Shown one piece after another: positions 1 to 33,743 of a stretch of 33,743 bases of DNA (position 1 is the stretch's first letter; every line of letters begins with the position of its first letter). A program made the translations under genes and the position numbers. The notes under the pieces were generated by a model. That model did not search any database. It saw nothing but the letters and a program-made list of their open reading frames with translations, and had not been told where the DNA came from. Location of the stretch: NCBI GenBank assembly GCA_021647785.1, contig JAKIUC010000048.1:1-33743 (forward strand), written 5' to 3'. This DNA is from Melioribacteraceae bacterium (GTDB lineage Bacteria; Bacteroidota; Ignavibacteria; Ignavibacteriales; Melioribacteraceae).

Positions 1-521
1 TTTCCTTCGTGGAATTTTTTTAATAATCTTCCACGAGCAGATTTGAGTTCTTCCCTTATTTCCTCCTCATTTAATGTTTTTAGTACTTCTGCAATTCGCT
101 TTGTTGGTAATTCTAATTTATCATTAAGTACTAAAATTATACGCTGTATATAAGTAAGTTGTAAAAATTCTCTTTCTATCTGTGTAAAAAACTCTTGGTT
201 ACCTTTGGAAATATCATCAATTGCTACATTATCTAATTCAATTTTCTCAACATTTTGTAAATAAATAAAACTGCGAACAATTGCAATCTCCTTTAACTCC
301 ATTTCAAAATCGGAATCTGTTTTTATAAGTTTTATTCTCTTCCAAATAATATAAAAGACCTCGGCACAAATTTTTTTAGCTGCTTTTATATTTGGAACAA
401 GCCCAAAAACAATAGAGTAAATGCGCGGCAGAAAATGGAGAGATAATTCAATAAATTGATGTTTTCGTCCTAATTTCGACTGGTTAATTAAGTGATTAGT
501 ATATTTATTATTACTATTCAA
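1..521 (-). CDS. Sigma-70-family-like protein, partial (3' end outside window)
   Basis: This open frame enters from the left edge and I read 173 residues of it. It looks like a divergent sigma-70/ECF-type factor. An early segment with AEVFYIIWKRI resembles the region 2 pattern (QEVFLKAWK). The last visible part, with LTYIQRIILVL, an IAEVL helix-turn-helix-like stretch and LKSARGRLLKKF, resembles region 4 and its typical (R/K)ARxRL ending. The start is a TTG at 521-519: an AAGGA lies six bases upstream and no in-frame ATG occurs until well inside the region 2-like part. A role in transcription initiation is inferred from weak family resemblance. It lies downstream of the pilin-like gene on the same strand (168-bp gap), so co-expression is possible. 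It could instead be a sigma-like protein that no longer works as a sigma factor. Confidence 0.55.
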   Translation of the reverse strand, partial: MNSNNKYTNHLINQSKLGRKHQFIELSLHFLPRIYSIVFGLVPNIKAAKKICAEVFYIIWKRIKLIKTDSDFEMELKEIAIVRSFIYLQNVEKIELDNVAIDDISKGNQEFFTQIEREFLQLTYIQRIILVLNDKLELPTKRIAEVLKTLNEEEIREELKSARGRLLKKFHEG

Positions 522-689
522 TGTTAGTCCTTATAAATTTAATAGTCTTTGGAGCTTTTTGTTTAACGCAGCTAAAACGGGGCGAAAATATTTTTCATAA
601 TATATTGATTTTTGACACCCCACCTTGAAGGTTTGGTCAAAATTTTTTATTACTACCGTCGTTTTATTATTGACTTGACAATAGTTTTC

Positions 690-1112
690 TTAATTTTCAA
701 AAATAGTTTTCCAGTCATTTTTTTCAGGGTCAAAAAGTTTTATTGAGGTTAATTCTCCTTTTTCGTTAACGCCTAATAAAAAGTATGGCTTCTGATTATA
801 TACAAATTGCTTTGAAATCATATAAAAATTAAGTCTATCATCAGTTGCTTTTAAATCAAATTTCCAACTTAATGCATCCTCTTTTAGTGATTCTGGAATT
901 TTAAAACCTTTATAGGAACCACCACCGCCGCCAATATCTTTTGGTTTGGTTCTATAGGTTTTTGCATTAGTGCCAATATCATTCATTTGTTGAATTGCCA
1001 TATCTCTAATTTGCCCTGAGAATTGAGTATCAAATACCTCTAACGAAACTGTAACAGCTACTCCAATAACAATGATTCCTAATACAATTAATAATAGTTG
1101 TTTTGTTCCCAT
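690..1112 (-). CDS. Pilin-like single-pass membrane protein
   Basis: 140 residues. The N-terminus MGTKQLLLIVLGIIVIGVAV is one hydrophobic helix directly after two charged or polar residues, like the N-terminal helix of type IV pilins and pseudopilins. No prepilin peptidase leader (long basic leader ending in G before F-T/E) is visible, so assignment to processed pilins is not secure. A short GGGGGSYKGF linker near residue 60 precedes a soluble C-terminal domain rich in beta-type sequence (FYMISKQFVY, PYFLLGVNEKGEL). Proteins with this start are frequent in Ignavibacteria, often as several paralogs; that is family knowledge, not shown here. A good AAAGGA lies eight bases before the ATG. Function is not known; a surface-appendage or envelope role is the natural guess. 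Confidence 0.55.
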   Translation of the reverse strand: MGTKQLLLIVLGIIVIGVAVTVSLEVFDTQFSGQIRDMAIQQMNDIGTNAKTYRTKPKDIGGGGGSYKGFKIPESLKEDALSWKFDLKATDDRLNFYMISKQFVYNQKPYFLLGVNEKGELTSIKLFDPEKNDWKTIFEN

Positions 1113-1249
1113 AATGTAATTCCTTTACTTATATCGTTAAACACCAAGTTTTCGCAAGCATGTATTAAATCAGATCCAATAGATAGGAACGAACAATACA
1201 TTTTAACTAATAATTTACAACCTGGCACTTTCTTCAAGATTAAAAATAC

Positions 1250-1335
1250 GGCGCCAGAAGACTCTACTCTTGCTGACGCCGCTGAGGACCACTTCAGGCT
1301 AACCAGGCCTGAACTTTATGTTCATAAAATGAACA
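1250..1335. repeat. Three consecutive strong hairpins in the leader of the pilin-like gene
   Basis: In an AT-rich gap between 1112 and 1359 lies a GC-rich block with three hairpins. 1250-1280 pairs GGCGCCAG with CTGACGCC and continues AAGA/TCTT around a six-base loop. 1293-1313 pairs TTCAGGC with GCCTGAA around seven bases. 1319-1335 pairs TGTTCAT with ATGAACA around AAA. None is followed by a convincing T-run on the minus strand, so a simple terminator is doubtful. It could be a structured leader of the minus-strand pilin-like gene, a small RNA, or a REP-type repeat. A plus-strand open frame over it has no recognisable product. Confidence 0.45.
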
Positions 1336-1358
1336 ATAAAAAACAAATGGGGTAGAAG

Positions 1359-1679
1359 TTATTTAGAATAATTAGTAATTAATCTACCTCTATTATCTAT
1401 GTAATAATTGTGCGAAAAATGGGAGTATAGCTCTAAACTTCGTGTTTCTCTATTCTTTTTTACCTTCTTGGTTTTAATTATACTTTGATAATCGGCATAA
1501 TTGATTAATTGAATTAAATTATGCTTGATATGTTCCTTTGTAAGTAACAATTCATTATTATCATATTCCATTTGTTCAAGCAATTCGTTTATTTTTTTTG
1601 AAATTTCAATAACGGTACGAATAGATCTTTTGGAAGGTAATCCTTTTTTATTTTCATTACTTCTCTTTTCAAAATCCAT
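1359..1679 (-). CDS. Small hypothetical protein, charged and helical
   Basis: 106 residues from the ATG at 1679 (MDFEKRSNENKK). An upstream in-frame TTG at 1691 would add four residues but has no ribosome site, whereas GAG lies just before the ATG. The protein is rich in K, E and N, mostly helical in character (ISKKINELLEQMEYDNNELL), and ends with aromatic residues (YSHFSHNYYIDNRGR). No signal peptide or membrane segment is present and I do not recognise a family. It is transcribed in the same direction as the pilin-like and sigma-like genes but 246 bp upstream of the former, and divergently from the Lrp-glnII pair. It could be a regulator or an accessory to the downstream genes, but nothing in it demonstrates that. 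Confidence 0.45.
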   Translation of the reverse strand: MDFEKRSNENKKGLPSKRSIRTVIEISKKINELLEQMEYDNNELLLTKEHIKHNLIQLINYADYQSIIKTKKVKKNRETRSLELYSHFSHNYYIDNRGRLITNYSK

Positions 1680-1813
1680 TTTCTCGTTCAACTAAGTTGT
1701 AAAATGTAATAGTTTTTAAGCTATACATCATTATCGGATTATTTACCATTTAGTTTAGAAAAACATGTAAAATGTTTTTAATCAAGAAAAAAAGTGGAAA
1801 CACTAAAAAATAT

Positions 1814-1842
1814 TTGCCAAATAAGTAATTATGCCTTATATT
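1814..1842 (+). promoter_or_regulatory. Sigma-70-like promoter for the Lrp-glnII operon
   Basis: TTGCCA at 1814-1819 and TATATT at 1837-1842 are separated by exactly 17 bases and lie 38 bases before the ATG of the Lrp-like gene. The match to a -35/-10 pair is good. Transcription would start near 1849. No clear Lrp operator was identified. Confidence 0.5.
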
Positions 1843-1879
1843 GTAAGTTATAATTTATAATAAACCTTAATAAATAAGA

Positions 1880-2341
1880 ATGATTGACGAAATAGATGTA
1901 AAAATACTAAATACCCTTCAGGATGATGGAAGAACAAAAAGAAATGTTTTGGCTGAAGAAGTAGGACTTTCATTACCTTCCTTAAGTGAAAGACTTAAAA
2001 AGTTGGAAGAGAACGGAATTATTACCGGCTATTTCACAAAGATAAACCTCAAGAGTTTCGGATTGGATTTAAAAGTCTTTATAACCATCCACACAGAATC
2101 ATCTAAAAACTATGAATCATTTGCACAGCACGTAAAAGAAACAGACGAAATTCTTGAATGTTATGCTGTATTAGGTGAAGGTTCCCACGTAATGAAGGCT
2201 GTTGTAAAAGATTCAGAAGCCCTCGAAAATCTGTTGGGCAGAATTCAATCGTGGAAGGGTGTTAAACGAACTCATTCCCGATTTATTCTATCAACAATTA
2301 AAGAAACTACAAAAATAAATGTAAAAATAAAGGAGAAATAA
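1880..2341 (+). CDS. Lrp/AsnC-family transcriptional regulator
   Basis: 153 residues, the normal length for the family. The N-terminal winged helix-turn-helix starts at residue 1 with IDEIDVKILNTLQDDGRTKRN, has LAEEVGLSLPSLSERLKKLE as recognition region, and then the IITGYFTKIN wing. The C-terminal half is the alpha-beta RAM/AsnC ligand domain, with YAVLGEGSHVMKAVVKD matching the usual GxxDxxL-type effector region. Its stop codon is directly followed by the ATG of glutamine synthetase, so the two are translationally coupled. Family members sense amino acids and often control nitrogen genes. Here it probably regulates the glutamine synthetase downstream and possibly itself, which is inference from position. 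The specific ligand cannot be told. Confidence 0.9.
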   Translation: MIDEIDVKILNTLQDDGRTKRNVLAEEVGLSLPSLSERLKKLEENGIITGYFTKINLKSFGLDLKVFITIHTESSKNYESFAQHVKETDEILECYAVLGEGSHVMKAVVKDSEALENLLGRIQSWKGVKRTHSRFILSTIKETTKINVKIKEK

Positions 2342-3361
2342 ATGGTTCGTTCTAAATTAGAATATATTTGGCTTGATGGTGCATATCCAACACAGCAAAT
2401 GAGAAGTAAAACTAAAGTTTTATCAGATTTTAGTGGAAAAGTTGAAGATGTTCCAATATGGTCATTCGATGGGTCTTCAACAATGCAGGCAGAAGGAAAT
2501 TCGTCCGATCTTTTATTAAAACCAGTTCGTATATTCAACGACCCTGATAGAAAAAATGCTTACTTAGTTATGACAGAAGTACTAAACGCTGATGGTACAC
2601 CACATAAAACAAATGCGAGAGCAACAATTCATGATGACGATGGTGACTTCTGGTTTGGTTTTGAACAAGAATATGTGTTATGGGATTTAGCTCACCATAC
2701 ACCTTATGGGTTTCCTGCACCTGGTTACTACCCACCTCCGCAAGGACCTTTTTACTGTTCTGTTGGTGCCGAGTACAGCATTGGTCGTGAAATTGTAGAA
2801 CAGCATTTAGACTTATGCATAGCTGCCGATATAAATATTGAAGGTGTAAATGCGGAAGTTATGAAAGGACAATGGGAGTACCAAGTTTTTGCAAAAGGTG
2901 CTAAAGAAGCCGGTGACCAAATGTGGGTTGCTCGTTACTTAATGGAAAGAGTTGGTGAAGAACATAATGTAAGAATTAACTTAGATCCAAAACCTGTTGC
3001 TGGTGACTGGAATGGTTCGGGTATGCATGCTAATTTTTCGGATACTACTTTAAGAACTTGCGGCAGCAAAGAGACCTACGGAAAAATTTGTGAGGCATTT
3101 GGTACTGAAGAAGCAATTGAAAGACATATAAGTGTTTATGGAAGTGATAATCACAAAAGATTAACTGGTTTACACGAGACACAGGCAATAAATAAATTTA
3201 GTTATGGTGTTTCAGATAGGGGTGCCTCTATTCGTATTCCTATAGCTACTGTTGAAGCTGGTTATAAAGGCTGGTTAGAAGATAGAAGACCTGCTTCTAA
3301 CGCAGACCCTTACAAAGTTGCATCTGCAATTATTGATACAGTGAAAGGTGCTTCAAGATAA
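2342..3361 (+). CDS. glnII: Glutamine synthetase, type II (GSII)
   Basis: 339 residues, the length of eukaryotic-type GSII rather than the roughly 470 or 720 residues of GSI and GSIII. It makes glutamine from glutamate, ammonia and ATP in the cytoplasm. Family signatures are all present: WSFDGSST near residue 40, FGFEQEY near 105, GPFYCSVGAE near 140, the catalytic loop NAEVMKGQWEYQV near 170, GDWNGSGMHAN near 220, LTGLHET near 275 and the C-terminal RGASIRIP and LEDRRPASNADPY. The metal- and glutamate-binding acidic residues in these blocks are intact. The start abuts the Lrp-family stop, with AGGAG inside the end of that gene. A clear terminator follows. It is not an adenylylated GSI, so transcriptional control by the adjacent Lrp-like protein is a plausible alternative. 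Confidence 0.95.
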   Translation: MVRSKLEYIWLDGAYPTQQMRSKTKVLSDFSGKVEDVPIWSFDGSSTMQAEGNSSDLLLKPVRIFNDPDRKNAYLVMTEVLNADGTPHKTNARATIHDDDGDFWFGFEQEYVLWDLAHHTPYGFPAPGYYPPPQGPFYCSVGAEYSIGREIVEQHLDLCIAADINIEGVNAEVMKGQWEYQVFAKGAKEAGDQMWVARYLMERVGEEHNVRINLDPKPVAGDWNGSGMHANFSDTTLRTCGSKETYGKICEAFGTEEAIERHISVYGSDNHKRLTGLHETQAINKFSYGVSDRGASIRIPIATVEAGYKGWLEDRRPASNADPYKVASAIIDTVKGASR

Positions 3362-3418
3362 ATTATATTTTCATAAAAATTAATTAGTTGAAAAACTAGT
3401 TAGTACGTACTCCGATAT

Positions 3419-3455
3419 GGGGAATGTGTTGTGCCGACATATTCCCCTTTTTTTT
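3419..3455 (+). terminator. Rho-independent terminator after glnII
   Basis: GGGGAATGTG (3419-3428) pairs with CATATTCCCC (3438-3447), with one G-U pair, around a nine-base loop. Eight T residues follow at 3448-3455. This is the strongest intrinsic terminator in the window and closes the Lrp-glnII operon. Confidence 0.9.
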
Positions 3456-3589
3456 ACCTAATGTTATCCCCTTATTTTCCCCTACGGAAAACACTATTTG
3501 TTTATTTTGTTCGGCTAAGTTCAGATGTGAAGTATCTCAAAAAATTGTAAATTGATATTCATAATATTATTAATTTGTATTGAATAGTA

Positions 3590-4123
3590 ATGAGCAAGAA
3601 AAAGAAAAATTCAAAAAAAAGATTTATTAAAGTTGTGAGTGCTGCAGTAGCCCTTGCATTCCTTATATTTATTCTGTTTTTAAATTTACCGCAAAAAGAA
3701 AATAAAGAAAGTATTGCTGTGAAAAAATCGAGCATAAAATTTAAAAAAGATGGTGAGCTAACATTCCAATCAGCAGAAGGGAATTACATTTCAAAGATTG
3801 ATATTGAGATTGCTGATAATGATGATAAAAGAACTCATGGTCTAATGGATAGACTTAGCATGGAAGAAAATCATGGAATGCTTTTCATCTTTCCGTATGA
3901 AACTATCCAATCTTTTTGGATGAAGAATACTGTAATTCCGTTAGATATAATTTTTGTGAATAAAGAAAATGTGATTGTTACAATACATACAGATACTGTT
4001 CCATTCGATACTGGACAATATCGTTCAACAAAACCAGCCATAATGGTTGTGGAAGTTGTTGCCGGCTATACTGATTTATATGAAATTAATGTAGGCGATA
4101 AAATTGTTTGGAGAAGGAATTGA
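3590..4123 (+). CDS. DUF192-family protein, membrane-anchored
   Basis: 177 residues. A lysine-rich N-terminus (MSKKKKNSKKRF) precedes one hydrophobic helix at about residues 14-34, acting as an uncleaved anchor or signal. The rest is a DUF192 domain, recognised by the sequence IEIADNDDKRTHGLMDR (family pattern: A.....R..GLM.R), then GMLFIFPYE, the hallmark FWMKNTVIPLDIIFV, and AIMVVEVVAG near the end. The family is a small beta-barrel of unknown biochemical role, generally exported; some relatives bind or respond to sugars or metals, which is not established. It is complete. The stop is followed at once by the heptamer repeat array that forms the left arm of the four-helix-bundle element. Confidence 0.85.
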   Translation: MSKKKKNSKKRFIKVVSAAVALAFLIFILFLNLPQKENKESIAVKKSSIKFKKDGELTFQSAEGNYISKIDIEIADNDDKRTHGLMDRLSMEENHGMLFIFPYETIQSFWMKNTVIPLDIIFVNKENVIVTIHTDTVPFDTGQYRSTKPAIMVVEVVAGYTDLYEINVGDKIVWRRN

Positions 4124-4125
4124 GG

Positions 4126-4279
4126 CGGGATTTGGGTTTCGGGTTTCGGGTTTCGGGTTTCGGGATTTGGGTTTCGGGTTTCGGGTTTCGGGATTTGGGT
4201 TTCGGGTTTCGGGTTTCGGGTTTCGGGTTGCGGGTTGCGGGTTTCGGGTTGCGAGTTGTGGGGTTTCGAGTTTCGGGTT
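4126..4279. repeat. Telomere-like heptamer array (GGGTTTC)n, left arm of a four-helix-bundle element
   Basis: About 154 bp made almost entirely of GGGTTTC, with GGGATTT and GGGTTGC variants and decay towards the right end. GGG runs recur every seven bases, separated by four, which fits the G-quadruplex pattern on the plus strand and an i-motif on the minus strand. The array is open in several frames on both strands only because it is periodic; those frames are not genes. It begins two bases after the DUF192 stop and ends about 30 bases before the four-helix-bundle start. Its last part (4245-4257, CGGGTTGCGAGTT) reappears inverted after that gene at 4706-4718 with one mismatch. Confidence 0.9.
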
Positions 4280-4310
4280 GTGTGTGTTAATTTAAAATTT
4301 TGGTGGGAAT

Positions 4311-4679
4311 ATGAAGAGTTATAATGATTTAGAAGTGTATCAATTATCATATAGTTTAGCGATTGAAGTTCATAAAATGTCTCTCGAATTACCAAAATAT
4401 GAAATATATGAACAAGGGAGTCAGATTAGACGATCATCAAAAGCGATTAAAGATGCGATTGCTGAAGGATATGGACGACGACGATATAAAGCTGATTTTA
4501 TAAAATATTTGGTTTATGCTCATGCCTCATGTGATGAAGCAATTTCACAATTAAATATGATAAGTGATATTCATTATTCCAATAATCCATTAACAGACTT
4601 AATAAGTAGTTATAATTTGTTAGGAGCAAAAATCAATAAATTTATTCAATACGTAGAAACTAATTGGAAGACTAAATAA
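4311..4679 (+). CDS. Four-helix-bundle protein (23S rRNA IVP / S23 family)
   Basis: 122 residues. It matches the family known from open reading frames in 23S rRNA intervening sequences: the start YNDLEVYQLSYSLAIEVHKM, the central QIRRSSKAIKDAIAEGYGRR (family core: IRRA..SIP.NIAEG.GR), then the A..S..EA..QL pattern in AHASCDEAISQLNMI. The fold is four long amphipathic helices that form a pentamer in solved relatives, and Avd of diversity-generating retroelements has the same fold. No catalytic residues are known. GGTGGG precedes the ATG by three bases. The gene sits inside repeat arms: a GGGTTTC array on the left and a 14-bp tandem repeat on the right that begins in the stop codon. This layout suggests a movable cassette inserted between the DUF192 gene and dgt (inference). 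Confidence 0.85.
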   Translation: MKSYNDLEVYQLSYSLAIEVHKMSLELPKYEIYEQGSQIRRSSKAIKDAIAEGYGRRRYKADFIKYLVYAHASCDEAISQLNMISDIHYSNNPLTDLISSYNLLGAKINKFIQYVETNWKTK

Positions 4680-4718
4680 CTCAAAACTAGGAACTCAAAA
4701 CTAGGAACTCGTAACCCG
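4678..4718. repeat. 14-bp tandem repeat, right arm of a four-helix-bundle element
   Basis: AACTCAAAACTAGG occurs at 4678-4691 and 4692-4705, followed by a partial third unit, AACTC. The first unit overlaps the last two bases of the stop codon of the preceding gene. The end, AACTCGTAACCCG (4706-4718), is the reverse complement, with one mismatch, of a piece of the left arm at 4245-4257. This is the only sequence the two arms share. Confidence 0.75.
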
Positions 4719-4754
4719 ACATCTGGTTTTAATGAAAAAAATAACGGATAGACC

Positions 4755-6029
4755 ATGAACAACAAATTTTATAACGATTTCGATTTTGAACGTGCTGAAG
4801 AAAGCATTCGCAAAGATGATTACAGAACCCCTTTCCAGATTGACCGCGATAGGTTAATCCACTCATCCGAGTTCAGAAGATTGCAGGGGAAAACGCAAGT
4901 ATTTTTACCAGGCGAAAATGATTACTACCGAACCCGCTTAACGCACTCAATTGAAGTATCGCAAATTGGAAGATCAATTACAAATTACATCACTAAAAAA
5001 CATTCTGAAATATTTAGCGACACATTTTTCATTGATGAAGATTTAGTTGAATCCACTTGCCTTGCTCACGATTTGGGGCATCCGCCCTTTGGACACGCAG
5101 GTGAAAGAACTTTAAATATTTTGATGAAACCCTACGGTGGCTTTGAAGGAAATGGGCAAACACTTCGTATGCTCACCGATACATTCTATACAATTGGCGA
5201 TGGCAGAAGAGGAATGAAACCAACACGTGCTTTTGTTGATGCAATTTTGAAATACAAATCTGTTTTTTCAAAATTTGATAATCCTAAAAACCATTTCATT
5301 TATGATTATCAAAAAAAATATGTTGACTTTGTTTTTGACGGAAGGGAATTGCCAACAGAGTTGAAAGACCCGAATAAATTAAATGATTTTAAAAGCATCG
5401 AATGTCAAATTATGGATTGGGCAGATGATGCAGCCTATGCAGTAAATGACTTAGTCGATTCAATTTCCGGCGGATTTATAAATACAGCCAAACTCCAAAA
5501 ATGGAGAAAGTCGAATTTAGATAATCTATCGGAGGCACAAATTGAATCACTAAATAAAATTGAAAAATGGATTACTGAAGAGAGATACAAATCAAAATTT
5601 GGTTCTGAGATTGGTGAGTTTATTCATGCCTGCTCTATTGAAGTGAGAGAAACATTTATGGACGATTTAACAAATAGATATAAATATATTTTAACAATTG
5701 AAAAAGAGAAGTTTAAACGAATTGAAATGTATAAAAGAATTGCAGTCGATTTAGTTTTCCGTGCACCGCAACTACATCAAATGGAATTTAAAGGAAACGA
5801 AATGATTAAGAAAATGTTTGATGCTTTTACAGAAAATTATGTTGATGAAATTACAGGCATTGAACTTCTTCCAAATTTTACAAATAATTTAATAAAAAAA
5901 GAGAGTGATAAAAGTGAAAGAGCAAGGTTAGTCTGCGATTATCTTGCCGGAATGACAGATGCATTTGCATTAACAAATTACAAGCGATTATTCGACCCAG
6001 ACTATAGCTCCATTGCAGATATCTTCTAA
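4755..6029 (+). CDS. dgt: Deoxyguanosinetriphosphate triphosphohydrolase-like protein (dGTPase)
   Basis: 424 residues. HD-superfamily metalloenzyme that cleaves dNTPs to deoxynucleosides and tripolyphosphate. Visible motifs: the N-terminal DDYRTPFQIDRDRLIHSSEFRRL with LQGKTQVF, typical of the family; TRLTHSIEVSQIGRS supplying the first histidine near residue 62; AHDLGHPPFGHAGE near residues 104-117 with the HD pair; and the last metal ligand in MDWADDAAYAVNDLVD near residue 225. Length and motifs are complete. It is bracketed by two different four-helix-bundle cassettes, both inserted very close to its ends (the right one starts at the stop codon). It would lower dNTP pools; a defence role against phages is known for some relatives but is not implied by anything here. 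No convincing ribosome site precedes the ATG. Confidence 0.93.
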   Translation: MNNKFYNDFDFERAEESIRKDDYRTPFQIDRDRLIHSSEFRRLQGKTQVFLPGENDYYRTRLTHSIEVSQIGRSITNYITKKHSEIFSDTFFIDEDLVESTCLAHDLGHPPFGHAGERTLNILMKPYGGFEGNGQTLRMLTDTFYTIGDGRRGMKPTRAFVDAILKYKSVFSKFDNPKNHFIYDYQKKYVDFVFDGRELPTELKDPNKLNDFKSIECQIMDWADDAAYAVNDLVDSISGGFINTAKLQKWRKSNLDNLSEAQIESLNKIEKWITEERYKSKFGSEIGEFIHACSIEVRETFMDDLTNRYKYILTIEKEKFKRIEMYKRIAVDLVFRAPQLHQMEFKGNEMIKKMFDAFTENYVDEITGIELLPNFTNNLIKKESDKSERARLVCDYLAGMTDAFALTNYKRLFDPDYSSIADIF

Positions 6030-6446
6030 TTGACAAATGATAATGGAGAATTGATAATTATGAAAGAGAATGTAATTTTAGATAAAAGTTTAGACTTTGC
6101 AGTTCGTATTGTAAATTTGTACAAATATCTTATTTCGGATAAGAAAGAATATGTTTTGTCGAAACAAATATTAAAAAGTGGAACAGCAATTGGAGCATTA
6201 GTGCGAGAAGCCCAGCAAGCTGAAAGTAACGCAGATTTTATTCACAAATTAGCAATTGCTCTTAAAGAAGCAGACGAAACTGATTATTGGCTGATTCTGC
6301 TTAATAAAACTGACTATTTAAATGACGAACAATTTTCATCATTAAAAAATGATGCGGAAGAATTAATTAAACTATTAATTTCAATCATTAAATCTTCAAA
6401 AGAAAAAAAGAATAAAAAATAATTATCAATTAACCATTATCAATTG
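6028..6446 (+). mobile_element. Minimal inverted-repeat cassette carrying one four-helix-bundle gene
   Basis: Two 26-base arms at 6034-6059 and 6421-6446 are reverse complements of each other at 23 of 26 positions. Each arm contains two copies of a short motif of the form AATTGATAAT(T/G). The left arm ends on the base before the ATG of the enclosed gene. The right arm starts inside its stop codon. The element therefore consists of one gene and its arms and nothing else. It starts at the dgt stop and ends eight bases before the DUF971 gene. No transposase is present, so any movement would need help in trans. Mobility is inference; the inverted repeats are seen directly. Confidence 0.6.
6060..6422 (+). 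CDS. Four-helix-bundle protein (23S rRNA IVP-like, second subtype)
   Basis: 120 residues from the ATG at 6060. A longer frame from a TTG at 6030 would translate the inverted-repeat arm and is rejected. The protein is all helical: FAVRIVNLYKYLI, then EYVLSKQILKSGTAIGALVREA, AESNADFIHKLAIALKEADETDYWL and a lysine-rich C-terminus. QILKSGTAIGALVREAQ corresponds to the IRRA..SI..NIAEG core of the family, and the LKEADETDYWL.LL pattern is typical of the subtype. It differs strongly from the 4311-4679 protein, so the two are not recent duplicates. A GGAG sits inside the left arm, 12 bases before the ATG, somewhat far. The function is unknown; relatives are carried in rRNA intervening sequences or serve as Avd in diversity-generating retroelements, but no reverse transcriptase is nearby. 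Confidence 0.8.
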   Translation: MKENVILDKSLDFAVRIVNLYKYLISDKKEYVLSKQILKSGTAIGALVREAQQAESNADFIHKLAIALKEADETDYWLILLNKTDYLNDEQFSSLKNDAEELIKLLISIIKSSKEKKNKK

Positions 6447-6453
6447 GAAACCT

Positions 6454-6795
6454 ATGTTAAGCCCAAAAAAAATAAAAAAGAATGAAGAAGAATCCGTAAC
6501 CATTGAATGGAAAGATGGACGCATACATACAATCCCAAATAAATTTTTACGTGATGAATCGCCCGATGCGAGTAACAAAGGGGAAACAATACTTTGGACC
6601 CACTACGAACCAGTTCCGCAAGGACCAGATAAGCCTGGCAAATATGAAATTAAAAATATCGAAGTAGTAGGGAGCTATGCAATGCAAATTACTTGGGGCG
6701 ATGGCTACAACCACGGAATTTACACTTGGGACTTACTCGAAAAATGGGGTGAGTTTTGGAAGATGAAAAATGATTTAAAAGAAAATTTGGAATAA
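6454..6795 (+). CDS. DUF971 (GBBH-like N-terminal domain) protein
   Basis: 113 residues consisting of a single DUF971 domain. Motifs: VTIEWKDGRIHTIPNKFLRD (family: I.W.DG....fp...LR), then CP-less variant SPDASNKGE, ILWTHYEPVPQGP, and the C-terminal VGSYAMQITWGDGYNHGIYTWDLL (family: vG.YAl.i.w.DgH..GiY.w..L). In eukaryotic gamma-butyrobetaine hydroxylases the same domain is a small zinc-binding N-terminal module; in bacteria it stands alone and is often found near Mrp/ApbC. The usual cysteine and histidine ligands are not all visible here, so zinc binding is unsure. It directly follows the inverted-repeat cassette and may originally have been co-transcribed with dgt. A terminator follows. Confidence 0.8.
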   Translation: MLSPKKIKKNEEESVTIEWKDGRIHTIPNKFLRDESPDASNKGETILWTHYEPVPQGPDKPGKYEIKNIEVVGSYAMQITWGDGYNHGIYTWDLLEKWGEFWKMKNDLKENLE

Positions 6796-6801
6796 TCTTA
6801 G

Positions 6802-6825
6802 GAACGTCAAACGGCGTTCTTTTTT
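6802..6825 (+). terminator. Rho-independent terminator after the DUF971 gene
   Basis: GAACGTC (6802-6808) pairs with GGCGTTC (6813-6819), with one G-U pair, around AAAC. Six T residues follow. It lies seven bases after the DUF971 stop and closes the plus-strand block that begins with the DUF192 gene. Confidence 0.8.
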
Positions 6826-6851
6826 AAAATGGTTTAACAACACAATAAATT

Positions 6852-7085
6852 TCATTGAAATATTTCTCCACGATCTTGAATTTCGGGTTGATTTCGTTCT
6901 CTTAAAAAATCATCTGCAAATAGGTCTAAATCATCAAAGAAACTTTCCCAACCATCTTTTCGTGGAAAAATAATAATTGCATCTCCAACTTTTGAAATCA
7001 ATGCATCTTTCGCTTCAAATCGATATTTTTTTGGTAATCTAATAGCTTGGTTATTACCACTTTGAAATATTTTAACTGTTTCCAT
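6852..7085 (-). CDS. vapB: VapB-like antitoxin (AbrB/SpoVT-type), toxin partner missing
   Basis: 77 residues from the ATG at 7085, where GTGGGG lies seven bases upstream. A longer frame to 7139 would run through the promoter and is rejected. The N-terminus METVKIFQSGNNQAIRLPKKYRF is the swapped-hairpin AbrB DNA-binding fold of VapB/VagC antitoxins (pattern: KvF.sG.SQAVRLPk.fr), followed by V.....iiifPr. The acidic tail (SFFDDLDLFADDFL) is the usual toxin-binding region. VapC toxin genes normally overlap the antitoxin stop by ATGA. Here the ATGA is present (6855-6852) and is followed by codons for KFIV, but no PIN domain follows: the frame runs into the DUF971 terminator. The toxin therefore looks deleted, leaving an orphan antitoxin. 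Confidence 0.75.
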   Translation of the reverse strand: METVKIFQSGNNQAIRLPKKYRFEAKDALISKVGDAIIIFPRKDGWESFFDDLDLFADDFLRERNQPEIQDRGEIFQ

Positions 7086-7110
7086 TCTAAACCCCACAAG
7101 TATATTATGC

Positions 7111-7139
7111 AATATGCACGTTTTAAGTTTGTATGTCAA
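7111..7139 (-). promoter_or_regulatory. Sigma-70-like promoter for the VapB-like gene
   Basis: Read on the minus strand, TTGACA (7139-7134) and CATATT (7116-7111) are 17 bases apart and lie about 26 bases before the ATG. The -35 is a perfect consensus. The -10 region overlaps the near-palindrome TGCATATTGCA, a likely place for autoregulation by the antitoxin (inference). Confidence 0.6.
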
Positions 7140-7145
7140 ATTGTT

Positions 7146-7988
7146 TTACATTAAGATTTTCTCAAACAAATACTCATCATATTTATTCAAAGGGCAGCCG
7201 CATTTTTTGGATGGGCATTTAACGAGTTCATTACTAAACTCAATCCCTTCATATATATTCCCAATCTTTCTTTTAATTTGATGACAAGGATATACATTTC
7301 CATTCGAGAAAACTACTGCTGCATTGCACCCTGCATTACAAAGTTCTCCTTTTTGAGCAAAGCAAGAAATCTCACTTTTACTAATTTCAAATAACTCCAA
7401 CTCCTTATGGCTGTAGCTTGCGGGATAGGTTTGCCCACTATAGTTTCCGTAAAATGGAGCAAAAGTTAATGTGATAGAATTCTCTTTCGCAAATTTTGCA
7501 ATTACATCCAATTTGGTTTTTACTTTTGGATATGCTACTGCTTCGGCAAAGATATTGAATCCATTCTCTTTTAAAATATTATAGTTCTCTATAAATCTGT
7601 TAAGCAAATTCATATTCATCAATTCCTCGAAATGAAATGATGCGTGGATGTGAAGCACTCTATTTGCATCAATTTCTTCTGCAATTTGTTTGATGTTTTT
7701 TGAAATTAAATTACTGTTAAATGAAATGTAATGTTTCTTTGTAATTGCTTTACATGCTTCCACAAAATTTGGAACAAGAGTTGGCTCACCTCCAGTAAAA
7801 CTGATACGAAATGTTTTATCAGTTTTATCCAAAGTTGAAATTAGCTGCTCAATTTTTATTGAATGAACTTTCACATTTGTGTCAGTTATTTTCCCAAAGC
7901 AATACTCACAATCTAAATTGCATCGTTTGGTTACATCCCAATGGAGCCACGCATCATAATCTTGATTTTTATTCCGTAATTTTTTCAT
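7146..7988 (-). CDS. Radical SAM protein with SPASM-like C-terminus
   Basis: 280 residues from the ATG at 7988. A GTG at 8033 would add 15 residues encoded by a low-complexity, commonly repeated stretch (CCACAAAGG, AGACCCAAAGAG) and is not favoured. The 4Fe-4S site is CNLDCEYC (residues 23-30, CX3CX2C), followed by the glycine-rich SAM contact FTGGEPT near residue 75 and an HASFH strand. The C-terminal part has AEC-like CNAGCNAAVVFSNGNVYPC and KCPSKKCGCPL, cysteines placed as in a SPASM/twitch domain for a second cluster. Such enzymes often mature peptides or modify proteins. No precursor peptide was recognised next to it; the neighbour at 8137 is a secreted T9SS protein transcribed divergently. 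The substrate is unknown. Confidence 0.8.
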   Translation of the reverse strand: MKKLRNKNQDYDAWLHWDVTKRCNLDCEYCFGKITDTNVKVHSIKIEQLISTLDKTDKTFRISFTGGEPTLVPNFVEACKAITKKHYISFNSNLISKNIKQIAEEIDANRVLHIHASFHFEELMNMNLLNRFIENYNILKENGFNIFAEAVAYPKVKTKLDVIAKFAKENSITLTFAPFYGNYSGQTYPASYSHKELELFEISKSEISCFAQKGELCNAGCNAAVVFSNGNVYPCHQIKRKIGNIYEGIEFSNELVKCPSKKCGCPLNKYDEYLFEKILM

Positions 7989-8136
7989 AATAAAAAGATA
8001 ACCACAAAGGTTTAAAGACCCAAAGAGAAACACAAATCAGCATAACATAAATAATTCTTTTGTTTTATAAAATGATTATTTAAGTTAATTAACAGATAAT
8101 ATATAACTTATTGAAATTTTTATAAATGAGGTTTTT

Positions 8137-9396
8137 ATGAAAAATCAAATTTATCTATTTATAATTTCACTTTTAGCTTTTACCTCTATCCATGCTCAAT
8201 CAGAGAGCGAAGCACTTCTAAATATTTTCAATTTTTCTAATAATGTTACGGCAGTTACTAATGATGTTGTTTCAGTATCTATTGATGCCGTTTGGCTTGC
8301 AAGTGAAATTATGGGAACTACTACCATCACTGGTACATTAAATCAAAACGCTAATAACTATTGGACTTACAGTGCCTCTCCATCAGATAAATTAATACTC
8401 ATATATTCTAATGGAAGTTCTATGGAATTTGTATTCACCACAATTTATGGATATGATGAAGGGAGTGCGGAAGATTTTAAGAATTCTCATACAATGGATT
8501 TTACCACATATATTAAAGATTATCTAAATTTACGAATTCAGAGTAGTGCAACTCCAAGTTCTGATAAAACTAATTATGTAAAAAAAATTAGTGGAACATA
8601 TATAGAATTTGCAGAGACATACACACTTGATATAGAACATACTTCAGATACATATTATTATGTTAGTGGTTCTATAGCTATGTCTGAATTTAACGATTAT
8701 ATTGTTGGAACTGCAAATTCAAGTAGTAAGAGTTATACTTTGAATGACCAATTTTATGTATCTCTGGCACACAATAGTAATTCGGGTACTTTTGCAAGAT
8801 CAAAAAACAGATGGTGCAATAGTTCATCAACAATGGGGAATACATCATACAAATTTGATGGAATGAGGATAAATTGGAATGGAGGAACTCAATTTGCTGA
8901 TAGTGCTAATGCAGGAATTTATAACATAGTAATTGATAGTCATCAATGGTTAGTTGAAGGAAGTGTGCTGAAGAATAATCAAAACTATGGGAGTATTGAA
9001 TTTAGCGAAGATGTTATTAACGGAACTAATGGTCCGTATTTAATTGCAGTACTTAGTAGTGGTGAAACCGTTATTCTTAATTCTCTCTTAAATCCTATTA
9101 TTACATCAATAAAAAATGAGAAGGCAATAGTAACAAATTATTTTCTTGAACAAAACTACCCCAATCCTTTTAACCCAAGTACAAACATTTCATTTACAAT
9201 TCCGGAAACTGGAGTAGTAAAACTAAATATCTATAACATACTTGGCGAAGTGGTGTCGGAATTGATAAACGAAAATCTTGAAGCGGGCTTTCATCAATAT
9301 CAATTTAATGCAATTAATTTACCAAGTGGAATTTATTTTTACTCCATTTCAGTTAATGGATTTACGAAAGTTAAGAAGATGAATTTGATAAAATAA
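8137..9396 (+). CDS. Secreted protein with type IX secretion sorting domain
   Basis: 419 residues. The signal peptide MKNQIYLFIISLLAFTSIHA is followed by a likely cleavage before QS. The middle is beta-rich, with many S, T, N and Y residues and no family I recognise. The last 80 residues are a type A C-terminal sorting domain: FLEQNYPNPFNPSTNISFTI, then LNIYNILGEVVSELIN, the YQFNAINLPSGIYFYSI block and KVKKMNLIK at the end. Such proteins cross the outer membrane through the T9SS (Por) system and are released or anchored at the surface. The NPFNPST form is the usual one in Ignavibacteria. Its role, such as adhesin or binding protein, cannot be told. It ends 14 bases from the convergent TRAP permease stop, with no clear terminator in the gap. 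Confidence 0.85.
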   Translation: MKNQIYLFIISLLAFTSIHAQSESEALLNIFNFSNNVTAVTNDVVSVSIDAVWLASEIMGTTTITGTLNQNANNYWTYSASPSDKLILIYSNGSSMEFVFTTIYGYDEGSAEDFKNSHTMDFTTYIKDYLNLRIQSSATPSSDKTNYVKKISGTYIEFAETYTLDIEHTSDTYYYVSGSIAMSEFNDYIVGTANSSSKSYTLNDQFYVSLAHNSNSGTFARSKNRWCNSSSTMGNTSYKFDGMRINWNGGTQFADSANAGIYNIVIDSHQWLVEGSVLKNNQNYGSIEFSEDVINGTNGPYLIAVLSSGETVILNSLLNPIITSIKNEKAIVTNYFLEQNYPNPFNPSTNISFTIPETGVVKLNIYNILGEVVSELINENLEAGFHQYQFNAINLPSGIYFYSISVNGFTKVKKMNLIK

Positions 9397-9409
9397 TTTT
9401 TAAACAATT

Positions 9410-11146
9410 TCAGTTTGCAGAAACTTCAGGAAAATATTTCTTTTTTAATGTATAGTACCAAGCGAAGCTTAAAAAGTAGGAAACAATAAAATTTCCAATA
9501 ATAATTATTGTAAACCACATTAAGATATTTAGCAGGCTTGCATTTAAACTAAATGCAGGAACAAATCCGAAGAGGAATGGAGCCACATATAAAAACTTAG
9601 CAAACTTAAAAGCGTTAAATGCAGTAGGCCAAATGGGAGCCTTAGCAATTGCTGCTCCTGCAAAGGCAGCAATACAAACTGGTGGCGAGATGTTGGAATC
9701 TTGACTTAACCAATAAACAATCATATGTGCTGCAATAGGATTAACACCAAGATGTGATAAAGCAGGAACAGCAACAACAGCGGTAATTAAATATGCAGCA
9801 GTAACGGGAACACCCATTCCAAGAACTAATGAAGCGAGAGCAATTAGCAAAATTGTAAGAACCAAACTTCCGGCAGCTAATTCAATTACAATATCTGCAA
9901 AAGTTAAAATCAATCCGGAAAATGTAAGCATCGAGATAATGATTCCAATAATACCAACAGTGGCACCAATTTTTAAACTATTTTCTGTTCCTTTTCTTGC
10001 TGCTTCAGCAAATCCTTTAAAATCAATTCTTGTCTCTTTTTTAACCCAGCTAACAGCGATACAAGCTAGAATTCCTGTAACAGCAGCAAACCCAGCAGAG
10101 TATCCAAGGAACATCAGCAGAGTAATTATTATTAGAGGAGCCATAAAATACCACTCCTCTTTAAAAATCTGCTTAGCAGTTTTTCTGCTTTTATCACCTT
10201 TAATGTTATGTGCTTTAGCTTCGTAATGCACCATTACAAAAACGCTGAAAAAATACATAGTTGCAGGAAAAAGAGCAACCAGCATAATGTGTGCGTAGGG
10301 TATTCCGGTAAGTTCTGCCATAATAAATCCGCCAGCACCCATAATTGGAGGCATAAACATACCACCAATAGAGGCTGCAGGTTCAATGGCACCGGCAACT
10401 TGCGGTTTAAATCCGGCTTTTTTCATTAAAGGTATTGTGAATGCACCAGTGGAAACAGTGTTGGCTATTGCACTTCCGGAGATTGAACCAAACAGTGCAC
10501 TTGCAATTACAGCAACTTTAGCTGGTCCGCCAGTTTTGTGTCCAACAGCAGCCATAGGAAAATCAATAAAAAATCTTTGTGCTCCAGACCTTTCCAAGAA
10601 AGCACCAAAAAGGACAAAGAGTAATACATAAGTTGCAAGCACGTTAGCCATAATTCCGAAAACACCATCTTCTCTGAAAAAGATTGTTGTACAAACTCCA
10701 AGAAAAGTATCGCCAGGGTGCATAAATAAGTCAGGGGCGTACTCGCCATAAATACCATATATTAACATTGCAGTACCAATAATAACAAATACAAATCCAA
10801 CAGCTCTTCTTGCAATTTCAATTCCTAAAATTACACCTATGGCGGCAACATATTGGTCAAGATCAGTCTCAATTCCTGCTCTGTAGTTTAGGTTCTCATA
10901 ATTGTAAATCCAGTAAATTACAGAAGAAGCTGCGAGAATCATTAACACATAATCTAAAACACGTAAAAGTGGGTTTGAAGATTTATAAAGCATGAAGACT
11001 AAAATGTATGTAATTAAAACATAGATTCCTCTATGATACTCAGTTGGTGCAGGGATCCAAACAGCGGATATGAGATAGAATATTACGAGAAATACTGAGA
11101 GACCAGTAAAAGCAGTTTTTTCAAATTTATTTAAATTTTCAAACAT
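9410..11146 (-). CDS. TRAP transporter fused permease (DctQM type), TAXI system
   Basis: 578 residues with about 14 or more hydrophobic segments. The N-terminal part (residues 10-130) corresponds to the small four-helix DctQ-like unit and the rest to DctM. DctM signatures are clear: GSISGSAIANTVSTGAFTIP near 215, the EPAASIGGMFMPPIMGAGGFIM block near 250, and VLGMGVPVTAAYLI near 445, followed by SQDSNISPPVCIAAFAGAAIA. It works in the inner membrane with a periplasmic binding protein and uses an ion gradient to import a solute, often a carboxylate or amino acid. The TAXI-type binding protein lies upstream on the same strand, 314 bp away, an unusually large gap for one operon. The substrate is unknown. 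Confidence 0.9.
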   Translation of the reverse strand: MFENLNKFEKTAFTGLSVFLVIFYLISAVWIPAPTEYHRGIYVLITYILVFMLYKSSNPLLRVLDYVLMILAASSVIYWIYNYENLNYRAGIETDLDQYVAAIGVILGIEIARRAVGFVFVIIGTAMLIYGIYGEYAPDLFMHPGDTFLGVCTTIFFREDGVFGIMANVLATYVLLFVLFGAFLERSGAQRFFIDFPMAAVGHKTGGPAKVAVIASALFGSISGSAIANTVSTGAFTIPLMKKAGFKPQVAGAIEPAASIGGMFMPPIMGAGGFIMAELTGIPYAHIMLVALFPATMYFFSVFVMVHYEAKAHNIKGDKSRKTAKQIFKEEWYFMAPLIIITLLMFLGYSAGFAAVTGILACIAVSWVKKETRIDFKGFAEAARKGTENSLKIGATVGIIGIIISMLTFSGLILTFADIVIELAAGSLVLTILLIALASLVLGMGVPVTAAYLITAVVAVPALSHLGVNPIAAHMIVYWLSQDSNISPPVCIAAFAGAAIAKAPIWPTAFNAFKFAKFLYVAPFLFGFVPAFSLNASLLNILMWFTIIIIGNFIVSYFLSFAWYYTLKKKYFPEVSAN

Positions 11147-11219
11147 TTTTTTCTCTAATTGAGTAATAAAAGAAGGTTAAATTCTAATAATGACAGCATT
11201 ATTAATTAGGCCATAATTA

Positions 11220-11251
11220 CGCAGATTGACCGCTTTGCTAACCAATCTACG
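11220..11251. repeat. REP-like hairpin in the 314-bp gap between the TRAP genes
   Basis: CGCAGATTG (11220-11228) pairs with CAATCTACG (11243-11251), with one G-U pair, around a 14-base loop. Further on, TTTATTAGTCCAT (11271-11283) repeats as TTTACTAGTCCAT (11300-11312). The rest of the gap 11147-11460 shows nothing I can name. A 50-codon plus-strand frame (11316-11468) runs antisense into the TAXI gene and has no recognisable product. No DUF1850 gene, common in TAXI operons, is visible. Confidence 0.4.
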
Positions 11252-11460
11252 TTACAAATTGTAGCACAGATTTATTAGTCCATTCTTTGCATAACCTATT
11301 TTACTAGTCCATCTCATGGGAGATTTCTCTAACATTTATTATTCTTGGGGGGCTACCGAAGGCATACTTACAGTAGTAGCATTACAAACAGAGCAAAATG
11401 AAAAGAAATATTATTTTGTTAAAATAGAGTTGCTATATTTATTAGGTTATACAAAGCCTC

Positions 11461-12402
11461 CTATTTAATAACCCCCATCTCTTTCCAAAACTTTGTTGCA
11501 CCATCATGTAAAGGGGTAACAATACCAGTTAAGCCACCTTCAATTGACATCTCTCTCGCTGATTTATGAATACTTACCATGTGAGCCAAACCTTTTTCGC
11601 TATATACAATTTTTAATAAATTATAAACAATATCTTCAGAAACTTTTTTGCTTGCAATCCAAATTGCTCCATCTTGGAAAGATACTATATCATTATCCTG
11701 TCCTTTATAAGTACCCGCAGGAATAATAGCCTTTAGGAAATAAGGATTTGCTGCAAAATACCCTGCTTTTTCTAATTCATCCCAGATACTTAGCAATTTA
11801 ATATCTTCCTGCAAAGCTACTTCAAGAATTGAAGCATTATACGGACCCGAAAAAATCCAGAATGCATCTAATTGACCATTTTTGAACGCATTTGCTGCAC
11901 TTCTAAATCCTAAGTTTTCCGCATCTATTTTATCCCATAAATTTAAATACTTTAACATTGCTTCACAATTTGCTGCAGTACCAGAGCCTGCATTTCCAAT
12001 TCCAATCTTTTTGCCTACTAAATCATTTAAAGTATTTATTCCGGAATTTTTCCGAACAACTAACTGCCCAACTGCACCGAAGAAGAAACCTAATGCACGT
12101 ACATTTTCATATTTATTTGTATCCTTTGGTAATGTGCCATTCAATGCAGCATAAATTTGACTTGAAAAAGCGATTCCAAAACTCGATTTACCGCTATTGC
12201 ACGTTCGTATATTTTCAATTGAACCACCGGAGGATGAGGCAAGTACTCTAATTTTATTCTTTTTTGCAAGTGTAGAGATTGCACTTGCATAATATTGGTA
12301 TGTTCCGCCAGAGGGACCGCCAGAGAATCTGTACATTTGCGAGAATATATCTATAGGTATTATAAAGGCTATGGCTACGAGAGTTAGTACTATGCTTTTC
12401 AT
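11461..12402 (-). CDS. TAXI-family TRAP transporter solute-binding protein
   Basis: 313 residues. The signal peptide MKSIVLTLVAIAFIIPIDIFS leads into the mature start MYRFSGGPSGGTYQYYASAI, the hallmark of TAXI proteins (tGs..G.Y...a..ia). Other family features are VLASSSGGSIENIR, IAFSSQIY, VGKKIGIGNAGSGTAANCEAML and the C-terminal IVTPLHDGATKFWKEMGV (family: PlHpGA..yyrE.G). It is periplasmic, captures the solute and delivers it to the fused permease encoded downstream. Known TAXI systems carry glutamate, glutamine or related acids, but the substrate here is not established. It is complete and starts with ATG. No other TRAP component is needed, because the permease is a Q-M fusion. Confidence 0.9.
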   Translation of the reverse strand: MKSIVLTLVAIAFIIPIDIFSQMYRFSGGPSGGTYQYYASAISTLAKKNKIRVLASSSGGSIENIRTCNSGKSSFGIAFSSQIYAALNGTLPKDTNKYENVRALGFFFGAVGQLVVRKNSGINTLNDLVGKKIGIGNAGSGTAANCEAMLKYLNLWDKIDAENLGFRSAANAFKNGQLDAFWIFSGPYNASILEVALQEDIKLLSIWDELEKAGYFAANPYFLKAIIPAGTYKGQDNDIVSFQDGAIWIASKKVSEDIVYNLLKIVYSEKGLAHMVSIHKSAREMSIEGGLTGIVTPLHDGATKFWKEMGVIK

Positions 12403-12516
12403 TTTATCCTTTTCTAGTATTTTGTAAGAGATACTTATAATTAGAAAAATTTGCTTAGTGAATTTAATAATATAATTACTATTAAACCGAAGTCGTTTTC
12501 ATTGTAGGTATATAAC

Positions 12517-12551
12517 CAGCCAAAAGTATGATAGTTAATGACATTTGGCTG
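12517..12551. repeat. Hairpin in the gap between the TAXI gene and the ATPase fragment
   Basis: CAGCCAAA (12517-12524) pairs exactly with TTTGGCTG (12544-12551) around 19 bases. On the plus strand it is followed by AATAAAAATTTTTAA. A small hairpin, TCTCGAAAAGAGA, follows at about 12567. It might be a weak terminator for the ATPase fragment read from the right, or a repeat remnant. Nothing else is seen in 12403-12629. Confidence 0.3.
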
Positions 12552-12629
12552 AATAAAAATTTTTAACTCTCGAAAAGAGAATCCATGGTTAAGCTATTTT
12601 GAACAATTTCTAAACTATAGCTATTCTCT

Positions 12630-13109
12630 TTAATGCCATATGTAGTAACCATTAAATGGTATATATTGTGTAACAAAACCAGATTCAATTAACTCTTCGA
12701 TAGTTTTAGTAAAAGTACCTCCAGAGGTTACTTTACTTTTGCTAATTAAATGGTTTCTTGTACATCCTTTGCGAGTTGCTGCAAGTTTTTTTATGATGGA
12801 AATATGAAGGTCATGATTAGTGAATAATGAAGCAAAAACAAGGTTAAATTCATTTGCAAGAAGACCATCTTTAGTAAAACACAAACGATCTAAAGCTTGA
12901 GCAACACTTTCCCCTTTTCGCAGTTTTTCGAGATAATAGGGTACACCACCAATAGCCATGTATAATTGCAGTATATCATATCGCGAGTATTTTAGAATAT
13001 TTTTCTTTAAAAATATTTCAGTTTCATTTAGGTTAAAAGGTAACAACCTAATGGTTTGCGTTATTCTGTTGTGCAACCCACCTTTGTTTTTAATAAAGCT
13101 ATATACGAC
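12630..13109 (-). pseudogene. Fragment of an AAA+ ATPase (COG1672/DUF234-type)
   Basis: The frame reads SFIKNKGGLHNRITQTIRLLPFN and then LQLYMAIGGVPYYLEKL, LDRLCFTKDGLLANEFNLVFASLF and a winged-helix-like TFTKTIEELIESGFVTQY. This is the middle and later part of the large prokaryotic ATPase family that has an N-terminal P-loop and a C-terminal nuclease-like domain. The NTPase half with Walker A and B is absent, and the frame stops at NGYYIWH before the C-terminal domain, so both ends are missing. No start codon fits: the first methionine proposed by frame alone is a TTG inside the conserved GGLHNR. Upstream the frame runs into a MITE at 13110. It is best read as a decayed gene. Confidence 0.7.
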
Positions 13110-13270
13110 TAGCGATGCGGGGGCAAAATAAAAATGAATAAAAATACATGTACTGCACTGCGTGTAACAAGTTATAGATATACTAAAAATTATTTTTCCA
13201 GCTAAAAGTGTTTATTAAATCCCGCAAATGCGGGATTTAATAATTGAAATTGATTTGACTCTGAATCGCT
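13110..13270. mobile_element. MITE family R2, copy A, flanked by a direct repeat
   Basis: About 161 bp, matching 21798-21961 in reverse orientation along its full length. The right end carries the intact terminal sequence TTGACTCTGAATCGC; the left end (AGCGATGCGGGGGC) is a decayed version of it. A perfect 12-bp-stem palindrome lies inside (13215-13226 with 13229-13240, core AAATCCCGCA). GCTATATACGAC occurs on both sides, at 13098-13109 and 13268-13279, consistent with a target-site duplication of about 9 bp plus overlap with the element end. No coding capacity. Insertion here ended the ATPase fragment. Confidence 0.75.
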
Positions 13271-13405
13271 ATATACGACATCTTCTCTTGATTTTAACAG
13301 AGAGAAAACCTAATTTTCTATTTCGTATTAAGATTAAAGTATCTATTGAAAACTTCTTTTATTTTTCGATTATAAGAAATAGTATTTCATTTAACAGAGT
13401 TTTAT

Positions 13406-16400
13406 ATGGGTAAAAAGAGAATTTTACCACAAAACATAAATTCAAGAATTTCAGATTTATTGAAAACACTAACTGATGAAGAGGGCGGCAATAATCAGGA
13501 AGTTGTTGAACTTCTATTAGATATTCAAAAACAGAATACTCAACTTGGTAACAATAAATTACCTGCTGGTGAAATTGTTTCTCCTTATAGCGATGTAACT
13601 GAACAGAAACAAGCTGAGCAAATAATTGAACTTTCTGAAATGAATTTAAAATCATTAATTAATAACAGAAAGGAAGCAATTTGGTCAATAGATAATGAGT
13701 ATAACTATATTATTTTCAATGATTTTTTTAAGGAACTGTATTATAAAACTTACAAAATTAAATTAGAAGTTGGGATTAATGCTTTAGATTTGCTAACAGG
13801 TGAACTGTATGATTTCTGGAAAGTGAAGTATGATAGAGCGTTATCCGGAGAAAAATATTCATTTGAATTTAAAGCAAAATCAGGAAAAAATATACATCAT
13901 TATGAAGTCTCTCTAAATCCAATAATTTCCCAAAAAAAAATTACAGGTGTCTCTGCGTTGAGTATTGATATTACTGAACGAAAACGGACTATAGAAGCAT
14001 TAATTGAATCGGAAGAAAAATACAAAATTATTACAGAGTCTTCCTCCGATGTTATCTTTTTTACTGATAATTATGGAAAAATACTCTTTGTAAATGAAAG
14101 TGTAGAGAGAGTTTTAGGATTTAAGAAAGAAGAAATAGAGGGAAAAACATTTAAAAAATTTGTTCCGCGAAAAGAGATACCTAAATATTGGAGTCAAATA
14201 CAGGGAGTGTTTCTTAATAAAGAAAATAAAAGTTTCATAACAAAAATTTATCATAAAGATGGGCATGCTATTGATGTTGAAATAAATGTAGGGTTAATTA
14301 AGCATAATGGTAAATTAGTTGGGCGAGGTAATATGAGAGATATTACTGAACGAGTATCAATTGAAAAGGTTTTAAAAGAGAGTGAAGAAAACTACAAAGG
14401 TATTTTTAATACATCATCCAATGCAATTTATATCCAAGATAAAAATGGAGTATTTATTGATGTTAATGTTGGTGCCGAAGAGATGTATGGATATAAGAGA
14501 AGTTTTTTTATTGGTAAAACACCAGAGTTTATAAGTGCCCCTGGTAAAAATGATTTAAATGCAGTTGTGAAAGCTGTTAATAAAGCCTATAACGGAGAAG
14601 AACAAAAGTTTGAATATTGGGGTTTAAAAAAGAATGGTGAAGTGTTCCCCAAAGATGTTAAACTTTATTCGGGAAATTATAATGGGGAAAAAGTAGTAAT
14701 TGCCGTAGCTCAAGATATTAGTGAAAGAAAAGAGGCTGAAAAAGCACTTCGTGAAAGTGAAGAGAAGTATAGAGTTATTTTAAACTCTACTTCCGATTAT
14801 TTATTTACTGCTAAAATTTCAGGAAAAGGGAAAAGTAAAATTGATTGGGTAGGTGGTTCTTTCAAAAAGATTACAGGGTTTACTTTTGGAGAATATTTAA
14901 AGCGAGGGAGTTGGGCTGCATCTCTACATCCGGAAGATGTTAATATAGATAATGCAGCATTTGAGGAACTAATACAGAATAGAAGAATTGAAGTTGAGGT
15001 GAGAACATTCAACAAAAAAGGGGAAATAGTATGGGTTAGATGTTCAACTTCGCCAGTGTGGAGCAAAGAGGAAAATCGGGTTGTTTCAATTTATGGTGCT
15101 GTAAAAGATATTACAGAAGAAAAGAATGCTGAATTAGCAATACAGGAGAGTGAAGCAAAATATAGATTAATAACAAACCTAACTTCCGATTATCTCTTTT
15201 CAACAACTATTGATGAAAATGGAAATAATAAACCTACTTGGGTAGGTGGGTCATTCGAAAAAATTACGGGTTATACTTTTGAGGAGTACAAAAAAAATGG
15301 CGGATGGTGTGCAGCGTTACATCCGGATGATGTAGCAAGAGATAGAGTAGCTTTTAAGCAACTTAGTAAAAATGAAAATGTAAAGCTTGAAGTAAGAACA
15401 TTTAATAAGAGTGGGGAAATTGTTTGGGTTGAAACTTTTGCTTCCCCTATTTGGGATAAAAAGAAGAATAAACTTATTGGGATTAATGGAGCATGTACAG
15501 ATATTACCAAAGAGAAACTTGCATCTATTGCTCTTAAAAAGAGTGAGGAAAAATATAAACTTCTCTCTTTGGTTACATCAGATTATGTTTTTGAAACTGA
15601 AATTAGTGAGGATGGAGTAAGTGAACTAATTTGGGTTGGTGGATCGTTCGAAGAAATTACAGGGTATAGATTTGAAGAGTATAAAAAAATAGGTGGCTGG
15701 CGAGCAGTAATTCATCCGGATGATATTAAGATTGATGATGATGCTTTCAAAGAAAATTTAGCGAACGAAACTGTTTCAATAGAAGTAAGAACATATCATA
15801 AAAATGGAAATATTATTTGGGTTAGGGCATTTGGTTACCCGCATTGGGATTATTCTAAAAATAGATTAGCAGGAATACTTGGTTCTGTTAAAGATATTAC
15901 AAAAGAGAAAGAAGCTCTACTTGCACTTCAAGAAAGGGAGGAGAAATATAAATTAATCTCAAATATTACTTCCGATTATCTTTTTGAATCAAAATTTAAT
16001 AAAAAAAACATTCTTAAAACAATTTGGGTAGCTGGTTCATTTAAAGAGATGACAGGATATACTTTGGAAGAATATCAGAAAGCGGGTGGGTGGTCAAAAC
16101 TTCTTTTTAGAGAGGATATAGCAATTGATGCTGAAGCATTAGAAGAGTTAAAGCAAAACAGAAAAACTGTTGTTGAACTTAGAACACATCATAAAGATGG
16201 AAGAACAATTTGGGTTAAAAACTCTTGTTCTCCTATTTGGGATAAGGAGAATAATAAAATATTAGGAGTTATAGGTGCTGTTAAGGATATTACGGAAGAG
16301 AAACAGAATCAGATTATTCATGAAATTCAATATAATATTGCAAACGCAATAGTAAACGCTACAAATACTAAAGAACTTTTTTCGAAGGTAAGAGAGGAAC

Positions 16401-17893
16401 TTAACAAAATATTAAACACAACAAATTTCTTAATAGCATTTTATGATGAGAAAACAGGAATGTTTCTTCCTGATATTGATAAAGATGAAAAAGATGATAT
16501 TAAAACTTGGTCTGCAGAAAAATCTATTTCAGGTTTATTGATTGAAAAGAAAAAGAGACTTATAATTAAAAAGGAAGAAATTCTTGAACTTGCAAGCTCG
16601 GGAAAAATAGATATTATTGGAACAGTTCCTGAAGTATGGCTTGGTGTTTCACTAAAAGTTCGTGATAAGGTAATTGGAGTTATGGCGGTTCAGCATTATA
16701 CTAACCGTAATGCATTTGATAAAAAAAGTGTTGATTTATTTGAAGTAATTGGAAATCAATTAAGTCTTTACCTAGAGAGGAATAGAGCAAAAGAGGATGC
16801 TTTAAGATTATCACGGGCAATTGTACAAAGCCCAGTTAGTATTGCAATCACAAATCTCGAAGGAGAAATTGAATATGTTAATCCAAAATTTGAAAAAGTT
16901 TCGGGATATACATTTGAGGAGGTTATTGGAGAGACAACGAATATATTAAAATCTGATACTATGTCTAAAGAATTTTATCAAAATCTTTGGAACACAATTT
17001 TAGGAGGAAATGATTGGCGAGGTGAATTTCTTAATAAAAGAAAAGATGGTGGTCTCTATTGGGAGAATGCTGTAATTTCTCCTATTGAGAATGATAGTGG
17101 AGAAATAACTCATTTTGTTGCGATAAAAGAAGATATTACAGAAAAGAAAAAAATGATAGAGGAGCTTATTGCTTCAAAAGAGAAAGCAGAAGTATCTGAA
17201 AAAATTAAAACAGAATTTCTTGCACAGATGTCACATGAAATTAGGAGTCCGCTAAATGTAATTTTAAGTTTTGTTGGATTATTAAAAGAAGACCTTGCAG
17301 AAATTGCAACTGAGGAGATGATGCAAAGCTTTGAAAGCATTGACTCTGCAAGTACAAGAATTACCAGAACAATTGACCTTATTCTAAATATGACAGATTT
17401 ACAATTAGGTTCCTACGAATCTACAATTGAGGAGATTGATGTTATAGAAACACTTGATAGAATTAAAAGTGAATATAACCACTCTGCAATAATAAAAGGG
17501 TTAGAATTGAGGCAAAGCATACAATTTAATAGAAAAAAAATTAGCTCTGATAAATATGCACTAGTACAGATAATAAGTAATTTAGTTGACAATGCAATAA
17601 AATATTCTGATAGTGGTTTTATCGAGATTTTTGCTGATAATAACGAGAAAAGGGATTTAGTAATAAAAGTAAAAGATACTGGAATTGGAATATCAAAAGA
17701 GTTTTTGCCGGAGATTTTTAACTCGTTTAGCCAAGAGGAGCAAGGTTATACACGCTCTTATGACGGAAATGGACTTGGTATGGCTTTGGTTAAAAAGTAT
17801 TGCGATATTATTTCGGCAGATATTTCTGTTAAAAGTAAAAAAGGGAAGGGTACAACCTTTACTTTAGTAGTTCCAAGTTTGAAAATAAAATAA
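13406..17893 (+). CDS. Soluble multi-PAS/GAF sensor histidine kinase
   Basis: 1495 residues, no signal peptide or membrane segment, so a cytoplasmic sensor. In order: about eight PAS domains, most ending in the D-I-T/S-E motif (SIDITERK near 190, MRDITER near 315, AQDISER near 440, then four more to about 965), a GAF domain at about 980-1130, the last PAS at about 1140-1260 (EDITEKKK), a HisKA domain with MSHEIRSPLNVIL and the phospho-accepting His near 1277, and a HATPase_c domain with N box NLVDNAIKYSD near 1390, G1 DTGIGIS, F box FNSFSQ and G2 GNGLGMALV near 1454. There is no receiver domain, so its response regulator must be elsewhere. PAS 4 to 7 are close copies with a period of exactly 393 nt. 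No clear ribosome site precedes the ATG. The signal is unknown; PAS ligands could be haem, flavin or small molecules. Confidence 0.92.
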   Translation: MGKKRILPQNINSRISDLLKTLTDEEGGNNQEVVELLLDIQKQNTQLGNNKLPAGEIVSPYSDVTEQKQAEQIIELSEMNLKSLINNRKEAIWSIDNEYNYIIFNDFFKELYYKTYKIKLEVGINALDLLTGELYDFWKVKYDRALSGEKYSFEFKAKSGKNIHHYEVSLNPIISQKKITGVSALSIDITERKRTIEALIESEEKYKIITESSSDVIFFTDNYGKILFVNESVERVLGFKKEEIEGKTFKKFVPRKEIPKYWSQIQGVFLNKENKSFITKIYHKDGHAIDVEINVGLIKHNGKLVGRGNMRDITERVSIEKVLKESEENYKGIFNTSSNAIYIQDKNGVFIDVNVGAEEMYGYKRSFFIGKTPEFISAPGKNDLNAVVKAVNKAYNGEEQKFEYWGLKKNGEVFPKDVKLYSGNYNGEKVVIAVAQDISERKEAEKALRESEEKYRVILNSTSDYLFTAKISGKGKSKIDWVGGSFKKITGFTFGEYLKRGSWAASLHPEDVNIDNAAFEELIQNRRIEVEVRTFNKKGEIVWVRCSTSPVWSKEENRVVSIYGAVKDITEEKNAELAIQESEAKYRLITNLTSDYLFSTTIDENGNNKPTWVGGSFEKITGYTFEEYKKNGGWCAALHPDDVARDRVAFKQLSKNENVKLEVRTFNKSGEIVWVETFASPIWDKKKNKLIGINGACTDITKEKLASIALKKSEEKYKLLSLVTSDYVFETEISEDGVSELIWVGGSFEEITGYRFEEYKKIGGWRAVIHPDDIKIDDDAFKENLANETVSIEVRTYHKNGNIIWVRAFGYPHWDYSKNRLAGILGSVKDITKEKEALLALQEREEKYKLISNITSDYLFESKFNKKNILKTIWVAGSFKEMTGYTLEEYQKAGGWSKLLFREDIAIDAEALEELKQNRKTVVELRTHHKDGRTIWVKNSCSPIWDKENNKILGVIGAVKDITEEKQNQIIHEIQYNIANAIVNATNTKELFSKVREELNKILNTTNFLIAFYDEKTGMFLPDIDKDEKDDIKTWSAEKSISGLLIEKKKRLIIKKEEILELASSGKIDIIGTVPEVWLGVSLKVRDKVIGVMAVQHYTNRNAFDKKSVDLFEVIGNQLSLYLERNRAKEDALRLSRAIVQSPVSIAITNLEGEIEYVNPKFEKVSGYTFEEVIGETTNILKSDTMSKEFYQNLWNTILGGNDWRGEFLNKRKDGGLYWENAVISPIENDSGEITHFVAIKEDITEKKKMIEELIASKEKAEVSEKIKTEFLAQMSHEIRSPLNVILSFVGLLKEDLAEIATEEMMQSFESIDSASTRITRTIDLILNMTDLQLGSYESTIEEIDVIETLDRIKSEYNHSAIIKGLELRQSIQFNRKKISSDKYALVQIISNLVDNAIKYSDSGFIEIFADNNEKRDLVIKVKDTGIGISKEFLPEIFNSFSQEEQGYTRSYDGNGLGMALVKKYCDIISADISVKSKKGKGTTFTLVVPSLKIK

Positions 17894-17902
17894 CTCCACA
17901 AT

Positions 17903-18155
17903 CCCTATTGTCGTATCAATTCTGTGAAAGCGTATTATTGCATAGCATTGTCTGTGAGACTTCTACGGAGAACTACTACGTAGTTCCTAAAAAAATTGCT
18001 TTATATTTTCTAATATTCAACCCCGCTGGGGATGTTTTTATAGACCGCAGAGTGGTCTGATGTTTGCAGAAAACATTTACTATGATAAACAACAACCACG
18101 TAGTGGTTTAATGGAAAACAGAATACGATAGGGCATAGTTGATACGACACTATAG
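17903..18155. repeat. Cluster of REP-like hairpins between inverted repeats
   Basis: TGTCGTATCAA (17909-17919) and TTGATACGACA (18139-18149) are an exact 11-bp inverted repeat enclosing about 220 bp. Inside are four short hairpins with three-base loops spaced 30-50 bp apart: GAACTAC/GTAGTTC (17970-17986), CCCC/GGGG (18021-18031), AGACCGC/GTGGTCT (18042-18058) and AACCAC/GTGGTT (18094-18108). This accounts for nearly all the space between the kinase and mfd, which are convergent. Hairpins of this style resemble REP sequences moved by IS200-like (RAYT) transposases in other bacteria. No transposase is in the window. Confidence 0.6.
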
Positions 18156-18164
18156 CTTTTTGTT

Positions 18165-21100
18165 CTAATTGGTTTCTTCCTTCATAAATATTTTTGAATC
18201 AATCTCTTTTATTAAATCAATCACATAAGTTAAAGTCTCTTCGGGTGAGCGGAACTTATTTTGCATCTCTATTTTCATCACTTTTTCATTTTGTATGAAA
18301 TGAATTTCACGAGCATATTTTGAGAGAATAAGCTGCATAAATTCTTGAAATTTGGTTTCATAAAATTCCTCTTTATCAGCTTTTGGAAGTATAACAGAAA
18401 TTTTATTTCGAAGAATCACTACACGTTCCATTAATGTAATGGAAGCATAAAAGCGAAGTATGGCTGCTTGAATAAGTCTATCAATTATTAGTGGAAGTTT
18501 TCCAAATCTATCAATCATATCTTCTCTAATTTCTTTAACCTCTTCAATTTTAATTATTGAAAACAAAGCAGTGTAATAACTTAGTCTATCTGATTGATCG
18601 GGCATATATGTTTTAGGAATTCCAAGCTCGAAAAAAGTATCAATAGTAGGTTCTGACCTGTCAAGAGTTCTTGGAAGATCCTTAAACTCATCTCTGAATT
18701 CACCTAACTTTAATTCCTTAACAGCTTCATCTAAAAGTTTCACATACATATCAAACCCAACGGTATCAATGGTTCCGCTCTGTTCTGTGCCCAGCAGATT
18801 ACCTGCTCCGCGTATCTCTAAATCGCGCATCGAAAGATTGAAGCCTCCACCGAGGTCTGTATATTCTTCAATTGCCTGTAAGCGTCTCACAGCTTTTTTC
18901 GAAATTGTTTTTAAAGATGGCACAAGCAAGTATGCGTAGGCTTGTCTGCTAGAGCGTCCAACACGTCCACGAAGCTGATGAAGTTCAGCAAGCCCAAACC
19001 TATCTGCACGGTTTATAATAATAGTATTCACATTTGGAATATCAATGCCAGACTCAATAATTTTTGTTGCAATAAGCATGTGATATTCATTGTTCATAAA
19101 ATCATAGATTACTTTTTCAAGCTGTGCTGGTTTCATTTGCCCATGAGCTACTGCAATTTTTAATTCTGGAATATAACGCTGAACATAAGCAGCAATTTTA
19201 TCTATTGATTGCACACGGTCGTGAATAAAATAAATTTGCCCACCTCTTTTAAGTTCTTTCCTCACATAGTCCCTCACTTTTAGAATGTCAAATCTCTGAA
19301 CAGAAGTATAAATAGGTTGTCTGTTAGGGGGAGGCGTTGATATTAATGATAAATCTCTTGCACCAAGTAAAGAGAGATTTAATGTTCTTGGAATTGGTGT
19401 TGCTGTTAAAGTTAGAGTATCAACATTTGCTCTAATAGAGCGTAGTTTCTCTTTTGCCATTACACCAAAACGATGCTCTTCATCAATTATAAGTAAGCCT
19501 AAATCATTAAACTTTATATCCTTTGATAAGAGGCGATGTGTTCCTATCACTATATCCACCGTGCCATTTGCAAGTTTTAGCAGAATTTCTTTTTGCACAG
19601 ATTGTTTTACAAAACGTGAAAGCACAGCAACCCTAACGGGGAACTGATTTAACCTATCTTTAAAAGTATTGAAATGCTGCTCAGCCAAAATAGTTGTTGG
19701 TACAAGTATCCCAACTTGCTTACTATCGCTTACTGCTTTGAAAGCAGCACGTACAGCAATCTCAGTTTTGCCAAAACCCACATCACCGCAAACAAGCCTA
19801 TCCATAGGGTTTTCGTACTCCATATCAGCTTTTACCTGCTCTGTTACTGATGTTTGGTCGGGTGTGTCTTCATAAAAAAATGATGCCTCAAGTTCTTTCT
19901 GAAAAATTGTATCTTCACTAAACTTGAACCCTGGAGTGGCTTTACGCTCTGCGTAGAGTTTTATTAAGTTACGAGCAGCATCCTTTATTTGTCCTTTTAC
20001 TTTTTTCTTTGTGTTTTTCCATTGGTTACTACCAAGTATTGAAAGGCGTGGATGCACATCCTCGTGCGAGGAGAAGCGTTTAATTAATGAAAGATAATTT
20101 AGGTTTACATAAACAACATCATTATTAGCATAAATTAGTTTAATAGATTCTTGTTCAATTAGTCCAATCTTAATCGTTTCAAGTCCGGTATATTTTCCAA
20201 TTCCAAAAGTTTCATGCACCACATAATCGCCACGTTTTATGGAGGCAAAATCTTTTACTTTCGATTTTTTATACTTTGCTTTACTAATAATTTTTGTACG
20301 GTATGGTTTATTGAAAAGCTGATAGTCAGTCAGGATAAGGAGTTTATCCTCTCTAACTACAAATCCAGCTTTAATTGGAAGCTCAATTATTTTAATGATT
20401 CCACTATCGAGTAAATCGCTAATTTCGTTTTGGAAATCGAATAGTAAATCGAACAAGCGTTTACTTTGAAACTCATTTTCTGTTGCAATAAAAATTTGAA
20501 AATCTTTTGATGCATATTCAGATAAAATATTAAATAGTAAATCGAAATTTGAATTAACAATAGGGGCTTCTGCAATTGGAATATTGTATCGGTTATCTTC
20601 TCCAATTTCTTGTTCAATAATCCACTTTACATTTTTTGAAAGAAGTTCATCCAACGTATAGGGGAGTACTTCAATTTCTTTTTTGGTTTCGTTATTCTCT
20701 TCAGCTAAGGCATTATCAGCAAATATTTCTTCCTTCAATTCAGTTTCCATATTATCATCAACAACAGTTTCCGCAAGGTCTTCCTTTGGGTTCTCAAATA
20801 ATTCTTCCAAAGCATATTGAGAAGCAAAAATTATTGAACTATCTAAATATTCAAAAATGTCGGTAAGTTCTTCATTTTCTGTAGTAGAGATATTTGGAGC
20901 AAGAGTTACTGCCTCTGTTCTACCAGTAGAGCGTTGACTTTCAGAATCGAAGTATCTAACCGATTCGAGGAAATCGCCATCGAACTCCACTCTGCACGGA
21001 TGCTTTTCACTGAAAGACCAAAAATCGATTATTGAACCGCGAATTGAAAACCCTCCAGGGTTACCTACAAATTTATCGCGTGTGTAATCGAGCATATCGA

Positions 21101-21527
21101 GATATTCAATTAAATCATCGTAGGTAATCTCGCTGCCAGGCTCAAGTTTTGTTGTGTTTTTATCAAGAGATGATTTTTTAGGAAATTTAGTTTTAAGAAG
21201 TTTATAAGTTGATAGAAGAATAAATTTATCTTTTTGATTCAGCGAAGTAATCTTCTCTTGAAGTATCTCAGATGTAAATTCATCAATAACCACAAGCCTT
21301 TCACCCATTCCAAGAATGGAGAGTTCAACTTTTAACTCGTCAACCTCCTTTCTTGTTGGCATAAGTAGTGTAAGTTTATTTTCATCAGAAAGAATTGTTG
21401 AAACAATTAAACTTTTAAGAGAACCAGCAAATCTGGAAATATTAATGGGGGATTCTTTTTTTAATTCAGCAGTTAGTTCAACAATAGAATTTAGTTTTTG
21501 AAATTTATCTAATAATATATTTTTCAT
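18165..21527 (-). CDS. mfd: Transcription-repair coupling factor Mfd
   Basis: 1120 residues, normal size. Mfd removes RNA polymerase stalled at DNA lesions and recruits UvrA/UvrB. The N-terminal UvrB-homology part has LLMPTRKEVDEL and the NPGGFSIRGSIIDFWSF block; a polymerase-interaction (CarD-like) domain begins near residue 427 with KRGDYVVHETFGIGKYTGLE; the translocase has Walker A GDVGFGKTEIA near 580, the DEEH box near 680, LTATPIPRTLNLSL, ATKIIESGIDIPNVNTI and LRGRVGRS; the C-terminal TRCF domain follows. Residues 255-290 hold a long acidic insertion (EEN/KEE-rich). It is transcribed alone; a roughly 570-bp repeat-rich stretch lies upstream. Confidence 0.97.
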   Translation of the reverse strand: MKNILLDKFQKLNSIVELTAELKKESPINISRFAGSLKSLIVSTILSDENKLTLLMPTRKEVDELKVELSILGMGERLVVIDEFTSEILQEKITSLNQKDKFILLSTYKLLKTKFPKKSSLDKNTTKLEPGSEITYDDLIEYLDMLDYTRDKFVGNPGGFSIRGSIIDFWSFSEKHPCRVEFDGDFLESVRYFDSESQRSTGRTEAVTLAPNISTTENEELTDIFEYLDSSIIFASQYALEELFENPKEDLAETVVDDNMETELKEEIFADNALAEENNETKKEIEVLPYTLDELLSKNVKWIIEQEIGEDNRYNIPIAEAPIVNSNFDLLFNILSEYASKDFQIFIATENEFQSKRLFDLLFDFQNEISDLLDSGIIKIIELPIKAGFVVREDKLLILTDYQLFNKPYRTKIISKAKYKKSKVKDFASIKRGDYVVHETFGIGKYTGLETIKIGLIEQESIKLIYANNDVVYVNLNYLSLIKRFSSHEDVHPRLSILGSNQWKNTKKKVKGQIKDAARNLIKLYAERKATPGFKFSEDTIFQKELEASFFYEDTPDQTSVTEQVKADMEYENPMDRLVCGDVGFGKTEIAVRAAFKAVSDSKQVGILVPTTILAEQHFNTFKDRLNQFPVRVAVLSRFVKQSVQKEILLKLANGTVDIVIGTHRLLSKDIKFNDLGLLIIDEEHRFGVMAKEKLRSIRANVDTLTLTATPIPRTLNLSLLGARDLSLISTPPPNRQPIYTSVQRFDILKVRDYVRKELKRGGQIYFIHDRVQSIDKIAAYVQRYIPELKIAVAHGQMKPAQLEKVIYDFMNNEYHMLIATKIIESGIDIPNVNTIIINRADRFGLAELHQLRGRVGRSSRQAYAYLLVPSLKTISKKAVRRLQAIEEYTDLGGGFNLSMRDLEIRGAGNLLGTEQSGTIDTVGFDMYVKLLDEAVKELKLGEFRDEFKDLPRTLDRSEPTIDTFFELGIPKTYMPDQSDRLSYYTALFSIIKIEEVKEIREDMIDRFGKLPLIIDRLIQAAILRFYASITLMERVVILRNKISVILPKADKEEFYETKFQEFMQLILSKYAREIHFIQNEKVMKIEMQNKFRSPEETLTYVIDLIKEIDSKIFMKEETN

Positions 21528-21550
21528 ATTTTTGGTTAAGTAGTAAATAA

Positions 21551-21677
21551 TACAGCAAATTGAATACGCAGCGGCGGACTAAAAGCCCAACTTTTGCATT
21601 ATGTAGTACACATATTTTTAATTCAAAATTTTAATGTTTGAAAAAATATTGAAGTCTCAAAAAAGTTGGGCTTTTTT
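21551..21677. repeat. Dispersed hairpin element R1, copy A
   Basis: AAAAGCCCAACTTTT (21581-21595) and AAAAGTTGGGCTTTT (21661-21675) form a perfect 15-bp inverted repeat around 65 AT-rich bases. On the left it is preceded by GCAAATTGAATACGC and GCGGACT. A closely similar copy, in reverse orientation, lies at 29558-29690, with identical stems and the same left flank. The right stem also pairs with ACCCAACTT at 21677-21686, giving an alternative small hairpin with a T-run. It lies just upstream of mfd (start at 21527) and may hold or disturb its promoter. Confidence 0.75.
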
Positions 21678-21797
21678 ACCCAACTTAGGATATCTTCATT
21701 TTTTTTAAAATCTAAAAAAACTTCCGCAATAAATTATTGGGAAGAACGCTGCAAAGATAAGAAGATATTGAATAATAAATTAGAGGTGAAGTTTTGG

Positions 21798-21961
21798 CAG
21801 CGATTCAGAGTCAAATCAATTTCAATTAATAAATCCCGCAGTTGCGGGATTTATTAAACACTTTTAGCCGGAAAAAAATAATTTCTCGTATATCTATAAC
21901 TTGTTACACGCAGTGCGGTACAGGTATTTTTACGCATCTTAATTTTGACTCTGAATTGCTG
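21798..21961. mobile_element. MITE family R2, copy B, with intact terminal inverted repeats
   Basis: 164 bp with 18-bp ends CAGCGATTCAGAGTCAAA (21798-21815) and TTTGACTCTGAATTGCTG (21944-21961), complementary at 17 of 18 positions. Inside is the palindrome AAATCCCGCA..TGCGGGATTT and a stretch containing ATAACTTGTTACACGCAGTG shared with copy A at 13110-13270. No coding capacity and no obvious target duplication. In the rest of 21528-22096 I see only copy A of element R1 and a small hairpin (TCCCGC/GCGGGA, 22061-22076) near the DUF4249 stop, possibly a weak terminator for that gene. Confidence 0.8.
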
Positions 21962-22096
21962 AGTCTTGGCTACATTTTACATTCCACATAACTTGTCCCG
22001 ATGCTTTTTATTAGGAACTTGTCCAAGTTTACCCCCGATGTTTTTGGCGTGGATTCTTTCTCCCGCGAATGCGGGATTGCACAACATAAATTTACC

Positions 22097-22891
22097 TTAA
22101 TACTTAACCTTAAAATCAATACTCTTCAAAACAGAAGACCCAAAATAGCCATACGCATTTTCTAAACCACTTTGATAATATTCTTCAATAATGTAGTTAT
22201 GAAAATTCTTGTCATATGCCATAACTTCCAATCTATAGTTTCCCCAACTCATATGAGTTTTTAAATAAAAGGTTGTATCTTCTGCAATGTATGATGTACT
22301 ATTATCATAAGCTACGTCAGTTTCTACAATAGTAATAAGATATCCTTTAGCATTATTGCTTTTACTCAATTCAATTTTAAAAGATACATTCTTTTCATCA
22401 TTTGTCCTCTTAATTACAGCATTGTTTTTTGGAGAGATAATTGTAAAGTTCCCAGGTGTAATTGTTTCACCTCTAATTTTTATTCCATCGTACTCAATCA
22501 GTAAAGAATATTTTGTATCAGGCAAAATTGAAATTGTATCAGAATCAATATACTTAAATCCATTGTTGAAACCCCCATATTCATCTTTAACAACAATAAA
22601 ATTGTGATAGTTTAAGCTATCGCTTTCTATTTGAATATATGCATCTTTAATAAAAAATGGAGCATAACTTTCCATTCTGAAAACTAAAGAATCATATGTG
22701 GCAGGTTCACGCTCTTCCTCTAAATCAGCAGTTCTGTAAAGATGAAGTTCTTGCACACTTTTATTTGCAGTTAAATTAAAAATAACACTGCTCTCATTTT
22801 CTGCTTTACCAGGTTCGTTATTAAGGGTGCATGAGAACAAAAATGTTGTGGCGGTAAACAATAACACTAATTTAATTTTATTTATAATCAT
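22097..22891 (-). CDS. DUF4249-type lipoprotein, partner of the TonB receptor
   Basis: 264 residues. The N-terminus MIINKIKLVLLFTATTFLFSC is a lipoprotein signal with lipobox FLFSC, so the mature protein is lipid-anchored, most likely in the outer membrane. The rest is beta-rich and short repeats of strand-like segments (SVIFNLTANKSVQEL, DTISILPDTKYSLLIEYDG, GETITPGNFTI, LDFKVKY-like end) fit the DUF4249 family, whose members are encoded after TonB-dependent receptors in Bacteroidota. It starts one base after the receptor stop, so the two form an operon. It is thought to help the receptor in the way SusD-like lipoproteins do, but the substrate is unknown. DUF4249 is assigned from context and style rather than a strict motif. 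Confidence 0.6.
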   Translation of the reverse strand: MIINKIKLVLLFTATTFLFSCTLNNEPGKAENESSVIFNLTANKSVQELHLYRTADLEEEREPATYDSLVFRMESYAPFFIKDAYIQIESDSLNYHNFIVVKDEYGGFNNGFKYIDSDTISILPDTKYSLLIEYDGIKIRGETITPGNFTIISPKNNAVIKRTNDEKNVSFKIELSKSNNAKGYLITIVETDVAYDNSTSYIAEDTTFYLKTHMSWGNYRLEVMAYDKNFHNYIIEEYYQSGLENAYGYFGSSVLKSIDFKVKY

Positions 22892-22892
22892 C

Positions 22893-25199
22893 TTAAAACT
22901 CGATAGTTAAACCAACAGTAGGCACTAAATAAGAACCACGAACCGTTTGGATTTTGTTAATAGAATTGTTTTTAATAAAAAAGATTTCATTTGAACTATT
23001 ATAAACATTTAATACTTGCAAGAAAGGTTTAACAAGTAACGAACCAAAAATAAAAGAACCATTTATACCAATATCTAACCTATGGTAGTCTGGCGCACGA
23101 GAGGAGTTTTTTCTCCCAAAAGCAGGATTCCAGTAAAAATGTTTGTCGTAATAATAATCCGTCTCTCTGAATTCCCTATTTCCAATAAATTTCTTGACAG
23201 ACCGTGTATATGGCAAACCAGTTGCATAAGTCCAAAACATACTTATATGCCAAGTCTCTGATAAACCAAAATCGGCAAGTGCTTTAATTGTATGGGTTCT
23301 ATCATAGCGTGCATAATAACTATACTTATCATTAGTTTTAACTGCTTGTGCCCAAGTATAACTCATCCAACCAGTAATAAATCCTTTCTCCTTCTTTAGA
23401 AAAACATCAATACCTCTACTATATCCATCTTCAAGTTGAAAGGGAACAAATTTATTGTAGGATGAAGCAAGATTTTGTCTCTTTTTGTAGTAGGCTTCTA
23501 CTTCTAATCGAGTATTCTTAAAAATATTTAGGAAGAAAAAACCAAGCGAAAAATTATCTGATGTTGGAATTTCAGATGCTACTCTTGGTGTAAAATAGAC
23601 AGAGAAGGGATCAAAAATAGGATTTCCTTGGTCTTTAACAACATACAAATTTTGATAATACTTACCGTAACTAAAGTTGAGTATTAAATTTTCATTAAAA
23701 GAGTAATTTACTTTAACAGATGGAGATAGAAATATTCTATCTAAATTTGATAGATAACTTAACCGAGCACCTAATTTTGCAGAGAACTCTTTTGTAAATA
23801 TTATATCATCCGAAGCATAAGCACTGAACGAGTTAAAATTATTCGTACTTTGGTATGGGTTTTCAGCAAAATCATAAAATGAATTTTCCAACTCAAAACT
23901 AAAATCATTAAGTTCGGTTTCTCCAATTTCCCAATTGTAGTCTAATCCTATATTCTTAAGTTCTAAACCAATCTCAAATTTCTGACCAGTAAGTTGAAAG
24001 TTGTATTTTATTTTTCCACCAAAATCAGTTATGTTATTATCTAAATATATGAGGTTTGCATAGTTATTAAATATACTTGAGGCATCAGCCCTATTAAAAG
24101 AATTAGAATAATATAGGTTTACATCTAATGCACTTTGGGGAGAAAACAGATAAACATAATTAAAATTTAAAACATTATTTCCCCAAACAGGTACCGTCAT
24201 AATTTTTGGCTGCTCAAACGCTAAGTCGTTAAATACTTCAAACACATCTTTTGAATAAAAATAACTGATTGAAAAAACACTTTTTTTATCTATTGGACGT
24301 GTGTATTTAGTGTAGATATCATAAAAATAGTATGGCAAATCTACAGAAATCAGTTTTGTAAGTATATCTAAATAGGTTCTGCGTGCTGAAAAAATAATAG
24401 AGCCTTTTCCAATAGGAGCATCAATAAAAAGACTGGAAGATATCATACTAAGTGAAATACTCCCTTTTATTTTATCTCTATTTCCATCTTTTGTAGATAT
24501 TTCTAAAACGCTCGAAAGGTAATCGCCATATTTTGATGGGTAATTTATTGGATATAATTTCTGGTCACTTACTATTTCTGAAGTGAACATACTAAATATG
24601 CCTCCAAGATGATAAGGATTATAGACTGGTGCATTATCAAGTGAAATTAATGTTTCATCAAAATTACCGCCCTTAACAAAAAGTTGAGTTGAAAAATCGT
24701 TTATTGATGTAATACCAGGTAATGCTTGCAAAGCCCTTAAAGCATCAGGTTCTCCAAATTGTGGAATTCTCTGCAAATCACCACTTGTTAATTCGTATGT
24801 TTTAGTATATTTATTTTTTGAAAATTTATCACCACTAACTGTAACTTCTTCTATTGTAATATCTTTTGGTAGTAACTTGAAAAATAATTTTTTACTCTCT
24901 ACAAATTCTATTATATCCAATTCTTTTGTTTGTTTTTCGTAACCTAATAACTGAGCAGTTATTTTGTGTTTACCTTTGGGAAGGAAAAATTCAAAATATC
25001 CGTTTTCGTTAGATTCTGTCACACCAACTCCATCAATAGAAATCATTACATTCAACAATCTTTCATTTGTTTTGGAGTCTGTTACAAAGCCTAAAATTTT
25101 TATCTCTTTTGATTGACTATGCAGAGACATTTGACAAAAGAATAATGCAGCAGTAATTACTATTAAACATGTTTTTTTCATTGTTTTTATAAATCCCAT
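22893..25199 (-). CDS. TonB-dependent outer-membrane receptor with carboxypeptidase-like regulatory domain
   Basis: 768 residues. The signal peptide is MKKTCLIVITAALFFCQMSL; ATG at 25181 in front of it is an alternative to ATG at 25199. A CarboxypepD_reg-like domain comes first (residues 35-115: KILGFVTDSKTNERLLNVMI, ESNENGYFEFFLPKGKH), then the plug (IPQFGEPDALRALQALPGIT, FVKGGNFDETLISLDNAPVYNPYH near 150-200) and a long 22-strand-type beta barrel that ends in VPTVGLTIEF with the terminal aromatic residue. It imports a large or scarce ligand with energy from TonB. The plug wording (QALPGI..IND, GG..DE.L..lDG.PVYNP.H) is typical of the Bacteroidota receptors that travel with DUF4249 lipoproteins. 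A strong hairpin lies right upstream of the longer start. Confidence 0.9.
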   Translation of the reverse strand: MGFIKTMKKTCLIVITAALFFCQMSLHSQSKEIKILGFVTDSKTNERLLNVMISIDGVGVTESNENGYFEFFLPKGKHKITAQLLGYEKQTKELDIIEFVESKKLFFKLLPKDITIEEVTVSGDKFSKNKYTKTYELTSGDLQRIPQFGEPDALRALQALPGITSINDFSTQLFVKGGNFDETLISLDNAPVYNPYHLGGIFSMFTSEIVSDQKLYPINYPSKYGDYLSSVLEISTKDGNRDKIKGSISLSMISSSLFIDAPIGKGSIIFSARRTYLDILTKLISVDLPYYFYDIYTKYTRPIDKKSVFSISYFYSKDVFEVFNDLAFEQPKIMTVPVWGNNVLNFNYVYLFSPQSALDVNLYYSNSFNRADASSIFNNYANLIYLDNNITDFGGKIKYNFQLTGQKFEIGLELKNIGLDYNWEIGETELNDFSFELENSFYDFAENPYQSTNNFNSFSAYASDDIIFTKEFSAKLGARLSYLSNLDRIFLSPSVKVNYSFNENLILNFSYGKYYQNLYVVKDQGNPIFDPFSVYFTPRVASEIPTSDNFSLGFFFLNIFKNTRLEVEAYYKKRQNLASSYNKFVPFQLEDGYSRGIDVFLKKEKGFITGWMSYTWAQAVKTNDKYSYYARYDRTHTIKALADFGLSETWHISMFWTYATGLPYTRSVKKFIGNREFRETDYYYDKHFYWNPAFGRKNSSRAPDYHRLDIGINGSFIFGSLLVKPFLQVLNVYNSSNEIFFIKNNSINKIQTVRGSYLVPTVGLTIEF

Positions 25200-25204
25200 T
25201 TAAG

Positions 25205-25233
25205 CAAGGGTTCTTAAACAAATAGAACCCTTG
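25205..25233 (-). promoter_or_regulatory. Strong hairpin in the leader of the TonB receptor gene
   Basis: CAAGGGTTCT (25205-25214) and AGAACCCTTG (25224-25233) form a perfect 10-bp stem with a 9-base loop. In the receptor mRNA the hairpin ends five bases before the ATG at 25199, where it would cover the ribosome entry site. On the plus strand four T residues follow, but there is no gene on the left for a terminator to serve. The rest of 25234-25456 has further short inverted pieces (AACTCATAA near 25293 against TTATGAG near 25354) and no gene. Confidence 0.45.
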
Positions 25234-25456
25234 TTTTATGATAATTTTATCTTTTAGTTCTCGCCTACAGGTACATAAGTTACAGTTTTAATGTCATAAC
25301 TCATAAAAGTTCCAGATTTTGCCTCACGTTGAAACGCAATGGTGTTAACTTATGAGATGAACTATCATTTTTCGTTCATTTCTCCTACAAGGACCCATTC
25401 GGAGACTCCGCTCAATAAACTTATGCGAATACTACTGAATGATTCATAAAATTCAA

Positions 25457-25488
25457 TTTTAATAAGAATGTAAATAACATTATCTTTG
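25457..25488 (+). promoter_or_regulatory. Bacteroidota-type promoter for the Lon-like protease operon
   Basis: TATCTTTG at 25481-25488 matches the -7 consensus TAnnTTTG known from Bacteroidota, 20 bases after a TTTT that stands in for the -33 TTTG. It lies 35 bases before the GTG start. Whether this organism uses that promoter class is inferred. Confidence 0.4.
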
Positions 25489-25522
25489 CATTGTAGATGT
25501 TTTCTAATAATTGGAGCAAAGC

Positions 25523-27997
25523 GTGGCATATCTAAAACCTTCGAGACAGAAAAAATTATTACCAGAAGATTTGAAGTATATATTTAATCCTGATATTGCA
25601 AATGTAGAATTAACAAGTATTCAAAAACCAATTCTATCAATTATTGGTCAAGAGAGAGCAATTAAGGCACTGAGCCTTGGTGTTGAACTTCGCAAACAGG
25701 GATACAATATTTTTATAACAGGTCTTTCTGGAACTGGAAAATTTACTACAGTACAAAAAATGCTTGAAACACTTCAGCCAGAATGCTCTATGATGTACGA
25801 CTATGCATACGTAAATAATTTTGAAGATGAGGATAGACCAATTCTCTTAAAATTTAAAGCGGGAAAGGCAATTAAATTTAAGAAAGATATGTTAAGAAGC
25901 ATTGAGTTTATTAAGACTCAGGTTGCTAAAACATTTGAGTCAGAGCCATTCTCAAAAAACAAAGAAAAGCTAATTACAAAATATCATACAGTTCAATCGA
26001 AGTTAATGGGTGCTTTTGAAGAAAAATTAACAAAGGATAGTTTAACGCTCGCCCAGATACAGGAAGGGGAAACTGTCCATCCGGAAATATTTGCCGTTGT
26101 TGGTGAAAAAGCTTTCCCAGTTCAATCATTAAATGAGTTAGTAACAGAAAAAGTATTAACTAAAAAAAGAGTAGAAAATATTAAGAAAAAATATATTGGC
26201 TACCAATCGGAACTTAGAAAAGTCTTTAAGGAAGGGTTTAAATTAAATAATCAATTAAAGGATGAGATTGAAACTCTTGAGCAGGGTGCAGTAAAAAAGA
26301 TAGTTACATTATCTCTTAATGAATTAAAATCCAAATTCCGTGAAAAAGGGGTGAGTGTTTATTTGAATATGGTTGCCAACGATATCCTAAACAATATTGA
26401 AATATTTAATGGTGAGAAACCAAGTGAAGAAGAATTAGAGAGCGGATTAATAATTGATTACTTAAAAGAGTATGAAGTGAATATTATTCTTGATAATTCG
26501 AAGCAGAAAGATTGTCCAGTAATAGTAGAGACTTCGCCAACTTATCAGAATCTGTTTGGTTCAATAGAAAAATATAGCGATGGTAGTGGTGGTTGGTTTT
26601 CCGATTTTACCGGAATAAAAGCCGGCTCACTTTTAAGAGCAAATGGCGGGTATTTAATTTTGAATGCTGCAGATGCATATTCAGAACCAGAAGTTTGGAA
26701 AGCCCTTAAGCGAACTTTGTATTATGGCAAAATGGAGATTCAGGATAAGCATAGTTCATATCAAGCATCGCCAAGTGTGATGAAACCTGAACCTATTAAA
26801 CTTGAAACAAAAGTAATACTACTTGGAAGTAGTTATACCTACTCGGTTTTATCAACCTATGAAGATGATTTTAATAAAATATTCAAAGTAAAAGCAGAGT
26901 TCGATTCTGAGATGAAACGAAATGATAGAAATGTTGAAAAATATGTTGAAGTTTTGAAACGGTTAATTATAAAAGAGAAATTGAAGGAATTTGATTCATC
27001 TGCAATTGTAAAAGTTTTGGAATATTCTGCTCGGTATGTCGAATCGAAAAATAAATTAACAACAAGATTTTCTTACATAATTGACTTAACTCAAGAAGCG
27101 AATTATTGGGCATCGGATGGTGGTGAGGAGTTTGTTACTGCATATCATGTAACGCAAGCCTATGAATCTGCACGTGAAAGACACGGACTTTATGAAACTA
27201 AGTTCTCGGAGATGTTTGACGATGGCACAATGATGATTGATGTTTCGGGCAGCAGAGTAGGGCAGATTAATGGTCTTGCAGTTTATGGCGATGATAGATA
27301 TGCGTTTGGTAAGCCTACACGTATTACAGCTACTGTGGCATTGGGTAACGGAAGTATAATTAATGTTGAACGCGAAGCAGGGCTTAGTGGAAGCTCACAC
27401 AACAAGGGAGTGCTTGTTATTACCGGATACTTAAAAGGGAAGTTTGGAAAAAACATCCCACTTTCATTCAACGCAAGTTTGGTTTTTGAACAAGGCTACG
27501 GATTGATCGATGGTGATAGTGCATCTATAACTGAGATAACTGCACTCCTTTCTGCTATGACAGAGATTCCGATTAAGCAATCTTTTGCAATTACTGGTTC
27601 TGTAAATCAGAAGGGAGATATTCAACCAATTGGTGGAGTTAACGAGAAGGTTGAAGGATTTTATGACCTCTGCAAAACTCGTGGTTTAACAGGAAAAGAG
27701 GGAGTGATAATCCCAATCCAAAATGTGCAGGATTTAATGTTAAAAGATGAAGTTGTTAAAGCTGTTAAAGAGAAGAAGTTTTCTATATATGCAATATCGA
27801 AAGTAGAAGAAGCACTTGAACTACTGATGGGAGTAAAGGCTGGAAAGAAATTAGCAAGTGGGCATTACCAGGCAAATACAATATTTGGTGAAGTTGAAAA
27901 ACGATTAAAAGAGATGAGACGTAAGGTTACTCCAGCTAAGCAGCTGCAAAATGATGTGCCAAATAGTAAAAGAAAAAATATTAAGAGAAAAAAATAG
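25523..27997 (+). CDS. Lon-like ATP-dependent protease (LonB-type, AAA_32)
   Basis: 824 residues from the GTG at 25523, because GGAG lies six bases before it; a TTG at 25511 would add four residues but overlaps that ribosome site. The N-terminal domain leads to Walker A GLSGTGK near residue 70. A long helical insertion (residues 120-320) follows, then NGGYLILNAADAYSEPEVWKALKRTL with the Walker B-like part and an AAA lid. The C-terminal S16 peptidase domain has the catalytic serine in DGDSASITE (residue 666) and lysine in GGVNEKVEG (residue 709), 43 apart as in Lon. It has no substrate-binding LON N-terminal domain and is not canonical Lon; it belongs to the soluble group often annotated as Lon-like protease. 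Pyruvate kinase follows 11 bases later, probably in the same operon. Confidence 0.9.
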   Translation: MAYLKPSRQKKLLPEDLKYIFNPDIANVELTSIQKPILSIIGQERAIKALSLGVELRKQGYNIFITGLSGTGKFTTVQKMLETLQPECSMMYDYAYVNNFEDEDRPILLKFKAGKAIKFKKDMLRSIEFIKTQVAKTFESEPFSKNKEKLITKYHTVQSKLMGAFEEKLTKDSLTLAQIQEGETVHPEIFAVVGEKAFPVQSLNELVTEKVLTKKRVENIKKKYIGYQSELRKVFKEGFKLNNQLKDEIETLEQGAVKKIVTLSLNELKSKFREKGVSVYLNMVANDILNNIEIFNGEKPSEEELESGLIIDYLKEYEVNIILDNSKQKDCPVIVETSPTYQNLFGSIEKYSDGSGGWFSDFTGIKAGSLLRANGGYLILNAADAYSEPEVWKALKRTLYYGKMEIQDKHSSYQASPSVMKPEPIKLETKVILLGSSYTYSVLSTYEDDFNKIFKVKAEFDSEMKRNDRNVEKYVEVLKRLIIKEKLKEFDSSAIVKVLEYSARYVESKNKLTTRFSYIIDLTQEANYWASDGGEEFVTAYHVTQAYESARERHGLYETKFSEMFDDGTMMIDVSGSRVGQINGLAVYGDDRYAFGKPTRITATVALGNGSIINVEREAGLSGSSHNKGVLVITGYLKGKFGKNIPLSFNASLVFEQGYGLIDGDSASITEITALLSAMTEIPIKQSFAITGSVNQKGDIQPIGGVNEKVEGFYDLCKTRGLTGKEGVIIPIQNVQDLMLKDEVVKAVKEKKFSIYAISKVEEALELLMGVKAGKKLASGHYQANTIFGEVEKRLKEMRRKVTPAKQLQNDVPNSKRKNIKRKK

Positions 27998-28008
27998 TTT
28001 GAGGAAAA

Positions 28009-29436
28009 ATGGCAATTAATAGAACAAAGACAAAAATTTTAGCAACTCTTGGACCCTCTACTGATAGTGAAGAGATGATACTTCACCTTGTGGATGCTGG
28101 GGTAAATGGATTTAGACTTAACTTCTCTCATGGAGATAAAGAGTATTTCAACAATCTTTTTGAAAAAATAAATCTTGTTTGCGAGGCACGAAAACTTCCC
28201 ATTCCAATTATTCAAGATTTGCAAGGACCTAAAATCCGGATTGGAAAACTTAAAAAAGAAAAGATTAAAATTAAATCTGGGAATAGTATTGAAATTACTA
28301 TTGATGAGGTTGAAGGTGATGAAAAAATTATTTCTGCCTCATATCAGTCTTTAGTACAAGATGCTAAAATTGGGGAAACAATTTTAATTGATGATGGATT
28401 AATAAAATTAGAAGTATCTGAAAAGAGAGAACGTTCACTAATATGTAAAATTATTGAAGGTGGGAGACTAAAACCAAAAAAGGGAATGAACTTACCTGGA
28501 ATGAAATTAAGCACTCCAGCATTAACAGAGCAGGATAAGGCAAATCTTGAATTCGCATTAAAATACCGAATTGATTACATTGCACTCTCTTTCGTTCGCT
28601 CGGCAAAAGATATTGTTGAACTTAGAGATTGGCTTACAGAAAAAGGTTATAAAAAACCAATTATTGCAAAAATTGAAAAGCCTGAAGCTGTTGAGAATTT
28701 TGAAGAAATTCTAAAAGTTGCTGATGTGATAATGGTTGCACGTGGAGATTTGGGTGTTGAGATGGAGCCGCAGCTTGTTCCTACAATTCAGAAAAAAATT
28801 ATTAGACGCTGCAATGAGGTTGGAAAACTTGTAATAACTGCAACGCAAATGTTAGAATCGATGATAACAAATCCAATACCTACAAGGGCTGAAGCCTCTG
28901 ACGTTGCTAATGCTGTACTTGACGGAACTGATGTAGTTATGCTTAGTGGCGAAACGGCTGCGGGGGAGTATCCAATAAAGACTGTAGAGATGATGCGTGA
29001 AATATTATTGTCCATACAATCACAAAGACTGTTTCTTCCGGATGTAAATTGGGAAGTACCTGTAGATAAAATAGAAAATATTTTTGATGCAACAGCTAAA
29101 GGGTTTACACAGATTGCAAACCAAGTGAAAGCCGATGCAATAGTGGTCTTTACTCATGCAGGACGTCAAGCAATGCGAATGTCTAAGTACAACCCCAATG
29201 CAGATATTTATGCTTTCTCCGATAACTTTGAAGTTTTAAATGCGTTAAATCTACATAAATCAATTACACCATTATATCTCAAGGATATAAATGATGAAAA
29301 ATATTATATGCGAAGGTCGGTAGAAATATTGAAAGAGAAAGAGTTTGTAAGTGATGGGGACTTGCTCCTTTTTGCTGCTGGTGCTCCGCTTGCAGAAGTG
29401 GAAAGAAAAAGTTGGGTGAGATTTAAAGTGGTTTAA
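28009..29436 (+). CDS. pyk: Pyruvate kinase
   Basis: 475 residues. Last step of glycolysis: phosphoenolpyruvate and ADP to pyruvate and ATP in the cytoplasm. Motifs: KTKILATLGPS at the start, NFSHGD near 40, IIQDLQGPKIRIG near 65, the active-site block IIAKIEKPEAVENFEEIL with VARGDLGVE near 220-250, ATQMLESMITNPIPTRAEASDVANAVLDG near 280 and MLSGETAAGEYP near 320. The C-terminal regulatory domain is present (AIVVFTHAGRQAMRMSKYNP). GAGG lies six bases before the ATG. The gene follows the Lon-like protease closely and lacks an obvious terminator; an octamer repeat array begins 14 bases after the stop. Confidence 0.97.
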   Translation: MAINRTKTKILATLGPSTDSEEMILHLVDAGVNGFRLNFSHGDKEYFNNLFEKINLVCEARKLPIPIIQDLQGPKIRIGKLKKEKIKIKSGNSIEITIDEVEGDEKIISASYQSLVQDAKIGETILIDDGLIKLEVSEKRERSLICKIIEGGRLKPKKGMNLPGMKLSTPALTEQDKANLEFALKYRIDYIALSFVRSAKDIVELRDWLTEKGYKKPIIAKIEKPEAVENFEEILKVADVIMVARGDLGVEMEPQLVPTIQKKIIRRCNEVGKLVITATQMLESMITNPIPTRAEASDVANAVLDGTDVVMLSGETAAGEYPIKTVEMMREILLSIQSQRLFLPDVNWEVPVDKIENIFDATAKGFTQIANQVKADAIVVFTHAGRQAMRMSKYNPNADIYAFSDNFEVLNALNLHKSITPLYLKDINDEKYYMRRSVEILKEKEFVSDGDLLLFAAGAPLAEVERKSWVRFKVV

Positions 29437-29450
29437 AATAGAATTGTTAA

Positions 29451-29506
29451 ATTGTTTCATTGTTTCATTGTTTCATTGTTTCATTGTTTCATTGTTTCAT
29501 TGTTCT
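29451..29506. repeat. Octamer tandem repeat (ATTGTTTC)6
   Basis: Six perfect copies of ATTGTTTC from 29451 to 29498 and a degenerate seventh (ATTGTTCT) to 29506. It directly follows pyk. The array resembles in style the repeat arms beside the four-helix-bundle genes but no such gene is here. Between it and the next gene (to 29799) lie element R1 copy B and otherwise AT-rich sequence without a gene. Confidence 0.85.
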
Positions 29507-29557
29507 AAGTACTAAAAATAACTGCCATATCTTTCATGTACTAAAAATATTGTTAAT

Positions 29558-29690
29558 AAAAAGCCCAACTTTTATGTATCATTAATAATATTTAGACACA
29601 AAAATTCCGAGTTAAAAATTGGCACTATATATAAACCAAAAGTTGGGCTTTTAGTCCGATGCGGTGGATTCAATTTGCAATACTATTTAT
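29558..29690. repeat. Dispersed hairpin element R1, copy B
   Basis: AAAAGCCCAACTTTT (29559-29573) and AAAAGTTGGGCTTTT (29638-29652) form a perfect 15-bp inverted repeat around 64 bases. Read on the minus strand, the flank before the first stem contains GCAAATTGAATCCACCGC and CGGACTAAAA, matching copy A at 21551-21677. The loops are only loosely similar, so pairing of the stems is what is conserved. The element could act as a terminator in both directions. Confidence 0.75.
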
Positions 29691-29799
29691 GTCAGTGCAT
29701 TCATGTAGGAAACTCAACTTTTTATTATTCTATTATTAAAAATATTTAGCAATAGAAAAAGTGGCAACCAATATTTATTTTTACAACTAATAATACGAT

Positions 29800-30815
29800 A
29801 TGTTATATCAAGCTAAATGGTGGATTAAAGAAGAGAGTGGAAAATTAAAATGCACACTCTGTCCGCGCTATTGGTATTAGCAGAAGGACAAAAAGGATTC
29901 TGTTTCATCAGAGAAAATATTGATGGAACCCTTTATTCTACTGGCTATGGACGACCAACTGGTTTTGCAATTGACCCAATTGAGAAAAAACCACTCTTCC
30001 ATTTTTATCCAAACACAGAAATACTGAGCTTCGGAACTGCTGGCTGCAACCTTGGATGTAAGTTCTGCCAAAACTGGACAATGAGTAAATCGAAACTTGA
30101 TGAGATAAATTCTGTTACTGCATCTCCGGAAGATGTAATAAAACTCGCACAGAAGCATAATGTAAAATCTATAGCATATACTTACAACGACCCCACTATT
30201 ATTGGGGAATATGTTATTGATGTTTCAAAACCCGCACGGGAATTGGGGATTAAGTCAGTAATGGTAACGGCTGGCTATATTGATAAAGAAGCACGCAAAG
30301 ATGTTTATAAATACATTGATGCAGCAAACATTGATTTAAAAGCATTCACAGAGGATTTCTATCACAACTTAACTTCATCCAAACTTGCACCAGTATTGGA
30401 TACAATTAAATGGTTGAAGAACGAAACAGATATTTGGATTGAACTTACAACACTAATAATTCCAAATAAAAATGATTCGGATGATGAAATAAAGCTAATG
30501 TCTGATTGGATTTTAGAAAACATTGGCGATGAAGTACCACATCATTTTACAGCTTTCCATCCAACATTTAAAATGAATAATCATCAACGTACACCTTCTG
30601 CAACATTAGATAGAGTAAGAAACATTGCTATGAATGCAGGATTGAAATACGTCTATGTTGGAAATGTACATAATCCGGAAGCAGAAACAACATACTGCCC
30701 CAAATGTAAATCCCCTTTAATAGAAAGGGATTGGCACAGTGTTAACTCAAATAAAATTATTAATGGAAGTTGTTTTAAGTGTAAATCAAAAATTGCTGGT
30801 ATTTACAATACTTGA
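29800..30815 (+). CDS. amrS: AmmeMemoRadiSam-system radical SAM enzyme, frameshifted near the N-terminus
   Basis: The main frame (from 29874) encodes a radical SAM protein with FGTAGCNLGCKFCQNW (CX3CX2C cluster site), VTAGYI, ANIDLKAF, the C-terminal GNVHN and a cysteine pair CPKC...CFKC, as in AmrS/PflA-like proteins. The family has an N-terminal part with a C-x2-C-P-x2-C motif. That part is here in another frame: from the ATG at 29800 it reads LYQAKWWIKEESGKLKC, then TLCPRY and meets a stop at 29878. The two halves join if one base is added after 29873, giving CPRYC-VLAEGQKGFC. A start at 29850 would drop the cysteine motif and read a nonsense leader. This is either a real mutation or a sequencing error. 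No amrA or amrB partner gene is in the window. Confidence 0.85.
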
Positions 30816-30845
30816 TTATAATTAGTAGGTTGTGTATCACACACA

Positions 30846-31184
30846 ATGAAGTCTCGTGAAATCATTAAATTGTTAAACAAGATGGATGGTATATTTATAA
30901 TATTTGAGTGTCCCGCGTCAAGTATGTAATGACATGCAAACCCCTCACCCCAACCCTCTCCCAAAGGGAGAGGGAGTAAAAGCCCCTCTCTTTTTAAGAG
31001 AGGGGTTGGGGTGAGTTCAGAGAATGTACTACATTACATAATTGACATGACACTTGGAAGCCATTACCAATTTAAGCATTCAGTGAAAACGGGAAAAGTT
31101 ACTGTTCCACATCCTAAAAGTGAATTACCCAAAGGGACGGTGAGTAACATTTTAAAACAAGCGAAAATAGATTGGAGGAAATGA
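30846..31184 (+). pseudogene. hicA: Disrupted HicA toxin gene
   Basis: From the ATG at 30846 the frame reads MKSREIIKLL. One A is missing from the run at 30875, so the continuation KQDGWYIYNI is in the next frame, where it stops at 30905-30907. There a 148-bp element is inserted. The rest resumes at 31056 as GSHYQFKHSVKTGKVTVPHP and goes on to PKGTVSNILKQAKIDWRK with a TGA at 31182-31184. This is the complete HicA mRNA-interferase fold (KxDGWY, GSHyqFKH with the catalytic His, VTVPHPK, LPKGT). The stop overlaps the hicB start as ATGA, the usual hicAB arrangement. With a frameshift and an insertion, it makes no toxin. Confidence 0.85.
30907..31054. mobile_element. 148-bp MITE-like element inserted in hicA
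   Basis: Ends AGTGTC...GACACT continue as imperfect inverted repeats of about 25 bp (30907-30931 and 31032-31054; shared part TCAA.TATGTAATG). Inside is a large GC-rich hairpin, CCCCTCACCCCAACCC at 30941-30956 against GGGGTTGGGGTGAG at 31002-31015, with a smaller CCCTCTCCC..GGGAGAGGG inside. No coding capacity. Removing it joins TG (30905-30906) to T (31055) and returns the HicA frame exactly. Confidence 0.75.
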
Positions 31185-31312
31185 TGAAATTTCCAATTAT
31201 AATTCATAAAGACCCTGAATCGGATTATGGAGTAACTGTACCAGATTTACCAGGCTGCTATTCAGCAGGTTCAACATTAGATTGTTGGATTGTTGAGAAT
31301 TCTAAAAAATAA
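31184..31312 (+). pseudogene. hicB: Truncated HicB antitoxin gene
   Basis: 42 codons from the ATG that overlaps the hicA stop. MKFPIIIHKDPESDYGVTVP, then DLPGCYSAGSTL, is the start of a HicB partial-RNase-H-fold antitoxin (pattern: D.GY.V.vPDLPGC.s.Gdt). The expected DEAL.nakeai helix and DNA-binding C-terminus are missing: after GSTLD the sequence changes to CWIVENSKK and stops. GGAGG lies within hicA just before the start. The end is close to the inverted-repeat element at 31329, which may have taken the rest. It is non-functional, which fits a dead toxin. Confidence 0.8.
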
Positions 31313-31328
31313 ACCAACTTTTACTTTC

Positions 31329-31520
31329 ACCCACCCCTAAATCCCCTCCGAGGATGGGACTTTTTTGTGACGCCATACCCCTTTGGGGCATGGCAATTAT
31401 TTTACCTCTTTAGAAAGACATTTTAGAATCCATCTCACTCGAAAGAAATCTTCAAAAAGTCCCCCCCTCTCGAAAGAGATATTTAAAAGTCCCCTCTTGG
31501 GAGGGGATTTAGGGGTGGGT
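31329..31520. mobile_element. 192-bp inverted-repeat element after hicB
   Basis: ACCCACCCCTAAATCCCCTC starts at 31329 and its reverse complement ends at 31520, about 21 bases with no mismatch seen. Inside, GCCATACCCC pairs with GGGGCATGGC around TTT at 31372-31394. Several C-rich and AAAGTCCCC pieces repeat. No gene is present. From 31521 to 31566 there is nothing further. The C-rich/G-rich composition differs sharply from the AT-rich neighbours. Confidence 0.7.
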
Positions 31521-31566
31521 AAAAAGAATTCGGTGGAAAAGTAATCCGTCATTAACGTAACACTAA

Positions 31567-32322
31567 TTATTTTACAAACTCAGAAATAACAACAGCCGCT
31601 GCGGTGGCTACATTAAGTGATTCAGCTTCGCCAAACTTTGGAATTGAAATAATTGAATCAGCAATTTCAAGAAGTCGTTCAGTAGGTCCATTTGCTTCGT
31701 TACTAAATACTAAAACAGAAGATTTTTTTTTCTCCAGAGTATAAATATTTTCCCCATTCATATCAGCACAAAGGATATATTTTCCATTCTGCTTTAAGGC
31801 TTTTAGAGTGCCGCAAATGTTTTCTGAAATATGAATGTTAACATGAAACAGCGAACCCATTGTTGAGCGAATAACTTTTGGGTTATAAATATCGGCTGAG
31901 TTACTGCTTACTATTATATTTTTTATCCCGAACCAATCGCAAGTACGTATTATTGTTCCCAGGTTGCCTGGGTCAGAAATATTTTCTAAAGCAACAACAG
32001 TGTTGTCGCTGGTTTCATCAATATATCTTTGGAGAGGAATTTCCATAATTGCCAAAATACCTTGTGGTGTTTGTGTATCAGCAATATTCTTAAAATCATA
32101 ATCAGAAATAGTTTGAACTATTGTGCTGTGCTTGTATTCGTTTAATTTGTTGGAATGAGTTTTTGCAAAGCTATCGGAGGCAATAATCAGCTCACAATCA
32201 AAATTACTATTTATTGCTTCATCAACTAACTTAACGCCCTCAACAATAAATTTCCGTTCTATCTTTCTATACTTTACTTTGTTTAGTGATGAATAATACT
32301 TTAACTCACGTTTGGTAAGCAT
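31567..32322 (-). CDS. TrmH/SpoU-family RNA 2'-O-methyltransferase
   Basis: 251 residues. An N-terminal substrate-binding part (KVKYRKIERKFIVEGVKLVDEA, the SpoU_sub_bind pattern) is followed by the SPOUT knot domain with motif 1 LENISDPGNLGTIIRTCDWFG, motif 2 LVFSNEANGPTERLL and motif 3 ISIPKFGEAESLNVATAAAVV. Family members methylate the 2'-hydroxyl of a ribose in rRNA or tRNA using S-adenosylmethionine; RlmB-like 23S rRNA action is the usual default and cannot be proven from sequence. It begins directly after the TAG of the coiled-coil protein (TAG then ATG), so it is translationally coupled. All three motifs are intact. Confidence 0.9.
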   Translation of the reverse strand: MLTKRELKYYSSLNKVKYRKIERKFIVEGVKLVDEAINSNFDCELIIASDSFAKTHSNKLNEYKHSTIVQTISDYDFKNIADTQTPQGILAIMEIPLQRYIDETSDNTVVALENISDPGNLGTIIRTCDWFGIKNIIVSSNSADIYNPKVIRSTMGSLFHVNIHISENICGTLKALKQNGKYILCADMNGENIYTLEKKKSSVLVFSNEANGPTERLLEIADSIISIPKFGEAESLNVATAAAVVISEFVK

Positions 32323-33642
32323 CTAATTATTATTCTCCGTTTTCACTGTTGCATTAGGTTTCTTTTCAGTTCCCTTTTTACTATGTTCAATTTTTATATC
32401 TGCTATGGGAGTATCTATAAATGTTTCTTCCTCAATTCTTTCTAATTCCTTTTTATAAATCTCCACCTTTTCTTTAAAAGTTTTTTCCATTGTTATTAAT
32501 TGGGAGATGTTAGTTGAACGTTCCTCTTTTTCTAAATCTGCTTTTGATATATTTTCATTTATTTGAATTAATGATAATTCAAGATCATTAATCTTTTCGG
32601 AAAGCTTAGAGAGAGTTTTTTCATTATTTTGAATTTCACTAATTAACAATCCATTTTTCTCGTTATATTCAGAATAACTATTGTTACTGCTATCAATTAA
32701 AGAATTAAGTTCGTAACTAATACTTGCACGTTTTTTAATTAAACCCTGTATCTCCAAATTATATTGGTTAATAGTTGTCTTTCCATTACTCTCTTTTTCT
32801 TTTAGTGAAATAATGCTATCGTTAAGTCTTTCTTTAGTCTTCTTCAAATCACTTACTTGTTTTTCAACCGCCTCTTTCTCTTTACGTAATAACCGTACCA
32901 TCCCAGTATATTCAGCAAGCTGTGTATTTCTTTCAAGAAAAACTTTTTCTTTTTTATTGAAGTCTCTATCTTTCTCTATAATTAGTTGTTTTAGTGAAGT
33001 TAATTTTGTTTTCGATTCATTAATCTCTTCGGTGAATTTTTTAGTAGTCTCTGCAAAACTGCTCTCCAATTGAAGAATATTCTCTTCCACTTTAAATTTC
33101 TTTTCCTCAAAATCAGAAATCCCATTTTTTAATTCTGTTAAGTGTTCTTCAAAACTATTTTCTTCCTCTTTCTTTCTAATTAAATTCCGTTCAACATCTT
33201 CAACTATACTTTTCCTTTTCTCAATATTTAACTCAATCTCTTTTTTCTGATTATCACAAATCTCAATTCCTTTTTCTAATTCTGAAATAGTCTCTTTTTT
33301 ATTTTTAATTTCAAAATTCACATTATCTAATTCGTTTCGCTTTTGTGAAATTTCATCAATGAATTTATCTTTTGTTACTGCATATTCTTTAAAAGTTTTC
33401 TCCTTTTCGTTCAGTTCCTGTATAAGTTCTGCAATGTTAGTTTGCATGTTGCGTCTTATACTTTCATCATTTTTTAATTGTTCTGAAATGGAAGTATGCT
33501 CTTCTTTAGCCTGTTCAATTTTAGATTCAAGATTTGAAACTCCATCCAAAATTATTTTTTTCTTTTCTTCCAAATTTCCCAGTGATTGTTCAATTGCTTC
33601 TGTTTCAAATTCCGATTTATAGTGCATTTCATTTGACACCAT
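32323..33642 (-). CDS. Long coiled-coil protein
   Basis: 439 residues, almost entirely charged heptads (E, K, Q, L, I), for example LEEKKKIILDGVSNLESKIE and LRKEKEAVEKQVSDLKKTKE, from about residue 15 to 395. There is no signal peptide, no membrane segment and no Walker motif, so it resembles the arm of an SMC protein without the ATPase heads. The tail (DTPIADIKIEHSKKGTEKKP) is polar and probably disordered. A similarity to SMC or Myosin profiles would be from composition only. It lies between an unidentified gene ending six bases upstream and the RNA methyltransferase. A structural or scaffold role is a guess. Confidence 0.8.
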   Translation of the reverse strand: MVSNEMHYKSEFETEAIEQSLGNLEEKKKIILDGVSNLESKIEQAKEEHTSISEQLKNDESIRRNMQTNIAELIQELNEKEKTFKEYAVTKDKFIDEISQKRNELDNVNFEIKNKKETISELEKGIEICDNQKKEIELNIEKRKSIVEDVERNLIRKKEEENSFEEHLTELKNGISDFEEKKFKVEENILQLESSFAETTKKFTEEINESKTKLTSLKQLIIEKDRDFNKKEKVFLERNTQLAEYTGMVRLLRKEKEAVEKQVSDLKKTKERLNDSIISLKEKESNGKTTINQYNLEIQGLIKKRASISYELNSLIDSSNNSYSEYNEKNGLLISEIQNNEKTLSKLSEKINDLELSLIQINENISKADLEKEERSTNISQLITMEKTFKEKVEIYKKELERIEEETFIDTPIADIKIEHSKKGTEKKPNATVKTENNN

Positions 33643-33648
33643 ACTGAT

Positions 33649-33743
33649 TTATGGTATTATTTCTGCATCCTCTTTCCAGAAATCATCCTCTCTCACGAAT
33701 ACTTTTTTAATTAAATTTTGACATGTTTTATCTGTCACTTTTT
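33649..33743 (-). CDS. C-terminal end of an unidentified gene, partial
   Basis: An open frame enters from the right edge and ends at TAA (33651-33649). The visible end reads KVTDKTCQNLIKKVFVREDD and then FWKEDAEIIP, 30 residues. I do not recognise it. It ends six bases before the start of the coiled-coil protein, which argues that it is a real gene in the same operon. Confidence 0.55.
   Translation of the reverse strand, partial: KVTDKTCQNLIKKVFVREDDFWKEDAEIIP

Follow-up and report, generated by a model that had tools for sequence, protein, structure and literature searches.

S23-family genes between mirrored heptamer arrays: comparative evidence suggesting a widespread, very small genetic element in bacteria

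To understand what kind of unit is formed by a single four-helix-bundle gene and the simple repeats on either side of it, we analysed two such cassettes in a stretch of 33,743 nucleotides (the window) from a Melioribacteraceae bacterium (contig JAKIUC010000048.1) and compared them with related loci in other genomes (Table 1). An earlier note, made from the sequence alone, had described cassette 1 as one gene with repeats lying between unrelated genes, and this is what we find, with a DUF192 gene on one side and dgt on the other. Only 2 nt separate the stop codon of the DUF192 gene from the left arm, which carries the GGGTTTC array reported in that note ahead of the S23 gene; TRF places it at 4126-4279 (21.9 copies, score 215, top of the 24 rows for the window). 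The sense strand of this arm is G-rich, with 20 GGG tracts in 4126-4279, and contains 19 [AG]GTT motifs at 7-nt spacing, with three exceptions. The 14-bp tandem repeat said to begin in the stop codon of the gene is likewise present (AACTCAAAACTAGG, 4678-4710, its first letters inside the TAA); it consists of two heptamers and lies inside the right arm, whose reverse complement reads GGGTTAC GAGTTCC TAGTTTT GAGTTCC TAGTTTT GAGTTAT. Six [AG]GTT motifs stand exactly 7 nt apart in the right arm, a number reached in 0 of 10,000 shuffles (shuffle mean 1.1), and lag-7 identity in 4676-4719 is 0.62 as against 0.30 in shuffles. In cassette 1 a single degenerate heptamer ([AG]GTT once per 7 nt) thus makes up the two arms, which are inverted relative to each other. 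The description of the arms as different has therefore to be withdrawn; the inverted 13-mer that they were said to share (4245-4257 and 4706-4718, one mismatch) is real, but it is not their sole likeness, since both are [AG]GTT heptamer arrays. Their alignment with each other scores 19, a value reached by 0.6% of swapped-arm partners (rank 0.006). The S23 gene stands alone between the arms, with no transposase gene there, and an Rfam search of the window returned no match at gathering score. In its site cassette 1 is unlike a 23S rRNA intervening sequence (IVS): protein genes adjoin it, and no 23S rRNA gene surrounds it.

Table 1. Features of the two cassettes and of the neighbouring genes (positions in the window)
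Feature	Position	Strand	Basis
DUF192 protein gene, upstream neighbour of cassette 1	3590..4123	+	PF02643 E 1.1e-29
Cassette 1 left arm, heptamers GGGTTTC / GGGTTGC / GAGTTGT	4126..4290	+	TRF, lag-7 identity 0.82
Cassette 1 S23 / 23S rRNA-intervening-sequence-protein-family gene, 122 aa, four-helix bundle	4311..4679	+	PF05635, TIGR02436
Cassette 1 right arm, inverted heptamers of the left-arm class, overlapping the stop codon	4672..4719	-	[AG]GTT spacing, lag-7 identity
dGTPase-like gene (dgt), downstream of cassette 1 and upstream of cassette 2	4755..6029	+	TIGR01353 E 9.2e-97
Cassette 2 left arm, AATTGAC AAATGAT AATGGAG AATTGAT AATT	6028..6062	+	complementarity, lag-7 0.64
Cassette 2 S23-family gene, 120 aa from ATG	6060..6422	+	PF05635 E 2e-28; TIGR02436 E 5.2e-31
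Cassette 2 right arm, inverted heptamers	6419..6448	-	lag-7 0.62
GBBH-like_N protein gene, downstream of cassette 2	6454..6795	+	PF06155 E 7.7e-20

The left arm of cassette 2 begins within the stop codon of dgt, and 28 nt of it are 89% complementary to the right arm. As cassette 2 also consists of mirrored heptamers, the two cassettes share their repeat period, a degenerate motif and their layout. Elsewhere in the window an 8-bp tandem repeat (ATTGTTTC, 7.8 copies, 96%) occupies 29443-29504, between ORFs 28009-29436 and 29850-30815, which by eye resemble pyruvate kinase and radical-SAM genes, respectively; it may be a gene-less arm, since a period of 8 occurs in some S23 arms of the same genome (L008 and L010). 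An inverted pair of 40 nt each, 120 nt apart (31325-31364 and 31485-31524), has neither period 7 nor an S23 gene and is possibly a small repeat element.

The protein encoded by cassette 1 matches PF05635 (E 1.2e-23, 83.8 bits against a cut-off of 33.8) and TIGR02436 (E 3.9e-25, 88.2 bits, cut-off 24). Its AF2 model (pLDDT 84.9, pTM 0.80) has helices at residues 4-25, 34-55, 60-88 and 95-118 and a short one at 27-30, and Foldseek places first the entries 2rld and 2gsc (E 5.8e-4 and 6.1e-4), each with five chains; family profiles, model and structural matches agree with the four-helix bundle that had been read from the letters. S23 structures have been solved since 2006-2007, and their titles still say hypothetical or unknown function. 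PF05635 has been described as Avd-like (PMC10053308), and S23 proteins have their fold class in common with Avd, the accessory protein of DGRs, although the cassette has no reverse transcriptase. Chains of DGR ribonucleoproteins appear at Foldseek rank 15 and lower (E 0.24), outranked by helical bundles that are unrelated, a pectin methylesterase inhibitor among them. We rejected a reverse transcriptase acting in trans as a general requirement: no more than 23 of the 58 genomes have an RVT_1 match, including our own genome (G000), where the single match lies on another contig (G000:C38), and RVT_1 is absent from the other 35, among them G019 and G048, which have 31 and 19 S23 matches, respectively. 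No catalytic domain was found in the cassette, and it encodes no recombinase. The family is present in 54 of the 58 genomes (our own and 57 relatives from the same order), with 0-31 matches in each and 374 in total, 12 of these being PF05635 matches in our own genome. Outside the order, eight groups of Flavobacterium S23 loci occupy the same place in different genomes; their median dS is 0.65-1.75 and their dN/dS 0.02-0.08 (8 of 59 pairs, in which dS was saturated, were left out), so that the S23 protein in Flavobacterium is, judging from substitution rates, under purifying selection. For a Nostoc trio, dN/dS is 0.46, with few changes.

Complementarity of the arms was scored by aligning the 300 nt upstream of each gene with the reverse complement of the 300 nt downstream, the null being arms swapped between loci. 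Our own-order set comprised 85 of the 374 matches (12 from our own genome, the rest mostly the best-scoring), one of which was dropped for short flanks; 60 of the remaining 84 ranked in the best 5%, 24 of them beating all swapped partners, and 24 of 84 failed. By comparison, 1 of 30 PF06155 genes, of similar size and from the same genomes, passed. Inspection of the S23 loci of our own genome shows complementary arms of simple repeats at most of them, with a sequence particular to each locus, and 10 of 12 rank in the best 1%, the failures being L005 and L012 (broken frame). A further control took ORFs of 85-190 aa in the fetched stretches and counted complementary arms at a score of at least 18: these were present at 7 of 9 S23 ORFs as against 2 of 135 other ORFs in our own genome and at 2 of 2 as against 0 of 102 in G048, which pools to 9/11 versus 2/237, cassette 2 of the window being counted as a miss because its called start (TTG) falls in the arm. 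In stretches of two S23-less genomes, 1 of 72 ORFs had such arms. For the S23 class in general, the idea of units that hold one gene between repeat arms is upheld, and the ORF control shows repeats of this kind to be neither equally common beside other genes nor absent beside other members of the family. Inverted pairs scoring at least 20 number 29 in 813 kb of our own genome as against 3 in simulated sequence of equal size; 7 of the 29 rows surround an S23 gene (six genes), and cassette 1 falls slightly below the cut. In G048, 400 kb of evenly spaced sequence contained two such pairs, one around an S23 gene and the other having one arm in common with the first.

Three inverted pairs without an S23 gene (L318:8892-9258, L273:4177-4563 and L310:13125-13564) share an almost identical 26-nt arm (AACCTTCGAGGTGGGGTGTAATAAAT type), spaced by 315-388 nt within the pairs, and look like a short repeated element of our own genome. 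GIY-YIG genes passed the arm test at rank 5% in 11 of 29 loci (a thirtieth was dropped for short flanks), yet they lack period 7, and we rejected them as a second cargo of these arms. Strong direct repeats link both sides in 23 of the 29 GIY-YIG loci, and in two places the genes stand in tandem with equal scores and regular spacing (G046:C1:120132-122135, 450 nt; G048:C1:2945594-2947066, 315 nt).

In all three S23 sets (own order, named genomes and plasmids), the self-identity of both arms has maxima at lags 7, 14 and 21, peaks that are absent from the PF06155 and GIY-YIG control sets. The arms mirror each other in register, since shuffling the order of the heptamers in one arm reduces complementarity (p<=0.05) at 140 of 176 loci (61/85 own-order, 66/77 named, with three of 80 dropped, and 13/14 plasmid). 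From the 115 of 179 loci that pass a period-7 filter (best lag 7), the left arm gives the degenerate heptamer N-A-R-T-K-N-W, with 4.34 bits of information as against maxima of 3.19 in column-permuted and 3.84 in strand-flipped controls (20 of each); when the 37 own-order arms are taken by themselves, they exceed the controls by little (3.40 versus 3.22 and 2.84). Mirrored arms that can be measured strictly have four or five heptamers in 79 of 117 cases, the median cassette length is about 454 bp, and the fit between genes is tight, the left arm beginning a median of 3 nt past the upstream stop and a median of 11 nt separating the end of the right arm from the start that follows (n=90 for both). 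The notion that AT-rich slippage produces such repeats as a mutational artefact, with S23 genes merely nearby by chance, might draw on the existence of heptamer arrays without S23 genes and on the hypervariability of the arms between Planktothrix strains. We consider it very improbable, as the period is exactly 7 across phyla and the mirroring is in register, while neither feature is seen at PF06155 genes, the period is missing from GIY-YIG genes and the two do not come together at other ORFs in these genomes.

Strict heptamer arrays in 1.59 Mb lay away from any S23 gene in four of five cases, one of them in an S23-less genome, and the density of such arrays was abandoned as a marker for being too strict (1 array near 10 S23 domains of our own genome, 0 near 2 in G048). 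One of these, L316:14759-14858, has mirrored arms without a gene, between two co-directional genes, which from its layout would fit a remnant; the other three S23-less strict arrays have no clear partner arm. Mirrored heptamer-like runs with no S23 gene between them, as if arms had been left over, were also seen by eye at L317:4258-4359 and L302:1300-1660.

The same arms are found well outside the order. Among plasmids, arms were seen at 14 of 14 S23 loci, from Cyanobacteriota, Chloroflexota, Spirochaetota, Bacillota and Bacteroidota (14 of 25 matching records were checked; 2 phage and 38 further plasmid records were left out), and 13 of the 14 ranked at <=0.04 among 26 swapped partners each. 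The named-genome set, the best 80 of 587 relatives from a scan with an S23 alignment, has a clear period-7 left arm in 65 cases. Counted by eye, 37 of these 65 have the consensus AAT[TG]G, from which many of the remaining consensuses differ by one letter; the titles of the AAT[TG]G records include Bacteroidota, a cyanobacterium, Gammaproteobacteria, Clostridiales, Leptospiraceae and Planctomycetota. Only 32 of 76 loci from these best 80 of 587 pass the arm test at rank 5% (four of 80 were dropped), which we ascribe to a common heptamer vocabulary that lets swapped arms fit too. On the evidence of the aligned loci, S23 arms occur in Cyanobacteriota, Bacillota, Spirochaetota, Gammaproteobacteria and Chloroflexota as well. 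The similarity of left arms in 5-mers rises with the identity of the proteins: the Mantel r is 0.452, with a maximum of 0.099 in 500 permutations (138 of 179 loci, all 14 plasmid loci being left out), and by set it is 0.253 in our own order (permuted maximum 0.129) and 0.513 in the named set (0.158). These correlations suggest that the arms go with protein lineage more than with host, in a test that did not treat host as a separate factor. The earlier note's contention that architecture, and not sequence, is what such cassettes share no longer stands, given a degenerate heptamer common to the loci and arm sequences that correlate with the protein. Some plasmid cassettes lie amid cas2-cas1 (L145 and L146, Nostoc and Anabaena plasmids) or just ahead of cas1 (L150, a Pseudanabaena plasmid), and plasmid S23 genes are repeatedly found by restriction, methylase and helicase genes annotated as DISARM/BREX (L143, L144, L149, L151, L153, L155, L327 and L328).

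Sites with and without a cassette bear on mobility. The comparison of relatives at the DUF192-dgt junction that had been proposed for cassette 1 gave an S23-less junction in 4 of 4 congeners, as did the dgt-PF06155 junction, where the PF06155 gene directly follows dgt in all four (dgt 80-87% identical; 8 of 30 dgt loci were laid out). Short palindromic runs in the DUF192-dgt junction of L240 and L241 resemble, by eye, leftover arms. On a Nostoc plasmid (L147), a cassette of ~449 bp breaks a methyltransferase gene that is intact in L331-L333, replacing ~309 bp, and the cassette that lies at the cas2-cas1 junction of Nostoc plasmids in L145 and L146 is missing from L334 and L335; the filled and empty forms do not match over ~60 bp at the cas1 end. 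Target DNA is unmatched at both of these Nostoc sites and at the dgt-PF06155 junction, and loss of target seems common from these alignments, although a later deletion may account for it. By eye no target duplication was seen at the empty sites, where a duplication could have been lost with the missing target DNA. No near-identical intact S23 cassettes were found at separate sites within G019, G048, G034 or our own genome (21/31, 15/19, 14/15 and 11/12 matches compared, respectively), so that there is no sign of current transposition, and we rejected recent transposition within these four genomes. The clearest sign of duplication is a stretch of G019 (L398) that, over 274 nt, matches the intact S23 gene in L013 with 91% identity; several broken S23 frames lie at G019:C132 (L398, L401 and L402) and at G019:C389. 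Of 78 own-order cassettes, 71 have the same direction as both neighbours (controls 17/28 and 11/25), which counts against a mobile reading, as no such bias would come from a DNA element that inserts at random; 6 of 159 cassettes are antisense to both neighbours. Movement, if it occurs, is rare or chiefly between cells.

The S23 gene might instead be a settled host regulator with its own operator, the arms serving as immobile, autoregulatory arrays of binding sites and the patchy distribution reflecting gene gain and loss. The low dN/dS, the orthologous positions retained across Flavobacterium genomes, the lack of recent copies and an arm motif that follows the protein would all suit such a gene, and long vertical retention in Flavobacterium, which counts against an element, fits it too. 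We nevertheless regard this explanation as improbable, given the range of 0-31 matches per genome within one order, the empty orthologous junctions and the copy that breaks a methyltransferase gene; moreover, operator arrays need neither a mirrored register nor joint change of the two arms.

How the arms change is seen among close relatives. Nostoc strain C057 has exactly one heptamer fewer in both arms, on plasmids 96% identical over the stretch. In Planktothrix the arms differ between strains while the remainder is nearly identical, the change being unequal between the two arms, and the arms are, by this strain comparison, hypervariable. When arms were swapped among orthologues in the eight Flavobacterium and three cyanobacterial plasmid groups, the left arm was a better match for the right arm from the same genome than for one from an orthologue at 27 of 37 loci and in 10 of 11 groups, group V being opposite; by pairs, 43 of 66 were better, 16 worse and 7 equal (Wilcoxon over loci p 0.0017, uncorrected for relatedness). 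Concerted change of the two arms is thus documented by one strain comparison, together with a statistical tendency across orthologues, and the swaps indicate that arms tend to stay complementary while changing. As arm fit is retained at the dS and dN/dS values given above for Flavobacterium, both the protein and the complementarity appear to be kept while arm sequence drifts.

Complementarity kept over such synonymous divergence would also be expected if the arms acted as RNA, forming a long stem with the S23 frame in its loop that RNase III cuts, while the S23 protein binds its own 5' leader and selection acts on pairing rather than on sequence. The co-direction with neighbouring genes agrees with this, as does the predicted folding of cassettes 1 and 2, which is better than that of dinucleotide shuffles (z -2.57 and -2.91; 0 of 100 for each). 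There is a precedent in the rRNA IVS of Coxiella, which is described as having a 28-bp stem and excision by RNase III, and for which a mobile origin has been suggested (PMC4990558). Stems under selection should, however, favour G.U over A.C mismatches, and across 130 loci these number 217 and 214; own-order loci lean towards RNA (144 G.U versus 110 A.C) and the named subset leans the other way (87 versus 105). Cassettes antisense to both neighbours (the 6 of 159, and cas2-cas1) argue against a role in the transcript and, like the equal mismatch counts, favour DNA. Folding of cassette 1 is predicted to pair the right arm with the inner part of the left arm alone, whose outer ~95 nt fold onto themselves. 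We judge the RNA explanation unlikely, and with G.U and A.C mismatches equal, an RNA stem as the sole selected feature is not favoured.

The reading that we prefer, to which we give an even chance, takes 4126-4719 and 6028-6448 as widespread one-gene elements (~450 bp), non-rRNA relatives of S23-coding IVSs, with heptamer ends that are recognised by the S23 protein they enclose. It builds on the observed architecture, the period of 7, the in-register mirroring, the correlation of protein with arm, the absence from orthologous junctions and the purifying selection. Each unit runs from a left heptamer array through the S23 gene to the same array in mirror image. As a small oligomer with a four-helix-bundle fold, the S23 protein would bind the heptamers of its own ends, possibly with one protomer per heptamer; an oligomer of this kind is the simplest account, because the period is exactly 7, the motif is linked to the protein and the arrays have four to five units, an arm of that length being close to what a pentamer would span. 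The complex of protein and arm may be required for the unit to insert and persist. The arms could be kept mirrored by copying one from the other in a folded-back DNA strand, where template switching might maintain the mirror at the DNA level, and insertion by stop codons would be tolerated since a heptamer such as TAATTGA can provide a new stop. Arm-test failures, heptamer arrays without S23 genes, the unequal arms of Planktothrix, group V and the arm passes of GIY-YIG genes stand against this element reading.

Units of this kind resemble several known systems. Insertion sequences with terminal inverted repeats (TIR) and MITEs, like the cassettes, have inverted ends around one gene and gene-less derivatives, but the cassettes are without a transposase, their ends vary from copy to copy and no target duplication was seen by eye. 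Cyanobacterial STRRs, G-rich and of period 7, are comparable with the cassette arms. The G-rich heptamers of Xanthomonas (GGGAATC) and Nostoc (GGGGAYT) resemble the left arm of cassette 1 in period and in G-richness; Rehm et al. reported G-rich heptamers at such positions beside genes and, in the part of the text that is available, drew no link with S23, the terms S23, four helix and xcc0516 being absent from it. The IVS elements of 23S rRNA in Coxiella and Leptospira likewise combine an S23 family protein with complementary ends, and in Coxiella the heptamer GACAGAT is tandemly repeated ahead of the S23p frame, two or three times depending on the strain; the Coxiella paper is the closest published description that we found (PMC4990558). 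The cassettes differ in sitting between or inside protein genes and in having heptamer arrays as both arms, and whereas, in the view of that paper, the S23p frame of Coxiella is undergoing reductive evolution and is unlikely to be expressed, the cassette protein is under purifying selection in Flavobacterium. An S23 family protein is also listed beside CRISPR adaptation genes in a figure legend of another study (PMC10910872), a listing that insertion between cas2 and cas1 may explain. Our literature search, with most subscription journals and preprints outside its coverage, returned no account linking S23 genes outside rRNA to mirrored heptamer arms.

A bolder form of the element reading, which we offer tentatively and hold at somewhat less than an even chance, is that S23 units are a class of element in their own right, with a small non-enzymatic four-helix protein that would read heptamers by protomer, in a spelling specific to the subfamily, and keep the ends mirrored; many unexplained arrays such as the cyanobacterial STRRs and the Xanthomonas GGGAATC repeats would then be ends or remnants, and rRNA IVSs one landing place. 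The pattern would unite the origin of 23S rRNA IVSs, the heptamer arrays that lie between genes in cyanobacteria and xanthomonads, and the listing of S23 beside CRISPR adaptation genes. That two ends stay complementary while both change sequence is unusual, and for a family that is common and whose structures are titled hypothetical, the matched pairs of protein and heptamer offer a direct, testable guess at the binding target of S23. Taken together, our comparisons suggest that a widespread genetic element of very small size has the neglected S23 genes at its core.
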